A stretch of DNA of 64,000 nt from Collinsella sp. An268 (GTDB taxonomy: Bacteria > Actinomycetota > Coriobacteriia > Coriobacteriales > Coriobacteriaceae), in NCBI RefSeq assembly GCF_002159765.1, contig NZ_NFJH01000001.1, positions 186,001 through 250,000 of the forward strand, written 5' to 3'. Position numbers and translations under genes: made by a program. Below, one piece after another: positions 1-64,000 of the stretch; position 1 is the stretch's first letter, and each line of letters starts with the position of its first letter. The notes beneath the pieces are model-generated. The model saw only the letters and a list, made by a program, of their open reading frames with translations, had not been told where the DNA came from and did not search any database.

Positions 1-46
1 TATGTAGGAAGCGGCGTCGCGCCGCGAAACGATACCGGGAGGTACC
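1..46. other. Short leader upstream of first gene
   Basis: These bases carry no gene of their own. A TAG at 5-7 could end an upstream reading frame that lies outside the window. A GGGAGG ribosome binding site sits just before the ATG at 47. No promoter hexamers can be judged because the upstream sequence is missing. Confidence 0.5.
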
Positions 47-625
47 ATGGACCCTCTCCAGATTGTGCTCATCGTCGTCGCCGTGGCGGCTGTGTGGGCG
101 CTCGTCGAGCTCGCCCTGCTCGCGCGGCGCGGCCGCGATGCCGTGGGGAATCTCGACCGTGCCGTGAGCGACATCAACGACACGCTGGCGGAGGCCAAGC
201 CCGTCATCGCCAAGCTCGATGACACCCTCGAGGAGCTGCAGCCCGCCGTCCAGCGCGTCGAGCCCCTGCTCGCGAGCGCGAACGTCGCCGTCGATGCGCT
301 CTCCGCCAATCTCGTCGAGGTCGAGGCCGTGGTGCGCGACGTCTCGTCGTTCACGGGTACGGCCGTCAACGCCAAGCACGCCGCCCGCGGGGTTGCCGAC
401 AGCGCGAGCGATGCCGTGCAGCGCCTGCTCGGCAAGCGCCGCGGACGCGATGCGGCACCCGAGCGTGCCATCGGACAGGGGGATGCGCCGGATGCGTCGC
501 CCGCTGTCGATGACGCCGCAAAGGGCGCCCCTGCGGATTCCCCTGAGACGCCCGCCGCTTCTAGTCAGTATTTCACCTACGGCGACGTCGCCGCCGAGCA
601 GGAGCCGGAGGCCGCACATGAGTAA
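47..625 (+). CDS. Membrane-anchored coiled-coil protein, DUF948-like
   Basis: This is a 192-residue protein of unknown function. One hydrophobic helix at about residues 5-26 anchors it. A heptad-like stretch at roughly 30-110, rich in Asp, Glu, Val and Leu, looks like a coiled coil. The C-terminal third is a low-complexity Ala/Asp/Pro/Glu tail. This layout resembles DUF948-type general stress membrane proteins, a resemblance by architecture rather than by a diagnostic motif. The start at 47 has a GGGAGG site with good spacing. The gene overlaps the RsbW-like gene by 8 bases and is followed by a sigma factor, so a stress-response role is plausible but inferred. Confidence 0.75.
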   Translation: MDPLQIVLIVVAVAAVWALVELALLARRGRDAVGNLDRAVSDINDTLAEAKPVIAKLDDTLEELQPAVQRVEPLLASANVAVDALSANLVEVEAVVRDVSSFTGTAVNAKHAARGVADSASDAVQRLLGKRRGRDAAPERAIGQGDAPDASPAVDDAAKGAPADSPETPAASSQYFTYGDVAAEQEPEAAHE

Positions 626-998
626 CCTGACGGAGCGCCCCATCGCGCTCACCCTCGCTGCCGAGCCCGACCTCGCGCGCCTCGTGCGCATGACCGCCGC
701 CAATGTCGGCGCGCTGGCGGGTATGTCCGTGGACCGTATCGAGGACATGCGCATGGCCGCCGAGGAGGCGTTCATCTACGCTGCCTCCGCTGACCCGGAC
801 GGTGCCCTGACCATAACGTTCTCATTTGATGACGACGGCGTGCGGATGACGTTCGAGCTCGCGCTCGATGCGTTCCCCGCGGTGAAGGAGGGCGATCCGG
901 CAGCCTACGCCGACCTGCTCCTCGCCGCTGTCTGCGATAGCTACGAGCGAACGGACGGGCCGGCGCGCCTCGTGCTCGCTCTCGGGACGGATGCGTGA
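618..998 (+). CDS. RsbW/SpoIIAB-like anti-sigma domain protein, degenerate ATP site
   Basis: This 126-residue protein aligns in outline with the histidine-kinase-like ATPase domain of RsbW/SpoIIAB anti-sigma kinases. It has an N-terminal helix pair, then an EDMRMAAEEAF segment that occupies the N-box position. The N-box asparagine that coordinates magnesium is replaced (EEAFIYA, where families usually have EAxTNA), and no DxGxG box or glycine-rich ATP lid follows. The start at 618 is set by the GGAG just upstream and the overlap with the preceding stop. The next gene encodes a SigB/SigF-type sigma factor, so it probably binds that sigma factor. Kinase activity on an anti-anti-sigma factor looks unlikely. 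Confidence 0.7.
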   Translation: MSNLTERPIALTLAAEPDLARLVRMTAANVGALAGMSVDRIEDMRMAAEEAFIYAASADPDGALTITFSFDDDGVRMTFELALDAFPAVKEGDPAAYADLLLAAVCDSYERTDGPARLVLALGTDA

Positions 999-999
999 T

Positions 1000-1791
1000 A
1001 TGCCGAAGACTTCCGCTACGGGAAAGACCGCTTGGGATAAGGAGAAGACCCACGAGCTCTTCCGCCGCTACAAGGAGGAGGGCGACCGCGACGCCCGCGA
1101 GAAGCTCGTCATGTCCCATCTCAATCTGGTCCGCTTCCTCGCCAACAAGTTCAAGAACCGCGGCGAGCCGCTCGACGACCTCATGCAGGTGGGTTACCTG
1201 GGGCTCCTCAAGGCCATCGACGGATTCGACCCCTCGCGCGGGCTCGAGTTCACCACGTACGCCACTCCCACCATCTTGGGCGAGATCAAGCGCCACTTCC
1301 GCGATAAGGGCTGGTCGGTGCGCGTGCCGCGCCGTCTGCAGGAGCTGTCCGCCAAAGTCAACCAGGCAACCGATGCGCTGACGGTCTCGCTGCAGCGATC
1401 CCCTAAGATCGAAGAGGTCGCCGAGTACGTGGGCGCGACGGTGGACGAGGTGCTCGAGGCCATGGAGTCCTCCTCTGCCTACAGCTCGGTGCCGCTCGAG
1501 GGCACCGGTTCGTCCGAGAACGACGACGCCCCCTCGATCATCGATCGCTATGCGACCGATGATGCTGAGCTCGAGCTCACCGACGACCGCCTCATGATAG
1601 AAGAGGCCCTGGACGACCTTTCGCCCCGCGAGCGCGAGGTGATCGAGCTCAGGTTCCGCGACGGGCTCACCCAGATCGAGATGGCCGAGCGCCTCGGTAT
1701 CTCGCAGGTGCAGGTATCGCGCCTGTTGCGCCGCACGCTCAAGAAGATCCAGGACCGCATCGACCCCAGCGGCACCTTGGCGCGCTCATGA
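1000..1791 (+). CDS. RNA polymerase sigma factor, SigB/SigF/SigG family
   Basis: This 263-residue sigma-70 family protein directs RNA polymerase to an alternative promoter set. Region 2 is clear at about residues 38-105 (DDLMQVGYLGLLKAI, then the FTTYATPTILGEIKRHFRD core typical of SigB/SigF/SigG). Region 3 follows, and region 4 carries the helix-turn-helix near the end (LSPREREVIELRF and the GISQVQVSRLLRR recognition helix). An ATG at 991 is also in frame, but the GGGACGG at 985-990 is spaced correctly only for 1000. It overlaps the upstream RsbW-like gene and the downstream membrane protein gene, so it is translationally coupled within the operon. No anti-anti-sigma gene is adjacent. Confidence 0.93.
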   Translation: MPKTSATGKTAWDKEKTHELFRRYKEEGDRDAREKLVMSHLNLVRFLANKFKNRGEPLDDLMQVGYLGLLKAIDGFDPSRGLEFTTYATPTILGEIKRHFRDKGWSVRVPRRLQELSAKVNQATDALTVSLQRSPKIEEVAEYVGATVDEVLEAMESSSAYSSVPLEGTGSSENDDAPSIIDRYATDDAELELTDDRLMIEEALDDLSPREREVIELRFRDGLTQIEMAERLGISQVQVSRLLRRTLKKIQDRIDPSGTLARS

Positions 1792-3215
1792 GGGCGGGCG
1801 GCACTGGGCGCGTGCGCACGATCGACTTCGGGCGCCATGACTTCGCCTTCGGCATCGCCCTGCGCATCTGGGCGGTCGTGGGCGGCATCATCATCGGCGC
1901 CGCGATCCTCAACGTCTTCGACGTGCTCGCGCCCGTCATAGAGTTTCTGGCCGTCGGCTCGCTCGTGGCCTTCGTCGCGGCCCCCTTGGTGAACGCCCTC
2001 GACCAGCGGGGCGTTCCCCGCGGCATGGCGGCCCTCGTCGGCCTCGCCGTCGTCATAGCCGTCGTCGCTCTCGTGCTCATCATCGTGGCGCCCCTCATCT
2101 TCTCCCAGCTGTGGGAGCTCGCCGCGCGCATCCCCGATCAGCTGCGCGGCTGGGGGGATTGGCTCTCCGGTTTTGCCAGCGACTTCAGGTTCCTCGCCAA
2201 GACGCAGTGGGCGAGCGACCTGAGCTCTCTCGTCGACGCCGTCGCCGACTCGGCGGCGCGGAACGTGGCGCAGATCGCGGGCGACCTCGGGAGGGGCGTG
2301 TTCCCCTTCCTCTCCAACGTGGGGTCTCAGCTCTTCATCGTGTTTTTAGGGCTCGTCCTCGCGTTCTGGCTCGCGTGCGACTATCCGCGCATGCACCGAG
2401 AGATCGGCACGATACTCGGCGAGGACCACGAGATGAGCTATCGCTTCATGGTCGCGATCCTCTCGCGCGCCGTGGGTGGCTACATGCGCAGCATGGTCAT
2501 CACCTCGGCTATCGACGGGGTGCTCTCACTCGCCGGATTCGCCCTCGTCGGGCACCCGTACGCCCTGCTCATGGGTGTGCTCACCGCGATCTTCCATCTT
2601 ATCCCGGTCGTGGGGCCCGTCATCTCCTCGGCGCTCGCGATCCTCGTCGCCCTCTTCTCGAGCCCGGGTATGGCTCTCGGCACGCTTCTGGTGTGCGTGG
2701 TCGCGCAGAATGTGACCGATAACGTCATATCGCCGCGCGTCATGCAGTCGGCCGTCTCCGTGCACCCGGCGATGAGCCTCACCGCCATCGTCATCGGCTC
2801 CGCGCTCATGGGCCCGCTCGGCATGGTGGTGGCCATCCCGCTCTGCGCCGCGCTGAAGGGGCTTTTCATCTTCTATTTCGAGAAGCGCACCCAGCGCCAA
2901 ATCGTGTCGTGGGACGGCGCGGTCTTCCAGGGCCAGCCCTTCCATGATGCGGACGGCGCCCCGGTGCCCGCCTATGACGCGCTCGGCGACGACACCTTCG
3001 TCAGCGACTCCCAGCTCATCTCCGCAGAGGCGGCTCCCGCCGCCGAGGCAGAGCCCCGCCCGCCCGAGATCGATAACCCGTGGGCGAAGCTCGCCGCGCT
3101 CAACAACCTTCAGGCCGGCGGCACGGGCGTCTTCCGGAACCCCTTCGCCTCCGAGGACGCGCATCAAGACGGCAAAGATGGCGGGGATGCGCACGATGGG
3201 GGAGAGACCTCCTAG
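1788..3215 (+). CDS. AI-2E family (PerM/YdiK-type) membrane transporter
   Basis: This 475-residue polytopic membrane protein belongs to the AI-2E exporter/PerM family (formerly UPF0118). It has several N-terminal hydrophobic helices, a central soluble segment, and a C-terminal helix cluster with the family motifs PVVGPVIS and a conserved Gly-Pro-rich region at about residues 265-370. A hydrophilic tail of roughly 115 residues, rich in Ala, Pro, Asp and Glu, extends beyond the usual family length of about 350. The ATG overlaps the sigma factor stop (ATGA). The substrate cannot be read from sequence; members have been linked to sodium/proton exchange or signal export. Confidence 0.88.
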   Translation: MRAGGTGRVRTIDFGRHDFAFGIALRIWAVVGGIIIGAAILNVFDVLAPVIEFLAVGSLVAFVAAPLVNALDQRGVPRGMAALVGLAVVIAVVALVLIIVAPLIFSQLWELAARIPDQLRGWGDWLSGFASDFRFLAKTQWASDLSSLVDAVADSAARNVAQIAGDLGRGVFPFLSNVGSQLFIVFLGLVLAFWLACDYPRMHREIGTILGEDHEMSYRFMVAILSRAVGGYMRSMVITSAIDGVLSLAGFALVGHPYALLMGVLTAIFHLIPVVGPVISSALAILVALFSSPGMALGTLLVCVVAQNVTDNVISPRVMQSAVSVHPAMSLTAIVIGSALMGPLGMVVAIPLCAALKGLFIFYFEKRTQRQIVSWDGAVFQGQPFHDADGAPVPAYDALGDDTFVSDSQLISAEAAPAAEAEPRPPEIDNPWAKLAALNNLQAGGTGVFRNPFASEDAHQDGKDGGDAHDGGETS

Positions 3216-3231
3216 ACGAGGCCATTTTCGC

Positions 3232-3237
3232 TATAAT
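3232..3237 (+). promoter_or_regulatory. Candidate -10 box for alaS
   Basis: A perfect TATAAT lies 45 bases before the alaS start, in the only AT-rich patch of the gap after 3215. No good -35 hexamer is present at 16-18 bases upstream, so the promoter is only partly supported. Confidence 0.45.
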
Positions 3238-3282
3238 TCTTTCGTTTGTCCTTAGAGATTCACCAACAGGAAGAGGCGCCCC

Positions 3283-5943
3283 ATGGCTGCAGCCGATTTT
3301 CCCATGATGACCACCGCAGAGATTCGCTCCGCGTTCCTCACCTTCTTCGAAGAGCGCGGATGCAAGCTCTTCCCGAGCTCCTCGCTCATCCCGGACGATC
3401 CGTCGCTCCTGCTCGCCAACGCCGGCATGAACCAGTTTAAGGCGTATTACCAGGGCAGCAAGACCATGCGCGAGATCGGCGCCACGTCCTGCCAGAAGTG
3501 CGTGCGCACGAACGATATCGACATCATCGGCTCCGACGGGCGCCATGCATCGTTTTTCGAGATGCTCGGCAACTTCTCCTTCGGCGGCGTGTCCAAGGAG
3601 CAGGCGTGCTCTTGGGCGCTGGAGCTCTCCACGCAGGTCTTCCACCTGCCCATAGAGCGCCTCTACTTCACCGTGTTCACCGATGATGACGAGACCTATG
3701 ACATCTGGCGCAAGCTCGGGGTGGAGGAGAGCCACATCTCGCGCCTCGGCGAGGACGACAACTTCTGGGCCGCGGGCCCGACGGGCCCCTGCGGCCCCTG
3801 CTCCGAGATCTACTACGATCAGGGGGAGGACGTCGGCTGCGGCAGGCCCGATTGCGCCCCCGGCTGCGATTGCGACCGCTTCCTCGAGTACTGGAACCTC
3901 GTCTTCACGCAGTTCGACCGCCAGGAGGACGGCTCCATGCCCGAGCTGCCCCACCGCAACCTCGACACGGGCATGGGCCTCGAGCGCATGAGCGCCATCA
4001 TGCAGCACAAGAGCTCGTTCTATGACAGCGACATCATGCAGGGGCTCATCAAGCTCGGGGAGGACATCTCCGGCGTCACGTACGTGGGTGACGACTACAC
4101 GGGCGCGAGCCGAAGCCTCCGCATCATCGCCGACCACGCGCGCTCCGTCGACTTCATGATCTCCGACGGCATCCTGCCCGGTAACGAGGGGCGCGGCTAC
4201 GTGCTCCGCCGGCTGCTGCGCCGCGCGGTGTTCCACGGCCGCCTCATCGGGATCGAGGGCGCGTTCCTCACGCGTTTCATCGACCGGGTGAACGAGCTTA
4301 TGGGGGATGCCTATCCCGAGCTCCTCAAGAACGCCGCGCTCGTGAAGGGCATCGTCTCCGCTGAGGAGGACCGTTTCTCCACCACGCTCGACAATGGCCG
4401 CGTCTACCTGGACGAGGCGCTCGCCGGGCTCGGGGACGGCGAGGAGCTCGCCGGCTCGGCGGCCTTCATGCTGCACGACACCTTCGGGTTCCCCATCGAC
4501 CTCACCGTCGAGATCGCCGAGGCGGCAGGCCACGGCGTCGACATCGACGGCTTCAATCGCGAGATGGAGGCCCAGCGCGAGCGCGCCCGCGCCAACGTGA
4601 AGGGCGACGCGTGGGGCTCGTTCAACAACATCTGGTCCGAGCTTGCCGACACGCTTCCCGCCACGCTCTTCTGCGGCTATGAGGACGACGTGCTCGAAGA
4701 CGCCCGCGTGCTCGCGATCGTGCGCGACGGGGAGCGCGTTGCCGCTGCTGCTGCCGGCGAGGACGTCGAGGTCGTGCTCGATCGCGCGCCCTTCTACGCC
4801 GAGATGGGCGGCCAGGTGGGCGATACCGGCACCCTTGCGGGCGAGGGTCTCGCCGCGACGGTCTCCGACACCCAGAACAGGGGCGGCATCTACGCGCTTC
4901 GCGTCCATGTCGGCGACGGTACGCTCTCCGAGGGTGCGACAGTCTGCGCCTCCGTCGACCATCATCGCCGCGAGCTGCTGCGCCGCAACCATACGGCGAC
5001 GCATCTTCTGGACGCCGCGCTCAAGGAGGTCCTCGGCGATCACGTGAACCAGGCGGGCTCCCTTGTCACCCCCGATCACCTGCGTTTCGACTTCACGCAT
5101 TTCGATGCGCTCACCACCGATGAGATTCGGGCCGTCGAGAGGCTTGTCAATCGCGAGATCTTCGCCGCTAAGCCGGTCGTGACTCAAGAGATGGGGATAG
5201 ACGAGGCGAAGGCGGCCGGTGCCATCGCGCTTTTCGGCGAGAAGTACGGCGAGCGCGTTCGCGTCGTGTCCGTGGGTACGGAGGAGCATCCGTTCTCGCG
5301 CGAGCTCTGCGGCGGGACCCACGCGCGCAACACGGCTGAGATCGGGCTCTTCCGCATCGTCTCCGAGTCCTCTACCGGCTCTAACGTGCGTCGCATAGAG
5401 GCGGTGGCGAGCGAGGGCGCCGTGGCGTACCTCGAGGGCCGCGCGCGCATCGCGGAGGATACGGCCGCGGTGCTCAAGTGCCGCGTAGACGAGGTGCCCG
5501 AGCGCATCGGGGCGCTCAACCAGACGCTGCGCGCGACGGAGCAGAAGCTCAAGGCGGCGCTTACCGGCGGGTCGTCGGACGCGATCGCGCAGGCCATCGA
5601 CGCCGCGCGCGACCTTGGCGCCTACAAGCTCGTGATCGCCCGCCTGAGCGGCCTTGAGGCTGCAGACCTTCGCAACGTCTGGGACACGGTTCGCCAGAAG
5701 GTCGCGGGCCCGGTGGCCTGCGTGCTTGCCACGGTGACGGAGAAGGGTCAGCCCGCGCTACTTGCCGGTGCGACGGACGAGGCGGTCTCGGCCGGGTTCA
5801 AGGCCGGCGACATCATCAAGAAGATCGCCCCGCTCGTTGGTGGCGGCGGCGGTGGCCGTCCGACCATGGCGCAGGCGGGAGGCAAGAACGCTGCCGGCAT
5901 CGACGACGCCCTTGCCGCCGCCGAGCGCGAGCTCGGTCTCTAG
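3283..5943 (+). CDS. alaS: Alanine--tRNA ligase
   Basis: This 886-residue class II synthetase charges tRNA-Ala with alanine and edits mischarged serine. The N-terminal catalytic domain opens with the typical EIRSAFLTFFEERG and FPSSSLIP segments; motif 2 is in the FTNAGMNQFK-like region. The editing domain has the zinc-binding NHTATHLLDAAL (HxxxH) and CGGTHARNT motifs at about residues 570 and 670. A C-terminal DHHA1 domain ends with a GGGGGGRPTMAQAGG segment. Length matches the family (about 875). A zinc-cluster-like Cys-rich insert (CGRPDCAPGCDCD) lies near residue 190, as in several bacterial AlaRS. A strong terminator follows. Confidence 0.98.
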   Translation: MAAADFPMMTTAEIRSAFLTFFEERGCKLFPSSSLIPDDPSLLLANAGMNQFKAYYQGSKTMREIGATSCQKCVRTNDIDIIGSDGRHASFFEMLGNFSFGGVSKEQACSWALELSTQVFHLPIERLYFTVFTDDDETYDIWRKLGVEESHISRLGEDDNFWAAGPTGPCGPCSEIYYDQGEDVGCGRPDCAPGCDCDRFLEYWNLVFTQFDRQEDGSMPELPHRNLDTGMGLERMSAIMQHKSSFYDSDIMQGLIKLGEDISGVTYVGDDYTGASRSLRIIADHARSVDFMISDGILPGNEGRGYVLRRLLRRAVFHGRLIGIEGAFLTRFIDRVNELMGDAYPELLKNAALVKGIVSAEEDRFSTTLDNGRVYLDEALAGLGDGEELAGSAAFMLHDTFGFPIDLTVEIAEAAGHGVDIDGFNREMEAQRERARANVKGDAWGSFNNIWSELADTLPATLFCGYEDDVLEDARVLAIVRDGERVAAAAAGEDVEVVLDRAPFYAEMGGQVGDTGTLAGEGLAATVSDTQNRGGIYALRVHVGDGTLSEGATVCASVDHHRRELLRRNHTATHLLDAALKEVLGDHVNQAGSLVTPDHLRFDFTHFDALTTDEIRAVERLVNREIFAAKPVVTQEMGIDEAKAAGAIALFGEKYGERVRVVSVGTEEHPFSRELCGGTHARNTAEIGLFRIVSESSTGSNVRRIEAVASEGAVAYLEGRARIAEDTAAVLKCRVDEVPERIGALNQTLRATEQKLKAALTGGSSDAIAQAIDAARDLGAYKLVIARLSGLEAADLRNVWDTVRQKVAGPVACVLATVTEKGQPALLAGATDEAVSAGFKAGDIIKKIAPLVGGGGGGRPTMAQAGGKNAAGIDDALAAAERELGL

Positions 5944-5967
5944 GCCTCGTGAGGTAGCGGTTGTTAT

Positions 5968-5998
5968 GGGCGGCGCCTTCGGGTGCCGCCCCTTTTTT
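5968..5998 (+). terminator. Rho-independent terminator after alaS
   Basis: A ten-pair stem (5968-5977 with 5982-5991, one G-U pair) closes a TTCG tetraloop with a C-G closing pair, an exceptionally stable loop. Six T residues follow at 5993-5998. The T tract runs directly into the ribosome binding site of ruvX. Confidence 0.9.
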
Positions 5999-6012
5999 GA
6001 AAGGATGTCCCC

Positions 6013-6429
6013 TTGGTTGCGATGGCGCTCGATATCGGTGAGAAGCGCGTCGGCATAGCGGTATCCGACGCCACGGGGCGGATCGCCTCCCCTGTGAAGG
6101 TGCTGCCGGCCTCCGAGGTTATCGGGATGGCGCGCCCCTTCCGCATGCTGCTCGAGGACTACGAGCCCGAGATCCTCGTTTGCGGCCGTCCTATGACGCT
6201 TGCGGGGGAGGAAGGGCCGCAGGCGGCGCGGGTAATGGAGCAGGCCCGTGCCATCGGGCGCGCTGCCGGCCTTCCCGTCGCGTTTGCCGACGAGCGCCTC
6301 TCCTCAGCCGAGGCGAAGCGCATCCTGCGCGAGCAGGGTCTGAACGAGCGGTCGATGCGCGGGAAGGTCGACATGGTCGCCGCGAGCGTATTCCTTCAGA
6401 CGTGGCTCGACGAGCGCCGCGCGGGTTGA
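6013..6429 (+). CDS. ruvX: Putative pre-16S rRNA nuclease / RuvC-like resolvase
   Basis: This 138-residue RNase H-fold protein of the YqgF/RuvX family processes the 16S rRNA 5' end or acts on Holliday junctions in other species. The N-terminal ALDIGEKRVGIAVSD motif carries the first catalytic Asp, the middle has VCGRPMTLAGEEG, and DERLSSAEA supplies the second acidic site. The TTG at 6013 is chosen because AAAGGA lies 8 bases upstream and the family has few residues before the first strand; an ATG at 6022 is the alternative. It follows alaS, a common arrangement, but is separated from it by a strong terminator. Confidence 0.92.
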   Translation: MVAMALDIGEKRVGIAVSDATGRIASPVKVLPASEVIGMARPFRMLLEDYEPEILVCGRPMTLAGEEGPQAARVMEQARAIGRAAGLPVAFADERLSSAEAKRILREQGLNERSMRGKVDMVAASVFLQTWLDERRAG

Positions 6430-6589
6430 CGTGACCCCTTCTTGCGGCGCTCGCGTTCCCCGCGTGTTTCCAATGCGTTTCCGTTTGCACGCCGATCGTT
6501 TGGTACCTTGCTGCTGACACACTGTAAATATAAGTTCTAAAATTAACAAAACACGAGGTAACCGTAGGTGGCTGCTATTCATCTCAACC

Positions 6590-6619
6590 TTGTGTTCCTC
6601 AACGGTCCTACCGTATACT
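6590..6619 (+). promoter_or_regulatory. Promoter of the mannose PTS operon
   Basis: TTGTGT at 6590-6595 and TATACT at 6614-6619 are separated by 18 bases. The predicted transcript would begin at about 6626, inside the left arm of the inverted repeat that follows. A second weaker pair upstream (CTGACA 6514-6519, TAAAAT 6538-6543, spacing 18) lies in the AT-rich patch of this 263-base gap and may be a second promoter. Confidence 0.6.
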
Positions 6620-6624
6620 CGATA

Positions 6625-6657
6625 TGACGGTTATGTGAAGACGTCACATAACCGTCA
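6625..6657. repeat. Perfect 14-bp inverted repeat at the PTS operon start
   Basis: The arms TGACGGTTATGTGA (6625-6638) and TCACATAACCGTCA (6644-6657) are perfectly complementary around a 5-base spacer (AGACG). It starts 6 bases after the -10 box and ends 35 bases before the manX start. It could be a dimeric repressor operator or, once transcribed, a 14-pair RNA hairpin at the 5' end of the message. No T tract follows, so it is not an ordinary terminator. Confidence 0.85.
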
Positions 6658-6692
6658 CAGGTGTCCTTCATAGGTCAGCAGAGGAGGTTGGT

Positions 6693-7688
6693 ATGGTAGG
6701 TATCGTCCTCGCAAGTCACGGCGATCTGTCTGTCGGTATTCGTCAGACAGCGTCGATGGTGTTCGGTGACCAACCCGACGTCGTCGCTGTGAGCTTGCAG
6801 CCGAGCATGGGCCCGGACGACCTCAGAGTCCAAATCGAGGAGCAGGTGGCCACGCTCTCCGACCAAGAGCAGGTGCTGTTCTTGGTCGATCTGTGGGGCG
6901 GAACGCCCTTCAATCAGATCAACGGCCTGCTCGACGGCCATCCCACGTGGGCTGCCGTCACCGGTATGAATCTCCCCATGGTCATTACCGCCTACACGCT
7001 GCGGATGAACCCCGAGGCGACCGCGCACGAGATTGCGACCGGGCTCATCGGGGAGTCCCGCGACGGCGTGCGCGTCAAGCCCGAGAGTCTTGAGCCCGCC
7101 GGAGCTCCGGCTGCCGCCGCGGCGGCGCCCGCCGTTCCGACGGGGGCCATCCCGCCGGGTACCGTTCTCGGCGACGGCCACATCAAGATCGCGCATTGTC
7201 GCGTGGACACCCGTCTTCTGCACGGCCAGGTTGCCACGACTTGGACCAAGCAGGTCAGCCCCGACCGCATCATCGTCGTCTCCGACGGCGTCGCTCATGA
7301 CGAGCTGCGCAAGACCATGATCGTGCAGGCGGCGCCCCCGGGCGTCAAGGTGCACGTCATCCCCATCCAGAAGATGATCGATGTGGCGCACGATCCGCGC
7401 TTCGGCACGACAAAAGTCATGCTGCTCTTCGAGAACCCGCAGGATGTGCTCACCGCCGTCGAGGGTGGCGTCGACATCAAGAACATCAATCTCGGCTCCA
7501 TGGCCCACTCCGTCGGCAAGGTGGTCGTCACCAACGCCATCGCGATGGACCAGCACGATGTCGATACGCTCGAGGCGCTCGCCGCGCGCGGCATCTCGTT
7601 CGATATCCGCAAGGTGCCAGCCGATTCGCCGGAGTCCTTCGACGCGATGATGGCCAAGGCCAAGGCCGAGCTTGCTCAACAGGGTTAG
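6693..7688 (+). CDS. manX: PTS mannose-family EIIAB component
   Basis: This 331-residue cytoplasmic protein accepts phosphate from HPr and passes it to sugar. The IIA domain (about residues 1-125) carries the phospho-histidine in the N-terminal IVLASHGDL motif (His9) and the DLWGGTPFN loop. An Ala/Pro linker at about 135-160 leads to the IIB domain, whose phospho-histidine is in DTRLLHGQV (His177). The two domains are fused, as in E. coli ManX. A good GGAGG site precedes the ATG. It is the first gene of a four-gene operon with IIC, IID and DUF956. The sugar cannot be assigned with certainty; mannose, glucose, fructose or glucosamine are usual for this family. Confidence 0.95.
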   Translation: MVGIVLASHGDLSVGIRQTASMVFGDQPDVVAVSLQPSMGPDDLRVQIEEQVATLSDQEQVLFLVDLWGGTPFNQINGLLDGHPTWAAVTGMNLPMVITAYTLRMNPEATAHEIATGLIGESRDGVRVKPESLEPAGAPAAAAAAPAVPTGAIPPGTVLGDGHIKIAHCRVDTRLLHGQVATTWTKQVSPDRIIVVSDGVAHDELRKTMIVQAAPPGVKVHVIPIQKMIDVAHDPRFGTTKVMLLFENPQDVLTAVEGGVDIKNINLGSMAHSVGKVVVTNAIAMDQHDVDTLEALAARGISFDIRKVPADSPESFDAMMAKAKAELAQQG

Positions 7689-7701
7689 GTAGGAGGTAGT
7701 C

Positions 7702-8517
7702 ATGTCGATCATCACGGTGCTGCTCATCGTCATCGTGGCCTTCCTCGCCGGTATGGAGGGCGTGCTCGATGAGTTCCAGTTCCATCAGCCCCTCGTGGCC
7801 TGCACGCTCATCGGCCTCGTGTCGGGGCATCTTCCCGAGGGCATTCTCCTCGGCGGCTCGCTGCAGATGATCGCCCTCGGTTGGGCGAACGTCGGCGCAG
7901 CCATCGCCCCCGATGCGGCGCTCGCGTCAGTCGCCTCGGCGATCATCATGGTGCTCGCCCTCGACGGCGGCACCACGAACGCCACCGATGCCGTCAACAC
8001 CGCCATCGCGCTCGCGGTTCCGCTCTCGGTAGCCGGTCTGTTCCTCACCATGATCTGCCGCACGCTCGCTATCCCCATCGTGCACATGATGGACGCCGCG
8101 GCGGAGAAGGGGAACTTCCGCACGATCGAGTTCCTGCAGATCGTCGCCATCGCCATGCAGGGCGTGCGCATCGCCATCCCCGCGGCCGTGCTCTGCTTCG
8201 TTCCGCCGCAGATCGTCACCGATGCGCTCAACCTCATGCCGCCCTGGCTTTCCGGCGGCATGGCCGTCGGCGGCGGCATGATCGCCGCAGTCGGTTACGC
8301 GATGGTCATCAACATGATGGCCACCCGCGAGGTCTGGCCGTTCTTCGCCATCGGCTTCTGCCTCGCCGCGATCAGCCAGCTCACGCTCATCGCCCTCGGC
8401 GTCATCGGCATCTCGCTCGCCCTCATCTACCTCGGCCTTAAGGACCTGGCCAAGCAGGGCGGTGGCGGCGGCGGCTCGGGTGACCCGCTCGGCGACATCC
8501 TCGATGATTACGAGTAG
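7702..8517 (+). CDS. manY: PTS mannose-family EIIC component
   Basis: This 271-residue integral membrane protein forms the sugar channel with IID. It is hydrophobic throughout and shows the family signature near residues 35-55 (GLVSGHLPEGILLGGSLQM), followed by several membrane helices. A glycine-rich stretch near the C terminus precedes an acidic end. The start at 7702 has an AGGAGGT site 5 bases upstream, and only 13 bases separate it from manX. It is about the normal length for the family. Confidence 0.95.
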   Translation: MSIITVLLIVIVAFLAGMEGVLDEFQFHQPLVACTLIGLVSGHLPEGILLGGSLQMIALGWANVGAAIAPDAALASVASAIIMVLALDGGTTNATDAVNTAIALAVPLSVAGLFLTMICRTLAIPIVHMMDAAAEKGNFRTIEFLQIVAIAMQGVRIAIPAAVLCFVPPQIVTDALNLMPPWLSGGMAVGGGMIAAVGYAMVINMMATREVWPFFAIGFCLAAISQLTLIALGVIGISLALIYLGLKDLAKQGGGGGGSGDPLGDILDDYE

Positions 8518-8535
8518 GAAGGGAGGCGCATTCAC

Positions 8536-9456
8536 ATGGCAGAGAACAAAGTGACCCTGTCCCGCAAAGATCGTCTGGCGGTGTGCTGGCGCCATCAGTT
8601 CCTGCAGGGCTCGTGGAACTACGAGCGCATGCAGAACGGCGGCTGGTGCTATTCGATCATCCCCGCCATCAAGCGGCTCTACAGCTCGAAAGAGGACCGC
8701 GCCCAGGCGCTCAAGCGCCATATGGAGTTCTACAACACCCATCCGTACGTCTCCGCTCCGGTCATGGGCGTGACCCTCGCCCTCGAGGAGGACCGCGCCA
8801 ACGGCGCCGCCATCGATGACGTCGCGATCCAGGGCGTGAAGGTGGGCATGATGGGCCCGCTCGCCGGCGTCGGCGACCCCGTCTTCTGGTTCACGCTGCG
8901 CCCCATCCTGGGCGCGCTCGGCGCCTCGCTCGCGCTGTCGCAGAACATCATGGGCCCGCTGCTGTTCTTCTTTGCGTGGAACATCATCCGCATCGCGTTC
9001 CTCTGGTACACGCAGGAATTCGGCTACAAGGTGGGCACCTCCATCACCAAGGACCTGTCGGGCGGCCTCATGGGCAAGATCACCGAGGGGGCGTCCATCC
9101 TCGGCATGTTCATCATCGGCGCCCTGGTGGAGCGCTGGGTGTCCATCAGCTTCACGCCGATCGTCTCGAAGGTGCAGCAGCAGGCGGGCACGTTCATCGA
9201 CTGGGCGAATCTGTCGCCTGGCTCCGAGGGCATCCGCGAGGCGCTTACGCAATACGCATCGCTGGGTTCCGCCGCGCTTGACGAGTACAAGGTGACCACG
9301 CTTCAGGCGAACCTCGACTCGCTCATCCCGGGCTTGGCGGCCGTCGGCCTCACGCTTCTGTGCTGCTGGCTCCTCAAGAAGAAGGTCTCGCCGATCATGA
9401 TCATCCTGGCGCTCTTCGCCGTGGGCATCATCGGCAGGGTCATCGGTATCATGTAG
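8536..9456 (+). CDS. manZ: PTS mannose-family EIID component
   Basis: This 306-residue protein is the IID half of the mannose-family permease. The N-terminal half is the typical amphipathic region (WNYERMQNGGWCYSIIPAIKRLY, here split by position at about residues 28-50), with NTHPYVSAPVMGVTLALEE and the GPLAGVGDP loop at about 95-115. The C-terminal half carries membrane helices and ends with a hydrophobic helix. It follows manY by 18 bases with a GGGAGG site. Mannose-family IID proteins also serve as receptors for class IIa bacteriocins and phage lambda in other species. Confidence 0.95.
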   Translation: MAENKVTLSRKDRLAVCWRHQFLQGSWNYERMQNGGWCYSIIPAIKRLYSSKEDRAQALKRHMEFYNTHPYVSAPVMGVTLALEEDRANGAAIDDVAIQGVKVGMMGPLAGVGDPVFWFTLRPILGALGASLALSQNIMGPLLFFFAWNIIRIAFLWYTQEFGYKVGTSITKDLSGGLMGKITEGASILGMFIIGALVERWVSISFTPIVSKVQQQAGTFIDWANLSPGSEGIREALTQYASLGSAALDEYKVTTLQANLDSLIPGLAAVGLTLLCCWLLKKKVSPIMIILALFAVGIIGRVIGIM

Positions 9457-9472
9457 GCTATCGTTGCACGTG

Positions 9473-9518
9473 CGGGGCGGCGCCTTGGTGCGCCGCCCCG
9501 CCCGCTAGAGAGGGCGGC
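9473..9518 (+). promoter_or_regulatory. Overlapping alternative hairpins between manZ and manO
   Basis: A perfect 11-bp stem (9473-9483 with 9490-9500, loop CTTGGT) follows manZ without a T tract. Part of its right arm (GCCGCCC, 9492-9498) can instead pair with GGGCGGC at 9512-9518, a region that overlaps the ribosome binding site of the DUF956 gene. The two pairings exclude each other. Function is inferred: message stabilisation or lowered translation of the last gene. Confidence 0.5.
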
Positions 9519-9523
9519 ACCCC

Positions 9524-9895
9524 ATGGCGCAATCGCAGAACACCCGGGTCGACTTCACCATCAAGGCCACGAGCTACCATGGGCTCACGACCTATGGCGA
9601 CGTCATGGTGGGGGACCGCGCCTTCGAGTTCTACAACGAGCGCAACGTCGACGATTTCATCCAGATCCCCTGGAGCGAGGTCGACCACGTCGCCGCCTCG
9701 GTCCTCGCGAAGGGGCGCACCATCGCGCGATTCGCGGTCTTCACCAAGGGCGGCGCCTCGTTCTCGTTCTCCACGAGGGACAACAAGCGGACTTTGCGCG
9801 CCATGCGCGAGCACCTCGACCCCGACCAGCTGGTCAGGTCCCCTTCGTTTTTCGAGGTGGCCGGCCGCGGCCTCAAGAGCCTCATCTCCCGCTGA
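9524..9895 (+). CDS. manO: DUF956 family protein (ManO-like), PTS accessory
   Basis: This 123-residue cytoplasmic protein belongs to the DUF956/ManO family, whose members are almost always encoded last in mannose-family PTS operons. It starts with a polar stretch, then TIKATSYHGLTTYGDVMVGDRAFEF-like sequence (residues about 11-36), and ends with a basic amphipathic segment (FEVAGRGLKSLISR). In lactic acid bacteria ManO is linked to regulation of the mannose operon, but its mechanism is not established. It lies 67 bases after manZ behind a hairpin, so it is probably expressed at a lower level from the same message. Confidence 0.85.
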   Translation: MAQSQNTRVDFTIKATSYHGLTTYGDVMVGDRAFEFYNERNVDDFIQIPWSEVDHVAASVLAKGRTIARFAVFTKGGASFSFSTRDNKRTLRAMREHLDPDQLVRSPSFFEVAGRGLKSLISR

Positions 9896-9944
9896 GGTCG
9901 CAACGGGGCCCGCTTGACCCAAACATTCAAGGTTCGATGGAAAC

Positions 9945-9974
9945 TTTAACGTTTCTGCCCGGTTACGGTACACT
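9945..9974 (+). promoter_or_regulatory. Candidate promoter for the mltG operon
   Basis: TTTAAC (9945-9950) and TACACT (9969-9974) are spaced by 18 bases in a locally AT-rich patch of the gap between DUF956 and mltG. The transcript would have a leader of about 50 bases. Confidence 0.45.
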
Positions 9975-10027
9975 GATTCTGACCCCACGGTCACCGATAT
10001 GTTCATTTGCGTTGGTAAGGGGAACCA

Positions 10028-11278
10028 GTGGCAACCGATAACCGCCAGAACACGCGTCCCGCCTCCGGGGGAGCGGCACGTCCGCAGGGAACGCGCTTCA
10101 AGACGAACGCCGCGCCGCAGGGCGGCTCCTACCGTCCGTCGTCCTATGGGCGCCCGGCAACCGGCGGGGCGGGGTCCCATGCGCGCCCGTCCGCACGCTC
10201 CGGGCACGTCCAGCCCGCGTATGTGCGCCCCTCCGCACAGAAGAAGACCTCCCCGGTGCCGGTCATCATCGCCGTGGTCGTCGCCATCGCCGTCGTGGCG
10301 GGGTTCCTGATCTTCGCGCTGCCCGCCATCACCGGTATGTTCGTGGGCGGTCAGGAGGCCGAGCAGGTCGAGGCGGGCGTCGAGGTGCAGGTGTCCATAC
10401 CCGAGGGCTCGTCGGGCGATCAGATAGCGAGCATTCTCTCCGAGGCGGGCGTCATCCCCGACCCGCAGGATTACTACGCTGCCGTCAAGGCGCAGAACGC
10501 CGACATGCAGCTCAAGCCCGGAGACTACCTCTTCACCACCCTGCAGGACCCCGACGAGGTCGTCACCCAGCTCATCGCCGGCCCCAATGTCGCGGGCGTG
10601 ACCCTCACCATCCCCGAGGGCCTCACTGTGGCGCAGACGGCGTCGCGCGTCGAGGAGGTCTACGGTATTCCCGCCGCCGACTTCGAGGCGCAGGCGAAGG
10701 CGTCCGCCTACGTGGCCGACTACCCCTTCCTCGAGGGCGTTGCCGATGATTCTCTCGAGGGATTCCTGTATCCCAAGACCTACACCTTCTCGGGCACGCC
10801 CACGGCAGACACCGTCATCCGCGCCATGCTCGACCAGTATCAGGCCGAGGTCGCCTCTGCGCTCGACTTCGAGAGCGCGCGCAGCCTCGTGAGCGAGCGC
10901 TACGGCATCGACATGAGCGACTACGACTTCCTCATCCTCGCCTCCATCGTCGAGCGCGAGGGCCTCGACGACGAGCAGCGCGCCAACGTCGCCTCCACGT
11001 TCTACAACCGCTTGGAGATCGGCATGGCGCTGCAGAGCGATGCGACGATGATGTACGTTACCGGGGGAGAGGTGACCGCCGAGGACCTCAAGCAGGAGAG
11101 CCCGTATAATACCTACCTGAACCAGGGTCTCACGCCGACGCCCATCTGCGCGCCGTCGCTCAATTCCATCCAGGCGGTGCTCGATCCGCCGGATACGAAC
11201 TACCTGTACTTCTTCATCACCCATGATGAGGTGTACTTCTCCGAGACCTACGACGAGCATCGGCAGTCGTATGAGTAA
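10028..11278 (+). CDS. mltG: Endolytic peptidoglycan transglycosylase MltG
   Basis: This 416-residue single-pass protein cleaves nascent glycan strands in the wall. An N-terminal cytoplasmic region of about 75 residues is rich in Arg, Pro, Gly and Ser. A membrane helix follows at about 77-100, then a LysM-like subdomain and the YceG catalytic domain. The catalytic glutamate sits in ASIVEREG (Glu309), and the later ALQSDATMMY segment is typical. The GTG start has AAGGGGA at good spacing. It heads a tight run with yqeG, a shikimate kinase and an AroB-like gene; the mltG-to-aro order is a familiar actinobacterial and firmicute context. Confidence 0.95.
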   Translation: MATDNRQNTRPASGGAARPQGTRFKTNAAPQGGSYRPSSYGRPATGGAGSHARPSARSGHVQPAYVRPSAQKKTSPVPVIIAVVVAIAVVAGFLIFALPAITGMFVGGQEAEQVEAGVEVQVSIPEGSSGDQIASILSEAGVIPDPQDYYAAVKAQNADMQLKPGDYLFTTLQDPDEVVTQLIAGPNVAGVTLTIPEGLTVAQTASRVEEVYGIPAADFEAQAKASAYVADYPFLEGVADDSLEGFLYPKTYTFSGTPTADTVIRAMLDQYQAEVASALDFESARSLVSERYGIDMSDYDFLILASIVEREGLDDEQRANVASTFYNRLEIGMALQSDATMMYVTGGEVTAEDLKQESPYNTYLNQGLTPTPICAPSLNSIQAVLDPPDTNYLYFFITHDEVYFSETYDEHRQSYE

Positions 11279-11284
11279 GGGAGC

Positions 11285-11785
11285 ATGATGTCGTTTCTCA
11301 CCCCGGGCCGTTACGTCGCCCGTGTTGAGCTGATAGATCTGGACGAGCTGTGGCGGCAGGGCAAGCGCGCCCTGCTGCTCGACCGCGACAACACCTTGGT
11401 GCCGCGCGACCGTCGCGACGCCCCCGCCTCGGTGGCGGCATGGCTCGATGCGGCGCGCGCCCGGGGCTTCTCGCTCTACATGGTCTCCAACAACTGGCAT
11501 CGCGACCATGTGGAGCGCTCGGCGAGCCAGCTCGGCCTCGGCGCCATCTGCTTCGCGTGCAAGCCGCTGCCCTTCGCCCTCGAGCGCGCCCTCAGGCACC
11601 TGGGCGTGTCGCGCGACGAAGCGGTCATGATCGGCGACCAGCTGTATACCGACGTGTGGGCGGGCAACTTCGCCGGCATCGATTCCATCCTCGTTAAGCC
11701 GCAGGCCACCGCCGATCTCTGGTACACCAAGATCTTCCGTATCTTCGAGCGGCGCGCGCTTAAGGGCGTTCCCTGCGAGGAGTAG
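11285..11785 (+). CDS. yqeG: YqeG family HAD-IIIA phosphatase
   Basis: This 166-residue protein is a HAD-superfamily hydrolase of the YqeG/YrfG class. The nucleophile motif is LLLDRDNTLVPRD near residue 35, the second motif contains the Ser/Thr of YMVSNN near 65, and the final acidic motif is IGDQLYTDVWAGN near 115. Relatives include mitochondrial phosphatidylglycerophosphate phosphatase, but the bacterial substrate is not settled. The ATG at 11285 is followed directly by a second ATG. It lies 6 bases after mltG and 3 bases before the shikimate kinase gene, so it shares their message. Confidence 0.9.
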   Translation: MMSFLTPGRYVARVELIDLDELWRQGKRALLLDRDNTLVPRDRRDAPASVAAWLDAARARGFSLYMVSNNWHRDHVERSASQLGLGAICFACKPLPFALERALRHLGVSRDEAVMIGDQLYTDVWAGNFAGIDSILVKPQATADLWYTKIFRIFERRALKGVPCEE

Positions 11786-11788
11786 CAG

Positions 11789-12358
11789 ATGGGGCAAGCG
11801 TTCGAGGAGGCGGGGGCGCCGCCGCCGGCACCCTTTACCAAGCACGGCTGCGACCATATCTTCTTCATCGGGTTTCTCGGGGCGGGCAAGTCGACGCTCG
11901 CCCGCAACCTGGGCGGTATGTTTCGACGTCCGTACGTGGACACGGACCGTTTGGTGGAGCGCCAGTGCGGCAAGAGCATCGCGCGCATCTTCGCCCAAGA
12001 GGGGGAGGCGTCGTTTCGGCGCCGTGAGACGCGCGTGCTCCGCGGACTGGCACGGGAGCAGAGCCTTTTGGTATCCTGCGGCGGGGGCATCATCGAGACG
12101 CCGGTGAACATCCGCCTCATGCATGAGATGGGTACGGTGGTCTACCTCGAGGGCGACCTCGCCGACTCGCTGCGGCAGATCCGTTCTGTCGCCGCGCGCC
12201 CCGACTTCAAGTCGCGCAAGCATGCGGCGCGGCTGTTCGAGCACCGACGGCCGCTGTACGAGCAGGCTGCCGACCTCAGAATCGATATCCGCGGCAAATC
12301 GTTCGAGGACGTCTCGTACCGATGCGCCGAACTGCTTTTGGAGCGTGGTCTGATATGA
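11789..12358 (+). CDS. aroK: Shikimate kinase (stand-alone paralogue)
   Basis: This 189-residue P-loop kinase phosphorylates shikimate at the 3-hydroxyl. The ATP site is intact (GFLGAGKST, residues 28-36). The shikimate-binding residues are present: Asp51/Asp53 in YVDTDR, Arg77 in FRRRE, and the CGGG turn at 97-100. The lid and the RRPLY arginine toward the C terminus are also kept. It carries an N-terminal extension of about 20 residues rich in Ala and Pro. A second shikimate kinase domain is fused to AroE in the cluster at 23346-24650, so the genome encodes two. It overlaps the AroB-like gene by 4 bases. Confidence 0.93.
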   Translation: MGQAFEEAGAPPPAPFTKHGCDHIFFIGFLGAGKSTLARNLGGMFRRPYVDTDRLVERQCGKSIARIFAQEGEASFRRRETRVLRGLAREQSLLVSCGGGIIETPVNIRLMHEMGTVVYLEGDLADSLRQIRSVAARPDFKSRKHAARLFEHRRPLYEQAADLRIDIRGKSFEDVSYRCAELLLERGLI

Positions 12359-13455
12359 CGATAAAGCGACAGCTGCTGAACTTCGGGGGCAGGAGCGTCG
12401 ACTTCCGCGTGGGCGCCGAGGCCCTCCATGATTTCAGCCGTGTGCTGCGCGGCACGGTGGGCATGCCCGTGCACGCCCTTGTGATATCGGGCGCCACGGT
12501 GGAGGACGACGTGCTCGAGCGCGTGAGGCGCGAGGTCATCGACGCCGGCTTCGACCTGACCGTGTGGCGCGCCCCCGCCTCCGATGAGGCGATGACGCCC
12601 GCCTCGCTCACCGCGGCGCTTGCGGCGATCGCCCAGGCGGGGATCACCGCGGACGATGTCATCGTGGGGCTGGGCGACGTCGCCGCGACGTCCCTCACCT
12701 GCTATGCGGCGCGCCTGTGGTGCGGCGGCACCCCGGCCGTGCTCGTCCCGACGTGTCTTGAGGGCATGGTGACCGCGGCTACGGAGGCACTGCCCCTCGC
12801 TGTTCCCGGCTGCGATACGCGGGTCGGGCGCCGGCCCGAGCCGGCAATGGTCTTCTGCGACCTGTCGCTTCTCGACGGGCCCGCGGATCCGGCGGGTACC
12901 GTGCCCATGCTCGGCGCCGCCCTCGCCGACAGCAAGCGCTCCTGGGAGCGCCTGAAGGCGCAGGCCCCCCGTCTGGGGAAGGGTGACCCCGCGGCCATTC
13001 TCGATGTGCTCTGCATCGCTCAGACGGCGCGACGGGCTGTGGTCGCCTCGGCGAATCCCTCCGCGCGCCACGGCCTGCTGTACGGTGTGACGACGGCGCG
13101 CGCGCTCGATGCCGCCCTGCGCGCCCAGGGGCGCGAGGTCCCTTGGTGGCATCTGCTTGCTGAAGGCATGCGCTTCGAGGCGCGCCTCGCAACCGAGGCC
13201 GGCAAGCTCCCGGTGGACGAGGTGTTCGACCAAGACGATTGCCTCGAGGACCTCGGCGTCGCCGAGCTTGCCTTCACGCTCGATGCCGATTCGTTTATCG
13301 AGGCGATCGAGCGCGAGAACGCCCGCTGGGCGAACCGACTCTTCTTCGCGCTCCCTAAGGCCTTCGGGACCATTCGCCTCACGAAGGTGGACGACGAGGT
13401 CCTCAGGCGCCATGCCGAGGCCTATCTCGCCTCTCGCGCCGAGCTCGCAGGCTAG
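12355..13455 (+). CDS. AroB-like (dehydroquinate synthase fold) protein lacking catalytic residues
   Basis: This 366-residue protein aligns along its length with 3-dehydroquinate synthase but has lost its chemistry. The NAD-binding GGGxxGD loop of the true AroB in this window is replaced by GLGDVAATS. The VPTSLLAMVDSSVGGK segment is VPTCLEGMVTAATEAL here, without the Asp and Lys. The metal-ligand regions (GCGEVIKHA, FGHSIGHAIE, HGTSVAMGM in the true enzyme) lack the expected Glu and His residues; only a generic LLAEGM match remains. The frame is intact, starts by ATGA overlap with aroK, and has normal codon use, so it is retained rather than decayed. It is either a repurposed protein or a pseudoenzyme. 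Confidence 0.8.
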   Translation: MTIKRQLLNFGGRSVDFRVGAEALHDFSRVLRGTVGMPVHALVISGATVEDDVLERVRREVIDAGFDLTVWRAPASDEAMTPASLTAALAAIAQAGITADDVIVGLGDVAATSLTCYAARLWCGGTPAVLVPTCLEGMVTAATEALPLAVPGCDTRVGRRPEPAMVFCDLSLLDGPADPAGTVPMLGAALADSKRSWERLKAQAPRLGKGDPAAILDVLCIAQTARRAVVASANPSARHGLLYGVTTARALDAALRAQGREVPWWHLLAEGMRFEARLATEAGKLPVDEVFDQDDCLEDLGVAELAFTLDADSFIEAIERENARWANRLFFALPKAFGTIRLTKVDDEVLRRHAEAYLASRAELAG

Positions 13456-13496
13456 CTTCCCGCCCGGCGCGCCCATCGCCCGGCCCGCGGTTTCTC

Positions 13497-13526
13497 GTTG
13501 CGGCGGGCGACTGCAGGCGGTATCCT
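13497..13526 (+). promoter_or_regulatory. Candidate promoter for the M24 aminopeptidase gene
   Basis: TTGCGG (13497-13502) and TATCCT (13521-13526) are spaced by 18 bases in the 102-base gap before the gene at 13558. The gap otherwise holds only GC-rich sequence. Confidence 0.45.
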
Positions 13527-13557
13527 CGTTCGGGTACCTACGAGAAAGGAACATCCC

Positions 13558-14688
13558 ATGGCTGACATTGTTTCCGGTCCCGCGGCGCGTCTTGCACGCG
13601 TGTGCTCCCTCATGGACGAGCGCGGCTACGACGGCATGGTCGTCCGCGACGAGGCGAACCTCCGCTGGCTCACGGGGGCCCGCGGCGTCTTCGATTTCAC
13701 CGGCGAGCTCCCGCACTGCGCCTTCATCACCCGCGACGCCGCATTCCTTCACACCGACTCGCGCTACTTCAACAGCTTTGCCGAGCATATGCCCGCCGAT
13801 CACCCCTGGGCCATCGATATGGACGGCTTCGACATCCCGCGATGGACGGCGGAGCGCGCCCGCGATGCACGGTGCCGCACGATCGCCGTCGAGGACACGA
13901 TGGAGCTCGCGTTCTACCGCGGGCTCACGCGCTCGCTCGAGGACGTATCCGTTGCCTGCTCCATCGCCGAGATGCATGCCGACCTGCGCCGGATGCGCGC
14001 GGTGAAGGACGAGGAGGAGATCGCGCTCATGCGCGCCGCCCAGGCCATCACCGACGCCGCCTTCGCCCATATGCTCACCTTCATCAAGCCCGGTCTCACC
14101 GAGAAGGAGATCAAGCAGGAGCTCGAGCGCTATATGTTCGCCCAGGGAGCCGACGGCCTCGCGTTCGACACCATCGTCGCCTCGGGCCCCAACACGGCGA
14201 ACCCCCACGCGATCCCCTCAGACCGCGTGGTCGAGAAGGGCGACTTCGTGCTCATGGACTACGGTGCGCGCCTCGGTGACTACGATTCCGACATGACCCG
14301 CACGGTCGTCTTGGGCGAGCCCACGCCCGAGCAGCGCAAGATCTACGACCTCGTGCAGCGCACGCACGAGGAATGCGCTCGCGCCATCCACGGCGGCGTC
14401 GACGGCAAGGACGTTCACGAGCTCTCCGTGAAGATCATTTCCGACGCGGGCTACGGCGACTACTACGGCCACGGGCTCGGTCACGGGGTGGGCATCGATA
14501 TCCATGAGATGCCCAACTTCGGCCGCCGCAGCAACACGGTAGAAGCCGGTGCGGTCATCACCGTCGAGCCCGGCGTGTACCTGCCCGGGGTGGGGGGCGT
14601 GCGCCTGGAGGACTACGGTCTGGTGACCGAGAAGGGTTTCGAGCCCTTCACCACGAGCCCGCACGAGCTGCAGGTCATCGCCTGCTAA
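13558..14688 (+). CDS. pepP: M24 family metallopeptidase, Xaa-Pro aminopeptidase type
   Basis: This 376-residue cytosolic enzyme removes N-terminal residues before proline. An N-terminal creatinase-like domain (about 1-130) precedes the pita-bread catalytic domain. The five metal ligands are visible: Asp in LMDYGAR, Asp in DSDMTRT, His in GHGLGHGVG, Glu in TVEPGVY and Glu in RLEDYG. The ATG at 13558 has GAAAGGA 8 bases upstream; an upstream in-frame extension lacks such a site. It lies between the aroK/aroB-like pair and efp, the usual place for this peptidase in many Gram-positive genomes. Confidence 0.93.
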
Positions 14689-14757
14689 CGGTCCCGGGGC
14701 GCTCGCGCGCACGTTATGGAATCCGGCTTTGGACGGGTGCCTCCGTGCGCCTAAGAG

Positions 14758-14763
14758 TATACT
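14758..14763 (+). promoter_or_regulatory. Candidate -10 box for efp
   Basis: TATACT lies 64 bases before the efp start, in the AT-rich patch of the 139-base gap. The nearest TTGGAC (14729-14734) is too far upstream to be a standard -35. Confidence 0.4.
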
Positions 14764-14827
14764 TTTTAAGATTGTAAGGATTACGACCGCGCCGGTGCGC
14801 GCGCGTCGGACAGCAGAAAGGTGTTCC

Positions 14828-15391
14828 ATGGCATCCATCACCACCGCCGACTTCAAGAACGGCATCGGCCTGCGCATCAAGGACAAGGTCGTCACCATCG
14901 TCGAGTTCCAGCACGTCAAGCCGGGCAAGGGCGGCGCCTTCGTCCGCTATAAGACCAAGGACCTTAAGACCGGGCGCGTCGTCGAGCAGACCTGCAACGC
15001 CGGCACCAAGTTTGAGAGCGTGACGCTCACGACCACCGAGATGCAGTATCTCTACAATGACGGCGACCACTATTACTTCATGAACATGGAGACCTACGAC
15101 CAGGTCCCCGTGCCCGTCGATTTTATCGGCGACAATGCCAAGTGGCTGAAGGAGAACGACATCTGCCAGCTCCTGTACGCCGACGACGAGCTCATGGGCG
15201 TCAACCCGCCGATGTTCATCGAGGTCGAGATCACCCAGACCGACCCCGGCTTCAAGGGCGATACCGTCCAGGGCTCCACGAAGCCCGCCACCATCGAGAC
15301 CGGTGCCACCATCCAGGTGCCGATGTACCTCAACCAGGGTGATATGATTAAGGTCGACACGCGCGACGGCAAGTTCGTCAGCCGCGTGTAG
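14828..15391 (+). CDS. efp: Translation elongation factor P
   Basis: This 187-residue protein relieves ribosome stalling at polyproline. It has the three beta-barrel domains of EF-P, with KOW-like domain I, and the tip loop VKPGKGGAFVR with Lys34 at the position modified in other bacteria. The C-terminal signature is present near residues 150-175. No modification enzyme gene is in this window. The ATG at 14828 has an AGAAAGG site and matches the family start. It follows the M24 peptidase gene but has its own AT-rich promoter region. Confidence 0.97.
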   Translation: MASITTADFKNGIGLRIKDKVVTIVEFQHVKPGKGGAFVRYKTKDLKTGRVVEQTCNAGTKFESVTLTTTEMQYLYNDGDHYYFMNMETYDQVPVPVDFIGDNAKWLKENDICQLLYADDELMGVNPPMFIEVEITQTDPGFKGDTVQGSTKPATIETGATIQVPMYLNQGDMIKVDTRDGKFVSRV

Positions 15392-15436
15392 TTAGCCGCC
15401 CATCGACTGAGCCCCTGAGGAGAAATGAGGGAGACC

Positions 15437-15799
15437 ATGTCACACGAGATTATCGTTTCGGGGATCGGCATCGCGCCCGAGGTCATCAGCGTCATCGTCT
15501 CGCGCGCCGCTGAGGAGGTCGAGGGCGTCGCCTCGGTGGGCGAGAAGAACCTCGCCTCCAACCTCGTCTCCATGTTCTCGACGCGCAGCGCTCCGGCGGC
15601 TCCGGCGGTCGAGGCCACCGTCACCGCCGACGACCGCCTTGCGGTCACCGTGCGCCTCGTGGTGTTCTTCGGCTATCCGTTCAAGAAGCTCGCCGAGTCC
15701 GTCCGCTCCGCCGTCGCGCACGCCATCGACGCCCAGGTGGGCGTCGGCGTGGCCCGCGTTGACGTGTGCATCGACGGCCTCGTGTTTCCCAAGGAGTAG
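15437..15799 (+). CDS. Asp23/Gls24 family envelope stress protein
   Basis: This 120-residue protein belongs to the Asp23 (DUF322) family. It starts MSHEIIVSGIGIAPEV, then has the typical VISRAAEEVEGVASVG-like segment at about 15-35 and the VTVRLVVFFGYPF strand near 75. Family members accumulate at the membrane in alkaline shock or act in envelope homeostasis. The start at 15437 is preferred because GAGGGAGA lies at proper distance; an ATG at 15425 is too close to its own site. It is 45 bases after efp and 3 bases before nusB, an arrangement common in Gram-positive bacteria. Confidence 0.88.
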   Translation: MSHEIIVSGIGIAPEVISVIVSRAAEEVEGVASVGEKNLASNLVSMFSTRSAPAAPAVEATVTADDRLAVTVRLVVFFGYPFKKLAESVRSAVAHAIDAQVGVGVARVDVCIDGLVFPKE

Positions 15800-15802
15800 C
15801 GC

Positions 15803-16315
15803 GTGAGCCTGAAAGTCGATCGCGGTCGTACCCGCTCCCGCAGCCAGGCCATACAGCTGCTCTTCCAGGCCGAGGCGCGCGATGTGCCGCTGGATGAGGT
15901 CCTGGAAGGCGATTACGTGCTTTCCGGCGACCGTCCGCTCGAGGAGTACGCGCGCGTGCTCGCGTGCGGCACGTACGCGCATCTCGATGAGATAGATGCC
16001 GTTCTCGATGGCGCGCTCAGCAATTGGAGCATGCCGCGTCTTCCCGGCACGGACCGCAACCTCATGCGCATCGCCATCTACGAGATGCGCTACGCCGAGG
16101 AGCGCATCGAGGACGCCGTCGTCATCAACGAGGCGGTCGAGATCGCCAAGGCCTACGGCACCGACGAGTCCGCCAAGTTCGTGAACGGGGTGCTCGGGCG
16201 CATCGCGCGGAGTGACGAGAGCGTCTTCTCACCCGTAGCGGCAGATGCGGACGGCGCGCCTGCCGACGAGCCCGCCGATGCGGACGCCGCTTCGGCCGAT
16301 CAGGCGGAGGCTTAA
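15803..16315 (+). CDS. nusB: Transcription antitermination factor NusB
   Basis: This 170-residue all-helical protein binds boxA RNA with NusE (S10) in rRNA antitermination. The family pattern is clear: RSQAIQLLFQAE at the N terminus, then the RNLMRIAIYEMRYAE and VVINEAVEIAKAYGTDESAKFVNGVLGRI helices (the latter at about 113-141). A C-terminal Ala/Asp/Pro tail of about 28 residues is additional to the typical length of 130-150. The GTG start lies 3 bases after the Asp23 stop and has an AAGGAG site inside that gene's 3' end. Confidence 0.95.
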   Translation: MSLKVDRGRTRSRSQAIQLLFQAEARDVPLDEVLEGDYVLSGDRPLEEYARVLACGTYAHLDEIDAVLDGALSNWSMPRLPGTDRNLMRIAIYEMRYAEERIEDAVVINEAVEIAKAYGTDESAKFVNGVLGRIARSDESVFSPVAADADGAPADEPADADAASADQAEA

Positions 16316-16320
16316 GGCCC

Positions 16321-16590
16321 ATGGCAGAGTCGACCGTCAACACCTTTGAGGACATCACGGCGCGCCTGGATGAGATCATCACCACGGTGCGCTCGAAGGA
16401 CACGTCGCTCGAGCGGAGCCTCGACCTGTTCGATGAGGCCATACGGTTGGGCTCCAAGGCGGTCGAGCTCGTCGACAGCTTCGATATGAGTCCCTCCGAG
16501 GCCGCCATGCTCGAGGACGCCCAGAAAGAGCCCGTCGATGCGCAGGGCGCGACTGCCGACGGCGCATCCGAGGCGCGGGGCGCTCGATGA
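16321..16590 (+). CDS. xseB: Exodeoxyribonuclease VII small subunit
   Basis: This 89-residue protein is the small subunit of exonuclease VII. The core helix pair is at about 7-60 (FEDITARLDEIITTVRS, then SLERSLDLFDEAIRLG), matching the family. The last 30 residues are Ala/Asp/Gly rich. It sits 5 bases after nusB and overlaps tlyA by 4 bases. The large subunit gene xseA, which usually lies just upstream, is absent from this window and must be elsewhere. Confidence 0.92.
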   Translation: MAESTVNTFEDITARLDEIITTVRSKDTSLERSLDLFDEAIRLGSKAVELVDSFDMSPSEAAMLEDAQKEPVDAQGATADGASEARGAR

Positions 16591-17390
16591 AGAAGGTCCG
16601 GCTGGACGATGAGCTTATCGCACAGGGCATCTGCGCCGACCGCGCGGATGCCCTGCGCTTGTTGATGGCTGGTGCGGTCTCCGCCCGCGGCGAGCGCCTC
16701 ACCTCGCCGGGTATGAAGGTCGCATCCGGCATTGAGCTGCACGTGAAGGGGCGCACGCCCTACGTGAGCCGCGGCGGCGTGAAGCTCGCGGGGGCGCTCG
16801 ACACGTTTGCAATCGACCCCGCGGGGCTCTCTTGCCTCGACGTCGGCTGCTCCACGGGCGGATTCACCGATTGCCTCCTGAAGCGCGGCGCGAAGCATGT
16901 CGTATCGGTCGATGTGGGGCGCGCGCAGTTCGACTGGTCTTTGCGCAACGACGAGCGCGTCACGCTGCTCGAGCGCACGAACGTCGTCGACGTGCCGGCG
17001 CTCGGCTACGCCGGCACGGTCGACCTTGCCGTCTGCGACGTGTCGTTCACGAGCATCGCGCGCGTGCTGCCGGCGGTGCTCGAGACGCTCGGACCTGCCG
17101 GCGGCTTCCTCACGCTCGTCAAGCCGCAGTTCGAGGCCCCGTCTCACGAGGTGGGGGAGGGCGGCATCGTGCGCGACCCCGCCGTTCGGCGGCGCGTGCT
17201 CCTCTCGGTCGTCTCCCTGTTCGACGAGAGCGGGCTCGACCCCGTCGACGTGTGCGTATCGCCCATCACCGGGGCGAAGGGCAACGTCGAGTACTTCCTG
17301 TGGGGCAAACGGGGTATGCTGGAACCTAAGGGTTCGGCGGCCCGCGCGCGGCACGATGCGCGGCTGAGGGGGAAGGTGGCGACGCTATGA
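16587..17390 (+). CDS. tlyA: TlyA family rRNA 2'-O-methyltransferase / hemolysin A-like
   Basis: This 267-residue protein has an N-terminal S4 RNA-binding domain (about 1-60, with RADALRLLMAGAV and the VSRGGVKL junction) and an FtsJ-like methyltransferase domain. The SAM-binding motif is LDVGCSTGGFTDCLL near residue 88. In mycobacteria TlyA methylates 16S and 23S rRNA and influences capreomycin susceptibility; the older hemolysin name is not supported here. It overlaps xseB upstream and nadK downstream by 4 bases each, so translation is coupled. Confidence 0.95.
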   Translation: MKKVRLDDELIAQGICADRADALRLLMAGAVSARGERLTSPGMKVASGIELHVKGRTPYVSRGGVKLAGALDTFAIDPAGLSCLDVGCSTGGFTDCLLKRGAKHVVSVDVGRAQFDWSLRNDERVTLLERTNVVDVPALGYAGTVDLAVCDVSFTSIARVLPAVLETLGPAGGFLTLVKPQFEAPSHEVGEGGIVRDPAVRRRVLLSVVSLFDESGLDPVDVCVSPITGAKGNVEYFLWGKRGMLEPKGSAARARHDARLRGKVATL

Positions 17391-18241
17391 GGGTGCTGCT
17401 CGTACCCAATTACGGTAGGTCGGAGGCCGTGGAGAGCGGCCTTATGCTCGAGCTCTGGCTGACGCGCCAGGGCGTCGACGTCATCTGGGCGCCCGACCAT
17501 CGCCAGCAGGTGGCCGATCCGGTTGACCCGGAGGGCTGCGGGCTCGTCATTTCGCTCGGAGGCGACGGCACCCTCCTGCGCGCGGCCCGTATCGTCGGCT
17601 ACCGGGAGATACCCCTTCTGGGCCTCTCATACGGGCACGTCGGATTCCTCACCGCCGCGAGCCCCGACGAGACGGATATCCTGAAGGTCGTGTCTGACGC
17701 GCTGGCGGACGAGCTGCATGTGAGCCGTCGCGCGACGCTCTCGTGCAGGCTCTTCTCCGAGGGTGACGACGAGCCGGTGTACGAGGCGTTTGCCTTAAAC
17801 GACCTGGCGCTCACACGCGGCCCGCTCTCAGACATGGTCTCGTTCGATATGACGGTATCCGGGCACCATATCGATCGCTTGCGCGGCGACGGCGTCGTCG
17901 TGTCGACGGCGACGGGGTCCACGGGCTACGCCCTCTCCGCCGGAGGGCCCATCGTGAGCCCGGAGTTCACCGGCATGGTATGCGTGCCCATCGCCCCCCA
18001 CACCATCCAGGCGCGCGCCTTTCTCACCGCGCCCTCCGATGTGATAGAGCTCTCGTTGGCCACCGACCGCCCGTCGGTCCCCGCCGTCTCCGTCGATGGC
18101 CAGTACTATCGGGGGGATGCCCCCATCAACCGCGTCGTGGTCGCGCGCGGCCCCGGCGACGTGCTTCTGCTCGACTACGGTCCCGAGAGCTTCTACAACT
18201 CGGTGAGCCGCGTGTTCTACGGGGTGCGCCATGATCGATGA
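17387..18241 (+). CDS. nadK: NAD kinase
   Basis: This 284-residue enzyme phosphorylates NAD to NADP. The diagnostic SLGGDGTLLRAAR motif is near residue 55, NDLALTRG near 140, and the STATGSTGYALSAGGPIVS nucleotide loop near 173-191. Length is normal. It overlaps tlyA by 4 bases and recN by 11 bases; tlyA-nadK-recN is a conserved order in many actinobacteria and firmicutes. Confidence 0.97.
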   Translation: MRVLLVPNYGRSEAVESGLMLELWLTRQGVDVIWAPDHRQQVADPVDPEGCGLVISLGGDGTLLRAARIVGYREIPLLGLSYGHVGFLTAASPDETDILKVVSDALADELHVSRRATLSCRLFSEGDDEPVYEAFALNDLALTRGPLSDMVSFDMTVSGHHIDRLRGDGVVVSTATGSTGYALSAGGPIVSPEFTGMVCVPIAPHTIQARAFLTAPSDVIELSLATDRPSVPAVSVDGQYYRGDAPINRVVVARGPGDVLLLDYGPESFYNSVSRVFYGVRHDR

Positions 18242-19865
18242 GCTGCACGTCACGAACCTCGCCCTCATTCGCGAGGCGGATCTCTCGCTCTCGAGCGGCC
18301 TCACGGTCCTCACCGGCGAGACCGGCGCGGGAAAGACGGCGCTGCTCTCCGCCCTGAAGCTCCTGCTCGGCGAGCGCTCGGACGCATCGCTTGTGCGCGA
18401 GGGCGAGGCGAGCGCCCAGGTCGAGGCTCGCTTCTTCAACGGGGCGCACGATACCGAGGGCTTCACCGTGACGAGGCGCATCGGCAGCGACGGGCGCTCC
18501 CGCGTGCGCATCGACGGGGGTCTCGGCAGCGTCCGGGAGCTCGCGGCGCGCACCGCCCCCCTCATGGATCTCTGCGGCCAGCACGAGCACCAGCGCCTGC
18601 TTGACGCGGCGACCCATGTGGGCATGGTCGATGCATGGGCGCATGCGGGCATCGCCGGCGCGCTCGAAGCATACCGCCGCGACCTCGCGGCGGCCCGGGC
18701 GGCCGCGCGTGAGCTCGAGCGCGTCGAGGCGGCGGCGCGGACGGAGGGCTTCCAGCTCGAGGACGCTCGCTTCGCCGTCGACCGCATCGACGAGGTGGGC
18801 CCCCTGGAGGGCGAGCTCGAGGAGCTGGAGGAGACCCTGCCGCGGGCCGAGCACGCGGAGGCGCTCGCCGCATGCGCCCACGAGGCGAGCGAGGCCCTCT
18901 CCGGTGAGGGCGGCGCGCTCGACCCCCTGAACGGGGCCATAGCCGAGCTCTCCCGCATGGGGGGCGTCGACGGGAAGCTCGCCGAGTTCGCCGACACGCT
19001 CTCCGGCGCTGCGATCACGCTCGAGGACGTTGCCGCCGACCTCAGGCGCTATCGCGACAGCGTTGACTTCGACCCGGAGGAGCTCGCATGCCTGCAGGAG
19101 CGCTACGCGGCGCTCAAGGGGCTGCTCAGGCAATTCGGGCCGCGTATGGAGGACGTCTTCCGGAGGCGTGCGGAGGCTTCCGACCTGCTCTCGCTCGTGT
19201 CTGACGGGGAGGTGCGCATCGCCCGCGCGCGCCGCGCCGTGGACGAGGCGGAGGCCGCGCTCGCGCAGTCCGCGAAGGCGCTGAGCCGCGCCCGCAACGC
19301 GGCGGGCCCCCGGTTCTGCCGGGAGGTGGGGCGTCAGATGGCCCGCCTCGAGATGGGTCGCGCGGAGCTCGTGTGGGAGGCGCGCAGGCTCCCGCGCGAA
19401 CGGTGGAGCGAGGCCGGTCCCGATGCCTGCGAGCTCCTGTACCGCACGGGTCCCGGTCTCACGCCGCGCCCCTTGAGGCGCATCGCCTCGGGAGGCGAGC
19501 TCTCCCGGGTCATGCTCGCCTCCATGGTCGTGCTCGGTGAGGCCGACGGCGTCGACACGCTCGTCTTTGACGAGGTCGATGCCGGCGTGGGCGGTGCGGT
19601 GGCCCGCTCGCTCGCGGCGGTGCTCGCCGATCTCGCGCGCACGCACCAGGTCATCGTCGTCACCCATGTGGCGCAGGTGGCCGTCGTCGCGCACGAGCAC
19701 TACGTCGTCTCCAAGTCCGCAGACGATGTCCCCGTGACCGTCATCGAGCCGGTTTGCGGCGAGGACCGCGTGCGCGAGGTCGCGCGCATGCTCTCCGGCG
19801 ACGTGGGCGAGGCGTCGCTCGCCCACGCCCGCCAGATGCTCGCCGATGCCGGCACCCTTGCCTGA
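18231..19865 (+). CDS. recN: DNA repair protein RecN
   Basis: This 544-residue SMC-like ATPase acts early in double-strand break repair. Walker A is GETGAGKT (residues 29-36), the Q-loop/CGQHEHQRL segment lies near 110, and a long Ala/Arg/Glu-rich coiled coil fills the middle. Near the C terminus come the ABC signature SGGELSRVMLA and the Walker B region TLVFDEVDAGVGG. Size is typical (about 550). The ATG overlaps the end of nadK. It ends this operon; the next gene, rpsO, has its own leader. Confidence 0.96.
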   Translation: MIDELHVTNLALIREADLSLSSGLTVLTGETGAGKTALLSALKLLLGERSDASLVREGEASAQVEARFFNGAHDTEGFTVTRRIGSDGRSRVRIDGGLGSVRELAARTAPLMDLCGQHEHQRLLDAATHVGMVDAWAHAGIAGALEAYRRDLAAARAAARELERVEAAARTEGFQLEDARFAVDRIDEVGPLEGELEELEETLPRAEHAEALAACAHEASEALSGEGGALDPLNGAIAELSRMGGVDGKLAEFADTLSGAAITLEDVAADLRRYRDSVDFDPEELACLQERYAALKGLLRQFGPRMEDVFRRRAEASDLLSLVSDGEVRIARARRAVDEAEAALAQSAKALSRARNAAGPRFCREVGRQMARLEMGRAELVWEARRLPRERWSEAGPDACELLYRTGPGLTPRPLRRIASGGELSRVMLASMVVLGEADGVDTLVFDEVDAGVGGAVARSLAAVLADLARTHQVIVVTHVAQVAVVAHEHYVVSKSADDVPVTVIEPVCGEDRVREVARMLSGDVGEASLAHARQMLADAGTLA

Positions 19866-19901
19866 CGTGGGCATTCTGTGCATCCGGGCAGGTTGTGGTA
19901 G

Positions 19902-20006
19902 TATATCGAGCTGTTGGATTACCCGATCCTAGAGGTGCGCTGCACCGGCGGCCTCCCGGTTCGGGCGGATACGTGGGGGAGACCCCGCACAAGAGAAAGG
20001 TGAAAC
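19902..20006 (+). promoter_or_regulatory. rpsO leader with promoter-like box and three hairpins
   Basis: A TATATC box (19902-19907) without a good -35 marks a likely promoter in the 141-base gap after recN. The leader then holds three successive stem-loops: 19934-19938 with 19942-19946, 19955-19958 with 19962-19965, and GTGGGGG 19973-19979 with 19983-19990 (one bulged G). The last ends 4 bases before the ribosome binding site. S15 represses its own translation through leader structures in several phyla; that this leader does so is inferred. Confidence 0.5.
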
Positions 20007-20285
20007 ATGACTGTTTCCAAGGAGCGCAAGGCGGAGCTCACCGCCGAGTTCGGCAAGAACGCCCAGGACACCGGTAACCCCAAGGTTCAGGTTGCCATCG
20101 CCACCGAGCGCATCCGCGAGCTCACCGAGCACATGAAGATCCATCCGAAGGACTTCCACACCCGCCGCGGTCTGCTCATGATCGTCGGTCGCCGTCGTCG
20201 TCTTCTGTCCTACATCAAGAAGAACGACATCGTCGAGTACCGTGAACTCATCGCGAAGCTCGGCATCCGCGACAACATCCAGTAA
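20007..20285 (+). CDS. rpsO: 30S ribosomal protein S15
   Basis: This 92-residue primary-binding protein of the 30S platform contacts 16S rRNA helices 20-22. It has the four-helix family layout with the DTGNPKVQVAIATERI segment near residue 20, HPKDFHTRRGLL near 45 and GRRRRLLSYIKK near 60. It is slightly longer than the common 89 residues. AAAGGTG precedes the ATG. The gene is separated from pnp by a terminator, although rpsO-pnp is a classical pair. Confidence 0.98.
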   Translation: MTVSKERKAELTAEFGKNAQDTGNPKVQVAIATERIRELTEHMKIHPKDFHTRRGLLMIVGRRRRLLSYIKKNDIVEYRELIAKLGIRDNIQ

Positions 20286-20298
20286 CGTCGTGCATGCG

Positions 20299-20321
20299 GG
20301 AGCCCCATCGGGGCTCCTTTT
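20299..20321 (+). terminator. Terminator between rpsO and pnp
   Basis: A perfect 8-bp stem, GGAGCCCC (20299-20306) with GGGGCTCC (20310-20317), closes an ATC loop and is followed by TTTT. The short T run suggests partial read-through into pnp. Confidence 0.75.
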
Positions 20322-20352
20322 CATGTAGGGGCCGAAAATGCGGTCCTACACC

Positions 20353-20406
20353 GTTTCGGGGAGCGCCCCCGAAACCCGAGAGGTCCCGGCAGAAGGGCTG
20401 TCGGGA
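20353..20406 (+). promoter_or_regulatory. Two tandem hairpins in the pnp leader
   Basis: Hairpin one is a perfect 9-bp stem (20353-20361 with 20367-20375, loop AGCGC). Hairpin two is a 9-bp stem with one G-U pair (20384-20392 with 20398-20406). They lie between the rpsO terminator and the AGAGGAG site of pnp. In enterobacteria a leader stem of pnp is cut by RNase III and then used for PNPase autocontrol; whether this leader does the same is inference. Confidence 0.6.
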
Positions 20407-20420
20407 GTGAAAGAGGAGAA

Positions 20421-22682
20421 ATGGCACTCGTATCAAAGACCTTCGAACTGTACGGCAAGACCTATACGCTTGAGAGCGGCGAGCTTGCCAAGCAGGCAAC
20501 CGGCGCCGTACTCGTCAAGCAGGGCGACACGACCGCCCTCGTGACGGTCGTCGTCTCCAAGGAGCGCAAGAACTACGACTTCTTCCCGCTCACGGTCGAT
20601 TTCAACGAAAAGCTCTATGCGGCCGGCCGCATCCCGGGCGGCTACCTCAAGCGCGAGGGCCGTCCCACGGAGAAGGCCACGCTCACTGCGCGCATGATCG
20701 ACCGTCCCATTCGCCCGAGCTTCCCCGAGGGCTTCCGCAACGAGGTGCAGATCGTCGCGACCTCGCTCGTGGCCGATCAGACAAACCCGATCGACGTCAT
20801 CTGCACGATGGCCGCCTCGCTCGGCCTCACCTTGGGCGGCGTGCCGTTTGAGGGTCCCCTCGCGTGCGTGCGCATCGGCCGCAACGTCGAGACCGGTGAG
20901 TTCATCGTGAACCCCACCTACGAGGAGCGCGAGAACTCCGACCTCGACCTCGAGCTCGCCGGCACCGCCGACTTCATCTCCATGGTGGAGGCGGGCGCCG
21001 ATGAGGTGACCGAGGACGACATGCTCGCCGCCATGAAGTTCGGTCAGGAGGCCATCGGCGCCTTCTGCCAAGCTCAGCGCGAGTTCGTCGAGGAGTGGGA
21101 GCGCGTGAACGGCGCGATCGTGGCCAAGGAGTACATCCTCGACGAGCCGGTTCCCGAGGTTGAGGAGCGCGTCTTCGCGCACTACGACGAGATGGCGGCG
21201 GCGCTCGCGGATGCCGACAAGCTCTCCCGCATCGCCAAGGTGGACGCCCTGAAGGAGCGCATCCGCGCCGAGTTCTCCGAGGAGGAGCAGCTCGCCTGGG
21301 AGCGCGAGATCCCCGTCAACCTCAAGAAGCTCGAGAAGAAGGCCATGCGCACCATGGTGGTCGAGACGGGCGAGCGCGTCGACGGCCGCCGTGCCGATGA
21401 GATCCGTCCCATCATGGTGAAAGGCAGCTATCTGCCGCTCGTCCATGGTTCCGGCCTCTTCCAGCGCGGTCAGACCCAGGTGCTCTCCGTCCTCTCGCTC
21501 GGCATGCTCAACGAGGCCCAGCGTCTCGACACCATCGAGCCCGTCGACGGCAAGCGCTACATGCACCAGTACAACTTCCCGCCGTTCTGCACCGGCGAGA
21601 CCGGCCGCATCGGCTCCCCGAAACGCCGCGAGATCGGCCACGGCAACCTCGCCGAGCGCGCGCTGCTGCCCGTGCTTCCCGATGAGAAGGAGTTCCCCTA
21701 CGCCATCCGCGTGGTCTCCGAGGTCATGGAGTCCAACGGCTCCTCCTCCATGGCGTCCACGTGCGCGAGCTGCCTCGCCCTCATGGACGGCGGCGTGCCC
21801 ATCAAGCGCCCCGTCTCCGGCATCGCCATGGGCCTCATCCAGGAGGAGGGCAAGACCGTCGTCCTCTCCGACATCCAGGGTCTCGAGGACTTCCTCGGCG
21901 ACATGGACTTCAAGGTGACCGGCACCGAGCGGGGCATCACGGCGCTCCAGATGGACAACAAGGCGACCGGTCTCACCTTCGAGATCCTCGCCCAGGCCCT
22001 TCAGCAGGCCAAGGAGGGCCGCGCCTTCATTCTCGGCAAGATGCTCGAGGTCGTGCCCGCCCCGCGCGAGTCCACCCGCGAGACCGCGCCCCGCATCTCC
22101 ACGATCGAGGTTCCGGTCGATAAGATCCGCGAGGTCATCGGCAAGGGCGGCGAGACCATCCGCGCCATTCAGGACGAGACGGGCGCTTCCGTCGACATCC
22201 ATGAGGACGGCACCGTCTACGTCGGCGGCGTGGGCTCCTCGGTCGAGGACGCAATCGATCGCATCAAGCTCATCGTCAAGGAGCCCGAGGTCGGTGAGGT
22301 CTACGACGGCCGCGTCGTGACCATCCAGTCCTTCGGCGCCTTCGTGCGTCTCTTTGGGAACAAGGACGGACTCCTCCACATCTCCCGCGTCGCGCAGGGT
22401 CGCGTCGAGCGCGTGGAGGATGTGCTCAACGTGGGCGACGAGGTCAAGGTCAAGATCATCGAGATCGACGACAAGGGAAAGATCTCGCTCGACCGTCTCG
22501 ATAAGCCCGAGGCACCGGCGGGTTCCGGCAACGGCGCCTCGCATGACGACGGTCGCGGTTTCGGCGGCCGCCCGCGCCGCGATTCCAAGGACCGCGAGCG
22601 CCGCGGTCACGGCGACCGTCCGCGTCGTCCCGGTGACAACGGCGGCAGCGGCCGCGTTCCGCGCCGTCACCACGAGGCGTAA
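20421..22682 (+). CDS. pnp: Polyribonucleotide nucleotidyltransferase (PNPase)
   Basis: This 753-residue phosphorolytic 3'-5' exoribonuclease degrades mRNA. Two RNase PH-like domains are separated by a helical domain: the first opens with ATGAVLVKQGDTTALV, the second holds the active region near residues 340-520 (QRGQTQVLSVLSLG, FPPFCTGETGRIG, SDIQGLEDFLGDMDFKV). A KH domain follows (EVIGKGGETIRAIQDETGA), then an S1 domain (GRVVTIQSFGAFVRL). The C-terminal tail of about 55 residues is rich in Gly, Arg, Asp and Ser. Start has AAAGAGGAG. A long palindrome separates it from the convergent aroQ. Confidence 0.98.
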   Translation: MALVSKTFELYGKTYTLESGELAKQATGAVLVKQGDTTALVTVVVSKERKNYDFFPLTVDFNEKLYAAGRIPGGYLKREGRPTEKATLTARMIDRPIRPSFPEGFRNEVQIVATSLVADQTNPIDVICTMAASLGLTLGGVPFEGPLACVRIGRNVETGEFIVNPTYEERENSDLDLELAGTADFISMVEAGADEVTEDDMLAAMKFGQEAIGAFCQAQREFVEEWERVNGAIVAKEYILDEPVPEVEERVFAHYDEMAAALADADKLSRIAKVDALKERIRAEFSEEEQLAWEREIPVNLKKLEKKAMRTMVVETGERVDGRRADEIRPIMVKGSYLPLVHGSGLFQRGQTQVLSVLSLGMLNEAQRLDTIEPVDGKRYMHQYNFPPFCTGETGRIGSPKRREIGHGNLAERALLPVLPDEKEFPYAIRVVSEVMESNGSSSMASTCASCLALMDGGVPIKRPVSGIAMGLIQEEGKTVVLSDIQGLEDFLGDMDFKVTGTERGITALQMDNKATGLTFEILAQALQQAKEGRAFILGKMLEVVPAPRESTRETAPRISTIEVPVDKIREVIGKGGETIRAIQDETGASVDIHEDGTVYVGGVGSSVEDAIDRIKLIVKEPEVGEVYDGRVVTIQSFGAFVRLFGNKDGLLHISRVAQGRVERVEDVLNVGDEVKVKIIEIDDKGKISLDRLDKPEAPAGSGNGASHDDGRGFGGRPRRDSKDRERRGHGDRPRRPGDNGGSGRVPRRHHEA

Positions 22683-22701
22683 TCGCATATAGCCTTGGTA
22701 A

Positions 22702-22738
22702 AGACGGGCCCGTGAGATATCAACTCACGGGCCCGTCT
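22702..22738. terminator. Bidirectional terminator-like palindrome between pnp and aroQ
   Basis: A perfect 15-bp inverted repeat (22702-22716 with 22724-22738) with a 7-base loop lies between convergent genes. Neither side has a clear T run. Its position and stability suggest termination or 3'-end protection for both strands. Confidence 0.65.
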
Positions 22739-22815
22739 GCTATGTGGCGCCACCGTGCGAGAAGACCGGCACTTCGGCGTTATTTATGGTACGCGTTACG
22801 GTTAGCCCGACTCAA

Positions 22816-23253
22816 TCAGTCTTGAAGCCGGTCACGTAGAAGCTCGAGGGCGTGGCGGTACCCGAGGAGCCCCTCTCCGGTCACCCGGGCGAAGCAGGCC
22901 ATGCCCGCATACGACACCTGGCGGAACTCCTCGCGCGCATCGACGTCGGAAATGTGCACCTCGACGGCGGGGATCGCGACGGCCTTCAGCGCATCGAGGA
23001 TGCCGATGCTGGTGTGCGTATAGGCGGCGGGGTTTATGACGATACCGTCCACGGTTCCGTACGCATCCTGGATCTTGTCGATGATGGCGCCCTCATGGTT
23101 CGACTGGAACACCTCGACCTTGGAGAACCCGAGCGCTCGACCGGCGTCTTGGCAGATCCGCACGAGCGTTTCGTAGGATTCGGTGCCGTAGATGCCGGGC
23201 TCGCGTATGCCGAGCATGTTGAGGTTGGGGCCGTTGATGACCAGTGCGCGCAT
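22816..23253 (-). CDS. aroQ: 3-dehydroquinate dehydratase, type II
   Basis: This 145-residue type II enzyme converts 3-dehydroquinate to 3-dehydroshikimate. The NGPNLNMLGIREPGIYG opening supplies the catalytic Arg17 and Tyr22. SNHEGAIID, NPAAYTHTS (active-site His) and EVHISD follow in the usual order. The start at 23253 has an excellent AAGGAGG site on the minus strand; an in-frame ATG further upstream lacks one. It is the last gene of the leftward aromatic cluster, 92 bases after the aroE-aroK fusion, and may be read through from it. Confidence 0.97.
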   Translation of the reverse strand: MRALVINGPNLNMLGIREPGIYGTESYETLVRICQDAGRALGFSKVEVFQSNHEGAIIDKIQDAYGTVDGIVINPAAYTHTSIGILDALKAVAIPAVEVHISDVDAREEFRQVSYAGMACFARVTGEGLLGYRHALELLRDRLQD

Positions 23254-23345
23254 GAGGCTCCTCCTTCCGGTGCGGCTGCGATCGGGCACATCCCGCGCGG
23301 CGGGGCCCGCTCACGGCCGCATTTCCGATTCGAAACGATAGACCG

Positions 23346-24650
23346 CTAGATGTCCGACAGGGCGTCCCGGACGCTTTGGGCGGTCGCCGCGGGCGTCGCG
23401 CACGACGCGACGACGGCATCGGCCCAAGCCCGATAGAGGGGAAGGCGCCGCTCGGCGAGCGCGGCGATGCCGTCCCGCTGGGTGACGGGGCGCCCCTTGC
23501 TCGAAAGCTCGTCCAGCGGGCGATCGAGCATGACGATACGCGCGTTCTGGTGCAGAAGCCCGTAGTTCTCGGGGCGGGCGACCACGCCGCCGCCGCACGA
23601 GATAACGAGGGCGCTGCGCGCGGCGACGCGCCCGAGGACGGCGGTCTCCTCGATGCGGAACGCGTCCTCGCCGTGCGCTGTGATGTAGTCGGCGCAGCTC
23701 GTGCCCAGAGCGCGCTCGAGCTCGGCGTCGATATCGACATGCGGGCGGCCAAGGAGGCGCGCGAGCTCGGCGCCGACGCGGGTCTTGCCCGCACCGGGCA
23801 TGCCGATGAGCGCGATGTTCTCCTCCGCCGCATCGAGCGCGGCGGTCACCGCGCGGATGCGCTCGAGCGAGACGACCTCGCCGGTGTAGCGCTCGACGGC
23901 GGCCGCGGCCTGCGCGACGAGCATGAGCAGCCCGCCGATGGCGGGGATGCCCCGGCGCTCCGCCTCCATCATGAGGCCGGTGCGGGCGGGGTTGTAGACG
24001 ATATCGACCACCGCCTCGAGCGCCGGGAACGCGTCGAGGGGCCAGACGGAGGCGGGGCAGTTGGGGTACATGCCCATCGGCGTCGCATTGACCACGAGCG
24101 CGGCGTCCCGGTATGCGTCGAGCTCGTCGTACGTGGCGCTGGGATAGGCCGACGCCGCGCCGGCGTCCTCGGCGCTCTCCGGGGTGCGGCAGACCGCGAC
24201 CGGTTCCATCTTAAGATCGCCCAGCACGACCATGCAGGTGGAGCCGGCGCCCCCGTGACCGCCGAAGACGAGCGCGCGCTTGCCGGCCAGGTCGAGGCCG
24301 AGCGCCTCGACGAGCATCTTGAAACCGTAATAATCGGTGTTGTCGCCGCGGAGGCGCCCGTCGGCGAGGCGCGTCACGGTGTTCACGTTGCCGAGGCGCC
24401 GGGCGATGGGGGAGAGCTCGTCCACGATCTTGGCCGCCGCCTTCTTGTAGGGGATGGTGACGTTCACGCCCTCCCACTCGTCCCCGCGCAAAAAGGCCTC
24501 CACGCATGCGGGCTCCCGCTCGAAGCGAACGTAGTCGAGCCCCGCGAGCTCGCGATAGATCGCGGGCGTGTAGCTGTGGCCGAGGGTCCGCCCGAGCACC
24601 CCGTACGGGCGCGGGGCGCAAGCGCGCGCGTTGGCGTTCTCACCGGGCAT
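23346..24650 (-). CDS. Fused shikimate dehydrogenase / shikimate kinase
   Basis: This 434-residue protein joins two successive shikimate steps. The N-terminal AroE domain (about 1-265) shows LGHSYTPAIYREL at the shikimate site, the catalytic Lys in NVTIPYKK, NTDYYGF, a GGHGGAGS dinucleotide loop and NATPMGMYP. The C-terminal AroK domain (about 270-434) has Walker A GMPGAGKT, VDIDAELE, FRIEETAVL, SCGGGVV and RRLPLYRAWAD. All key residues are present in both halves. The HSYTP variant of the usual HSLSP is a feature of several anaerobe SDHs. It starts directly after the pheA stop. Confidence 0.95.
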   Translation of the reverse strand: MPGENANARACAPRPYGVLGRTLGHSYTPAIYRELAGLDYVRFEREPACVEAFLRGDEWEGVNVTIPYKKAAAKIVDELSPIARRLGNVNTVTRLADGRLRGDNTDYYGFKMLVEALGLDLAGKRALVFGGHGGAGSTCMVVLGDLKMEPVAVCRTPESAEDAGAASAYPSATYDELDAYRDAALVVNATPMGMYPNCPASVWPLDAFPALEAVVDIVYNPARTGLMMEAERRGIPAIGGLLMLVAQAAAAVERYTGEVVSLERIRAVTAALDAAEENIALIGMPGAGKTRVGAELARLLGRPHVDIDAELERALGTSCADYITAHGEDAFRIEETAVLGRVAARSALVISCGGGVVARPENYGLLHQNARIVMLDRPLDELSSKGRPVTQRDGIAALAERRLPLYRAWADAVVASCATPAATAQSVRDALSDI

Positions 24651-25796
24651 CTAAAGCACCTCCGTATAGCTGCCGAAGTACCAGTAGCGCTCGCAGACGT
24701 CTCCGAGCGAGTTCAGAAGCTCGATGAACGACGGCGCGCTCACCGGGCAGTCGAGGTCGAAATAGAAGACGAACTCGAAATCGCGGCCAGGGATGGGACG
24801 GCTCTCGAGCTTCACGAGGTTGATGCCGAGCGCATAGAAGCGCTCCAGCACGCGGTAGAGCGAGCCGGGCTCATGGCTCACGGTGAGCATGAGCGAGGCG
24901 CGGGTGGCGCCCGCGTAGATCTCCGGCTCGGCCGAGATCACCACGAAGCGGGTGTAGTTGTTGTCGGAGTCCTGCACGTCCTCGTCCACGACGTCGAGGC
25001 CGTAGAGGCCGGCGCACGCACGGGAGGAGAGGGCGGCCACATCGTCCCGCTCCGCGCGCGCGACGGCCTCAGCCGCCTGGGCGGTGTTCTCGCAGACGTG
25101 AACGCGCACGCCGAGCCGCTCGAGATAGCCCGCGCACTGCGCGATCGCCTGCTCGTGAGACCACACCTCGCGGATGTCCTCGAGGCGCGCGCCGGGTTTC
25201 GCGAGCAGGTTATGGTCGATCTTCAGGCGGATGGAGCGGACGATATGGAAGCGATACGCCGCGAGGAGGTCGTAGACGGCGTTGACCGATCCGGCCGTGG
25301 AGTTCTCGATGGGGAGCACCCCGTAGCGCACCAGCCCGTCGCGCACCGCGCGGCACACGCCGTCGAAGGAGGCGAAGAAGGTGATGCTCGGCAGGCGGAA
25401 GAGGCGGCTCGCGGCGATCTGGCTGTAGGCGCCCTCGACGCCCTGGCAGGCGACCGACGCGCGCGCCGGGAAGGGCTCGTCCGCTGGCTTGAGGGCCGCG
25501 CGGGCGTCCTCGGCGGCGCCCTGGGGGTCGCCGGCCGCGAGGATGCGCATCTGCTCGGCTTTGTTCATGCTCATCAGCAGGGAGAAGAGCGCGACGGCCT
25601 GCGGGACGAGGGCGTCGGGCGCGCGGTCCGCGACGGCGGCGAGCTTCTCGCGCTCCCGCGCGGGGTCGAACACGGCCCTGCCGGTCTCCTTCTTCGCCGC
25701 GGCGACCTCCGCGGCGAGCCGCATGCGCTCGCAGAAGAGGTCGAGGAGCTGCGCGTCGATCTCGTCGAGGCGCTTGCGTACAGAAAAGAGGTCCAT
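24651..25796 (-). CDS. pheA: Bifunctional chorismate mutase / prephenate dehydratase
   Basis: This 381-residue enzyme makes phenylpyruvate from chorismate. A short N-terminal AroQ-type chorismate mutase domain (about 1-95, MDLFSVRKRLDEIDAQLLDLF) precedes the prephenate dehydratase domain (about 110-290, with GVEGAYSQIAA, PIENSTAGSV and the catalytic NNYTRFVVI). The C-terminal ACT domain contains HEPGSLYRVLERF and LESRPIPG, the phenylalanine-binding signatures, so feedback inhibition is expected. The start at 25796 begins the mutase domain exactly. It is 8 bases after aroC. Confidence 0.95.
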   Translation of the reverse strand: MDLFSVRKRLDEIDAQLLDLFCERMRLAAEVAAAKKETGRAVFDPAREREKLAAVADRAPDALVPQAVALFSLLMSMNKAEQMRILAAGDPQGAAEDARAALKPADEPFPARASVACQGVEGAYSQIAASRLFRLPSITFFASFDGVCRAVRDGLVRYGVLPIENSTAGSVNAVYDLLAAYRFHIVRSIRLKIDHNLLAKPGARLEDIREVWSHEQAIAQCAGYLERLGVRVHVCENTAQAAEAVARAERDDVAALSSRACAGLYGLDVVDEDVQDSDNNYTRFVVISAEPEIYAGATRASLMLTVSHEPGSLYRVLERFYALGINLVKLESRPIPGRDFEFVFYFDLDCPVSAPSFIELLNSLGDVCERYWYFGSYTEVL

Positions 25797-25804
25797 CGTA
25801 GTCC

Positions 25805-26929
25805 TTATGCTCGTCGGGGGCGGGGTCGGGGGGCGGGGTAGCGCCCGGCTTCGAGGAGGGCGTCCAGGAGCGCGAGGGCGCAGACGGCCTCGGCCACGGG
25901 GACGGCGCGTGGCACGATGCTGGGATCGTGGCGGCCGCGCACGACGAGCTCGGCGTCCTCTCCCGTATCGAGGTTCACGCTTCTCTGCGCCCGCGCGATC
26001 GAGGGGGTGGGCTTCACGGCCATCTGCCAGATGAGCGGCATGCCCGTGGTGATGCCCCCGAGGATGCCGCCGGCGTTGTTGGTCTCGGTGCGCACGACGC
26101 CGTTTTCGAAGCGGTACGGGTCGTTGTTCTCGCTGCCCGTGAGGTAGGCCACGGCAAAACCGGCGCCGAAGTCGACCCCCTTCACGGCGGGCACCCCGAA
26201 TGCCAGGCGGGCGATCCGGTTCTCCATCCCGTCGAACATGGGGTCGCCGACGCCCGCCGGCACGCCGTAGGCGGCGCACTCGATGACGCCGCCGATGCTG
26301 TCGCCCGCTTCCCGGGCATCGAGGATGGCCTGGGTCATCTGGGACCCGGCGTCGGCCGAGATGGTGGGGAAGGGGCGGGTGCGCAGGCGCGCGATCTGCG
26401 CCTCATCGAGCTCGAGCTCGCTCAGGCCCTCGTCGGCGATGCCCGCCGGGCCCAGGCTCGCTATGTGGGCGGCGATCGTCACGTCCGCGCGCTCGAGCGC
26501 CTGCAGCGCGATGCCGCCGGCGACGCACAGCGGTGCGGTGAGCCTGCCGGAGAAATGGCCACCGCCCGCCACGTCGTGCCAGTTACCGAATCTCACACGC
26601 GCGGGATAGTCGGCGTGCCCGGGGCGGGGGACGGAGCGCAGGCCGTCGTAGTCTCCGCTGCGGGTGTTGGCATTGCGTATGAGTGCGGCGAAGGGCGCGC
26701 CGTCGGTCACGCCCCCGTGCAGACCGGAAAGGATCTCCGGGGCGTCGGCCTCGCGCCGGGGCGTGGCGATGCGGGAGCGTCCGGGCGCGCGCCGCTCTAA
26801 AAACGCCTGGAGCGCGCGCATATCCACCGGGATCCCCGCCGGCAGACCGTCGAGGACGCAGCCGATGGCGGGGGAGTGGGACTCGCCGAAGATCGAGAGC
26901 TTGAGGATGTTGCCGACCGTCGAAGACAC
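25805..26929 (-). CDS. aroC: Chorismate synthase
   Basis: This 374-residue flavoenzyme converts EPSP to chorismate with reduced FMN. The GESHSPAIGCVLDGLPAG signature is near the N terminus, RPGHADYPARVRFG at about 105-120, and the DVAGGGHFSGR segment near 125-136. SETNNAGGI-like sequence (here ETNNAGGILGG) and the final VNLDTG and RHDPSIVPRAVPV blocks are all present. It lies 3 bases after aroA in the minus-strand operon. Confidence 0.97.
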   Translation of the reverse strand: MSSTVGNILKLSIFGESHSPAIGCVLDGLPAGIPVDMRALQAFLERRAPGRSRIATPRREADAPEILSGLHGGVTDGAPFAALIRNANTRSGDYDGLRSVPRPGHADYPARVRFGNWHDVAGGGHFSGRLTAPLCVAGGIALQALERADVTIAAHIASLGPAGIADEGLSELELDEAQIARLRTRPFPTISADAGSQMTQAILDAREAGDSIGGVIECAAYGVPAGVGDPMFDGMENRIARLAFGVPAVKGVDFGAGFAVAYLTGSENNDPYRFENGVVRTETNNAGGILGGITTGMPLIWQMAVKPTPSIARAQRSVNLDTGEDAELVVRGRHDPSIVPRAVPVAEAVCALALLDALLEAGRYPAPRPRPRRA

Positions 26930-26932
26930 GGG

Positions 26933-28255
26933 TCAGATCGCCTCCTTGCAAATGACGCTTCCGCCGAGCGCCCGATAGTGCTCGAAAAACGCCGGGTACG
27001 ACTTGGCCACGGCCTCCGCGCCCTCGATGGCGACGGGGCCCTGCGCGCGGATCGCGGCCACCGCCGCGCTCATGGCGATGCGGTGATCGTTGTGCGCCCG
27101 CACCGTGCCGCCCGTGAGCGCGGGCCTGCCCGCGATGACGAGGGACTCCCCCTCGATGTGCACGTCCGCCCCGAGCGCGCGGAGCATCTCGGTCGTCGTG
27201 GCCAGGCGGTCCGATTCCTTCATGCGCAGGCGCGCGCAGTCCTCGATGACCGTCTCGCCCTCGGCGCAGGCGGCGACGACCGAGATCACCGGGACGAGGT
27301 CGGGGATGTCCTTGGCCGAGAGGCGGATGCCGCGCAAGCGGTCGGGGCGGACGGTGATGGAGCCCGACCCGCGCATGATCTTCGCGCCGAAGAGCACGAG
27401 CGCCGCGGTGACGGCCCGATCGCCCTGGACCGATTGGGGGGATATGCCCGTGACCGTGAGGGGGGCGGTGCCGAGGGCGCCGGCGCAGAGCCAGAAGGCG
27501 GCGTTCGACCAGTCCCCCTCGACCGCGAGGGAGCCCGGGGTGCGGTAGCCTTCCCCTTCGACGATAAACAGGGTCTGCGGCTCCTCGGCCGTGGCGCCGA
27601 CGAAGGTTCTCGTGCGCACGGAGACGCCGAAGGCCTCAAGGGCGCGCACCGTGAGGGAGACGTAGGGCTGGCTCTCGATGCGCCCGCGCACCAGGATCTC
27701 CACGGGCCCGGGCAGAAGCGGGGCGGCGAGCAGGATGCCCGAGATGTACTGCGAGCTCACGTCGCCGGGCAGGATGAAGCGCCCCGGGCGCATCCTGCCG
27801 GACGTCGCGAGCGGAAACGCCCCCAGCCCGGTGATGTCGCATCCCGCGGCGACGATCTCTGCCGCCAGCTCCCCCAACGGCCGCTGCCCGAGCCGCTCCG
27901 ACCCGGTGAACGCTGCGTCGGCGCCGAGGGCGCAGGCGACCGGCAGCATGAAGCGCAGGGTCGAGCCGGACTCGCCGCAATCAAGCACCGCCCCCTTGAG
28001 CGCGGCGAGGATGCCCTTCTCGCGGCTCTTGGGGATGGGGAAGATGCGGTAACCGGCATCCGTTCTTACGATGCGGGCGCCGAGTGCCGTGAGGCACCGC
28101 ACCGTGGCGTCGATGTCGTCGCAGGTCGTCGCGCAGTCAAGCTCGGTCTGGCCGTTGGCGAGGGCGGCGGCGATGATGAGGCGGTGCGCGACCGACTTGG
28201 AGGAGATGGCGCGCACCTCGCCGGCGAGGGCGCGGGGCTCGATGGTGGCAATCAC
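26933..28255 (-). CDS. aroA: 3-phosphoshikimate 1-carboxyvinyltransferase (EPSP synthase)
   Basis: This 440-residue enzyme joins PEP to shikimate-3-phosphate. SKSVAHRLIIAAALANG near residue 20, DCGESGSTLRFMLPVA near 92, SERLGQRPLGEL near 117 and SSQYISGILLAAPLL near 168 mark the two-domain inside-out barrel. The late NDHRIAMSAAVA block carries the conserved catalytic Arg. The GTG start overlaps the aroB stop by 4 bases. The PEP-loop has Glu-Ser where many enzymes have Asn-Ser or Asn-Ala, a class variation that can affect glyphosate sensitivity but cannot be scored from sequence alone. Confidence 0.97.
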   Translation of the reverse strand: MIATIEPRALAGEVRAISSKSVAHRLIIAAALANGQTELDCATTCDDIDATVRCLTALGARIVRTDAGYRIFPIPKSREKGILAALKGAVLDCGESGSTLRFMLPVACALGADAAFTGSERLGQRPLGELAAEIVAAGCDITGLGAFPLATSGRMRPGRFILPGDVSSQYISGILLAAPLLPGPVEILVRGRIESQPYVSLTVRALEAFGVSVRTRTFVGATAEEPQTLFIVEGEGYRTPGSLAVEGDWSNAAFWLCAGALGTAPLTVTGISPQSVQGDRAVTAALVLFGAKIMRGSGSITVRPDRLRGIRLSAKDIPDLVPVISVVAACAEGETVIEDCARLRMKESDRLATTTEMLRALGADVHIEGESLVIAGRPALTGGTVRAHNDHRIAMSAAVAAIRAQGPVAIEGAEAVAKSYPAFFEHYRALGGSVICKEAI

Positions 28256-29367
28256 GCTTGGGTCAGCTCCTTATTCGAAAGTCCGGCTCGAATCAGGTCG
28301 AAGAACTGGTCGAGGGTCACCGTCTGGATGGTGCACGAGGCGACGCCCAGGGGCAGCACGAGGTCGATGGCGTCTCCGTGGCGCTTCTTGTCGTGCCGGG
28401 CGGCCTCGATCAGCTCCTCCGCCGCGAAGGGGCACGCGCTCTCGAGGCCGTGTGCGGCGCAGACCGCCGCGATGCGCTCGGCGAGGCCCCGAAGGTCGGC
28501 GGGGGCGTCCGCAACCTTGGCGGTCGCGCGCGTGATGGCGACCATGCCCATGGCGACCGATGTGCCGTGCCCGAGTGCGAAGCGCGAGCGCGCCTCGATG
28601 GCATGGCCGATGCTGTGGCCGAAGTTCAAAAGCTTGCGCACGCCCGCCTCGCGCTCGTCCTGGATGACGACGTCGCGCTTGATCTCGACGTTGCGCGCGA
28701 CGATGGCCGCCACGAGCGGGAGGTCGCGCGCGAGGGCGTCGACGGTGATGGGGTGCTCCTCGAGCGCGGCGAGCAGCGCCGCGTCGGCGATGACGGCGTG
28801 CTTGATGACCTCGCCGCAGCCGTCGGACAGCTGCTCGGGCGAAAGGGTGCCCAGGCAGCCGACGTCGGCGATCACCGCCCGGGGCTGCCAGAAGGCGCCC
28901 GCGAGGTTTTTGCCCTGGGGAAGGTCGACGGCGCACTTTCCGCCCACCGACGAGTCGACCATCGCGAGAAGGCTCGTGGGGACCTGGACGTAGGCGATGC
29001 CGCGCAGATAGGTCGCCGCCGCGAAGCCCGCCATGTCGCCCGTGACGCCGCCGCCGAGCGCGACGACGACATCCCCGCGATCGAGTTGATGGTCCGCAAG
29101 GTGGCGCAGGATCGCCCCGTAGGTGTCGAGCGTCTTTCGCTCCTCGCCGGCCTCAAAGGTGAAGGTCGTGGTCGCAAAGCCTGCATCGGCCAGGCTCTGC
29201 TCCACGATCTGGGCATAGAGGGGGCCGACGTGGGAGTCGGTGACGATGGCGGCACGCCCGCCGCCGACAAGCGGGCGCACGAGGGCGCCCGTCCGCTCCA
29301 GAAGGCGCGTGCCGATGTGCACGCGATAGGGGTTCTCGACGGGTACGTCGACGGTCAGCATATCCAC
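28252..29367 (-). CDS. aroB: 3-dehydroquinate synthase (canonical)
   Basis: This 371-residue NAD- and metal-dependent enzyme cyclises DAHP to 3-dehydroquinate. It has every expected site: VALGGGVTGDMAGF for NAD, VPTSLLAMVDSSVGGK for substrate, and the metal ligands in GCGEVIKHAVI, NFGHSIGHAIE and LGHGTSVAMGM. It is the active counterpart of the degenerate paralogue at 12355-13455. The GTG at 29367 is preferred for its distance to an AAGGGA site; an ATG two codons later is possible. It is 5 bases after tyrA. Confidence 0.97.
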   Translation of the reverse strand: MDMLTVDVPVENPYRVHIGTRLLERTGALVRPLVGGGRAAIVTDSHVGPLYAQIVEQSLADAGFATTTFTFEAGEERKTLDTYGAILRHLADHQLDRGDVVVALGGGVTGDMAGFAAATYLRGIAYVQVPTSLLAMVDSSVGGKCAVDLPQGKNLAGAFWQPRAVIADVGCLGTLSPEQLSDGCGEVIKHAVIADAALLAALEEHPITVDALARDLPLVAAIVARNVEIKRDVVIQDEREAGVRKLLNFGHSIGHAIEARSRFALGHGTSVAMGMVAITRATAKVADAPADLRGLAERIAAVCAAHGLESACPFAAEELIEAARHDKKRHGDAIDLVLPLGVASCTIQTVTLDQFFDLIRAGLSNKELTQA

Positions 29368-29372
29368 GGCAA

Positions 29373-30335
29373 TCAGTCCCTTCGGGTGTCATCGAGCGCG
29401 CGCTTGATGCGGTCGCCCTCGGCGAGAAGCGCCCGCAGGCGCTCGTTGTCCCGATCCTCGAGGGCGTCGCGATAGGCGCTGAGCGCGCAGATCAGATGTG
29501 TTATCTCCTGCGATAGGTTGCTCGCGTTGTCGATCATGAGCTCGGACCACATGCGCGCGTTCAGATGGGCCACGCGCGTGAGGTCGCGGTAGCTGCCGGC
29601 GGAAAAGCCGTGGTGCTCCTGCGCGGTCGGGCTCTTCACGTAGGCGTTGGACACCACGTGCGCGAGCTGGCTCGTGAAGGAGATGACCCGGTCGTGGTCG
29701 GCGGGGGTCGTCACGCTGAAGCTGCCGAAACCCGCGGGCCTCAGCAGCTCGAGGGCCCGGTCCAACAGCATCAGCCGCGCGATATCGTCGAGCGCGGGCG
29801 GCACGAGCACCATCGGGGCGCCCGCGAACAGGTCCGCGCGCGCGTAGGCGAAGCCCGACATCTCGGTGCCGGCCATGGGGTGCGTCCCCAAAAAGGCGAA
29901 GCCCTCCGCGCGCGCGAGCCGGAAGGCGCGCTCGCACACCGCCTCCTTGACGCCCGCGGTGTCGATGACGAGCGGCCCCGCGACGCAGGCCGGAAGGGTC
30001 GGGTCGGCCTCGCGGGCCTCCCGCGCCGCGCGGGAGAGCGCCCCGGCGTGCGCCTCGAGCCAGGACACGCAGGCATCGGGGTAGGCGGCGAGCACGATGA
30101 GGTCGCATCGGGCGATCGCGGCGTCGTCGAGCTCGCCCTCGACCACCTCGATGCGCGCCGCGTCCAAGGTGGCCTGATCGATATCGGTCGCGCGCACGCG
30201 CCAGCCCTGCGCCGCATAGGCCCGCGCGAAGCTGCCGCCGATGAGGCCGAGCCCGACGATGCCCACGGTCGGTCGGCAGCGGTCGCACGCCCCGGCGGGC
30301 GCCGTGCCGCGCAGCGAAGCACGCCCGTCCATCAT
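29373..30335 (-). CDS. tyrA: Prephenate dehydrogenase
   Basis: This 320-residue NAD-dependent enzyme makes 4-hydroxyphenylpyruvate for tyrosine. The Rossmann loop is VGIVGLGLIGGSFARAY near residue 24. The catalytic region contains GTHPMAGTEMSGF (active-site His), and the C-terminal helical domain has FTSQLAHVVSNAYV and the GSYRDLTRVA block. No ACT domain is visible at the C terminus. Two ATGs in tandem start the gene; it overlaps the DAHP synthase gene by 4 bases. Confidence 0.95.
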   Translation of the reverse strand: MMDGRASLRGTAPAGACDRCRPTVGIVGLGLIGGSFARAYAAQGWRVRATDIDQATLDAARIEVVEGELDDAAIARCDLIVLAAYPDACVSWLEAHAGALSRAAREAREADPTLPACVAGPLVIDTAGVKEAVCERAFRLARAEGFAFLGTHPMAGTEMSGFAYARADLFAGAPMVLVPPALDDIARLMLLDRALELLRPAGFGSFSVTTPADHDRVISFTSQLAHVVSNAYVKSPTAQEHHGFSAGSYRDLTRVAHLNARMWSELMIDNASNLSQEITHLICALSAYRDALEDRDNERLRALLAEGDRIKRALDDTRRD

Positions 30336-31357
30336 GATTCCCCGACCGCGTCTGCCGAGACGGCCTCGCGGACGATGCGGATGCGCGCCATGAGGTCGCA
30401 GAACATATCGGGCGTGAGGGCCTGGGCGCCGTCCGACCAGGCGTGCGCGGGGTCGTCGTGCACTTCGACCTCCAGGCCGTCGGCGCCGGCCGCAACGGCG
30501 GCGAGCGCCATGGGCCCGACGTAGCGGGTGTGTCCCGTGGCGTGGCTCGGGTCGGCCACGACGGGGAGGTGGGAGAGCTCGTGCAGGACGGGGACGGCGT
30601 TCAGATCGAAGGTGTTGCGCGTGCGCGTCTCAAAGGTGCGGATGCCGCGCTCGCAGAGGATCACGTTGTCGTTGCCCTCGCTCATGATGTATTCGGCCGC
30701 CATCAGCAGCTCGTCGATGGTCCCGGCGAGCCCGCGCTTGAGAAGCACCGGGACCCTCGCCTTGCCCACCTCCTTGAGCAGCGGGAAGTTCTGCGCGTTG
30801 CGCGCGCCGATCTGCATGACGTCGATGCCGCGCGAGAGGAACTCGTCGATATCGCGCGGGTCCATGATCTCGGTCACGAGGGGGAGGCCCGTCTCGGCGC
30901 GGGCCTCGAGCAGCGCGTCGAGCCCGGCGGGGCCCATCCCCTGGTAGGCGTAAGGGGAGGTGCGCGGCTTGTACGCGCCGCCGCGCAGCATGGTCGCCCC
31001 GGCCTCCTTTACGCGGCGGGCGATGCGGATGAGGTTGTCGCCCTCCACCGAGCACGGCCCGGCGATGACCTGGAAGTTGCCGCCGCCGAGGGGAACGCCC
31101 CCGCAGTCGATGACCGAGTCGGCGGGATGGAACTTGCGGTTCGCCTTCTTGAACGGCTCGGACACGCGCTGGACGCGCTGGACGATATCCATCGACTCCA
31201 AGAGGAACGGGTCGATTCTCGTGGTGTCGCCCACAAGGCCGATGATCGTCTCGTTCTCGCCGTGGCTGACGTGCGCCGCAAGGCCCTTCTTCTCGATCCA
31301 CGACACGAGCTGGGCGACGGCGCTGCCGTCGGCATCTTTCTTCAAAATGGCAATCAT
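30332..31357 (-). CDS. aroF: 3-deoxy-7-phosphoheptulonate (DAHP) synthase, type I beta with N-terminal regulatory domain
   Basis: This 341-residue enzyme condenses PEP and erythrose-4-phosphate, the entry to aromatic synthesis. An N-terminal ferredoxin-like domain (about 1-70, MIAILKKDADGSAV to VGDTTRID), as in Thermotoga-type enzymes, probably senses aromatic end products. The catalytic barrel has AGPCSVEGDN, LRGGAYKPRTSPYAYQGMG (split near residues 120-138), QIGARNAQNF and the VVADPSHATGHT block. The start at 31357 has AGGGAG at good spacing; a longer frame upstream lacks one. It is the first gene of the leftward operon. Confidence 0.95.
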   Translation of the reverse strand: MIAILKKDADGSAVAQLVSWIEKKGLAAHVSHGENETIIGLVGDTTRIDPFLLESMDIVQRVQRVSEPFKKANRKFHPADSVIDCGGVPLGGGNFQVIAGPCSVEGDNLIRIARRVKEAGATMLRGGAYKPRTSPYAYQGMGPAGLDALLEARAETGLPLVTEIMDPRDIDEFLSRGIDVMQIGARNAQNFPLLKEVGKARVPVLLKRGLAGTIDELLMAAEYIMSEGNDNVILCERGIRTFETRTRNTFDLNAVPVLHELSHLPVVADPSHATGHTRYVGPMALAAVAAGADGLEVEVHDDPAHAWSDGAQALTPDMFCDLMARIRIVREAVSADAVGES

Positions 31358-31393
31358 AGGGCTCCCTGCGGTCTGGCTCCGTGCGGAATCGTT

Positions 31394-31428
31394 GGTACAT
31401 AGTACCGCGTCTTCCTGTGCGTACATAG
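31394..31428 (-). promoter_or_regulatory. Candidate aromatic operon promoter with repeated operator-like motif
   Basis: On the minus strand a TACTAT -10-like box (31399-31404) lies 42 bases before the DAHP synthase start. GTACATAG occurs twice on the plus strand (31395-31402 and 31421-31428), 26 bases apart, covering the -10 and -35 positions. The first copy is also part of a palindrome, GGTAC-ATA-GTACC (31394-31406). This fits an operator for a regulator of aromatic synthesis; the regulator is unknown. Confidence 0.45.
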
Positions 31429-31488
31429 AGAATTAACTCGGGCGCGGCGCTCTCTTCGATCAGCGCTGGCGCGCGGCGGGGATTTGGG

Positions 31489-31494
31489 TATAAT
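31489..31494 (+). promoter_or_regulatory. -10 box for tRNA-Arg
   Basis: A perfect TATAAT lies 12 bases before the tRNA. The -35 position (31466-31471, CTGGCG) is only weakly conserved. Confidence 0.65.
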
Positions 31495-31506
31495 GGCTTG
31501 CAGCTT

Positions 31507-31580
31507 GTCCCGTTAGCTCAGCTGGATAGAGCGTCTGCCTCCGGAGCAGAAGGCCACAGGTTCGAATCCTGCACGGGACA
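31507..31580 (+). tRNA. tRNA-Arg (anticodon CCG)
   Basis: The cloverleaf folds fully. Acceptor arm GTCCCGT (31507-31513) pairs with ACGGGAC (31573-31579). D-arm GCTC/GAGC, anticodon stem TCTGC/GCAGA with loop CTCCGGA give anticodon CCG, reading the codon CGG. The T-loop TTCGAAT is standard, with one weak end pair in its stem. CCA is not encoded after the discriminator A. It stands alone, with its own promoter and terminator. Confidence 0.96.
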
Positions 31581-31594
31581 CCCCCAAACGGTAC

Positions 31595-31629
31595 GGGCCC
31601 TGCGTCTCACGCGACGCAGGGCCCTTTTT
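31595..31629 (+). terminator. Terminator after tRNA-Arg
   Basis: A perfect 12-bp stem (31595-31606 with 31613-31624), loop TCACGC, is followed by TTTTT at 31625-31629. It lies 14 bases after the tRNA 3' end. Confidence 0.93.
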
Positions 31630-31665
31630 GCCGCCTCGCGGCAGCATGCGCTCTGGCGATGGCCG

Positions 31666-32070
31666 CTAGGACCGGTCGGCCCCGACGGGCTCGGCGCCGG
31701 GCAGCTCCTCGGGGCGCCTGCGGCCGATCCACCAGCGCGTGTCGCGGTCGCTGCCCTCCAGGACGAGCAGGCGCTCGATCCCCGGACGGTTGTCGAGCAT
31801 GCGCAGGATGCCGTCCGAGGTGAACGCGGCGACCACGTTTCCCTTGAAGGGGAGGCCGCGGCGCATATGGCCGAACTTGACCTTCTGGTCCCTGAAGCGG
31901 TGAAAGAAGGCGTCCACGTCCGCCCCCGTCTCGAACCCGAGCATGCGCTGGATGACCTCGCGGGAATCCGAGGCGACCGTGCCGCCGCCGTGCGCGATCA
32001 GCCAATCGATGCCGCGCATCATGTTGTCGCGCGCCGCGCTGCCGGCATCGGTGATGATGTAGCGTTCCAT
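31666..32070 (-). CDS. Hypothetical protein
   Basis: This 134-residue soluble protein has no motif I recognise. It opens MERYIITDAGSAARDNMM, is basic and mixed alpha/beta in feel, and holds GIDWLIAHGGG, an HRFRDQKVKFGHMRRG segment, and a late LLVLEGSDRDTRWWIGRRR block. No signal peptide or membrane segment is visible. The start at 32070 has AGGGAGAA at correct spacing; an upstream frame extension lacks one. It stands alone, convergent with the tRNA terminator and divergent from the P-type ATPase gene. Codon use resembles its neighbours. Confidence 0.72.
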   Translation of the reverse strand: MERYIITDAGSAARDNMMRGIDWLIAHGGGTVASDSREVIQRMLGFETGADVDAFFHRFRDQKVKFGHMRRGLPFKGNVVAAFTSDGILRMLDNRPGIERLLVLEGSDRDTRWWIGRRRPEELPGAEPVGADRS

Positions 32071-32237
32071 GGTTCTCCCTGAACGTCGCGGTTCATGCAT
32101 TTCTTGATAGTACCCCATGATACGCGCGCGTTGCGTCCGCATGCGGCGCGGGCCGGGTGCGGCAGGCGGAAAAATCCCGCCGACCCCCTGCGCACATTTG
32201 GGTATACGAGAACCCGAGTCTATTCCGAGGAGCCGGT

Positions 32238-35138
32238 ATGCCCCAAGAACACGCAACGCCCATAACGGGCCTGTCCGCGGCCGAGGTCGCCGAGCGCGTC
32301 GAGCGCGGTCAGGTCAACCTCAACATGGAGCTCAAGACCAAGAGCGTCCGCGAGCTCGTCATCGAGAACCTCTGCACCCTTTTCAACCTCATCAACGTGG
32401 TGCTCGCCGCGCTCGTCATCGCCGCCGGCTCGTGGAAGAACCTCTCGTTCCTCGCGATCGTCGTGCTGAACACCGGTATCGGCATCGTGCAGGCGCTGCG
32501 CTCCAAGCGCATGGTCGACAAGCTCACGCTGCTCGCCACCAAGAAGGCCCGCGTCGTCCGCGACGGCGAGGAGGTCGAGCTCGATCTCGAGGAGATCGTC
32601 CTCGACGACATCGTGAAGATCGGCCGCGGCGATCAGATCCCGGCCGACGCCGTCGTCATAAAGGGCTCGGCCCAGGTGAACGAGAGCCTGCTCACCGGGG
32701 AGAGCGACCTCATACGCAAGGACCCGGGCGCCATGCTCATGAGCGGGAGCTTCCTCGACTCCGGGCTCGTGTACGCGCGCGTCGTCCACGTCGGCGCCGA
32801 CAACTACGTCTCGCGCATCAACAACGAGGCGAAGTACGTCAAGAAGGTCAATTCCGAGATCATGCGCGCCCTGAACGCGATCGTGCGCTTCGCGAGCGTC
32901 ATCATGGTCCCCCTGGGGCTCGCCCTGTTCTACGCGAGCGTGCGCGAGAGCTTCGAGGCGTGGGCCGCGGCATCGGGCGCGTCGTCGACCGGCTTTGTCG
33001 ACTGGCTCCTTGCGGCGGAGGTTTCCGGCGCGCAGGTGAGCGCCGCCGTCCTCTCCACGGTCGGAGCGCTCCTCGGCATGATCCCGCAGGGGCTCGTGCT
33101 GCTCACCTCCTCGGTGCTCGCGATCGCGACGATACGCCTGGCGCGGCGCAAGGTGCTCGCCCAGCAGCTCTACTGCATCGAGACCCTTGCGCGGGTAGAC
33201 GTGCTCTGCCTCGACAAGACCGGCACGATCACCTCGGGGCGCATGGAGGTGGAGGGGACCTACCCCCTGGCGGTCGCCGCGGGCCCCGGCGAGGCGCTCC
33301 GCGGCGTTCCCGACACGGTGCCCGCCCTCGACTTCGCGCTCGCCAACATCGCGCGCGCCTCGGCAGAAGATGCCAACGAGACGGCGAAGGCGCTCCTCGC
33401 GTATTACGCGCTCCCCGAGAACGCCGTGCCCGAGGCCGAGCTCGTCCGCGCCATCCCGTTCTCGTCCGCCAAGAAATGGAGCGGCGCGTCCTTCACCTGC
33501 GGGTCCTTTGTCATGGGTGCCGCGCAGTTCGTTCTTGCGCCCGACGCCTACGCCGAGATCTCCGCCGAGGTGTCGCGCCTCGCCTCGACGTGCCGCGTGC
33601 TCGTCGTCGCGGCGGTGGAGGGCTTCGACGCCGACGGCGACATGCGCGGCCGCGCGACGCCCCTGGGGCTCGTGACCATCCGCGACGAGATCCGCGCCTC
33701 GGCGGCCGAGACCATCGGCTACTTCGTCGAGCAGGGCGTGACCCTGAACGTCATCTCCGGCGACGACCCGCGGACCGTCTCTTCGATCGCGCAGGTGGTG
33801 GGCATCCCGGACGCCGGGGCGTACGTGGACGCCACCACGCTCGACACGCCCGCGAAGGTGGACGCCGCCGTCGATCGCTACCATGTCTTCGGCCGCGTGA
33901 CCCCCATGCAGAAGCGCGAGCTCGTCCAGGCCCTCCAGCGCCGCGGGCACACCGTCGCCATGACGGGAGACGGCGTGAACGACGTCCTCGCCCTCAAGGA
34001 GGCCGACTGCTCGGTGGCCATGGCGGCGGGATCGGACGCGGCCCGCAACGTGGCCGAGATCGTGCTCGTGGAGAACGACTTCGCGGCCATGCCCGCCGTG
34101 GTCGCCGAGGGCCGGCGCTCCATCAACAACCTCCAGCGCTCGGCCGCCCTCTTCCTGACCAAGACGCTCTTCTCCATGGGGCTCGCCGCCATCTGCATCG
34201 CGTTTCCGCCCTATCCCTTCCAGCCCATTCAGATGACCCTCATCAATTTCTTCTGCATCGGTTACCCCGGCTTTGTGCTCGGCCTTGAGGCGAATCGCGC
34301 CCGTGTGGAGGGGATTTTCCTCACCAACGTCGTTAAGCGGGCGCTGCCGGCGGCGCTCGGCGTGCTTGTAGGCGCCTGCCTCAACATGGCGCTCTGCTCG
34401 TTCGCCGAGCTTTCCGCCGCCACGCTCTCCACCATGTGCCTCGTCACGACGAGCGCGGTCGGCTGCTGTCTTATCGCCCGCATCTCCTGGCCGTTCACGC
34501 CCCTGCGCATCGCACTTTTTATCTCGATCGTCGTGGGACTCGCTGTCGGCATCCTCGGCTTCGCCGATTTCTTCTCCATCGCGCGGCTCTCGCTGGGAAT
34601 GGCTGTCGAGCTCGTCGTGGTGAGCCTCCTCTCCTGCGCGCTCTTCTTTGCGCTCGCGCGGGCGATGGACCGGCTCCAGCCGAGGCGTACGCACTCCGCA
34701 TCGGGTTTCGGGCGCGGTGTCCAGGTGAAGATGGGCCGCTCGGGCATGCGGAGCGTGCGCTCGACGCGCTCGGCGCTCCGTCGCTTCTGGTGGCGCTCGC
34801 GCGACCGATTCAACCGATATGTCACGGAACATCGGCACGAAGATGCCGCTGCGGCAGACCATGCGTTCCGCGCGGAGGGCTCGGCGCCCAAGCTTCCCGT
34901 CGGCGCGGTTGCGCCCCATCGTTCTCGAGTCGCCGAGCAGGCGGATGGCGCCGAGGGGGCGGACGGGAAGCGCGAGCACATGATTTCGAGCGATGCTTCG
35001 GACCATGGGGGACAGGAGGCCGGCGCGGCATCCTCCAGGCCGCGCAAGACGGCGAAGCACACCAAGTCGGGCTTCTCGTCGGTCACCAAGTCATCTCACG
35101 GCATCCACATCACTATGCCGGCGCGCAAAAAGCGCTGA
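32238..35138 (+). CDS. P-type cation-transporting ATPase (CtpE-like) with long basic C-terminal tail
   Basis: This 966-residue pump has all P-ATPase landmarks: the TGES actuator loop in NESLLTGESD, the phosphorylated Asp326 in LCLDKTGTITSG, and the hinge MTGDGVNDVLALKEADCSVAMA. The sequence before DKTGT (CIETLARVDVLCLDKTGT) matches the CtpE/Gram-positive calcium-associated branch. The fourth membrane helix reads MIPQGLVLL (residues 281-289), with Gln284 where most relatives have Glu in PEGL. About 145 residues after the last helix form an Arg/Lys/Ser/His-rich cytoplasmic tail, unusual for the family. GAGGAG sets the start at 32238. Substrate is likely calcium or another divalent cation, unproven. 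Confidence 0.92.
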   Translation: MPQEHATPITGLSAAEVAERVERGQVNLNMELKTKSVRELVIENLCTLFNLINVVLAALVIAAGSWKNLSFLAIVVLNTGIGIVQALRSKRMVDKLTLLATKKARVVRDGEEVELDLEEIVLDDIVKIGRGDQIPADAVVIKGSAQVNESLLTGESDLIRKDPGAMLMSGSFLDSGLVYARVVHVGADNYVSRINNEAKYVKKVNSEIMRALNAIVRFASVIMVPLGLALFYASVRESFEAWAAASGASSTGFVDWLLAAEVSGAQVSAAVLSTVGALLGMIPQGLVLLTSSVLAIATIRLARRKVLAQQLYCIETLARVDVLCLDKTGTITSGRMEVEGTYPLAVAAGPGEALRGVPDTVPALDFALANIARASAEDANETAKALLAYYALPENAVPEAELVRAIPFSSAKKWSGASFTCGSFVMGAAQFVLAPDAYAEISAEVSRLASTCRVLVVAAVEGFDADGDMRGRATPLGLVTIRDEIRASAAETIGYFVEQGVTLNVISGDDPRTVSSIAQVVGIPDAGAYVDATTLDTPAKVDAAVDRYHVFGRVTPMQKRELVQALQRRGHTVAMTGDGVNDVLALKEADCSVAMAAGSDAARNVAEIVLVENDFAAMPAVVAEGRRSINNLQRSAALFLTKTLFSMGLAAICIAFPPYPFQPIQMTLINFFCIGYPGFVLGLEANRARVEGIFLTNVVKRALPAALGVLVGACLNMALCSFAELSAATLSTMCLVTTSAVGCCLIARISWPFTPLRIALFISIVVGLAVGILGFADFFSIARLSLGMAVELVVVSLLSCALFFALARAMDRLQPRRTHSASGFGRGVQVKMGRSGMRSVRSTRSALRRFWWRSRDRFNRYVTEHRHEDAAAADHAFRAEGSAPKLPVGAVAPHRSRVAEQADGAEGADGKREHMISSDASDHGGQEAGAASSRPRKTAKHTKSGFSSVTKSSHGIHITMPARKKR

Positions 35139-35164
35139 GCGGGATGCCCGTACGGCGCAGGTAA

Positions 35165-35425
35165 CCGAGCGTGCCGCCGGACTCAGCCGCCGCGGCGCTC
35201 TCGCGGCCGGTGAGCATTATGAGCGATGCGGCATGGCGACAGGTGCCCGCGGCGGTGGGTATGAACGAAGCCGCCCGTCTGCTCCAAAGCTATGCCACCG
35301 ATGCGGGGCTCACACCGCTTGCCTCGGAGTGGTGGCACTTCAACGATCTCGCGAGCGCCTCTGGTGTGGACGACAGCTATACCGGGCGGTTCACGCTGGC
35401 CGCCAATGTGGGCGTGGCCCCGTAG
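35165..35425 (+). pseudogene. Remnant of a VanX-type / M15 D-Ala-D-Ala dipeptidase
   Basis: Only the C-terminal part of an M15 zinc peptidase remains. MSDAAWRQVPAAVGMNEAARL is followed by the SEWWHFND block, which carries the catalytic Glu and last zinc His of VanX-like enzymes. The zinc-binding His and Asp of the missing N-terminal half (the SxHxxGxAxD motif) are absent: an in-frame TAA at 35162 and the end of the ATPase gene at 35138 leave no room for it. A GTG at 35171 could start an 84-residue peptide, but it would be inactive. Confidence 0.75.
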
Positions 35426-35573
35426 GCGGGAAGGGGAGCGGGCGCCTCCTCCCGTAGGGAGTCGTATCTTGCAACGGAATATTTCATAAGGAAGCGGTAA
35501 GGACGTGTTACGGATCTGCCATCTTGGACTCGCCGGGCGGCGTGTCCGCACGACGGGGTAGGATGGAGGGACC

Positions 35574-38255
35574 ATGTTCGTCCCGACGACTGGAGTCCCC
35601 ATGGAGCCCATCGCCTCGCACCTCCCCTTTGAGCGCACCCTCACCGTGGGTGGACGCTCGTTCCGCTATGCTTCGCTCGATGCCCTTCCCGAGTCGCGGC
35701 GGCTGCCCGTCTGCCTCAAGATTCTGCTAGAGAACGTCATCCGCCGCGCGCCGAGCGAAGATGAAGCGCGCAGGCGCGCGCAGACGGTTATCGAGGCGGG
35801 CCTTGCGGGCCGGGCGGGCGCCGAGATCGAATTCATGCCGGCGCGCGTGCTCTTTCAGGACTTCACCGGTGTCCCGGTGTTCTGCGACTTCGCGGCCATG
35901 CGCGACGCCGCCGCCGAGCGCGGGGAGGATCCCGCGAAGGTGAACCCGCTCATACCCTGCACGCTCGTTATCGACCATTCCGTCACGGCCGATGTGGTGA
36001 GCTGCCCCGAGGCCGCGCAAGAGAACGCCCGGATCGAGGCAGAGCGCAACGCCGAGCGGTTCGCCTTTCTCAAGTGGGCTGCCGAGAGCTTCGACAACGT
36101 CGAGATCGTGCCGCCGGGCGTGGGCATCTGCCATCAGCTGAATGTCGAGCGCTTCTGCCGCGTTGCATGGACGGACGCCGCCGACGCCAGCGCGCCGCTC
36201 GTATACTTCGACACGCTCGTGGGCACTGACTCGCACACCCCTACCGCCAACGGTCTCGGCGTGCTCGGGTGGGGCGTCGGCGGCATCGAGGCAGAGGCGG
36301 CAGCGCTCGGGCAGCCCGTCACGATGACGGTGCCCCCTGTGGTGGGGGTGCGGCTGACGGGCGCGCTTCGCTCCGGGACGAGCGGTATGGACGTCGCCCT
36401 CGCCTTTGCCGAGCGCCTGCGCAAGGAAGGCGTCGTCGGATGCCTCCTGGAGGTAACCGGACCGGGCGCGGAGACCCTCAGCGTGACGCAGCGCACGACG
36501 ATCGCCAACATGACGCCCGAATATGGTGCCACCGCCACGTTCTTCCCCGCTGACGACGCCACGTTTGCGCAGCTCGAGTGCTTCGGCAGGAGCCCGGAGG
36601 AGGTAGAGCTCGTGCGAGCCTACCTTGCCGCCCAGGGCATGCTCGACGCAGACGACGGCATCGTGTACCAGCGAATCATCGAGATCGACCTGAGCGGGGT
36701 CGAACCCTCGCTCGCCGGCCCGTCGCGCCCGCACGACCGTGTGCCGATCTCCCGGTTGCGGGAGCGGTTTCGCGGGGCGCTCGCAGACGCCGGGCGCGAG
36801 CCGGGGGCGGCCTTCATCACTTCTCTCGACGGCATGCCGTGCGAGGTGCGCCACGGCGCCATCGCCATCGCTGCGGTCACGAGCTGCACGACGGCAACCG
36901 ACCCGGCCATGATGGTCGCCGCCGGGCTGGTCGCGCGGCGCGCCGCAGATCTCGGGTGCACGGTTCCTCCCTGGGTCAAGACGGTCTTCGCGCCGGGCTC
37001 GCATGCAACGACGGCGCTCCTCGCCCGATTGGGGCTCATCGAACCGCTCGCGGAGCTCGGTTTCGCCGTGTGCGGGTGGGGTTGCATGAGCTGCATCGGC
37101 AACTCCGGCCCCGTCTTCCCCGGTATGGAGGCCATAGCGGGGGAGTGCGAGCTCACGAGCGTGCTTTCGGGCAACCGCAACTTCGAGGGGCGCATCTCGC
37201 CGCACGTCGCCCAGAACTACCTCTGCGCGCCCGCCCTCGTCATCGCCTACGCACTCGCCGGCACGATGGATATCGACCTCTCGCGGCAGGCCCTGTGCGA
37301 CGGCGCTACCGGACCCGTGTACCTCAGCGATCTTCTGCCCTCCGACGAGGAGGTGGTAGACGCCTTGGCGCGCGCCGACCTTGCAGACGTCTACGCGCGC
37401 ACCGCTCGGGAGCCCATGTGCGGCTCCTCTCGTTGGCAAGCGCTCGCCGCCCCAGAGGGGGCGGCGTATCGCTGGGACCCGGCGTCGACCTACGTGCGGC
37501 GGCCGACGTTTCTCGATGGGCGGCGCGCGGACCCCGTCTTCTCCGTCGAAGGTGCGCGGGCCCTGGTGTATCTCGGGGACTTCGTGACGACCGATCACAT
37601 CTCGCCCGCCGGAGCCATCGCTCCGGACGGGCCGGCGGCGCGCTACCTGAGGGAGAACGGAGTGGACGACGCATCGTTCAACTCGTTCGGCGCGAGGCGC
37701 GGCAACCATGAGGTCATGATGCGCGGTACCTTCGCCAACGTGCGCCTCGACAACCGTCTTGCCGCCGGAAGGCGCGGCGGCTGGACGCTCGATCCGGTGA
37801 CGGGCGATATCACCTCGGTCTTCGATGCGGCGATGTCCGCGCGCGATGCGGGCATCCCGCTCATCGTGCTCGCCGGCAAGATGTACGGCTCGGGCTCCTC
37901 GCGCGACTGGGCCGCGAAGGGCCCCCAGCTCCTGGGCGTGCGCGCCGTCATCGCCGAGAGCTTCGAGCGCATCCACCGTTCCAACCTGATCGGCATGGGC
38001 ATCGTTCCGCTCGCCTTCAAGCCCGGTGACACGGCGCCGGCGCTCGGGCTTGTGGGCGACGAGTCGTTTAGCATCGAGCCCATCGACCTCTGCTCCCTGG
38101 GTCAACGACCGGTTGAGACGCGGGTGGTCGCGTGCGGGCCCGATGGGCGCCGCGTGGACTTTTTGGTAGACGTTCGTGTGGATACGCCGGCAGAGGGCGC
38201 CTATCTCGCCGCAGGTGGTATCCTGCCCTTTGTACTCGATAACGTGCTCGCTTAG
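35574..38255 (+). CDS. acnA: Aconitate hydratase, AcnA type
   Basis: This 893-residue 4Fe-4S enzyme interconverts citrate and isocitrate. The three cluster cysteines are present: one in VTSCTTATDP and two in CGWGCMSCIGNSGP. TDSHTPTANGLGVLGWGVGG, the HVAQNYLCAPALV segment, FVTTDHISPAGAI and the SGSSRDWAAKGP swivel-domain loop are all intact. GGAGGG precedes the ATG. No citrate synthase or isocitrate dehydrogenase gene is adjacent. It may serve glutamate synthesis, or act as an iron-responsive RNA-binding protein like other AcnA. The 148 bases before it contain a TTGCAA but no convincing -10. Confidence 0.96.
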   Translation: MFVPTTGVPMEPIASHLPFERTLTVGGRSFRYASLDALPESRRLPVCLKILLENVIRRAPSEDEARRRAQTVIEAGLAGRAGAEIEFMPARVLFQDFTGVPVFCDFAAMRDAAAERGEDPAKVNPLIPCTLVIDHSVTADVVSCPEAAQENARIEAERNAERFAFLKWAAESFDNVEIVPPGVGICHQLNVERFCRVAWTDAADASAPLVYFDTLVGTDSHTPTANGLGVLGWGVGGIEAEAAALGQPVTMTVPPVVGVRLTGALRSGTSGMDVALAFAERLRKEGVVGCLLEVTGPGAETLSVTQRTTIANMTPEYGATATFFPADDATFAQLECFGRSPEEVELVRAYLAAQGMLDADDGIVYQRIIEIDLSGVEPSLAGPSRPHDRVPISRLRERFRGALADAGREPGAAFITSLDGMPCEVRHGAIAIAAVTSCTTATDPAMMVAAGLVARRAADLGCTVPPWVKTVFAPGSHATTALLARLGLIEPLAELGFAVCGWGCMSCIGNSGPVFPGMEAIAGECELTSVLSGNRNFEGRISPHVAQNYLCAPALVIAYALAGTMDIDLSRQALCDGATGPVYLSDLLPSDEEVVDALARADLADVYARTAREPMCGSSRWQALAAPEGAAYRWDPASTYVRRPTFLDGRRADPVFSVEGARALVYLGDFVTTDHISPAGAIAPDGPAARYLRENGVDDASFNSFGARRGNHEVMMRGTFANVRLDNRLAAGRRGGWTLDPVTGDITSVFDAAMSARDAGIPLIVLAGKMYGSGSSRDWAAKGPQLLGVRAVIAESFERIHRSNLIGMGIVPLAFKPGDTAPALGLVGDESFSIEPIDLCSLGQRPVETRVVACGPDGRRVDFLVDVRVDTPAEGAYLAAGGILPFVLDNVLA

Positions 38256-38285
38256 GGGGCGCGCCAACCCGGAAGAGAGGATCCG

Positions 38286-39374
38286 TTGATCTGCCCGCAA
38301 TGCCATAAGACCGTTCCCGCCGACGCGACCGTCTGCCCGCACTGCAGCGCCTATCTCGGGTCCTCTGCCGCCGCATCGTCGCGCGAGTTCATATTCTGCG
38401 AGGGTTGCGGCGCGCGCCTGTCCGCCAAGGACCGCACTTGTCCTAAGTGCGGCCGCCCCGCTCCGGGCATCCTCTCGACGGAGGCCTCCGCGACCGATCT
38501 CGCCGCGGGGCGAACGGCGAGCTTCCCCAAGCTCACCGACGACGCCGTGCGCACCCGCGCCGCGGGACCAACGGCCGCCGAGGTCCTCGACGTGAGCCTC
38601 GACCCCTCCGCCACCCATGTGCTCACCATCCCCGATGCGGCGGATGAGAAGCCGGCGCGCGGGGGGGAGGACCCCTACCATCGCAAGAAGCACCCGGTGG
38701 GCAAGATCGCCGCCGCGCTCATGGCGATCCTCCTTGTCGGTGCCTGCGCCTACGTCGTGGTGGCGGACCCCTTCGGCATCATGCCCGGGATCTACGCCGA
38801 GGTCGAGCGCCAGGCCGCCGAGATGTTTCCCTCGCGCCAGGGCACGCAGGAGGTCGAGGCGCCGGAGGAGGATTCCTCCGATGACGCTTCCGTGCCCGAG
38901 GTGAGCGACACCACCGTCCTTACCGGGGATGCCGCATACGAGAGGCTGACGGCGCTCTACGATGAGGTCGGCGCCTACCAGGACCCCCTCTCGACGGTCG
39001 TCGACGAGTACAACGGCGGCTTCTTGCTCTCCGATCTCAGCGCCCGCCAATCCGCATCCGAGGGCGCCTATACCCTGCGCGACGCGGTCCAGGCCACCAT
39101 CGATGCCATCGACGAGGTCAAGCTCGAGCAGGATTCCCCGTACGCCGAGGACCTCGACCATATCCGCCAGCTCGCAACGTGGATGTACAACCGCGTCGAC
39201 GTGCTCTGCGCATCATGGGACATCTCGCTCGCGGTCCCCGAGGGCGAGAGCGTGAGCAGCCATCGCGACGAGATAACGCAGCCGCTTCGCGACGCGCTCA
39301 ACGCCCAGGGGCAGAACGAGGACCTCGTTCAGTTTGAGGCAAACTACAGCGCGTGGCGGCCGACGCGCGAGTAG
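38286..39374 (+). CDS. Zinc-ribbon, single-pass membrane protein of unknown function
   Basis: This 362-residue protein begins with two zinc-ribbon motifs (CPQC/CPHC at about 3-20 and CEGC/CPKC at about 38-57). A Thr/Ala/Asp-rich linker follows, then one membrane helix at about 140-160 (IAAALMAILLVGACAYVVV). The C-terminal ectodomain of about 200 residues has predicted helices and no known domain that I can name. Predicted topology is cytoplasmic ribbons with an outside domain. The TTG start has AGAGGA nearby. It precedes a cyclophilin and a TPR membrane protein. Confidence 0.8.
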   Translation: MICPQCHKTVPADATVCPHCSAYLGSSAAASSREFIFCEGCGARLSAKDRTCPKCGRPAPGILSTEASATDLAAGRTASFPKLTDDAVRTRAAGPTAAEVLDVSLDPSATHVLTIPDAADEKPARGGEDPYHRKKHPVGKIAAALMAILLVGACAYVVVADPFGIMPGIYAEVERQAAEMFPSRQGTQEVEAPEEDSSDDASVPEVSDTTVLTGDAAYERLTALYDEVGAYQDPLSTVVDEYNGGFLLSDLSARQSASEGAYTLRDAVQATIDAIDEVKLEQDSPYAEDLDHIRQLATWMYNRVDVLCASWDISLAVPEGESVSSHRDEITQPLRDALNAQGQNEDLVQFEANYSAWRPTRE

Positions 39375-39421
39375 CAGCGCGCCCGTGGACGCGGCCTGCC
39401 GACCGCTTGGCGCGCGTCTCA

Positions 39422-39450
39422 TGGTTCAGGACTCGTAATCTTGGTAAAAT
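39422..39450 (+). promoter_or_regulatory. Extended -10 promoter for the cyclophilin gene
   Basis: TGG followed by TAAAAT (39442-39450) forms an extended -10, with TGGTTC (39422-39427) 17 bases upstream. The 112-base gap otherwise contains only the AGGAAGGA-type binding site. Confidence 0.6.
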
Positions 39451-39486
39451 AGCAGGGTTCCGAATGTTGTTGAGGAAGGATCGCGC

Positions 39487-40041
39487 ATGTTCGGTTTTAT
39501 GCCAGATCTCTATACGCCCTCGTATCAGGTCGTGGGCGATGAGGAGGCCGTGATCGAGACCTCCCAGGGCACGATTCGCGTCAAGCTCGATGGCGCCGGC
39601 GCGCCCCTGCACGTCGCAAACTTCTGCGAGCTTGCCGAGGCCGGCTTTTACGATGGGCTGAAGTTCCACCGCTACGTGCCCGGCTTCGTCATCCAGGGCG
39701 GATGCCCCAACACGCGCGACATGTCGCGCGAGGACGTGGCCGCCGGCAAGGTGGGCCCCGACGGTCGGCCCGGTACGGGCGGCCCGGGGTACCGCATCAA
39801 GGCGGAGTTCGCCACCAACCCGCGCAACAGCCACGTCGACGGCGCGCTCGCCATGGCGCGCTCGCAGCATCCCGATTCCGCCGGCTCGCAGTTCTATTTC
39901 TGCCTCGGCCCCCAGCACAACCTCGATGCGGGCTACACCGTGTTCGGCACCACGATCGAGGGCCTCGAGGTCGAGCGCGCGCTGCGCGCCGGCGATGAGA
40001 TCGTCCACATCCAGATCGTCCATGAATCCAGGGGTGAGTAG
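39487..40041 (+). CDS. Cyclophilin-type peptidyl-prolyl isomerase
   Basis: This 184-residue cytoplasmic isomerase has the cyclophilin core: VANFCELAEAGFYDGLKFHRYVPGFVIQGG (split at about 41-70) holds the catalytic Arg, and the late ALAMARSQHPDSAGSQFYFCL block supplies the Gln, Ala and Phe of the site. Compared with the usual GGDPTGTGTGGPGY, an insertion of about 18 residues rich in Asp, Gly and Arg sits before GTGGPGYRIKAEF. There is no signal peptide. It is followed after one base by a TPR protein gene, so both probably share a message. Confidence 0.93.
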   Translation: MFGFMPDLYTPSYQVVGDEEAVIETSQGTIRVKLDGAGAPLHVANFCELAEAGFYDGLKFHRYVPGFVIQGGCPNTRDMSREDVAAGKVGPDGRPGTGGPGYRIKAEFATNPRNSHVDGALAMARSQHPDSAGSQFYFCLGPQHNLDAGYTVFGTTIEGLEVERALRAGDEIVHIQIVHESRGE

Positions 40042-40042
40042 C

Positions 40043-41434
40043 ATGAATGCACAGTATCTCGAGCAGGCGCGCGCGGCGTACCGCGCCGGTGACTTCTCCG
40101 GTGCCGCTCAGATGTTCGCGGCGGCGAAGGATGCGACCGAGATCGCCGGAGAGGTCGATCACCTGCGCGGCAACTCTCTGATGAAGCTCGGTCTGTGGGC
40201 AGACGCCGCACGAGCCTACGAGCTCGCCCTTGCCGATACGTCCTATGGCAAGCGCGGCGCCCTGCACACCAACCTCGGTAAGGCCTACGCCGCCGCGGGA
40301 GATTACGCGCGCGCCGCTGACAGCTTCCGCGAGGCGGTGCGCGATACCGCCTACGCCACACCGTACAAAGCCTATATGGGCCTTGGCGGCGCCCTTGTCG
40401 CCCAAGGCAACATCGTAGAGGCGGGAACGGCCTACCGTCAGGCTGCCATCGACGCCGCGAACCCGGCGCCCGCGCAGGCGCTCTCTGACCTCGCGGGCTG
40501 CTTCATCAAGCTCGGTCGACCGGGCGACGCCGTCGAGACCTATCGCACGGCCCTCGACTTCGCTACGCCGCGCGACGACACGCGCGCCATCAACGCGGGT
40601 CTCGGGCAGGCGCTCATCGCCCAGAACCGCGCGGCAGACGCGGTCGACGCGTTCAACCAGGCGACGTCTGACGGCATCTACCAGCTCACGCCCGAGCAGC
40701 AGCAGGACTATCAGCACGCGCTCGATGCGATGGATGCGCTGAGCGCGCAGCGCGCCATGGCGCCCACCGGCCAGGTCGCCCCGGGCCCCGTGGACCCGCT
40801 CGACCCGCTCGGCAAGTCCGGTGCCTTCATGCCCGATCCGTCTGACACCGGTTTCTTCACCATGAGCGAGTCGGAGCTCATCCAGCAAGACCGCGAGCAC
40901 ATGAAGGTTCGCCGCAAGAAGCGCCATACCGGCCTCAAGGTCTTCCTCGTCATTCTCATCCTCCTCATCATCGCGGCGGGTGCCCTCGGATTCGCCTATA
41001 CGCGCGGTCTGGGATTCCCCTCGCAGCAGGATGCGCTCACCGGGCTCTTCAACGCGGTTACCGATGGTAGCGATACCAGCTCCTACCTGGCGCCGAACCT
41101 CGATGAGAGCGCCCGCTCGCTCATCGAGTCCACGGTGCCGGAGGGGGCAACCCCCACTATCACCGCGATGGATCAGAGCATGACGACCTCTACCGCCGAG
41201 GTCGAGGTCGAGCTTTCGCTCGGCGGCGTGCAGACCTACACTGCGAGCTTCGTCCGCTCGTCCAACTACATCGGCTGGACGGTCTCCGCGCTCGAGATCG
41301 ATTTCACGGCCTCCGACGAAGCGGGTGCGACCGGTGAGGGCGCCTCGACGGATGCCGACGGCGCAACTGCTGGCACGACGGGCGACGCCGCGGACACGGC
41401 AACGGATGCGGGTGCGAGCAATACCGCTGCCTAG
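40043..41434 (+). CDS. TPR-repeat, single-pass membrane protein
   Basis: This 463-residue protein starts with at least five tetratricopeptide-like repeats (about 5-215), for example YLEQARAAYRAGDFSGAAQMF, GALHTNLGKAYAAAGDYARAA and GLGGALVAQGNIVEA (each quoted in part). A Pro/Asp linker and a KKRHTG basic patch precede one membrane helix at about 300-318. The external C-terminal domain of about 145 residues ends in a Thr/Asp/Ala-rich tail. AGGGGTGAG sets the ATG at 40043. Its role is unknown; the TPR face would be cytoplasmic, where the neighbouring cyclophilin also is. Confidence 0.82.
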   Translation: MNAQYLEQARAAYRAGDFSGAAQMFAAAKDATEIAGEVDHLRGNSLMKLGLWADAARAYELALADTSYGKRGALHTNLGKAYAAAGDYARAADSFREAVRDTAYATPYKAYMGLGGALVAQGNIVEAGTAYRQAAIDAANPAPAQALSDLAGCFIKLGRPGDAVETYRTALDFATPRDDTRAINAGLGQALIAQNRAADAVDAFNQATSDGIYQLTPEQQQDYQHALDAMDALSAQRAMAPTGQVAPGPVDPLDPLGKSGAFMPDPSDTGFFTMSESELIQQDREHMKVRRKKRHTGLKVFLVILILLIIAAGALGFAYTRGLGFPSQQDALTGLFNAVTDGSDTSSYLAPNLDESARSLIESTVPEGATPTITAMDQSMTTSTAEVEVELSLGGVQTYTASFVRSSNYIGWTVSALEIDFTASDEAGATGEGASTDADGATAGTTGDAADTATDAGASNTAA

Positions 41435-41454
41435 TATGGGTATTTTGAAGTCAT

Positions 41455-41484
41455 GGGCGCCGGCGCGGGGACGTGCGGGCGCCC
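41455..41484 (+). terminator. Terminator-like hairpin before mreB
   Basis: GGGCGCC (41455-41461) pairs with GGCGCCC (41478-41484), with a further four-pair inner stem. Only CTT follows, so a T run is lacking. A TACACT at 41491-41496 just after it is the best -10 candidate for mreB. Confidence 0.4.
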
Positions 41485-41558
41485 TTGCTCTACACTAGCG
41501 AAAGGGCTCCCTTACGCGGAGCTCAGGCATCTCTACCATCTTCGACAAGGGAGACACC

Positions 41559-42602
41559 TTGTTTTCTCTGACGGACATGCTATTCGGCCAGTATGCCGGC
41601 GACCTCGCGATCGACCTCGGCACGGCCAACACGCTCGTCTCGGTGCGCGGCAAGGGCATCGTCATCCGCGAGCCCTCCGTCGTCGCCATCGATAAGAACG
41701 ACGAGCGCATCTTGGCCGTGGGCATCGAGGCGAAGCGCATGCTCGGTCGCACGCCCGGCAACATCGTCGCCGTGCGCCCCCTGAAAGACGGCGTCATCGC
41801 CGACTTCGACGTGACCGAGGCGATGCTTCGCTACTTCATCGACAAGGCGAGCGAGAAGCGCTACCCGTGGACGCCGCGCCCGCGCGTCGTCGTCTGCGTC
41901 CCCTCCGGCGTGACGTCGGTCGAGAAGCGCGCCGTCTTCGAGGCCACCATCTCCGCCGGTGCCCGCCAGGCCTACCTCATCGAGGAGCCCATGGCAGCCG
42001 CCATCGGCGCCGACCTGCCCGTGGAGGAGCCCACGGGGTCCATGGTCATCGACATCGGCGGCGGTACCACCGAGGTCGCCGTCATCGCGATGGGAGGCAT
42101 CGTGGTGTCGCGCTCTATCCGCACCGCGGGCGACGAGTTCGACCAGGCGATCCTCACGCATGTGCGCGATGCGTACAACCTCGCCATCGGCGAGCGCACC
42201 GCCGAGGACATCAAGATCAAGGTCGGCTCTGCCGTACCGCTCAAAGACGAGCTCGATGTGGAGGTCAACGGCCGCGACGTCATCTCGGGCCTGCCCAAGA
42301 CCGTGCGCATCGAGAGCGAGGAGATCCGCCGCGCGCTCCAGAAGCCGCTCGACGAGATGACCAAGGCCGTAAAAGACGCGCTGGACGCGACGCCGCCCGA
42401 TCTCGCCTCGGATCTTATGTACTACGGCATCCTGCTCACGGGCGGCGGCGCCCTTCTGCGCGGGCTCGACGTCCGCCTCCGCGATGAGACGGGTGTCGCT
42501 GTCAACGTGAGCCCCACGGCGCTCGACAACGTCGTCAACGGCTGCGCGCGCGTGCTCGAGGCCAACGCCTTCGACGGCGGGTTCGTGCAGAGCAACGCGT
42601 AA
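41559..42602 (+). CDS. mreB: Rod shape-determining protein MreB
   Basis: This 347-residue actin homologue guides side-wall synthesis. The phosphate 1 loop is AIDLGTANTLVSV near residue 18, phosphate 2 is VIDIGGGTTEVAVIA near 165, and LLTGGGALLRGLD near 290 completes the nucleotide site. Length matches MreB. The TTG start has AAGGGAG 5 bases before it and gives the expected N terminus with an amphipathic MFSLTDMLFG helix that binds membrane. It leads mreC, mreD, PBP2 and rodA. Confidence 0.97.
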   Translation: MFSLTDMLFGQYAGDLAIDLGTANTLVSVRGKGIVIREPSVVAIDKNDERILAVGIEAKRMLGRTPGNIVAVRPLKDGVIADFDVTEAMLRYFIDKASEKRYPWTPRPRVVVCVPSGVTSVEKRAVFEATISAGARQAYLIEEPMAAAIGADLPVEEPTGSMVIDIGGGTTEVAVIAMGGIVVSRSIRTAGDEFDQAILTHVRDAYNLAIGERTAEDIKIKVGSAVPLKDELDVEVNGRDVISGLPKTVRIESEEIRRALQKPLDEMTKAVKDALDATPPDLASDLMYYGILLTGGGALLRGLDVRLRDETGVAVNVSPTALDNVVNGCARVLEANAFDGGFVQSNA

Positions 42603-42627
42603 CATCGTTTTGAGGAGGGCCTAGCTC

Positions 42628-43608
42628 TTGCCGAGACATCAGGGCTATGCGAACAATCTGAATCCTCGACGGCAATCAACGGGTCTGCGCCCGTTGATTG
42701 TTGTCTGTTTGGCGTCCCTCTTGCTCCTCACGTTCTATCTCCGCGAGGGCGAGACCGGTCCCATCCACAGCGTCCGCGGCGGCGTGTCGGTCATAACGAC
42801 GCCGGTGCGCCTTCTGGGGAGCGCGGTTTCCGCCCCCTTCAACGCGCTGGGCAACGTCATGGGCAACCTCACCGCTTCGCGCGAGACGCTTGAGGAGCTC
42901 GAGCGCACCAACGAGGAGCTGACGGCCCGGGTGGCCGAGCTCTCAGAGGCCGAGGCCACCGCCGAGCGCCTCCAGGGCCTGCTCGACCTGCAATCCACCT
43001 ACAACCTGCAGTCCACGGCGGCCCGCATCGTCGGACAGTCGAGTGACGCGTGGACAGATACGGTCACGATCGACAAGGGGTCGCTCGACGGCCTCGCGGT
43101 GAACATGCCCGTCACCAACGCGGCGGGGGTCATCGGTCAGATCATAGAGGTCGGCCCCAACTCGGCAACGGTACGTCTCGTCACCGACGAGCAGTCGGGC
43201 GTGTCTGCCATGATCCAGGACACGCGCGCCCAGGGTATGGTGCAGGGTCAGGCCGACGGCACCCTGCGCATGCTGTACGTTTCCGTCGATGCCGACGTGC
43301 AGGAGGGCGACATCATCATCACCTCGGGCCTCGGCGGCGTCTTCCCCAAGGGGCTTCCGCTCGGCACCGTCGCCTCGGTGACGAAGAGCTCGAATGATGT
43401 CTACTACACCATCATCGTCAACCCTGCGTCCCGCACGGAGAACAACGAGGAGGTCCTCGTCATCACCTCGCTCACCGAGGAGCAGGTCGCGACGGATGAG
43501 GACGTCGCGTCCGCCAACGCGACGCCCCAGGGCCAGGCGCGCGACGCCGCCGCATCCTCAGATGATGATGCGTCCGCCACCGATGGCTCCGAGGGAGGGG
43601 AGAGCTGA
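42628..43608 (+). CDS. mreC: Rod shape-determining protein MreC
   Basis: This 326-residue single-pass protein links MreB to PBP2 outside the membrane. A short basic cytoplasmic part precedes a membrane helix at about 22-38 (LIVVCLASLLLLTFYL). A coiled coil at about 70-115 (ETLEELERTNEELTARVAEL) follows, then the beta-barrel domain with DTVTIDKGSLDGL and LVTDEQSGVSAMI. The last 40 residues are Ala/Ser/Asp rich. A TTG start with GAGGAGGG upstream. The mreD start overlaps or abuts its end. Confidence 0.95.
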   Translation: MPRHQGYANNLNPRRQSTGLRPLIVVCLASLLLLTFYLREGETGPIHSVRGGVSVITTPVRLLGSAVSAPFNALGNVMGNLTASRETLEELERTNEELTARVAELSEAEATAERLQGLLDLQSTYNLQSTAARIVGQSSDAWTDTVTIDKGSLDGLAVNMPVTNAAGVIGQIIEVGPNSATVRLVTDEQSGVSAMIQDTRAQGMVQGQADGTLRMLYVSVDADVQEGDIIITSGLGGVFPKGLPLGTVASVTKSSNDVYYTIIVNPASRTENNEEVLVITSLTEEQVATDEDVASANATPQGQARDAAASSDDDASATDGSEGGES

Positions 43609-43609
43609 T

Positions 43610-44164
43610 ATGCCGGTCGATTATCGTGATGCTGGTCGGGGGCGCAGCCCCCTCATCATATGCGGCCTCGTTGCCTTCGTGCTGCAGGTCGCCCTGGGGT
43701 CTCAGATCTCGTTTTTCGGCGGATGCCTCAATTTCATGGCTGCCTTTGCCTGCGCAGCCGCCCTGCAGGGCGATAGCGGGGCGGCCGCCATCACCGGTTT
43801 CGTCGCCGGACTCGCCTATGATCTTTCCGCGACGGTGCCCGTGGGCCTGATGGCCCTGGTGCTCGCCATCGGCTCGTACGTGGTCGCGGGGCTCAGCGCG
43901 GGGCTAGGCGGCGGCTTCTCCGGGCGCAGCTTCCAGTTTCTTGCCATAGCCCTCGTCATCGAGATGCTCGTCTACAGCATCGCCCTCGTCCTCGTGGGCG
44001 TCGAGGGCGATATCCTCATCGCGCTCGGCAGCCATGGTCTCATGACCGCCCTCATCTCGCTCGTCCCCGGCGCCGTCTTCCTCGTGCTGCTCGGCAACGC
44101 GGGCGGGTCCGGGCGCGGGTTCAGCGCTCGCGGTCGCGGCACGCGCTACAAGGGAATCCGGTAA
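43610..44164 (+). CDS. mreD: Rod shape-determining protein MreD
   Basis: This 184-residue polytopic protein has about five membrane helices, in keeping with MreD. Identity rests on its hydrophobic layout, the GFVAGLAYDLSATVPVGLMAL segment (about 60-80), and its place between mreC and the PBP2 gene. The C-terminal tail is basic and Gly/Arg rich. The start at 43610 begins one base after the mreC stop and has GGGAGGGGAGAG upstream. Confidence 0.88.
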   Translation: MPVDYRDAGRGRSPLIICGLVAFVLQVALGSQISFFGGCLNFMAAFACAAALQGDSGAAAITGFVAGLAYDLSATVPVGLMALVLAIGSYVVAGLSAGLGGGFSGRSFQFLAIALVIEMLVYSIALVLVGVEGDILIALGSHGLMTALISLVPGAVFLVLLGNAGGSGRGFSARGRGTRYKGIR

Positions 44165-44170
44165 CGTCCT

Positions 44171-46228
44171 ATGGATGCACAGCTTATCGTTCTCATCGCC
44201 GGTCTGGTGCTCTTAGCCGCTATCGTGGGGTCGCTCATCTTCTTGCGCGGCTACTCGGGCAAGTACACCTATGACACCAAGGACGGGACGCGGCCCCGGG
44301 CGTCGGAGGGGGAGGGAAACACCCTCGGTGTGACGTTCAAGGGCCGGTTCCGCTTGCTCACGCTCGGTATCGGCGCGATGCTCTCCGCGCTGGTCGCCCG
44401 CCTGTGGAGCATGCAGATGGTGAGCTCGGATTACTATGAGTCGCTCTCCACGCAGAACCAGACGCGCACCGTGATGACGAGCGCCCCGCGCGGGCGCATC
44501 CTCGACCGAAACGGGGTCGCCCTGGTGACGAACCGCCCCTCCCTCGCGGTCACCGCCTATCGCGACCTCGCCGACGACACCGTACTCGTGCGCCATCTTT
44601 CTAACGTGCTCGGCATACCCTATGTCGCGGCGCTACGCAACATCCAGGATAATACCGAGGGCGCGCAGGCGCGCCACACGATCGCCTCGGACGTGCGCCG
44701 CTCCACCATCGCCTACGTGCAGGAGCACGCGGCCGATTTCGCGGGGGTGCTCGTCGACGAGCGCACCGAGCGGCAGTACCCGTACGGCACGCTCGCGGCG
44801 CATGTGCTCGGTTACACGGGCACGGTTACCCAGGAGCAGCTCCAGGCTCAGGAGGAGGCCGGGGACGACGACCCAAACCGGATAACCTACTCGTCTGGCG
44901 ACGTCGTGGGCCAGGCGGGCGTGGAGTACGAGTACGAATCGCTCCTCCAGGGCATCAAGGGCGAGCAGGTCGTGACCGTCGATGCTACGGGCAACGTCAC
45001 GGGTCAGAATTCCTCGGTCGAGCCGCGCGCCGGATCGGATATCCGCCTCACGCTCGACCTCACGATCCAGAAGGCCTGCGAAGACGGCCTCGCGCACGCC
45101 ATCGAGATAGCGAAGAACTCGGGGTATGAGAACGCGGGCGCGGGCGCCTGCGTCTGCCTCGACTGCACCAACGGCGACATCTTGGGGATGGCGAGCCTGC
45201 CGACGTTCGACCCGAGCGTATTCGTGGGCGGCGTGTCCTCGGAGGTGTGGAGCGAGCTCAACAGCGAAGAGAGCGGGACCCCGCTGCTCAACCGCGCCAT
45301 AAACGGTCAGTACATGTCCGCCTCCACCATCAAGGTGCTCTCTGCGCTCGCCGGTCTGGAATACGGTATCTACTCCTCGTCCCGTACGACGGTGTGCACC
45401 GGTTTCTGGACGGGCAACGGCGAGGCGAACGGCAAGAAATGCTGGCTCGAGACCGGTCACGGCACCATGAACCTGCGCTCGGGCATCGCGAACTCATGCG
45501 ACCCGGTGTTCTACGACATCGGACGCGATTTCTTTTACAACGATGCCAACCCCGAGGGTCTGCAGGAGATGTTCCGGCGCTGGGGCCTGGGCTCTGTGAC
45601 GGGCGTCGACCTGCCGAGCGAGGCCGAAGGGCGCGTGCCGGATGCCGCCTGGAAGGAGTCGTATTTCTCCGATTGGCCGGCGGATCAGCGTGCATGGAAC
45701 GCGGGCGATATGACCAACATCGCCATCGGTCAGGGCGACATCTTGGTGACGCCCCTGCAGATGGCCTGCGTGTACGCTGGCGTCGCCATGGGCGGCGTGG
45801 AGTACACCCCGCACATCTTCTACTCGGCCGTCGGCCGCGACGGCGAGGGGGATGCCTACCGCTACAACGGCACGGGCTCGAAGGAGCGGCTGACCGCGCA
45901 CATCAATTCGGAGGAGGACCTGGCGCTCGTCCGCGGCGGCATCCACGACGTCATCTACACGACCGACACGTCGTTGGCCTCGCACTTCACCAACCTGCCC
46001 GTCGAGGTGTACGGCAAGTCCGGAACGGGCGAGCGAACCGATGAGGACGAGTACGCATGGTTCTGCGCGTACGCACCCGCCGATGACCCCAAATACGTCG
46101 TCGCCGCGGTGCTCGAGCAGGGCGGCGGCGGTTCGGCAACCGCTTCTCGCTGCATCCGAGATGTCCTGGGCGCCATCTACCAGACGCCCGACACCTCGTC
46201 CGACTCCGGCAACAGCGCGGTCCGTTAG
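44171..46228 (+). CDS. mrdA: Penicillin-binding protein 2, elongation transpeptidase
   Basis: This 685-residue protein cross-links side-wall peptidoglycan. Two hydrophobic stretches lie near the N terminus (about 6-26 and 58-75), the second being the usual anchor. The pedestal domain begins with APRGRILDRNGV. The transpeptidase motifs are S385-TIK, the S442-C-D triad (Ser-x-Asp as in E. coli PBP2 rather than Ser-x-Asn), and KSGTG at 616-620. It is longer than typical PBP2 at the N terminus. It follows mreD by 6 bases and precedes rodA, forming the elongasome pair. Confidence 0.95.
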   Translation: MDAQLIVLIAGLVLLAAIVGSLIFLRGYSGKYTYDTKDGTRPRASEGEGNTLGVTFKGRFRLLTLGIGAMLSALVARLWSMQMVSSDYYESLSTQNQTRTVMTSAPRGRILDRNGVALVTNRPSLAVTAYRDLADDTVLVRHLSNVLGIPYVAALRNIQDNTEGAQARHTIASDVRRSTIAYVQEHAADFAGVLVDERTERQYPYGTLAAHVLGYTGTVTQEQLQAQEEAGDDDPNRITYSSGDVVGQAGVEYEYESLLQGIKGEQVVTVDATGNVTGQNSSVEPRAGSDIRLTLDLTIQKACEDGLAHAIEIAKNSGYENAGAGACVCLDCTNGDILGMASLPTFDPSVFVGGVSSEVWSELNSEESGTPLLNRAINGQYMSASTIKVLSALAGLEYGIYSSSRTTVCTGFWTGNGEANGKKCWLETGHGTMNLRSGIANSCDPVFYDIGRDFFYNDANPEGLQEMFRRWGLGSVTGVDLPSEAEGRVPDAAWKESYFSDWPADQRAWNAGDMTNIAIGQGDILVTPLQMACVYAGVAMGGVEYTPHIFYSAVGRDGEGDAYRYNGTGSKERLTAHINSEEDLALVRGGIHDVIYTTDTSLASHFTNLPVEVYGKSGTGERTDEDEYAWFCAYAPADDPKYVVAAVLEQGGGGSATASRCIRDVLGAIYQTPDTSSDSGNSAVR

Positions 46229-46240
46229 GAGGTGGGATCT

Positions 46241-47446
46241 ATGTCACAAGCTTCGCAGTCTCGCACCAAAAACACGTTGAACCGCGTCAACAGGAGCCGT
46301 AGCGCCGCGCAGGGCGGCTGGCGCTCGTCGGTCCATATGGGGGTTCTTGCCGCCTGGGTCTGCCTCATGGCGTTCGGCGCCCTCGTCGTCTGGTCCGCAT
46401 CGCTCACCATAGCCGACGCATCCATCTCGCGTCATCTGCTGGGTATCGGTCTCGGTGTCGCCTGCGCCATCGTCATCTGGCGGAGCGACCTGCGCGAGCT
46501 CGCCAACATCTCGACAGCGCTGCTCGTCATCGATATCGTCTGCATCTTCCTGCCGTATGTCCCCGGTCTCTCCTATAACGCGAAAGGCATGACGGGCTGG
46601 ATCCGTTTCCCCCTCATAGGCCTTACGTTTCAGCCCGTCGAGATCGTCAAGCTCATCACCGTGTTCTTCATGTCGTCGCTCGGCGCGCAGTACAACGGGC
46701 GCATCGATACCGTGCGCGACTACCTCAAGCTCTGCGGCATGCTCGCCATCCCGTTCGTGTGCATCATCATCCAGGGCGACCTCGGCAGCTCGCTGGTCGT
46801 GTTCTTCGCCGGTGCCGTCGTCATCATGATGAGCGGGGCGCGCAAGGAATGGGTGCTCTCGACCATCGCGGTCATCATCGGACTCGTGTCGCTCATCCTC
46901 GCCACCGACTCGATCATCGACGGTATGCTGGGGGACAGCGCGTCGCTCATCAAGCAGTACCAGATGAACCGCCTGCTGGTGTTCATGGACCCGACCTCGA
47001 GCGATTCCGACGAGGCCTACAACCTTCTGCAGTCGCTCATCGCCGTCGGGTCGGGCGGTTTCTTCGGCAAGGGCATCGGCAACGCCACACAATCGGGATC
47101 GGGCTTTTTGCCCGAGGCGCATACCGACTTCGTGTTCGCCCTGCTCTCCGAGACGTTCGGTTTCGCCGGCGCGCTCCTTCTGCTCGTGCTCTTCGGCATC
47201 CTCATGCTCTCGACCGTCCGCGTCGCCATCAAGAGCGACAACCTGTTTTTGCGGCTCGTGTGCGTCGGCATCGTCGGCATGTGGATGTTTCAGATTTTCG
47301 AGAACATTGGCATGTGCATCGGTCTCATGCCCATCACGGGCATCCCGCTGCCGTTCATCAGCTTCGGCTCGTCATCGATGATCGCGCAGTGCTGCGCGAT
47401 CGGTATCGTACAGTCCATCTGGCGCTGTCGCACCAAGTCTGCGTAG
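46241..47446 (+). CDS. rodA: SEDS peptidoglycan glycosyltransferase RodA
   Basis: This 401-residue polytopic protein polymerises glycan strands for elongation with PBP2. It has about ten membrane helices and the SEDS hallmarks: GWIRFPLIGLTFQPVEIVKL near residue 120, IIQGDLGSSLVVFFAG near 175, the LLQSLIAVGSGGFFGKGIG loop near 265 and LPFISFGSSSMIA at the end. AGGAGGTG lies 7 bases before the ATG at 46241; a GTG nine bases earlier falls inside that site. The order mreBCD-mrdA-rodA makes RodA more likely than FtsW. Confidence 0.94.
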   Translation: MSQASQSRTKNTLNRVNRSRSAAQGGWRSSVHMGVLAAWVCLMAFGALVVWSASLTIADASISRHLLGIGLGVACAIVIWRSDLRELANISTALLVIDIVCIFLPYVPGLSYNAKGMTGWIRFPLIGLTFQPVEIVKLITVFFMSSLGAQYNGRIDTVRDYLKLCGMLAIPFVCIIIQGDLGSSLVVFFAGAVVIMMSGARKEWVLSTIAVIIGLVSLILATDSIIDGMLGDSASLIKQYQMNRLLVFMDPTSSDSDEAYNLLQSLIAVGSGGFFGKGIGNATQSGSGFLPEAHTDFVFALLSETFGFAGALLLLVLFGILMLSTVRVAIKSDNLFLRLVCVGIVGMWMFQIFENIGMCIGLMPITGIPLPFISFGSSSMIAQCCAIGIVQSIWRCRTKSA

Positions 47447-47474
47447 CGCTTTCGCCTAGGTCAAGGGGAGTGAG

Positions 47475-48419
47475 ATGAAGATTCCTTGGGAGCAGCTTCC
47501 GCTCAACGGATTCATGAACGCCTTCAAGCTCGGTATGGACGCCACGCTTGAGTCGGATACGCCGGTGCGCGTCGCCGTGTACGTCGACGCGACGGCGCCC
47601 GGGCGCATCGTGGCCTGCGTGCGCGAGGCGTTTGTGCCCCAGACCACCTCGGCGCTCGTGCGCGTGGAGCGCTTGGCGGCAGAGCCCGTGCCCCCTAAGG
47701 CCGATACCGACGTCGTGCTGGTCCTGACCTCAGGCTCGCCGATCCTGGAGGATGCTGTGCAGCGCCTCGTCATCTCCGGCGCGCCCGTGTGCGTCATCGC
47801 GGAGTCGAGCGTGGAGGTGCCCTTCATCGAGGCGGATACCCCGCTTCTGGGGCTCGTCGCCGCGAGCGACGACGATCATCTGAAAGACGCCCTCGCCCGC
47901 TGGATCCTCGAGCGCACCGAGAAGGACGCCGCTTTTGCCGCGAACTTCCCCTTCATGCGCGAGGCGGCGGCGAACCGCATCGTCACCACGACGGCCCTCG
48001 CGAACCTCGCAACCGGCGTCCTCGTCTTCATGCCCGGCTCAAACTTCCCCGTCATGACGTTCGCCGAGGTGGGAATGGCGCTCAAGCTCGCCTCCACCTA
48101 CGGTTACCGCCTCCGCCCGGAGCGCGGGTACGAGATCGCCGCGGTGGTGGCGAGCGGCCTCATGCTGCGGTCCCTCTCACGCGCCGTATGTGGCCAGGTT
48201 CCGCGCCTCGCCTTCATCGTCAAGGGCCTCATCGGCGGCTTCGGTACATACGGCATGGGTATGGCGCTCGCGGCCTGGTACGCCCACGACGTCGACTACG
48301 GCGCGCTGAACGAGCGCGTCCAGACGGCCGTCTCCTCCGTGCGCGCCGCCGCCGACCGGGTAGGGGAGCGCGTCTCCGCCTCGGACGGCCCGCTTGCCGC
48401 CGCGTCCCAGGGGAGGTAG
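47475..48419 (+). CDS. DUF697-like membrane protein, no GTPase domain
   Basis: This 314-residue protein has an N-terminal alpha/beta part (about 1-140) that resembles a nucleotide-binding fold in outline (VAVYVDATAPGRIV, then LVLTSGSPI and VCVIAESS) but lacks P-loop motifs. The C-terminal part (about 155-270) matches DUF697: AAANRIVTTTALANLATG, a hydrophobic pair of helices, ALKLASTYGYRL and GGFGTYGMGMALAAWYAH. DUF697 is usually joined to Era-like GTPases. The gene sits between rodA and the radical-SAM pair with small gaps. Role unknown. Confidence 0.72.
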   Translation: MKIPWEQLPLNGFMNAFKLGMDATLESDTPVRVAVYVDATAPGRIVACVREAFVPQTTSALVRVERLAAEPVPPKADTDVVLVLTSGSPILEDAVQRLVISGAPVCVIAESSVEVPFIEADTPLLGLVAASDDDHLKDALARWILERTEKDAAFAANFPFMREAAANRIVTTTALANLATGVLVFMPGSNFPVMTFAEVGMALKLASTYGYRLRPERGYEIAAVVASGLMLRSLSRAVCGQVPRLAFIVKGLIGGFGTYGMGMALAAWYAHDVDYGALNERVQTAVSSVRAAADRVGERVSASDGPLAAASQGR

Positions 48420-48421
48420 CA

Positions 48422-50299
48422 GTGCGCGTACCCTATGAGAACCGGTTCACCGAGATCGAGCCCCTGCTCGCCCATGTCGAGAAACCGAGCCGCTACCTCG
48501 ACCACGAGTGGGGGACCCTCTCCCATGAGGACGCCGCGTACCGCGCCTGCCTCATCTATCCGGATACCTACGAGGTCGGCCTGCCCAATCAGGGAATCGC
48601 CATCCTCTACGCCGCCCTCAACCGGACGCCCGGCATCTCCTGCGAGCGCGGGTATCTTCCCTGGATCGACATGGCGGACGCCATGCGCGCCGCCGGCGTG
48701 CCGCTGCTCTCGCTTGAGGGCGCGGCGCCGGTTGCGTCGTTCGACATCGTCGGCTTCCATATCCCGCACGAGATGGCGGTCACCAACTTTGTCGAGGCGC
48801 TCGACCTGGCGGGGATACCGCTTTTTGCCGAGGACCGCGGCGAGGACGACCCGATCGTCATCGCCGGCGGGCCCTCCGTCTACAACCCCGAGCCGTATTG
48901 CGCGTTCTTCGACGCCCTCCTCATCGGCGAGGGAGAGGAATCCATCGTAGAGGTGTGCGAGCGCCATCGGGCGCTGCGCGACGCGGGGGCGTCGCGCGCC
49001 GAGACGCTGCGCGCTCTTGCCGATGTCCCTGGTACGTACGTGCCGTCGCTCTACGAGGTGCGCTATGACGAGCCCTGCACGCGGTGGGGCTATACCGTTC
49101 CCCGTGAGGGCGCGGACGTGCCGCCCGTCGTCTACAAGCGCGTGGCGAGAGATTTCGGTGCGACCGACCCCTTGGCGCAGTCCATCGTTCCCTACACCGA
49201 GCTCGTGCACGACCGCCTCTCGGTGGAAGTTCTTCGCGGCTGCGCACGCGGGTGCCGCTTCTGCCAGGCCGGCATCACCTACCGTCCCGTGCGCGAGCGC
49301 TCCGCCGACCAGATCGTGTCCTCGGTGGTGCAGGGGCTCGCGCGCACCGGGTACGACGAGGTCTCGCTCACCTCGCTCTCCACGACGGATCACTCCTGCG
49401 TCAAGGAGGTGCTCACGCGCCTGAACCGCAGGCTCGAGGGCACCGGCACCAAGGTGTCCGTCCCCTCGCAGCGGCTCGACTCGTTTGGCGTCGAGATGGC
49501 GCTCGCCGTCGCCGGCGAGAAGAAGGGCGGCCTCACGTTTGCGCCCGAGGCGGGCAGCCAGCGCCTACGCGACATCATCAACAAGAACGTCACCGAGGAG
49601 GACCTGGAGCGCGCGGTTCGCGCCGCCTTCGAAGCGGGCTGGCGGCGCTGCAAGCTCTACTTCATGATGGGGCTCCCCGGAGAGACGGATGAGGATATCG
49701 TCGCCATCGCCAACCTCGCCGACCGGGTGCTCGATATCGCCCGCGAAGTCGTGCCCAAGGGCCAGCGGGGCGGCATCGGGGTCTCGATATCGGTCGCCGT
49801 GTTCATCCCCAAGGCGTGGACGCCGTTCCAGTGGTGCGCCCAGCTCGATGACGAGGAGGTTCGGCGCCGGCAGCAGCTCTTGCTGCACAGTGTCAGGAGC
49901 AAGGCGGTGCGCGTGCACTACCACGACGCGGCCACCTCGCTCATCGAGGCGGTTCTCTCGCGCGGCGGTCGCGCGCTCGCCCCGGTCATCGTCGGGGCCT
50001 GGCGGCGCGGGCAGCGGTTCGACGCGTGGACGGAGCAGTTCGATATCGCGCGCTGGGAGGAGGCGGCGCGGGAGGCCGGCATCGACTTGCACGAAGCCGC
50101 CCACGAGGCGTTCGACCTTGCGGCGCGCCTGCCCTGGGAGCACACGAGCCCCGGCGTTTCCCGCGGCTTCCTCGAACGAGAGTGGCGTCGCTCTCTTGCC
50201 GGCGTGACCACAGAAGACTGCACGCGGGGGAGCTGCACCGGTTGCGGCGTGTGCCCCACGCTCGGTGCCGAGAACCAATTGGTGGGTGAGCGCGCATGA
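48422..50299 (+). CDS. TIGR03960 family radical SAM protein
   Basis: This 625-residue protein has a B12-binding-like N-terminal domain (about 40-160, AYRACLIYPDTYEVGLPNQG) and a radical SAM domain. The cluster motif is Cys274-x3-Cys278-x2-Cys281 (RGCARGCRFCQAG). LTFAPEAGSQRLRDIINKNV and YFMMGLPGETDEDI follow in the barrel. A Cys-rich C terminus (CTRGSCTGCGVCP) may bind another cluster. The GTG start has GGGGAGGT upstream. The DUF2344 partner gene overlaps it by 4 bases. The pair is widely conserved, often near rplU, but its substrate is not known. Confidence 0.93.
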   Translation: MRVPYENRFTEIEPLLAHVEKPSRYLDHEWGTLSHEDAAYRACLIYPDTYEVGLPNQGIAILYAALNRTPGISCERGYLPWIDMADAMRAAGVPLLSLEGAAPVASFDIVGFHIPHEMAVTNFVEALDLAGIPLFAEDRGEDDPIVIAGGPSVYNPEPYCAFFDALLIGEGEESIVEVCERHRALRDAGASRAETLRALADVPGTYVPSLYEVRYDEPCTRWGYTVPREGADVPPVVYKRVARDFGATDPLAQSIVPYTELVHDRLSVEVLRGCARGCRFCQAGITYRPVRERSADQIVSSVVQGLARTGYDEVSLTSLSTTDHSCVKEVLTRLNRRLEGTGTKVSVPSQRLDSFGVEMALAVAGEKKGGLTFAPEAGSQRLRDIINKNVTEEDLERAVRAAFEAGWRRCKLYFMMGLPGETDEDIVAIANLADRVLDIAREVVPKGQRGGIGVSISVAVFIPKAWTPFQWCAQLDDEEVRRRQQLLLHSVRSKAVRVHYHDAATSLIEAVLSRGGRALAPVIVGAWRRGQRFDAWTEQFDIARWEEAAREAGIDLHEAAHEAFDLAARLPWEHTSPGVSRGFLEREWRRSLAGVTTEDCTRGSCTGCGVCPTLGAENQLVGERA

Positions 50300-51063
50300 C
50301 CGAGACCGAACCGACCCTCTTTCGCCTGAGAGTCCGCTACCAGAAAGCGGGACGCCTCATCTACCTCGGGCACTTGGAGGTCGCCCGCACGGTCGAGCGG
50401 AGCATCCGTCGCGCGGGCCTGCCCTTCGCGGTCACACAGGGGTTCTCCCCCCATATGCGCATCGCGTTCTCAGCGGCGCTGCCCGTGGGCACCGGCTCCA
50501 ACGACGAGTGGTACGACGTCATCCTGACCTCGTACGTCCCCGCACCCGAGGCGCTCGCGCGGCTCACGGCGTCGACGCCCCATGACCTCGCTCCGCTCGC
50601 GGCGGGTTACCGCGACATGCACGATGAGACGCTCGGCCTCCTCATCACTCGCCAAGACTACCTGATCCGTCTTGCTGGCTGCGACCCCGTCGCGCTGACA
50701 GGGGCGCTCGATGCGCTCGTCGCCCAAGGCGAGATCCCGTATAGGCGCGGCAAAAAGCACAAGGCGCTCGATCTCGCGGCCACCCTCGCCGCCTATCAGG
50801 TTGATGCCGATGGCGACGGCTGCGCCCTCACGCTCTACACGCGCTCGAGCAACGCAGGGTCGCTCCGCCCCGAGATCCTGCTCGCGGCGGTCGACGGCCA
50901 TCTCGCCGGCGCACCCGATACGCCGGTCACCTCGGGGGCTCTCGATACCCGCGTACTCGCCGTCCGGAGCGTCACCCGCATCGCGCAGTACGGCGTGACC
51001 GAAGAGGGCGCACGGGTCGACCCCTTGGCTCAGGACGGCGCGCAGGGGCACCCGTTTTTCTAA
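50296..51063 (+). CDS. TIGR03936 / DUF2344 family protein
   Basis: This 255-residue protein is the usual partner of the radical SAM protein just upstream. It opens with RVRYQKAGRLIYLGHLEVA and RRAGLPFAVTQGFSPHMRI, the DUF2344 signature. Some families fuse the two. The 4-base overlap points to coupled translation and a joint role, perhaps RNA or protein modification given the frequent link to ribosomal genes; that is inferred. The ribonuclease G gene that often follows is absent and rplU comes next. Confidence 0.9.
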   Translation: MTETEPTLFRLRVRYQKAGRLIYLGHLEVARTVERSIRRAGLPFAVTQGFSPHMRIAFSAALPVGTGSNDEWYDVILTSYVPAPEALARLTASTPHDLAPLAAGYRDMHDETLGLLITRQDYLIRLAGCDPVALTGALDALVAQGEIPYRRGKKHKALDLAATLAAYQVDADGDGCALTLYTRSSNAGSLRPEILLAAVDGHLAGAPDTPVTSGALDTRVLAVRSVTRIAQYGVTEEGARVDPLAQDGAQGHPFF

Positions 51064-51064
51064 C

Positions 51065-51093
51065 TTGTGTGTATGCAGGGAATTTGCACACAA
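51065..51093. repeat. Inverted repeat upstream of the rplU promoter
   Basis: TTGTGTG (51065-51071) and CACACAA (51087-51093) are exact reverse complements, 15 bases apart, ending 6 bases before the -35 box. It could be the end structure of the upstream message or a binding site. Confidence 0.45.
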
Positions 51094-51099
51094 TCGCCG

Positions 51100-51128
51100 T
51101 TGACGAAGACACAGGCGGATGCTAATAT
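51100..51128 (+). promoter_or_regulatory. Strong promoter of the rplU operon
   Basis: TTGACG (51100-51105) and TAATAT (51123-51128) are 17 bases apart, with an extended TGC just before the -10. It is the best sigma-70-type promoter in the window and leaves a leader of about 35 bases before the rplU ATG. Confidence 0.88.
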
Positions 51129-51168
51129 TTCCGGCTGTTGCACTAACAGATGCATGAAGGGCTAGAGA

Positions 51169-51531
51169 ATGTACGCAATCGTTACCACCGGCGGCAAGCA
51201 GTACAAAGTCGCCACCGACGATGTCATCACCGTCGAGAAGATCGAGGGCAACGTCGGCGACAAGATCGAGCTTCCCGTCATCTTCCTGAATGACGGCAAG
51301 AAGATCGTCACCGATGCCAGCAAGCTCGCCAAGGCCAAGGTCACGGCCGAGATCCTCGATCAGTTCAAGGGCGAGAAGCAGCTTGTCTTCAAGTTCAAGA
51401 AGCGCAAGCGCTATCGCCGTCTCAAGGGTCACCGTCAGCAGCTCACCAAGCTGAAGGTCACCAAGGTCCAGGCCACCTCGCGCGCCAAGAAGGCCGCTGC
51501 CGCTGAGGCCGAGGCTCCGGCTGCCGAGTAG
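51169..51531 (+). CDS. rplU: 50S ribosomal protein L21
   Basis: This 120-residue ribosomal protein begins MYAIVTTGGKQYKV, the exact family start, and holds FKFKKRKRYRRLKGHRQQLT near residues 75-94, its 23S rRNA-binding basic block. The last 17 residues are an Ala/Lys/Glu tail beyond the usual end. It is transcribed from the strong promoter just upstream, with rpmA and obgE following. Confidence 0.98.
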   Translation: MYAIVTTGGKQYKVATDDVITVEKIEGNVGDKIELPVIFLNDGKKIVTDASKLAKAKVTAEILDQFKGEKQLVFKFKKRKRYRRLKGHRQQLTKLKVTKVQATSRAKKAAAAEAEAPAAE

Positions 51532-51569
51532 GCAAGCTGCCTACGTAATTTGAAAGAGCAGGTACAGAC

Positions 51570-51836
51570 ATGGCACACAAAAAAGGACTCGGTTCCTCCC
51601 GCAACGGCCGTGACTCGCACGCGCAGCGACTTGGTTGCAAGCGTTTCGGCGGTCAGGTTGTGAAGGCGGGCAATATCCTCGTTCGTCAGCGCGGCACGCA
51701 CATCCACCCCGGCGCCAACGTCGGCCGTGGTAAGGACGATACGCTGTTCGCCCTCGTCGACGGTACGGTTCAGTACCACAAGGGCGTCAAGCATCGCGTG
51801 AGCGTCATCCCCGCTGCTGAGGCTGTCGAGGCGTAA
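51570..51836 (+). CDS. rpmA: 50S ribosomal protein L27
   Basis: This 88-residue protein reaches the peptidyl transferase centre with its N terminus. It starts [20 protein letters not shown], so there is no N-terminal propeptide of the kind cleaved by Prp in Firmicutes. [18 protein letters not shown] is the conserved middle. It is 38 bases after rplU with AAAGAGCAGG-like pairing upstream. Confidence 0.98.
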
Positions 51837-51853
51837 CAGCTCACCCTTCATAA

Positions 51854-53335
<1,482 letters not shown>

Positions 53336-53356
53336 GCACCCGGCGAGAGGGGCGTT

Positions 53357-54010
53357 ATGGCGCGACACGAAATCCAGCTCCCCGATATCGGTGGGGACCC
53401 GGGACGCGAGTGTCGGCTCGGCATCATGGGCGGGACGTTCGACCCCATCCACTACGGTCATCTCGTCACGGCCGAGCAGGCGCGCGAGGCGCTCGCGCTC
53501 GACCTCGTGCTGTTCATGCCGGCGGGCAATCCCGCCTTCAAGCAGGACCGCCCGGTGACCGATGCGGAGGACCGGTACGCGATGACCGTGCTCGCCACCG
53601 CGGCGAACCCCAGCTTCTATGCCAGCCGCTTCGAGATCGACCGGTCGGGGGTCACCTATACCGCCGAGACGCTCAAGCTCCTGCGCGCCCATTATCCGGA
53701 CAACGTGAAGCTCTATTTCATCACCGGTGCCGACGCCATCATCGATATCGTCACGTGGCACGATGCGTCCTCCATCGCCAGCCTGGCGACGCTCATCGCA
53801 GCCACGCGGCCGGGTTACGACATCAGCCAGGCCCAGGCCCGCATCGCGCAATCGGGTCTCGACTTCGATGTGCGCTACATCCAGATTCCGGCGCTGGCCA
53901 TCAGCTCGACCAACATCCGCGACCGCGTGCGCCTCGGCAAGAGCATCCGCTATCTCACGAGCGAATCGGTCATTGGCTATATGCGGAAGAACCGGCTTTA
54001 CACCGCGTGA
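53357..54010 (+). CDS. nadD: Nicotinate-nucleotide adenylyltransferase
   Basis: This 217-residue enzyme makes deamido-NAD. The nucleotidyltransferase loop LGIMGGTFDPIHYGHLVTAEQA carries the GGTFDPxHxGH signature near residues 22-34, and ISSTNIRDRVRLGKSIRYL near 180-198 is the second conserved block. An extra 20 residues precede the first strand. It lies 21 bases after obgE and 19 before yqeK. With nadK at 17387 it covers two steps of NAD(P) supply in this window. Confidence 0.96.
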   Translation: MARHEIQLPDIGGDPGRECRLGIMGGTFDPIHYGHLVTAEQAREALALDLVLFMPAGNPAFKQDRPVTDAEDRYAMTVLATAANPSFYASRFEIDRSGVTYTAETLKLLRAHYPDNVKLYFITGADAIIDIVTWHDASSIASLATLIAATRPGYDISQAQARIAQSGLDFDVRYIQIPALAISSTNIRDRVRLGKSIRYLTSESVIGYMRKNRLYTA

Positions 54011-54029
54011 AGGAAGGGGAGGGACCCTC

Positions 54030-54671
54030 GTGAACAGTACATGGCTCATAGACGATGGGGAGCTCGCGTTCTCATCGGAGCAGAACGCCCTCATCGCCCG
54101 CATCAAGGACCTGCTCGCCCACCGGATGCGCGACGCCGCCAAACGCCATCGTCATTCGCTCGGCGTCGCTCGAACGGCGGCCTCGCTTGCCCTCGCGTAT
54201 GACGTCGACGTGTTCGACGCGTACGTCGCCGGCCTCGTCCATGACTGGGACAAGGTGATCTCTGATGACGAGGTCCTCGCCCGGGCGCTGCGCTACCGCG
54301 TGCCCATCGAAGGGGCGCCGGCGCTCGCGGTCCCCCTGCTGCACGGCCCTGTCGCCGCCCGCGAGCTCCCCGAGCTCTTCCCCGAGCTCTCGCCGGCCGT
54401 TTTCCAGGCTGTGGCGCGCCATACGGTGGCCGCCTGCGATATGACGCCCCTCGATATGGTAGTCTTTATCGCCGACGCGCTCGAGCCCGGTCGACGCGGT
54501 GACTATGCCGACCGCCAGCGCGGACTCGTGGGGGAGGTCCCGCTTGACGAGCTCTTCTTCACGTGCTTCAGCGAGGGACTGGTGTACGTGCTCGAGTCGC
54601 ACCGGTACCTGTATCCTTTGGCTGCCACCATCTACAACCACTACGTGCTCACAAAGAAAGGCAACGCATGA
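54030..54671 (+). CDS. yqeK: YqeK family HD-domain hydrolase
   Basis: This 213-residue metal hydrolase has the HD signature: His in KRHRHSLGVA, His-Asp in GLVHDWDK, His in LLHGPVA and RHTVA, and the last Asp in VFIADALEPGR. Firmicute YqeK enzymes hydrolyse Ap4A symmetrically to ADP; the same activity is likely here. An N-terminal extension of about 30 residues precedes the domain. The GTG at 54030 has GGGGAGGG upstream. It overlaps rsfS by 4 bases, the conserved nadD-yqeK-rsfS order. Confidence 0.92.
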   Translation: MNSTWLIDDGELAFSSEQNALIARIKDLLAHRMRDAAKRHRHSLGVARTAASLALAYDVDVFDAYVAGLVHDWDKVISDDEVLARALRYRVPIEGAPALAVPLLHGPVAARELPELFPELSPAVFQAVARHTVAACDMTPLDMVVFIADALEPGRRGDYADRQRGLVGEVPLDELFFTCFSEGLVYVLESHRYLYPLAATIYNHYVLTKKGNA

Positions 54672-55135
54672 ACGAAGACATTCTGACCGGGGACGCGGCA
54701 GCGCGAGAGGCGTCTGGCGCACACGAGCTCGAGGACGCGTCTGGCGAGGCTCTCCCCGAGCGCACGGCGGCGACGGCTTCCTCAACCGGCGTCGAGGCGC
54801 GCGAGGTCGCGCTCGTCGCTGCGCGCGCCGGCGATGACAAGAAGGCCGACGACGTGCGCGTGCTCGACCTGACGGAGCTCTCCGACGTGTGCGACTTCTT
54901 CGTCATCATGAGCGCCTCCAACGCGCGCTTGGTCGACGCCGTCGTCGACGAGGTGGAGGAGCGTGTCGCCAAGACGTGCGGCGAGCATCCCTTCTCCATT
55001 GAGGGGCGCGACCAGCGCACCTGGATCCTCATGGACTACGGCTCGGTCATCGTGCACGTCTTCACGCCCGAGGCGCGCGACTACTATCGTCTCGAAACGC
55101 TATGGGGTGACGCGCCCCAGGTCCCCATCGCCTAG
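54668..55135 (+). CDS. rsfS: Ribosome silencing factor RsfS
   Basis: This 155-residue protein binds L14 and blocks subunit joining under starvation. The RsfS core (about 40-150) shows DDVRVLDLTELSDVCDFFVIMSA, then WILMDYGSVIVHVFTPEARDYYRLETLWGDAP (both quoted in part by position). About 40 N-terminal residues rich in Ala, Glu and Asp are extra to the usual 110-120-residue protein. It ends the rplU operon, followed by a terminator that overlaps the end of dinB. Confidence 0.94.
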   Translation: MNEDILTGDAAAREASGAHELEDASGEALPERTAATASSTGVEAREVALVAARAGDDKKADDVRVLDLTELSDVCDFFVIMSASNARLVDAVVDEVEERVAKTCGEHPFSIEGRDQRTWILMDYGSVIVHVFTPEARDYYRLETLWGDAPQVPIA

Positions 55136-55162
55136 GCGCGCGGCACATCCCCATTGGTCCCC

Positions 55163-55194
55163 CCGGCCCCCTGTCAGGGGGCCGGTTTGTTTTG
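55163..55194 (+). terminator. Terminator of the rplU-rsfS operon, inside the dinB 3' end
   Basis: A perfect 9-bp stem (55163-55171 with 55177-55185), loop TGTCA, is followed by TTTGTTTT. The dinB stop codon (TCA on the plus strand, 55174-55176) lies in the loop, and the right arm encodes the last dinB codons. Confidence 0.88.
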
Positions 55195-56487
55195 ATTGAG
55201 AAACTTGTCCGGCCTCACGAGGTCGCGCTCGAAGCGCTGCGCCCGGCCGAAGGAGACGGCCGAGCTCCCAAACCTCTCGCGCACCCGGTCCATGGCGACA
55301 GAGAGGTCGCGCCTGTCGCTTGCCACCGCGCCGCGCTCGTCCACTTCGCAGAACAGGTCCGTCTGCACGCCCTCGTCCCGGCGAAAATCGCTGACGCCGA
55401 TGCCGAGGAGGCGCACGGGCGTGCCCGGTTGCCAGAGCGTGTCGACGAGCTCCTTCGCGGTGGCGACAAACAGGTTCTCATCGTCGGTGGGGTGGGGTAG
55501 GGTGCGCTGCGCCGTGTGTCCGTTTCCATAGGAGTAGCGGACCTTCACCGTCACGGTACGGCCCGCGATGCCGCGACGGCGCAGACGCCTTCCCACGGAT
55601 TCACCCAGAAGGGATAGCGCCGCATAGACGTCCTCCCGTGCGGTGAGGTCGTGTGCGAACGTGCGCTCGTTGCTGACCGACTTTACGTCATCGGGGTCGT
55701 CGAGCGCGCGCACGGGGCTTATCTCCCGCCCCGCGGCGCGATCGCGCACCAGCGCCGCGTTGGTACCGAAGATGGGCTTGAGGCGCTCGAGGGGCGCGTC
55801 CGCCAGCGCGCCGAGGGTGCGGATGCCCGCCTTGTGCAGGGCGGCCTCGGCAGCCTTGCCGATGCCGCTCATGGCGCGGACGGGGAGCGGCGCCAGGAAG
55901 GCGGCCTCCGTGCCGGGCGGAACCACCGTGAGGCCCCGGGGCTTGTCGCGCTCGCTCGCGATCTTGGCCACCGTCTTGTTGGACCCGAGCCCGATAGAGC
56001 ACGTGATGCCGAGCTCGCTCACGCGCTGCGCGATGCGCTCGACGATGGCGATGGGGCTCTCCGCCGCAAAGCGCCCGGGCGTCACATCGAAGAACGCCTC
56101 GTCGATGGAGACCTGGTCGATGAACGGGGTCTCATCGGCGATGATGGACATCACGCGCGCGCTCATCTCCCGATACCGGTCGAAATGGCCGCGCGTCCAT
56201 ATGGCGTGGGGGCACAATCGCTTTGCCTGGGCAGAGGGCATCGCCGAGCGCACGCCGAACGGCCGCGCCTCGTAGGAGGCGGTGGAAACGACGCCGCGCT
56301 CCTCGGGCAGGCCGCCGACGATGACGGGCTTGCCGCGCCAAGCGGGGTGGTCGAGCTGCTCGACGCTCGCAAAGAACGCATCGAGGTCCATGAGCCCTAT
56401 CGCCGGGCCCGCCCACGCACCGAAGAGCGCCTCCATGCCGGCGGACGCACCGTGCTCGCCATCGTATGTCTGTTCGTGTTTTCCCAT
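55174..56487 (-). CDS. dinB: DNA polymerase IV (Y-family)
   Basis: This 437-residue error-prone polymerase copies damaged DNA. The catalytic acidic sites are GLMDLDAFFASVEQ near residue 33 and VSIDEAFFDVTPG near 133. The CSIGLGSNKTVAKIASERDKPRG block (about 170-192) and the helix-hairpin-helix MSGIGKAAEAAL are present, then a little-finger domain from about 265. No obvious beta-clamp peptide can be fixed at the end. The ATG at 56487 lies only 6 bases after an extended -10 box and has no ribosome site, so the message is probably leaderless. It converges on rsfS. Confidence 0.92.
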   Translation of the reverse strand: MGKHEQTYDGEHGASAGMEALFGAWAGPAIGLMDLDAFFASVEQLDHPAWRGKPVIVGGLPEERGVVSTASYEARPFGVRSAMPSAQAKRLCPHAIWTRGHFDRYREMSARVMSIIADETPFIDQVSIDEAFFDVTPGRFAAESPIAIVERIAQRVSELGITCSIGLGSNKTVAKIASERDKPRGLTVVPPGTEAAFLAPLPVRAMSGIGKAAEAALHKAGIRTLGALADAPLERLKPIFGTNAALVRDRAAGREISPVRALDDPDDVKSVSNERTFAHDLTAREDVYAALSLLGESVGRRLRRRGIAGRTVTVKVRYSYGNGHTAQRTLPHPTDDENLFVATAKELVDTLWQPGTPVRLLGIGVSDFRRDEGVQTDLFCEVDERGAVASDRRDLSVAMDRVRERFGSSAVSFGRAQRFERDLVRPDKFLNQNKPAP

Positions 56488-56493
56488 AGTCAG

Positions 56494-56502
56494 AGTATAG
56501 CA
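56494..56502 (-). promoter_or_regulatory. Extended -10 promoter of dinB
   Basis: On the minus strand TGC-TATACT ends at 56494. Six bases separate it from the ATG at 56487, placing the transcription start at or next to the A of the start codon. No -35 match is seen at 17 bases, consistent with an extended -10 promoter. Confidence 0.65.
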
Positions 56503-56674
56503 TCGCAGGCCTCCTCGGACGGGCGATGGGCGCACGGTGCGCAAAATGATGCTTGCAATCTGGTGAGAAGTGCGTATGATATGGATTTGCCTGCGGAAAT
56601 ACCGAATATCCCGCGCGTTGGCGGGACTCACGCCCCTCCGTTGGCGTATCATACCCATTTGTTTGTCTGTTGTC

Positions 56675-56691
56675 GCAGCCCTGGGGGCTGC
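56675..56691 (+). promoter_or_regulatory. Leader hairpin before rpsP
   Basis: A perfect 6-bp stem, GCAGCC (56675-56680) with GGCTGC (56686-56691), loop CTGGG, lies 5 bases before the GGAGGAG site of rpsP. The 223-base gap to dinB also contains TATCAT (56647-56652) as the best -10-like box for rpsP, without a fitting -35. Confidence 0.45.
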
Positions 56692-56710
56692 CTGGTTGGA
56701 GGAGTTTTCA

Positions 56711-57046
56711 TTGGCAGTCAAGATTCGTCTCGCCCGTCATGGCTCTAAGAAGCGTCCGTACTACCGCGTCGTCGTCGCCGATGCCCGCGCGCCGCGCGAT
56801 GGTCGCCTGATCGAGGAGGTGGGCCGTTACAACCCGCTCACCACCCCTAAGACCATCGATCTCGACCTCGAGAAGATCAGCGATTGGCAGACCAAGGGCG
56901 CTCAGCTCACGGATGCCGTCAAGGCGCTCGTGAAGGCGGCCGAGGAGGGCCCCAAGGCCGAGACCGCTGTCAAGAAGTCGAAGAAGCAGCTCGCCAAGGA
57001 AGCCGAGGCCGCTAAGGCCGCTGAGGCTGAGGGTGCCGAGGAGTAA
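56711..57046 (+). CDS. rpsP: 30S ribosomal protein S16
   Basis: This 111-residue protein starts (TTG)[20 protein letters not shown], the exact family N terminus, followed by [20 protein letters not shown]. After the normal core of about 80 residues comes a Lys/Ala/Glu-rich tail of about 30. GGAGGAG lies 7 bases before the TTG. It begins the rpsP-khpA-rimM-trmD-lepB operon, a very conserved order. Confidence 0.97.
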
Positions 57047-57049
57047 CCC

Positions 57050-57331
57050 GTGGCCGAGGAGCGTATCGACGCCGTCGACGAGGAGCTCGTCTCGGACCGC
57101 ATCGCGGACCTGGTCGAGTACCTCGTGGTGAGCGTCGTCGACGAGCCTGATGCCGTGAGTCTCGAGGTCATCGACCGTACGGATGCCTCCACTATCGAGG
57201 TGACCGTCGCCGATGGCGACGTCGCCAAGGTCATCGGTCGCCACGGCCGTACGATCAAGGCCATTCGCACGCTTGCGCGCGCGCTCGCAGCACGTCTGGG
57301 GACTGCTGTCGAGGTCGAGGTCCTGGGCTAG
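57050..57331 (+). CDS. khpA: KH-domain RNA-binding protein KhpA (YlqC)
   Basis: This 93-residue protein binds RNA through one KH domain. It begins with an acidic stretch (AEERIDAVDEELVSD), then the KH signature VIGRHGRTIKAIRTLARAL near residues 60-78. In streptococci KhpA and KhpB form a small-RNA-binding pair that affects cell elongation. The GTG start lies 3 bases after the rpsP stop. It is somewhat longer than the usual 75-80 residues at the N terminus. Confidence 0.94.
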   Translation: MAEERIDAVDEELVSDRIADLVEYLVVSVVDEPDAVSLEVIDRTDASTIEVTVADGDVAKVIGRHGRTIKAIRTLARALAARLGTAVEVEVLG

Positions 57332-57336
57332 GCATC

Positions 57337-57888
57337 TTGCCCGTCCGGTATCGAAATATCGCCCGTGTGGTTCGTCCGCACGGCAAAAAGGGGGAGGTCT
57401 GCGTGCAAGCACTGCGCGGCCTCCCTTTCGTTCTGCGCGAGGGGCTTACCGTGGCCTTGACGCCCCCGGCGCTCAAACGTGACCGCTTCTGCACCGTCCT
57501 GTCCGTAAACCAGCAGGGCGCCGAGGCGCTCGTGCGCCTCTCCGGCATCGACACCATGTCCGATGCGGAGGCCGTCGCGGGCTGCTACGTTCTCGCCCGC
57601 GACGCGGATCTTGACCTGGGGCCGCTCGACGCGGCGGCGGACGACCTCATCGGCCGCACCGTTCAGGATGCCCGGTACGGGCTTCTGGGCAGCATCGAGG
57701 ACGTCATGGAGCTTCCCGCCAACGACGTCTGGGTCGTCGCGGGCGGTCCTTACGGCGAGGTGCTCGTCCCTGTGGTGCCCTCTGTCGTCGCCGAGATCCC
57801 CGAGAAGGGGGCCATCGGCGTGGCCGTGATGGACGGGCTGATCGAGGCGGCGGCGCCGTCGGGTGAAATGGAAGGGGAGGACGCCTGA
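57337..57888 (+). CDS. rimM: Ribosome maturation factor RimM
   Basis: This 183-residue protein helps assemble the 30S head and binds S19. The N-terminal domain starts with NIARVVRPHGKKGEVCVQ (usual form GxIxxxhGlkGEvkv). A PRC-barrel follows from about 100 with DLIGRTVQDARYGLLGSIEDV and a VLVPVVPSVVAEI strand. The TTG start lies 5 bases after khpA; it has only a weak ribosome site and is probably coupled. The trmD start overlaps the stop by one base. Confidence 0.93.
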   Translation: MPVRYRNIARVVRPHGKKGEVCVQALRGLPFVLREGLTVALTPPALKRDRFCTVLSVNQQGAEALVRLSGIDTMSDAEAVAGCYVLARDADLDLGPLDAAADDLIGRTVQDARYGLLGSIEDVMELPANDVWVVAGGPYGEVLVPVVPSVVAEIPEKGAIGVAVMDGLIEAAAPSGEMEGEDA

Positions 57889-58658
57889 TGCGCATCGAGA
57901 CGCTCTCCGTCTTTCCGGAGATGTTCGATCCGGTGATGTCGACGTCGATCCTCGGGCGCGCCCGCCGTATGGGGCTCTTTGATTTTCACGCGTACGACCT
58001 GCGCGACTGGACGCACGACCGGCACCGCACCGTCGACGACGCCCCCTTTGGCGGCGGGCAGGGCATGCTCATGAAGGTTGAGCCCATCGCCGAGGCGCTC
58101 GACGACCTCATCGCCCGCGGGCCCCGCCCGCACATCGTGTTCTTCACGCCCTGCGGGACGCCGTTTTCCCAGAAGTCTGCCGAGCGCCTGGCCAAACGGG
58201 AGCGCGTGCTCTTCGTATGCGGCCGCTACGAGGGAATCGACGAGCGCGCCTACGCGTATGCGGACGAGCGCATCTCGCTCGGGGACTACGTGCTCACGGG
58301 GGGCGAGCTCGCCGCCATGGTCGTGACCGATGCCGTCGTCCGCCTCATCCCCGGTGCGCTGGGAGATGAGATGAGCTCCGTCGACGAGTCCTTCTCGACG
58401 GGGGCGGGCGGCGGCCTTCTCGAATACGCCCAGTACACGCGCCCGGCGGATTTTCGCGGCGAGACGGTCCCCGAGGTGCTGCTGTCAGGCGACCATGCGA
58501 AGGTCGCGGCATGGCGGCGCTCCAACGCCCTCGAGCGTACCGTGGCATGGCGCCCCGACCTGCTCGAGGGTGCCGACCTCACGCCTGAGGAGCGCGCCCG
58601 CGCCGCCGATCTTCTCCGCGCGCGCGAAGGTGCTTCCAAAGACGAAGGAGGTTGCTGA
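57888..58658 (+). CDS. trmD: tRNA (guanine37-N1)-methyltransferase
   Basis: This 256-residue SPOUT enzyme makes m1G37 in tRNAs reading CNN and some other codons. It opens RIETLSVFPEMFDPVM, then has DDAPFGGGQGMLMKVEPI, the knot sequence VCGRYEGIDERAY and SLGDYVLTGGELAA, and ends with an extended C-terminal domain holding LLEYAQYTRPADFRG. All key regions are present and length is normal. It overlaps the rimM stop by one base and precedes lepB by 2 bases. Confidence 0.97.
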   Translation: MRIETLSVFPEMFDPVMSTSILGRARRMGLFDFHAYDLRDWTHDRHRTVDDAPFGGGQGMLMKVEPIAEALDDLIARGPRPHIVFFTPCGTPFSQKSAERLAKRERVLFVCGRYEGIDERAYAYADERISLGDYVLTGGELAAMVVTDAVVRLIPGALGDEMSSVDESFSTGAGGGLLEYAQYTRPADFRGETVPEVLLSGDHAKVAAWRRSNALERTVAWRPDLLEGADLTPEERARAADLLRAREGASKDEGGC

Positions 58659-58660
58659 AA

Positions 58661-59218
58661 ATGGAGCGTCTGCGCTCTGTGGCATCCGGTCTCATCGAAT
58701 GGGTCGTGATCTTCGCCATCGCCTGCATCTTCATGGTGGTGGTCAGGCTCTTCGTGGCGGAGCCCTACTATGTGCCCACGGCCTCCATGGAGCCGACGAT
58801 AATGGTCGGCGACCAGGTGGTGGGCCAGAAGGTCACCCTCGAGCTCGGCATGCCGGTCGTATCGGGCGACATCGTCGTGTTTCGCAACCCCACGACGGGC
58901 GATCACAACATCCTCGTCAAGCGCGTCATCGCCACCGCCGGCCAGACGGTCGACCTGATAGACGGCGTCGTGTACGTGGACGGCGTTCCCCTCGAGGAGC
59001 CCTATGCCGTCGGCTACTCCTACGAGCTCGCGCAGCAGGCGCCGGGGATCTCGGTGAGCTTTCCCTACACCGTTCCCGAGGGCATGGTCTGGGTGATGGG
59101 CGACAACCGCGAGAACTCGGCCGACTCGCGCTATTTCGGCGCCATCCCCGAGGAGAACCTCGTCGCCGTCGTCCTCGTCCGCTACTGGCCGCTCGACCGC
59201 ATCGGCCCGGTCTCCTAG
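58661..59218 (+). CDS. lepB: Signal peptidase I
   Basis: This 185-residue membrane protease removes signal peptides outside the membrane. One N-terminal helix at about 11-32 ([21 protein letters not shown]) anchors it. The catalytic Ser42 is in [10 protein letters not shown] and the general base Lys87 is in [21 protein letters not shown] is the third family box. AAGGAGG is spaced correctly for the ATG at 58661, and a TTG at 58652 would sit on that site. It follows trmD by 2 bases. In many genomes lepB is paired with rplS and rnhB, which here lie 3 kb downstream. Confidence 0.95.
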
Positions 59219-59321
59219 CATCGTTTTCCTGCAAAAGGCGCCGCCGCGCCCGCTTACGGCTCCGCCTTGGGCTACCATTAGCCATGTTGTGTCCAAACGC
59301 GTTGAGGGGATAGAAGAGCGT

Positions 59322-60233
59322 ATGAACGCTTCCGCACTCACCTTCCAAGACATCATCCTCAAGCTCCAGCAGTATTGGGGTAGCCAGGGCTGCGTCATCA
59401 TGCAGCCCTACGACTCCGAGGTCGGAGCCGGCACCTTCCATACCGCGACGACCCTGCGCTCGCTGGGTCCCGCCGCATGGCGAACCTGCTACGCGCAGCC
59501 CTGCCGTCGCCCTGCCGACGGCCGCTACGGCGAGAACCCCAACCGCCTGCAGCACTACTATCAGTTCCAGGTGCTCATCAAGCCGAGCCCGGATAACGCG
59601 CAGGAGCTCTACCTCGATTCCCTGAAGGCCATCGGCATCGATCCGGCCGATCACGACGTTCGCTTCGTCGAGGATGACTGGGAGAGCCCCACCCTTGGCG
59701 CGTGGGGCCTCGGCTGGGAGGTCTGGCTGAACGGCATGGAGGTCACGCAGTTCACCTATTTCCAGCAGGTCGGCGGCATCGAGGTCGATCCCGTGCCGGT
59801 CGAGATCACCTACGGTCTCGAGCGCCTCGCCATGTACGTCCAGGGCGTCGACTCGGTCTACGACCTTGTCTGGAGCTGCCTGCCGGACGGCACGCCCATG
59901 ACGTACGGCGACGTGTTCCTGGAGAACGAGCGCGAGTTCTCCGCCTACAACTTCGAGGTGGCGGACGTCGCCCTAATGCGCGAGAAGTTCGATGACTATG
60001 AGCGCGAGTGCCACTCCTGCCTTGAGGCGAGGCTCTCTTTGCCCGCATACGACTGCGTGATGAAGTGCAGCCACGCTTTCAATATCCTCGACGCGCGCGG
60101 CGCGCTTTCCGCGGTCGAGCGCGCCAACTACATCCTGCGCGTCCGCACCGTCGCCAAGGCCTGCTGCGAGGCATATCTTGCCGAGGTCGCCGGTGCGACC
60201 GATGATTCAAACAAGGAAGGGGAGGTGGCGTAA
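59322..60233 (+). CDS. glyQ: Glycine--tRNA ligase alpha subunit
   Basis: This 303-residue class II catalytic subunit works as an alpha2-beta2 enzyme with GlyS. It begins with [20 protein letters not shown] and [17 protein letters not shown], and [22 protein letters not shown] follows (all in part). The bacterial two-subunit form is typical of Coriobacteriia and firmicutes, whereas most other actinobacteria use a single chain. GAGGGGAT and AGAAGAG are near the ATG at 59322; a GTG at 59289 is the alternative. Its stop is one base before the glyS ATG. The 103-base gap before it has no clear promoter. Confidence 0.97.
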
Positions 60234-60234
60234 C

Positions 60235-62331
60235 ATGGCCGGGACCCGTGATTTCCTGTTCGAGATCGGCACCGAGGAGATGCCCTCCGCGCCGCTCATC
60301 AACGCCGTGAAGCAGCTGGGGCCGCTGGTGGCCCGCGGTCTTGACGAGGCGGGGCTCGCGCACGGCGAAGTCCGCGTCATCTCCACCCCGCGCCGCCTCG
60401 CCGCGCTCGTTCGCGACGTTGCAGCAGCCACCGACGAGGTCCGCGAGATAAAGCGCGGGCCCGCCGCCGCCATCGCTTTCGACGCGGACGGCAATCCCAC
60501 GAAGGCTGCCGAGGGCTTCGCGCGCAAGTGCGGCGTTGCTGCCGCGGACCTCGTCTGCCGTGAGGACACCGATGGGCGCCAGTACGTCTTCGCTGAGAAG
60601 TTCGTGCCCTCGACCGCGGCTGAGCCCTTGCTCTCGTCCCTTTGCGAGAAGACCATCGCCGCGCTCGAATGGCCCAATTACCGCAGCCAGCGCTGGGGCG
60701 TGCACCGCGAGACGTTCGTACGGCCGATCCGCTGGCTCTGCGTCCTGCTCGGCGACGAGGTTATTCCCGTCACGTACGCCGGCGTCTCCTCCGGCAACAC
60801 GACGCGCGGCCACCGCGTGCTCGGGCCGGGTGCGCACGTCGTCGCCGACCCCTCCTGCTATGAGCAGGTTCTCGAGGAGGCGGGGGTCCTGACCGAGGAG
60901 CGCCGCCGCGCCGTCATCGCCGAGGGCATCGCCGCCATCGAGGAGCAGCTCGGCGGGGCTCGCGTCGATACGCCCCAGAAGGTGCTCGACGAGGTTGTTA
61001 ACCTCTGCGAGTGGCCGACGGTGCTCGTAGGCTCCTTTGACGAGGAGTTCCTCCAGGTGCCGCACGAGATCATCTGCGAGTCGATGCTCTCCAACCAGCG
61101 CTATTTCCCCATCTACGACGCCTCCGGCGCCCTCACGCGGCAGTTCGTGGTGGTGGCCAACGGCCGCCCCTCGTGCGCCGAGACCATCGTCGACGGCAAC
61201 GAGCGCGTCGTCCGCGCCCGCCTCTTCGATGCCAAGTTCTTCTACGACGAGGACCTGAAGGTGCCGCTCGAGGAGTTCCGCTCCCGGCTCGCGACCGTAT
61301 CTTTCCAGGAGAAGCTCGGCTCGGTCCTGCAGAAGTCCGAGCGCCTCGAGGACCTCGCCCTCGCCATCGCCCATGAGGCCCGCGTGGGCGCCGAGGCCGC
61401 TTCCGACGCCCAGCGCGCCGCGCATTTCGCCAAGGCGGACCTCGTGTCGAACGCCGTCGTCGAGTTCACCAGCCAGCAGGGCGTGATGGGCGGTTACTAC
61501 GCGCTCGCCGCCGGTGAGAGGCCCGAGGTCGCCTCCGCCATCCGCGACCACTACCGTCCGCGCTTCGCCGGGGACGACCTCCCCGAGGGAACGGCCGCAT
61601 GCGTCGTTGCCGTCGCGGACAAGCTCGACACCATCGCCGGCATGTTCGCCATCGGCGAGCCTCCCACCGGTTCCAAGGACCCCTTCGCCCTGCGTCGCTC
61701 CGCCATCGGCGTCATCAACATCCTGCGCGAGCGTTTGGGCTGCGGGTTCGAGAAGCTCGTCGATGCCGCCCTCGCATCCTATGCGGAGCAGGGCATCACC
61801 TGTGATGCTTCTGAGGTCTCCGCATCCATCGTGGCCTTCTTGAAGGGCCGCATGGAGCAGATGGCCCGCGACGCCAAGATTCCCGCGGATGTCGTCGCAG
61901 CGGTCTCTGCGGGTAGCGTCTCCGCACCCCGCGATTACTTCGCGCTCTGCGAGGCTCTGAGCGCGGCGCGCCAGGGCGACCCCGAGACGTTCGAGAACCT
62001 CGCCACCGCCTATGCCCGCGCGAGCCATCTCGCAGACGACGGGCTGGGCACCGAGGTCGATGCGGCGCTCATGGGCGACGCCGAGCTCGAGCTCCTTAGC
62101 GCCTCCGACGGGGCCCGCACGGCTGTGGCCGAAGCGCTCGAGGCGCGCGACTTCTCGCGTGTCATCGCCGCGCTCGCCGCGCTTCGCGAGCCCATCGACC
62201 GCTTCTTCGACGACGTCATGGTCATGGCGGAGGACACGGCCCTGCGCGAGAACCGCCTGCGGCTTCTCAACCGCTTCTCCTCGGTGTTCGCCGACGTCGC
62301 CGACATCAGCGCACTTGCGAAGAAGAAGTAG
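60235..62331 (+). CDS. glyS: Glycine--tRNA ligase beta subunit
   Basis: This 698-residue subunit recognises tRNA-Gly for GlyQ. It opens RDFLFEIGTEEMPSAPLINAV and has TPRRLAALV near residue 45, GHRVLGPG near 200 and the HD-like domain near 370-470 (KADLVSNAVVEFTSQQGVMGGYY). A C-terminal anticodon-binding domain (DALRDAR-type, here RVIAALAALREPIDRFFDDVMVM) completes it. Length is usual (about 690). AAGGGGAGGTGG lies in the end of glyQ. Confidence 0.97.
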   Translation: MAGTRDFLFEIGTEEMPSAPLINAVKQLGPLVARGLDEAGLAHGEVRVISTPRRLAALVRDVAAATDEVREIKRGPAAAIAFDADGNPTKAAEGFARKCGVAAADLVCREDTDGRQYVFAEKFVPSTAAEPLLSSLCEKTIAALEWPNYRSQRWGVHRETFVRPIRWLCVLLGDEVIPVTYAGVSSGNTTRGHRVLGPGAHVVADPSCYEQVLEEAGVLTEERRRAVIAEGIAAIEEQLGGARVDTPQKVLDEVVNLCEWPTVLVGSFDEEFLQVPHEIICESMLSNQRYFPIYDASGALTRQFVVVANGRPSCAETIVDGNERVVRARLFDAKFFYDEDLKVPLEEFRSRLATVSFQEKLGSVLQKSERLEDLALAIAHEARVGAEAASDAQRAAHFAKADLVSNAVVEFTSQQGVMGGYYALAAGERPEVASAIRDHYRPRFAGDDLPEGTAACVVAVADKLDTIAGMFAIGEPPTGSKDPFALRRSAIGVINILRERLGCGFEKLVDAALASYAEQGITCDASEVSASIVAFLKGRMEQMARDAKIPADVVAAVSAGSVSAPRDYFALCEALSAARQGDPETFENLATAYARASHLADDGLGTEVDAALMGDAELELLSASDGARTAVAEALEARDFSRVIAALAALREPIDRFFDDVMVMAEDTALRENRLRLLNRFSSVFADVADISALAKKK

Positions 62332-62358
62332 GCAGGTCGGGGCACCTCAAATCTCCAC

Positions 62359-62386
62359 TTGCCAAGCGATGAGCTTTGCGTATACT
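62359..62386 (+). promoter_or_regulatory. Promoter of rplS
   Basis: TTGCCA (62359-62364) and TATACT (62381-62386) are 16 bases apart in an AT-rich patch after glyS. It predicts a leader of about 60 bases for rplS. Confidence 0.75.
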
Positions 62387-62408
62387 TATTTCGTTTGTCA
62401 AACCCATG

Positions 62409-62439
62409 TGTCCGTCTACGGGCGGGGCACCTCTGGACA
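62409..62439 (+). promoter_or_regulatory. rplS leader stem-loop
   Basis: TGTCC (62409-62413) pairs with GGACA (62435-62439) around a G-rich loop of 21 bases, just before AAGGACGAG and the ATG. L19 messages in firmicutes carry a described autoregulatory leader; I cannot confirm that this one matches it. Confidence 0.4.
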
Positions 62440-62455
62440 AGAGTAAGGACGAGAA

Positions 62456-62797
62456 ATGGACTACATCCGCGCTATTGAGCGTCAGCAGATCCGCGAGGAC
62501 ATCCCGCAGGTCCGCGTTGGCGACAACGTCAAGGTGCACTATCGCATCAAGGAGGGCGATCGCGAGCGCATCCAGGTCTTCCAGGGCGACGTCATCCGCA
62601 TGAGCGGTGCCGGCGCGCGCGAGACCTTCACCGTGCGCAAGATCTCCTTCGGCGTGGGCGTCGAGCGCACCTTCCCGCTTCACAGCCCCAAGATCGGTAA
62701 GCTCGAGGTCGTGCGCCACGGTCGCGTGCGCCGCGCCAAGCTCTACTACCTGCGCGATCGCGTGGGCAAGGCTGCGCGCATCCCCGAGAAGCGCTAA
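62456..62797 (+). CDS. rplS: 50S ribosomal protein L19
   Basis: This 113-residue subunit-interface protein starts [20 protein letters not shown], then [20 protein letters not shown] and [32 protein letters not shown] (in part), and ends [19 protein letters not shown], all exact for L19. Length is normal. It is transcribed from its own promoter and followed by a terminator before rnhB. Confidence 0.98.
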
Positions 62798-62817
62798 GAG
62801 CTCCCATAGCACGAGCG

Positions 62818-62842
62818 AGGGCCGCCCGAGGGCGGCCCTTTT
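62818..62842 (+). terminator. Terminator after rplS
   Basis: GGGCCGCC (62819-62826) and GGCGGCCC (62831-62838) form a perfect stem with loop CGAG, followed by TTTT. The rnhB start is 20 bases further on, so rnhB may depend on read-through. Confidence 0.78.
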
Positions 62843-62862
62843 CGTATCCACGAGGTGGTTCC

Positions 62863-63651
62863 ATGGCAAACCAGCATAGCTCTCAGCCGGCGGCGCATAT
62901 CGCGGGGGAGATCTCGAGCGCCTCGTTCGAGGAGATCCCGCATCTGATCGAGCGCTACGGAGACGACCCGCGCCGCCAGGTGGCGCAGGCGCTCGATAGG
63001 GCGCGGCGCCGATATGACCGGGAGACTGCTGAGCGCGACCGGGTCCGGGCGATGTACGCGCGCATGCGCGCGCTCGGAGGCGACGGCGTCATCGTGGGAG
63101 TCGACGAGGTCGGTCGCGGATCCGTTGCGGGGCCTCTCCTCGTGTGCGCCGTCGTTCTACCCGACACGCCCCTCATCTGGGGCATCAACGACTCAAAGAA
63201 GCTCACCCCGGCCAAACGCGAGCTGCTGGCGGAGCGTATCGCCGAGAGCGCCGTCGCCATCGGCTTCGGGCAGATCCCCGCCTCGGAGATCGACGAGGGG
63301 GGCATGGCGCGCGCCCTGAGGAGGGCCGTGCAGCTGGCGGTCGCCGATCTCGGTATCGCATACGATTGCGTGCTCATGGACGGCAATCCGCTCCATGCCG
63401 TCGAGCGCGAGCGCGACGTCGTGCACGGCGATGCCGAGGTCGCCTGCATCGCCGCGGCCTCCATCGTCGCCAAGGTGACCCGTGATGAGCTCATGGTCGA
63501 GCTCGATGCCGAGTACCCCGGCTATCATCTTGCCGAGAGCAAGGGCTACGCTTCGCCCGAGCACATCGCCGCTATCAAGGAGCGGGGCCTCTGCCCCGAG
63601 CATCGGGTGAGCTTCTGTGGAAACTTTCTGGAGACCGAGAGCCTCTTTTAG
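62863..63651 (+). CDS. rnhB: Ribonuclease HII
   Basis: This 262-residue enzyme removes ribonucleotides and RNA from DNA hybrids. The catalytic acids are Asp81 and Glu82 in VGVDEVGRGSVAGPL; the third Asp is in DCVLMDGNP and the fourth in the HGDAEVACIAAASIVAKV region. About 70 residues before the catalytic domain form a basic helical extension, as in Bacillus RnhB. It ends LCPEHRVSFCGNFLE. AGGTGG precedes the ATG. rplS-rnhB-yraN is a common order. Confidence 0.96.
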   Translation: MANQHSSQPAAHIAGEISSASFEEIPHLIERYGDDPRRQVAQALDRARRRYDRETAERDRVRAMYARMRALGGDGVIVGVDEVGRGSVAGPLLVCAVVLPDTPLIWGINDSKKLTPAKRELLAERIAESAVAIGFGQIPASEIDEGGMARALRRAVQLAVADLGIAYDCVLMDGNPLHAVERERDVVHGDAEVACIAAASIVAKVTRDELMVELDAEYPGYHLAESKGYASPEHIAAIKERGLCPEHRVSFCGNFLETESLF

Positions 63652-63654
63652 TCG

Positions 63655-63686
63655 CCGCCCCTCGTGTGGGCGGTTCATTTCCGCCC
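63655..63686 (+). repeat. Overlapping inverted repeats after rnhB
   Basis: CCGCCC (63655-63660), GGGCGG (63668-63673) and CCGCCC (63681-63686) allow two exclusive hairpins sharing the middle arm, with 7-base loops. No T run follows either. It may end rnhB transcription or shape the leader of the next gene. The rest of the 161-base gap shows no clear promoter. Confidence 0.4.
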
Positions 63687-63812
63687 TGTGACCTGCACGG
63701 TCAGAACCACGTTGATATCCGTTTGCCCGGCGTGCGGCGCGCGTGGATTTCGGTCGCCGTCTGGTCAGGCCGCCGGGAGACGATGTTCTCACCCAACGAG
63801 AAGGGAGAGGAC

Positions 63813-64000
63813 ATGCAGCGAGAGCGGACTATTCACGAACGGTGGAACCTGGGTGAGATCGATTGGGACGACGCGTTCGAGGAAGGGGAGGCGCCCCTGT
63901 GGCACGACGTCCCCGTGCAGAATCTGACGCCCCATGAGCTCGGCGAGCTCGGTGAGTACCTGGCCGGGTTGTTTCTGGTGCGCAACGGCTACGAGCTCAT
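63813..64000 (+). CDS. YraN/UPF0102 family endonuclease-like protein, partial
   Basis: Only the first 62 codons are inside the window. After about 40 acidic residues (ending LWHDVPVQNLTPH) the sequence ELGELGEYLAGLFLVRNGYEL matches the start of UPF0102/YraN, a restriction-endonuclease-like family (usual form GExGExxAxxfLxxxGyxi). The N-terminal extension is not typical. The ATG at 63813 has AAGGGAGAGG upstream; an in-frame ATG at 63783 is possible. Its place after rnhB agrees with YraN. Confidence 0.75.
   Translation, partial: MQRERTIHERWNLGEIDWDDAFEEGEAPLWHDVPVQNLTPHELGELGEYLAGLFLVRNGYEL

Follow-up and report, generated by a model that had tools for sequence, protein, structure and literature searches.

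Plants carry ancient shikimate-kinase-like duplicates, SKL1 and SKL2, that have lost the kinase activity, and SKL1 has gained an unrelated role (PMC2593004). In Candida albicans the DHQase domain of Aro1 is catalytically dead: another enzyme covers the step and deletion has no effect on growth. The DHQ synthase (DHQS) of the same yeast keeps every residue by which the A. nidulans enzyme contacts carbaphosphonate, NADH and zinc (PMC9074039). EboD is derived from AroB, has another role and is often annotated as AroB (PMC5133447). A published inactive AroB was not found in the open-access literature.

Here we describe AroB', an AroB paralogue encoded in a stretch of 64,000 nucleotides (the window, Table 1). 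We think it very probable that AroB' is no longer a DHQ synthase and that it is functional.

Table 1. Features of the old aro locus and of the chorismate cluster in the window.
Feature	Coordinates	Strand	Remarks
mltG	10028..11278	+	fixed upstream neighbour; named by sequence recognition
yqeG-type HAD phosphatase	11285..11785	+	fixed upstream neighbour, kept where aroK is lost; named by sequence recognition
aroK, shikimate-kinase family	11789..12358	+	catalytic and shikimate-site motifs intact; ATGA overlap with aroB'
aroB'	12355..13455	+	366 aa; AroB paralogue without catalytic residues, intact
pepP aminopeptidase	13558..14688	+	fixed downstream neighbour; named by sequence recognition
efp elongation factor P	14828..15391	+	named by sequence recognition
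aroE-aroK fusion	23346..24650	-	chorismate cluster; second shikimate kinase domain
aroC	25805..26929	-	chorismate cluster; pathway marker in the survey
aroA	26933..28255	-	chorismate cluster
canonical aroB	28252..29367	-	chorismate cluster; all catalytic residues present

The initial annotation described an uninterrupted gene at 12355-13455 that is coupled to aroK, and all of this is confirmed. The plus-strand frame is open throughout, and the ATG at 12355 overlaps the aroK stop as ATGA (4 nt). Comparison with the window shows the same overlap in all 36 loci examined from its family (f1), which favours the start at 12355 over a longer open reading frame from 12322.

In profile searches the homology of AroB' to AroB appears real but remote. 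AroB' matches TIGR01357 with an E-value of 4.7e-15 and 55.6 bits, below the AroB cut-off of 305 bits; the canonical AroB at 28252-29367 scores 341 bits. With 26.3 bits it lies just above the gathering score (24.2) of the Pfam family DHQ_synthase (PF01761), which 24 of 26 AroB' orthologues match at E 0.01. When the PDB is searched with a profile of the AroB' family, DHQ synthases come first (3qbd, E 7.9e-25). With AroB' as the query, the genome as a whole yields AroB' itself and the canonical AroB, and no third gene.

AroB' descends, by position, from the AroB of a mltG-yqeG-(aroE-aroC)-aroK-aroB-pepP-efp locus. The claim that mltG-yqeG-aroK-aroB'-pepP-efp is an ancestral position holds, and other families of the order carry canonical AroB there: f2, f7, f9 and one f4 genome show mltG-yqeG-aroE-aroC-aroK-aroB-pepP-efp, whole or in part. 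The pair aroK-aroB' is all that remains of the aro genes at this locus in f1, f5 and f8, and in f3 and another f4 genome the locus holds aroK alone. We infer the names of two of these families: f1 is Coriobacteriaceae-like, and f5 is probably Atopobiaceae. In a tree, the AroB' proteins of f1, f5 and f8 group together in a clade (100/99), and the cluster AroB proteins make up another (100/100); f8 sits on a very long branch (2.86), which makes its placement in the clade unsure.

The old locus varies in other ways. In one f6 genome (G041), which has a second AroB besides, the ancestral-locus AroB (L075, 4093-5181) keeps the NAD loop and has lost E194, R264, N268 and H271. From its residues this copy looks like an intermediate stage, a partial decay reached separately. 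The loci L104, L105, L106 and L107 (f3 and G039) keep aroK and have no AroB'; AroK, too, can thus be retained alone. In several f5 genomes an A24 prepilin-peptidase-like open reading frame, assigned by eye from its GFGD/GLGD motif, lies between yqeG and aroK/aroB' (L182, 6263-6736; L192, 6352-6861).

To describe the active site we use A. nidulans residue labels (D146, E194, K197, H271, H287, K356 etc.), which we assigned from motif knowledge. A first alignment held AroB' orthologues from f1 and the rest of the order, cluster AroB and the same-locus AroB of other families. The extended AroB' set comprises 87 proteins, 37 from f1 and 50 from f5 (a few f5 proteins are present twice), of which 67 are non-redundant.

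Equivalents of the catalytic Asp (D146), the second metal His (H287) and the C-terminal Lys (K356) occur in 0 of 87 AroB' proteins. They are present in 43 of 43 cluster AroB and in 9-10 of 10 ancestral-locus AroB; the full catalytic set is found in all 43 cluster proteins and in the ten ancestral-locus proteins except L075. The NAD-binding GGGxxxD loop reads GDVAATS in the window's AroB', and its D is S in 83 of 87 sequences. The metal ligands Glu194, His271 and His287 are absent from the window's AroB'; elsewhere there are scattered single E or H residues. Among the substrate-site residues (D146, K152, N162, K197, K250, R264, N268, H275 and K356) only R264 is kept and K250 is changed to Arg. 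The R264 equivalent, R238 in AroB', is retained in 85/87, and the K250 position is Arg (R226) in 81/87. Thus the NAD-loop, metal and substrate residues that the initial annotation named as missing are indeed absent, with the two basic positions as exceptions. The catalytic residues are lost across the clade, as in a pseudoenzyme.

AroB' also has conserved positions of its own. G114 is present in all 87 proteins, and the position of R130 is Gly (G124) in 77 of them. S113 (formerly D), W122 (formerly Y), G124 (formerly R130) and R226 are conserved in 57-67 of the 67 non-redundant sequences, and so are R273, R277, D294, P334, G338 and H353.

AroB' is predicted to have the full DHQ-synthase fold. 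We ran AlphaFold2 on a shallow alignment of nine rows, which contained the window proteins and proteins of related loci, including true AroB. The resulting model (pLDDT 77, pTM 0.79) has the two-domain DHQS fold, and its top structural matches are all DHQ synthases or close sugar phosphate cyclases (for 3zok, VIA Z 37.4 and rmsd 2.7 over 351 residues; Foldseek TM about 0.8). The true AroB rows pull the model towards this fold, so these matches are support and not proof. Confidence is low at residues 145-159 and 233-241, which align with AroB active-site loops.

AroB' is nearly universal in two families. It is present in 40 of 40 f1 genomes (the 37 compared first and three more) and in 139 of 140 f5 genomes. 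The one f5 genome without it (G103) holds the canonical copy only and its locus aroK is missing too. In another f5 genome (G102) AroB' is in pieces; its assembly is poor, with rearrangements and runs of N, and we therefore do not take it as evidence of loss. Nei-Gojobori dN/dS, calculated without correction for codon usage, is 0.05-0.16 in 13 of 14 close AroB' pairs and 0.285 in one pair. Cluster AroB gives similar values in the same genomes (0.04-0.14). Low dN/dS, the intact frame and residues fixed across two families support the proposal that the gene is under (purifying) selection.

Pathway-bearing genomes of f1 and f5 have a separate cluster, aroG-tyrA-aroB-aroA-aroC-pheA-aroE/K. The same gene order is found in a Christensenellaceae contig (L033), which suggests transfer. 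Because the cluster encodes an AroE-kinase fusion in one open reading frame (23346-24650), the window's genome has two shikimate kinase domains. The window is about 97% identical to G006 as far as 23261 and 73.7% identical over 23379-30505, with the drop at the cluster edge (23261-23379). Either the cluster or its flank was replaced by recombination, or the G006 MAG is chimeric. On two IMG/VR contigs a shikimate kinase is fused to an AroB that has the catalytic motifs (L197, 1108-2517; L198, 991-2358); a search for AroB' in viral contigs found none.

Three genomes that lack the chorismate pathway still have AroB'. One of them, G011 (f1, 2,115,681 bp), is complete. It lacks AroA, AroB and AroC (the AroA search finds no more than a weakly matching paralogue, which is probably MurA), and aroK and aroB' adjoin. 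G043 (f8, 94% complete) also lacks AroA, AroB and AroC and has aroK and aroB' side by side. In G088 (f5, 1.0 Mb, 94% complete) the pathway loss was scored from AroC and canonical AroB; AroK is missing as well, and AroB' is intact and strongly diverged. Since the latter two are 94% complete MAGs, gene absence is weaker evidence there than in G011. We did not count G220, where the aroE-K match falls within an open stretch of abnormal length (24363 aa) that suggests masked sequence, nor four genomes without AroC that are 57-86% complete (G067, G068, G069, G195). A selected AroB' that is kept even where the whole pathway has been dropped must do some other job.

The neighbouring kinase is not needed for persistence either. 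Ten f5 genomes from five genera keep AroB' without the locus aroK (G066, G067, G069, G071-G076, G088). In these AroB' still lies between yqeG and pepP, directly after yqeG in two genomes and behind an A24-prepilin-peptidase-like open reading frame in others. The AroB' tree requires about four losses of aroK, two of which are forced by well-supported branches. In one aroK-less genus AroB' has a dN/dS of 0.15-0.38, close to what pepP and yqeG show. Hence a function outside shikimate metabolism that does not require AroK is well supported, in a few genomes, and the view of AroB' as gutted yet selected gains from its persistence without pathway and without aroK.

How, then, should AroB' be explained? 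That it is a functionless relic in decay is very improbable. Its original catalytic residues are gone and it evolves faster than cluster AroB (across f1 genera, identity to the copies in the window is 42-50% for AroB' and about 60% for cluster AroB). Yet we reject decay on dN/dS far below 1 and on an intact gene in nearly every genome, including reduced ones, with its own residues fixed across two families. Even less credit goes to the idea that AroB' still makes dehydroquinate with shifted ligands. The predicted fold and the R264 equivalent are kept, but NAD-loop and phosphate-site residues are lost, AroB' is kept where later pathway steps are absent, and the family alignment yields no displaced Glu/His/His set anywhere. 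Among the 67 non-redundant proteins no Lys or Glu is conserved at 85% identity, and His is so at one position only, H353 of the C-terminal helix. It is thus very unlikely that the metal triad has moved elsewhere, and we reject this reading; we infer that AroB' has no DHQ synthase activity. The initial annotation proposed that AroB' regulates or scaffolds the adjacent AroK, and this we now consider quite unlikely. The ATGA overlap in 36/36 f1 loci speaks for such a link, of which our preferred reading has no need. The pair is also kept together in the pathway-less G011 and G043, whose AroK proteins retain their kinase motifs (one GGG glycine is changed in G043) and may have a role outside the pathway too; across f1, AroK shows 64-81% identity and has kept its kinase and shikimate-site motifs. 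However, a dedicated regulator should always co-occur with its kinase. The ten f5 genomes have AroB' without aroK, with ongoing selection in one such genus, and four other genomes (f3 and G039) have aroK without AroB'. The two are separable, and a strict partnership with AroK is disfavoured by the aroK losses in f5. Since the overlap is universal in f1, there may still be a regulatory link inside that family.

The main rival to a binding pseudoenzyme is a new enzyme with the same fold, which would carry out NAD- and metal-free chemistry on another substrate through R226, R238 and the newly fixed residues. Derived residues are fixed at old active-site positions (S113, R226), two basic positions of the substrate site are retained, and relatives of AroB do shift to new substrates, as EboD did (PMC5133447). 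Against this stand the missing conserved Glu and Lys and the lone conserved His at 85% identity. Furthermore, the site-shaping loops (145-159, 233-241) have the lowest confidence in the model and vary between species, and the known superfamily members need NAD and metal. We regard a new enzyme as unlikely, although less so than the other alternatives. Our preferred explanation, which we think is probably right, is that AroB' is a pseudoenzyme derived from the AroB of the old locus. The old copy would have become redundant once a further complete chorismate cluster, AroB included, was present in the lineage. The redundant protein would have kept its fold, while its NAD loop, its metal ligands and most of its contacts with the substrate disappeared. 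It would then have taken on a task that depends neither on chorismate synthesis nor on the kinase next to it, with which it is presumably co-translated in f1. The most likely mechanism is binding: AroB' may act on a ligand, with the old substrate cleft (R226, R238) sensing or holding an anionic molecule, or on a protein partner held by the conserved C-terminal helical face (R273, F274, R277, D294, H353). The AroB' proteins of G088 and f8 count against a pseudoenzyme recruited for binding, as they are far diverged and have lost many conserved residues. Strict essentiality does not follow.

AroB' offers a natural experiment in the conversion of an enzyme into a pseudoenzyme. In sister families the locus carries an active copy, a partly altered copy (L075) and a dead but selected copy, so both the stages of the change and the constraint that now acts can be seen directly. 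AroB' is a near-universal gene of a common gut lineage, kept by two families of gut and mucosal actinobacteria. Since it scores just above the Pfam DHQ_synthase threshold, automatic annotation could call AroB in species that have no pathway. Such miscalls would mislead predictions of auxotrophy for gut bacteria.

AroB' resembles AroB (TIGR01357) in its full-length homology, its predicted fold and its position at the locus of the ancestral copy. It differs in that it has no NAD loop and no metal ligands, most of its substrate residues are replaced, and it is present where the pathway is absent. DOI synthase, EEVS and EboD, all sugar phosphate cyclases, are likewise AroB-derived members with another role. 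To our knowledge, the known cyclases of other pathways are active enzymes that need NAD and metal, whereas AroB' has neither site. The dead DHQase of C. albicans Aro1 is a comparable case: catalytic residues have gone from a shikimate-pathway protein whose step is covered by another enzyme. The DHQase differs in kind from AroB, however, and AroB' is a stand-alone gene that is retained without the pathway. SKL1 and SKL2 are also duplicates of a shikimate enzyme that lost activity, but they belong to the kinase family and to plants.
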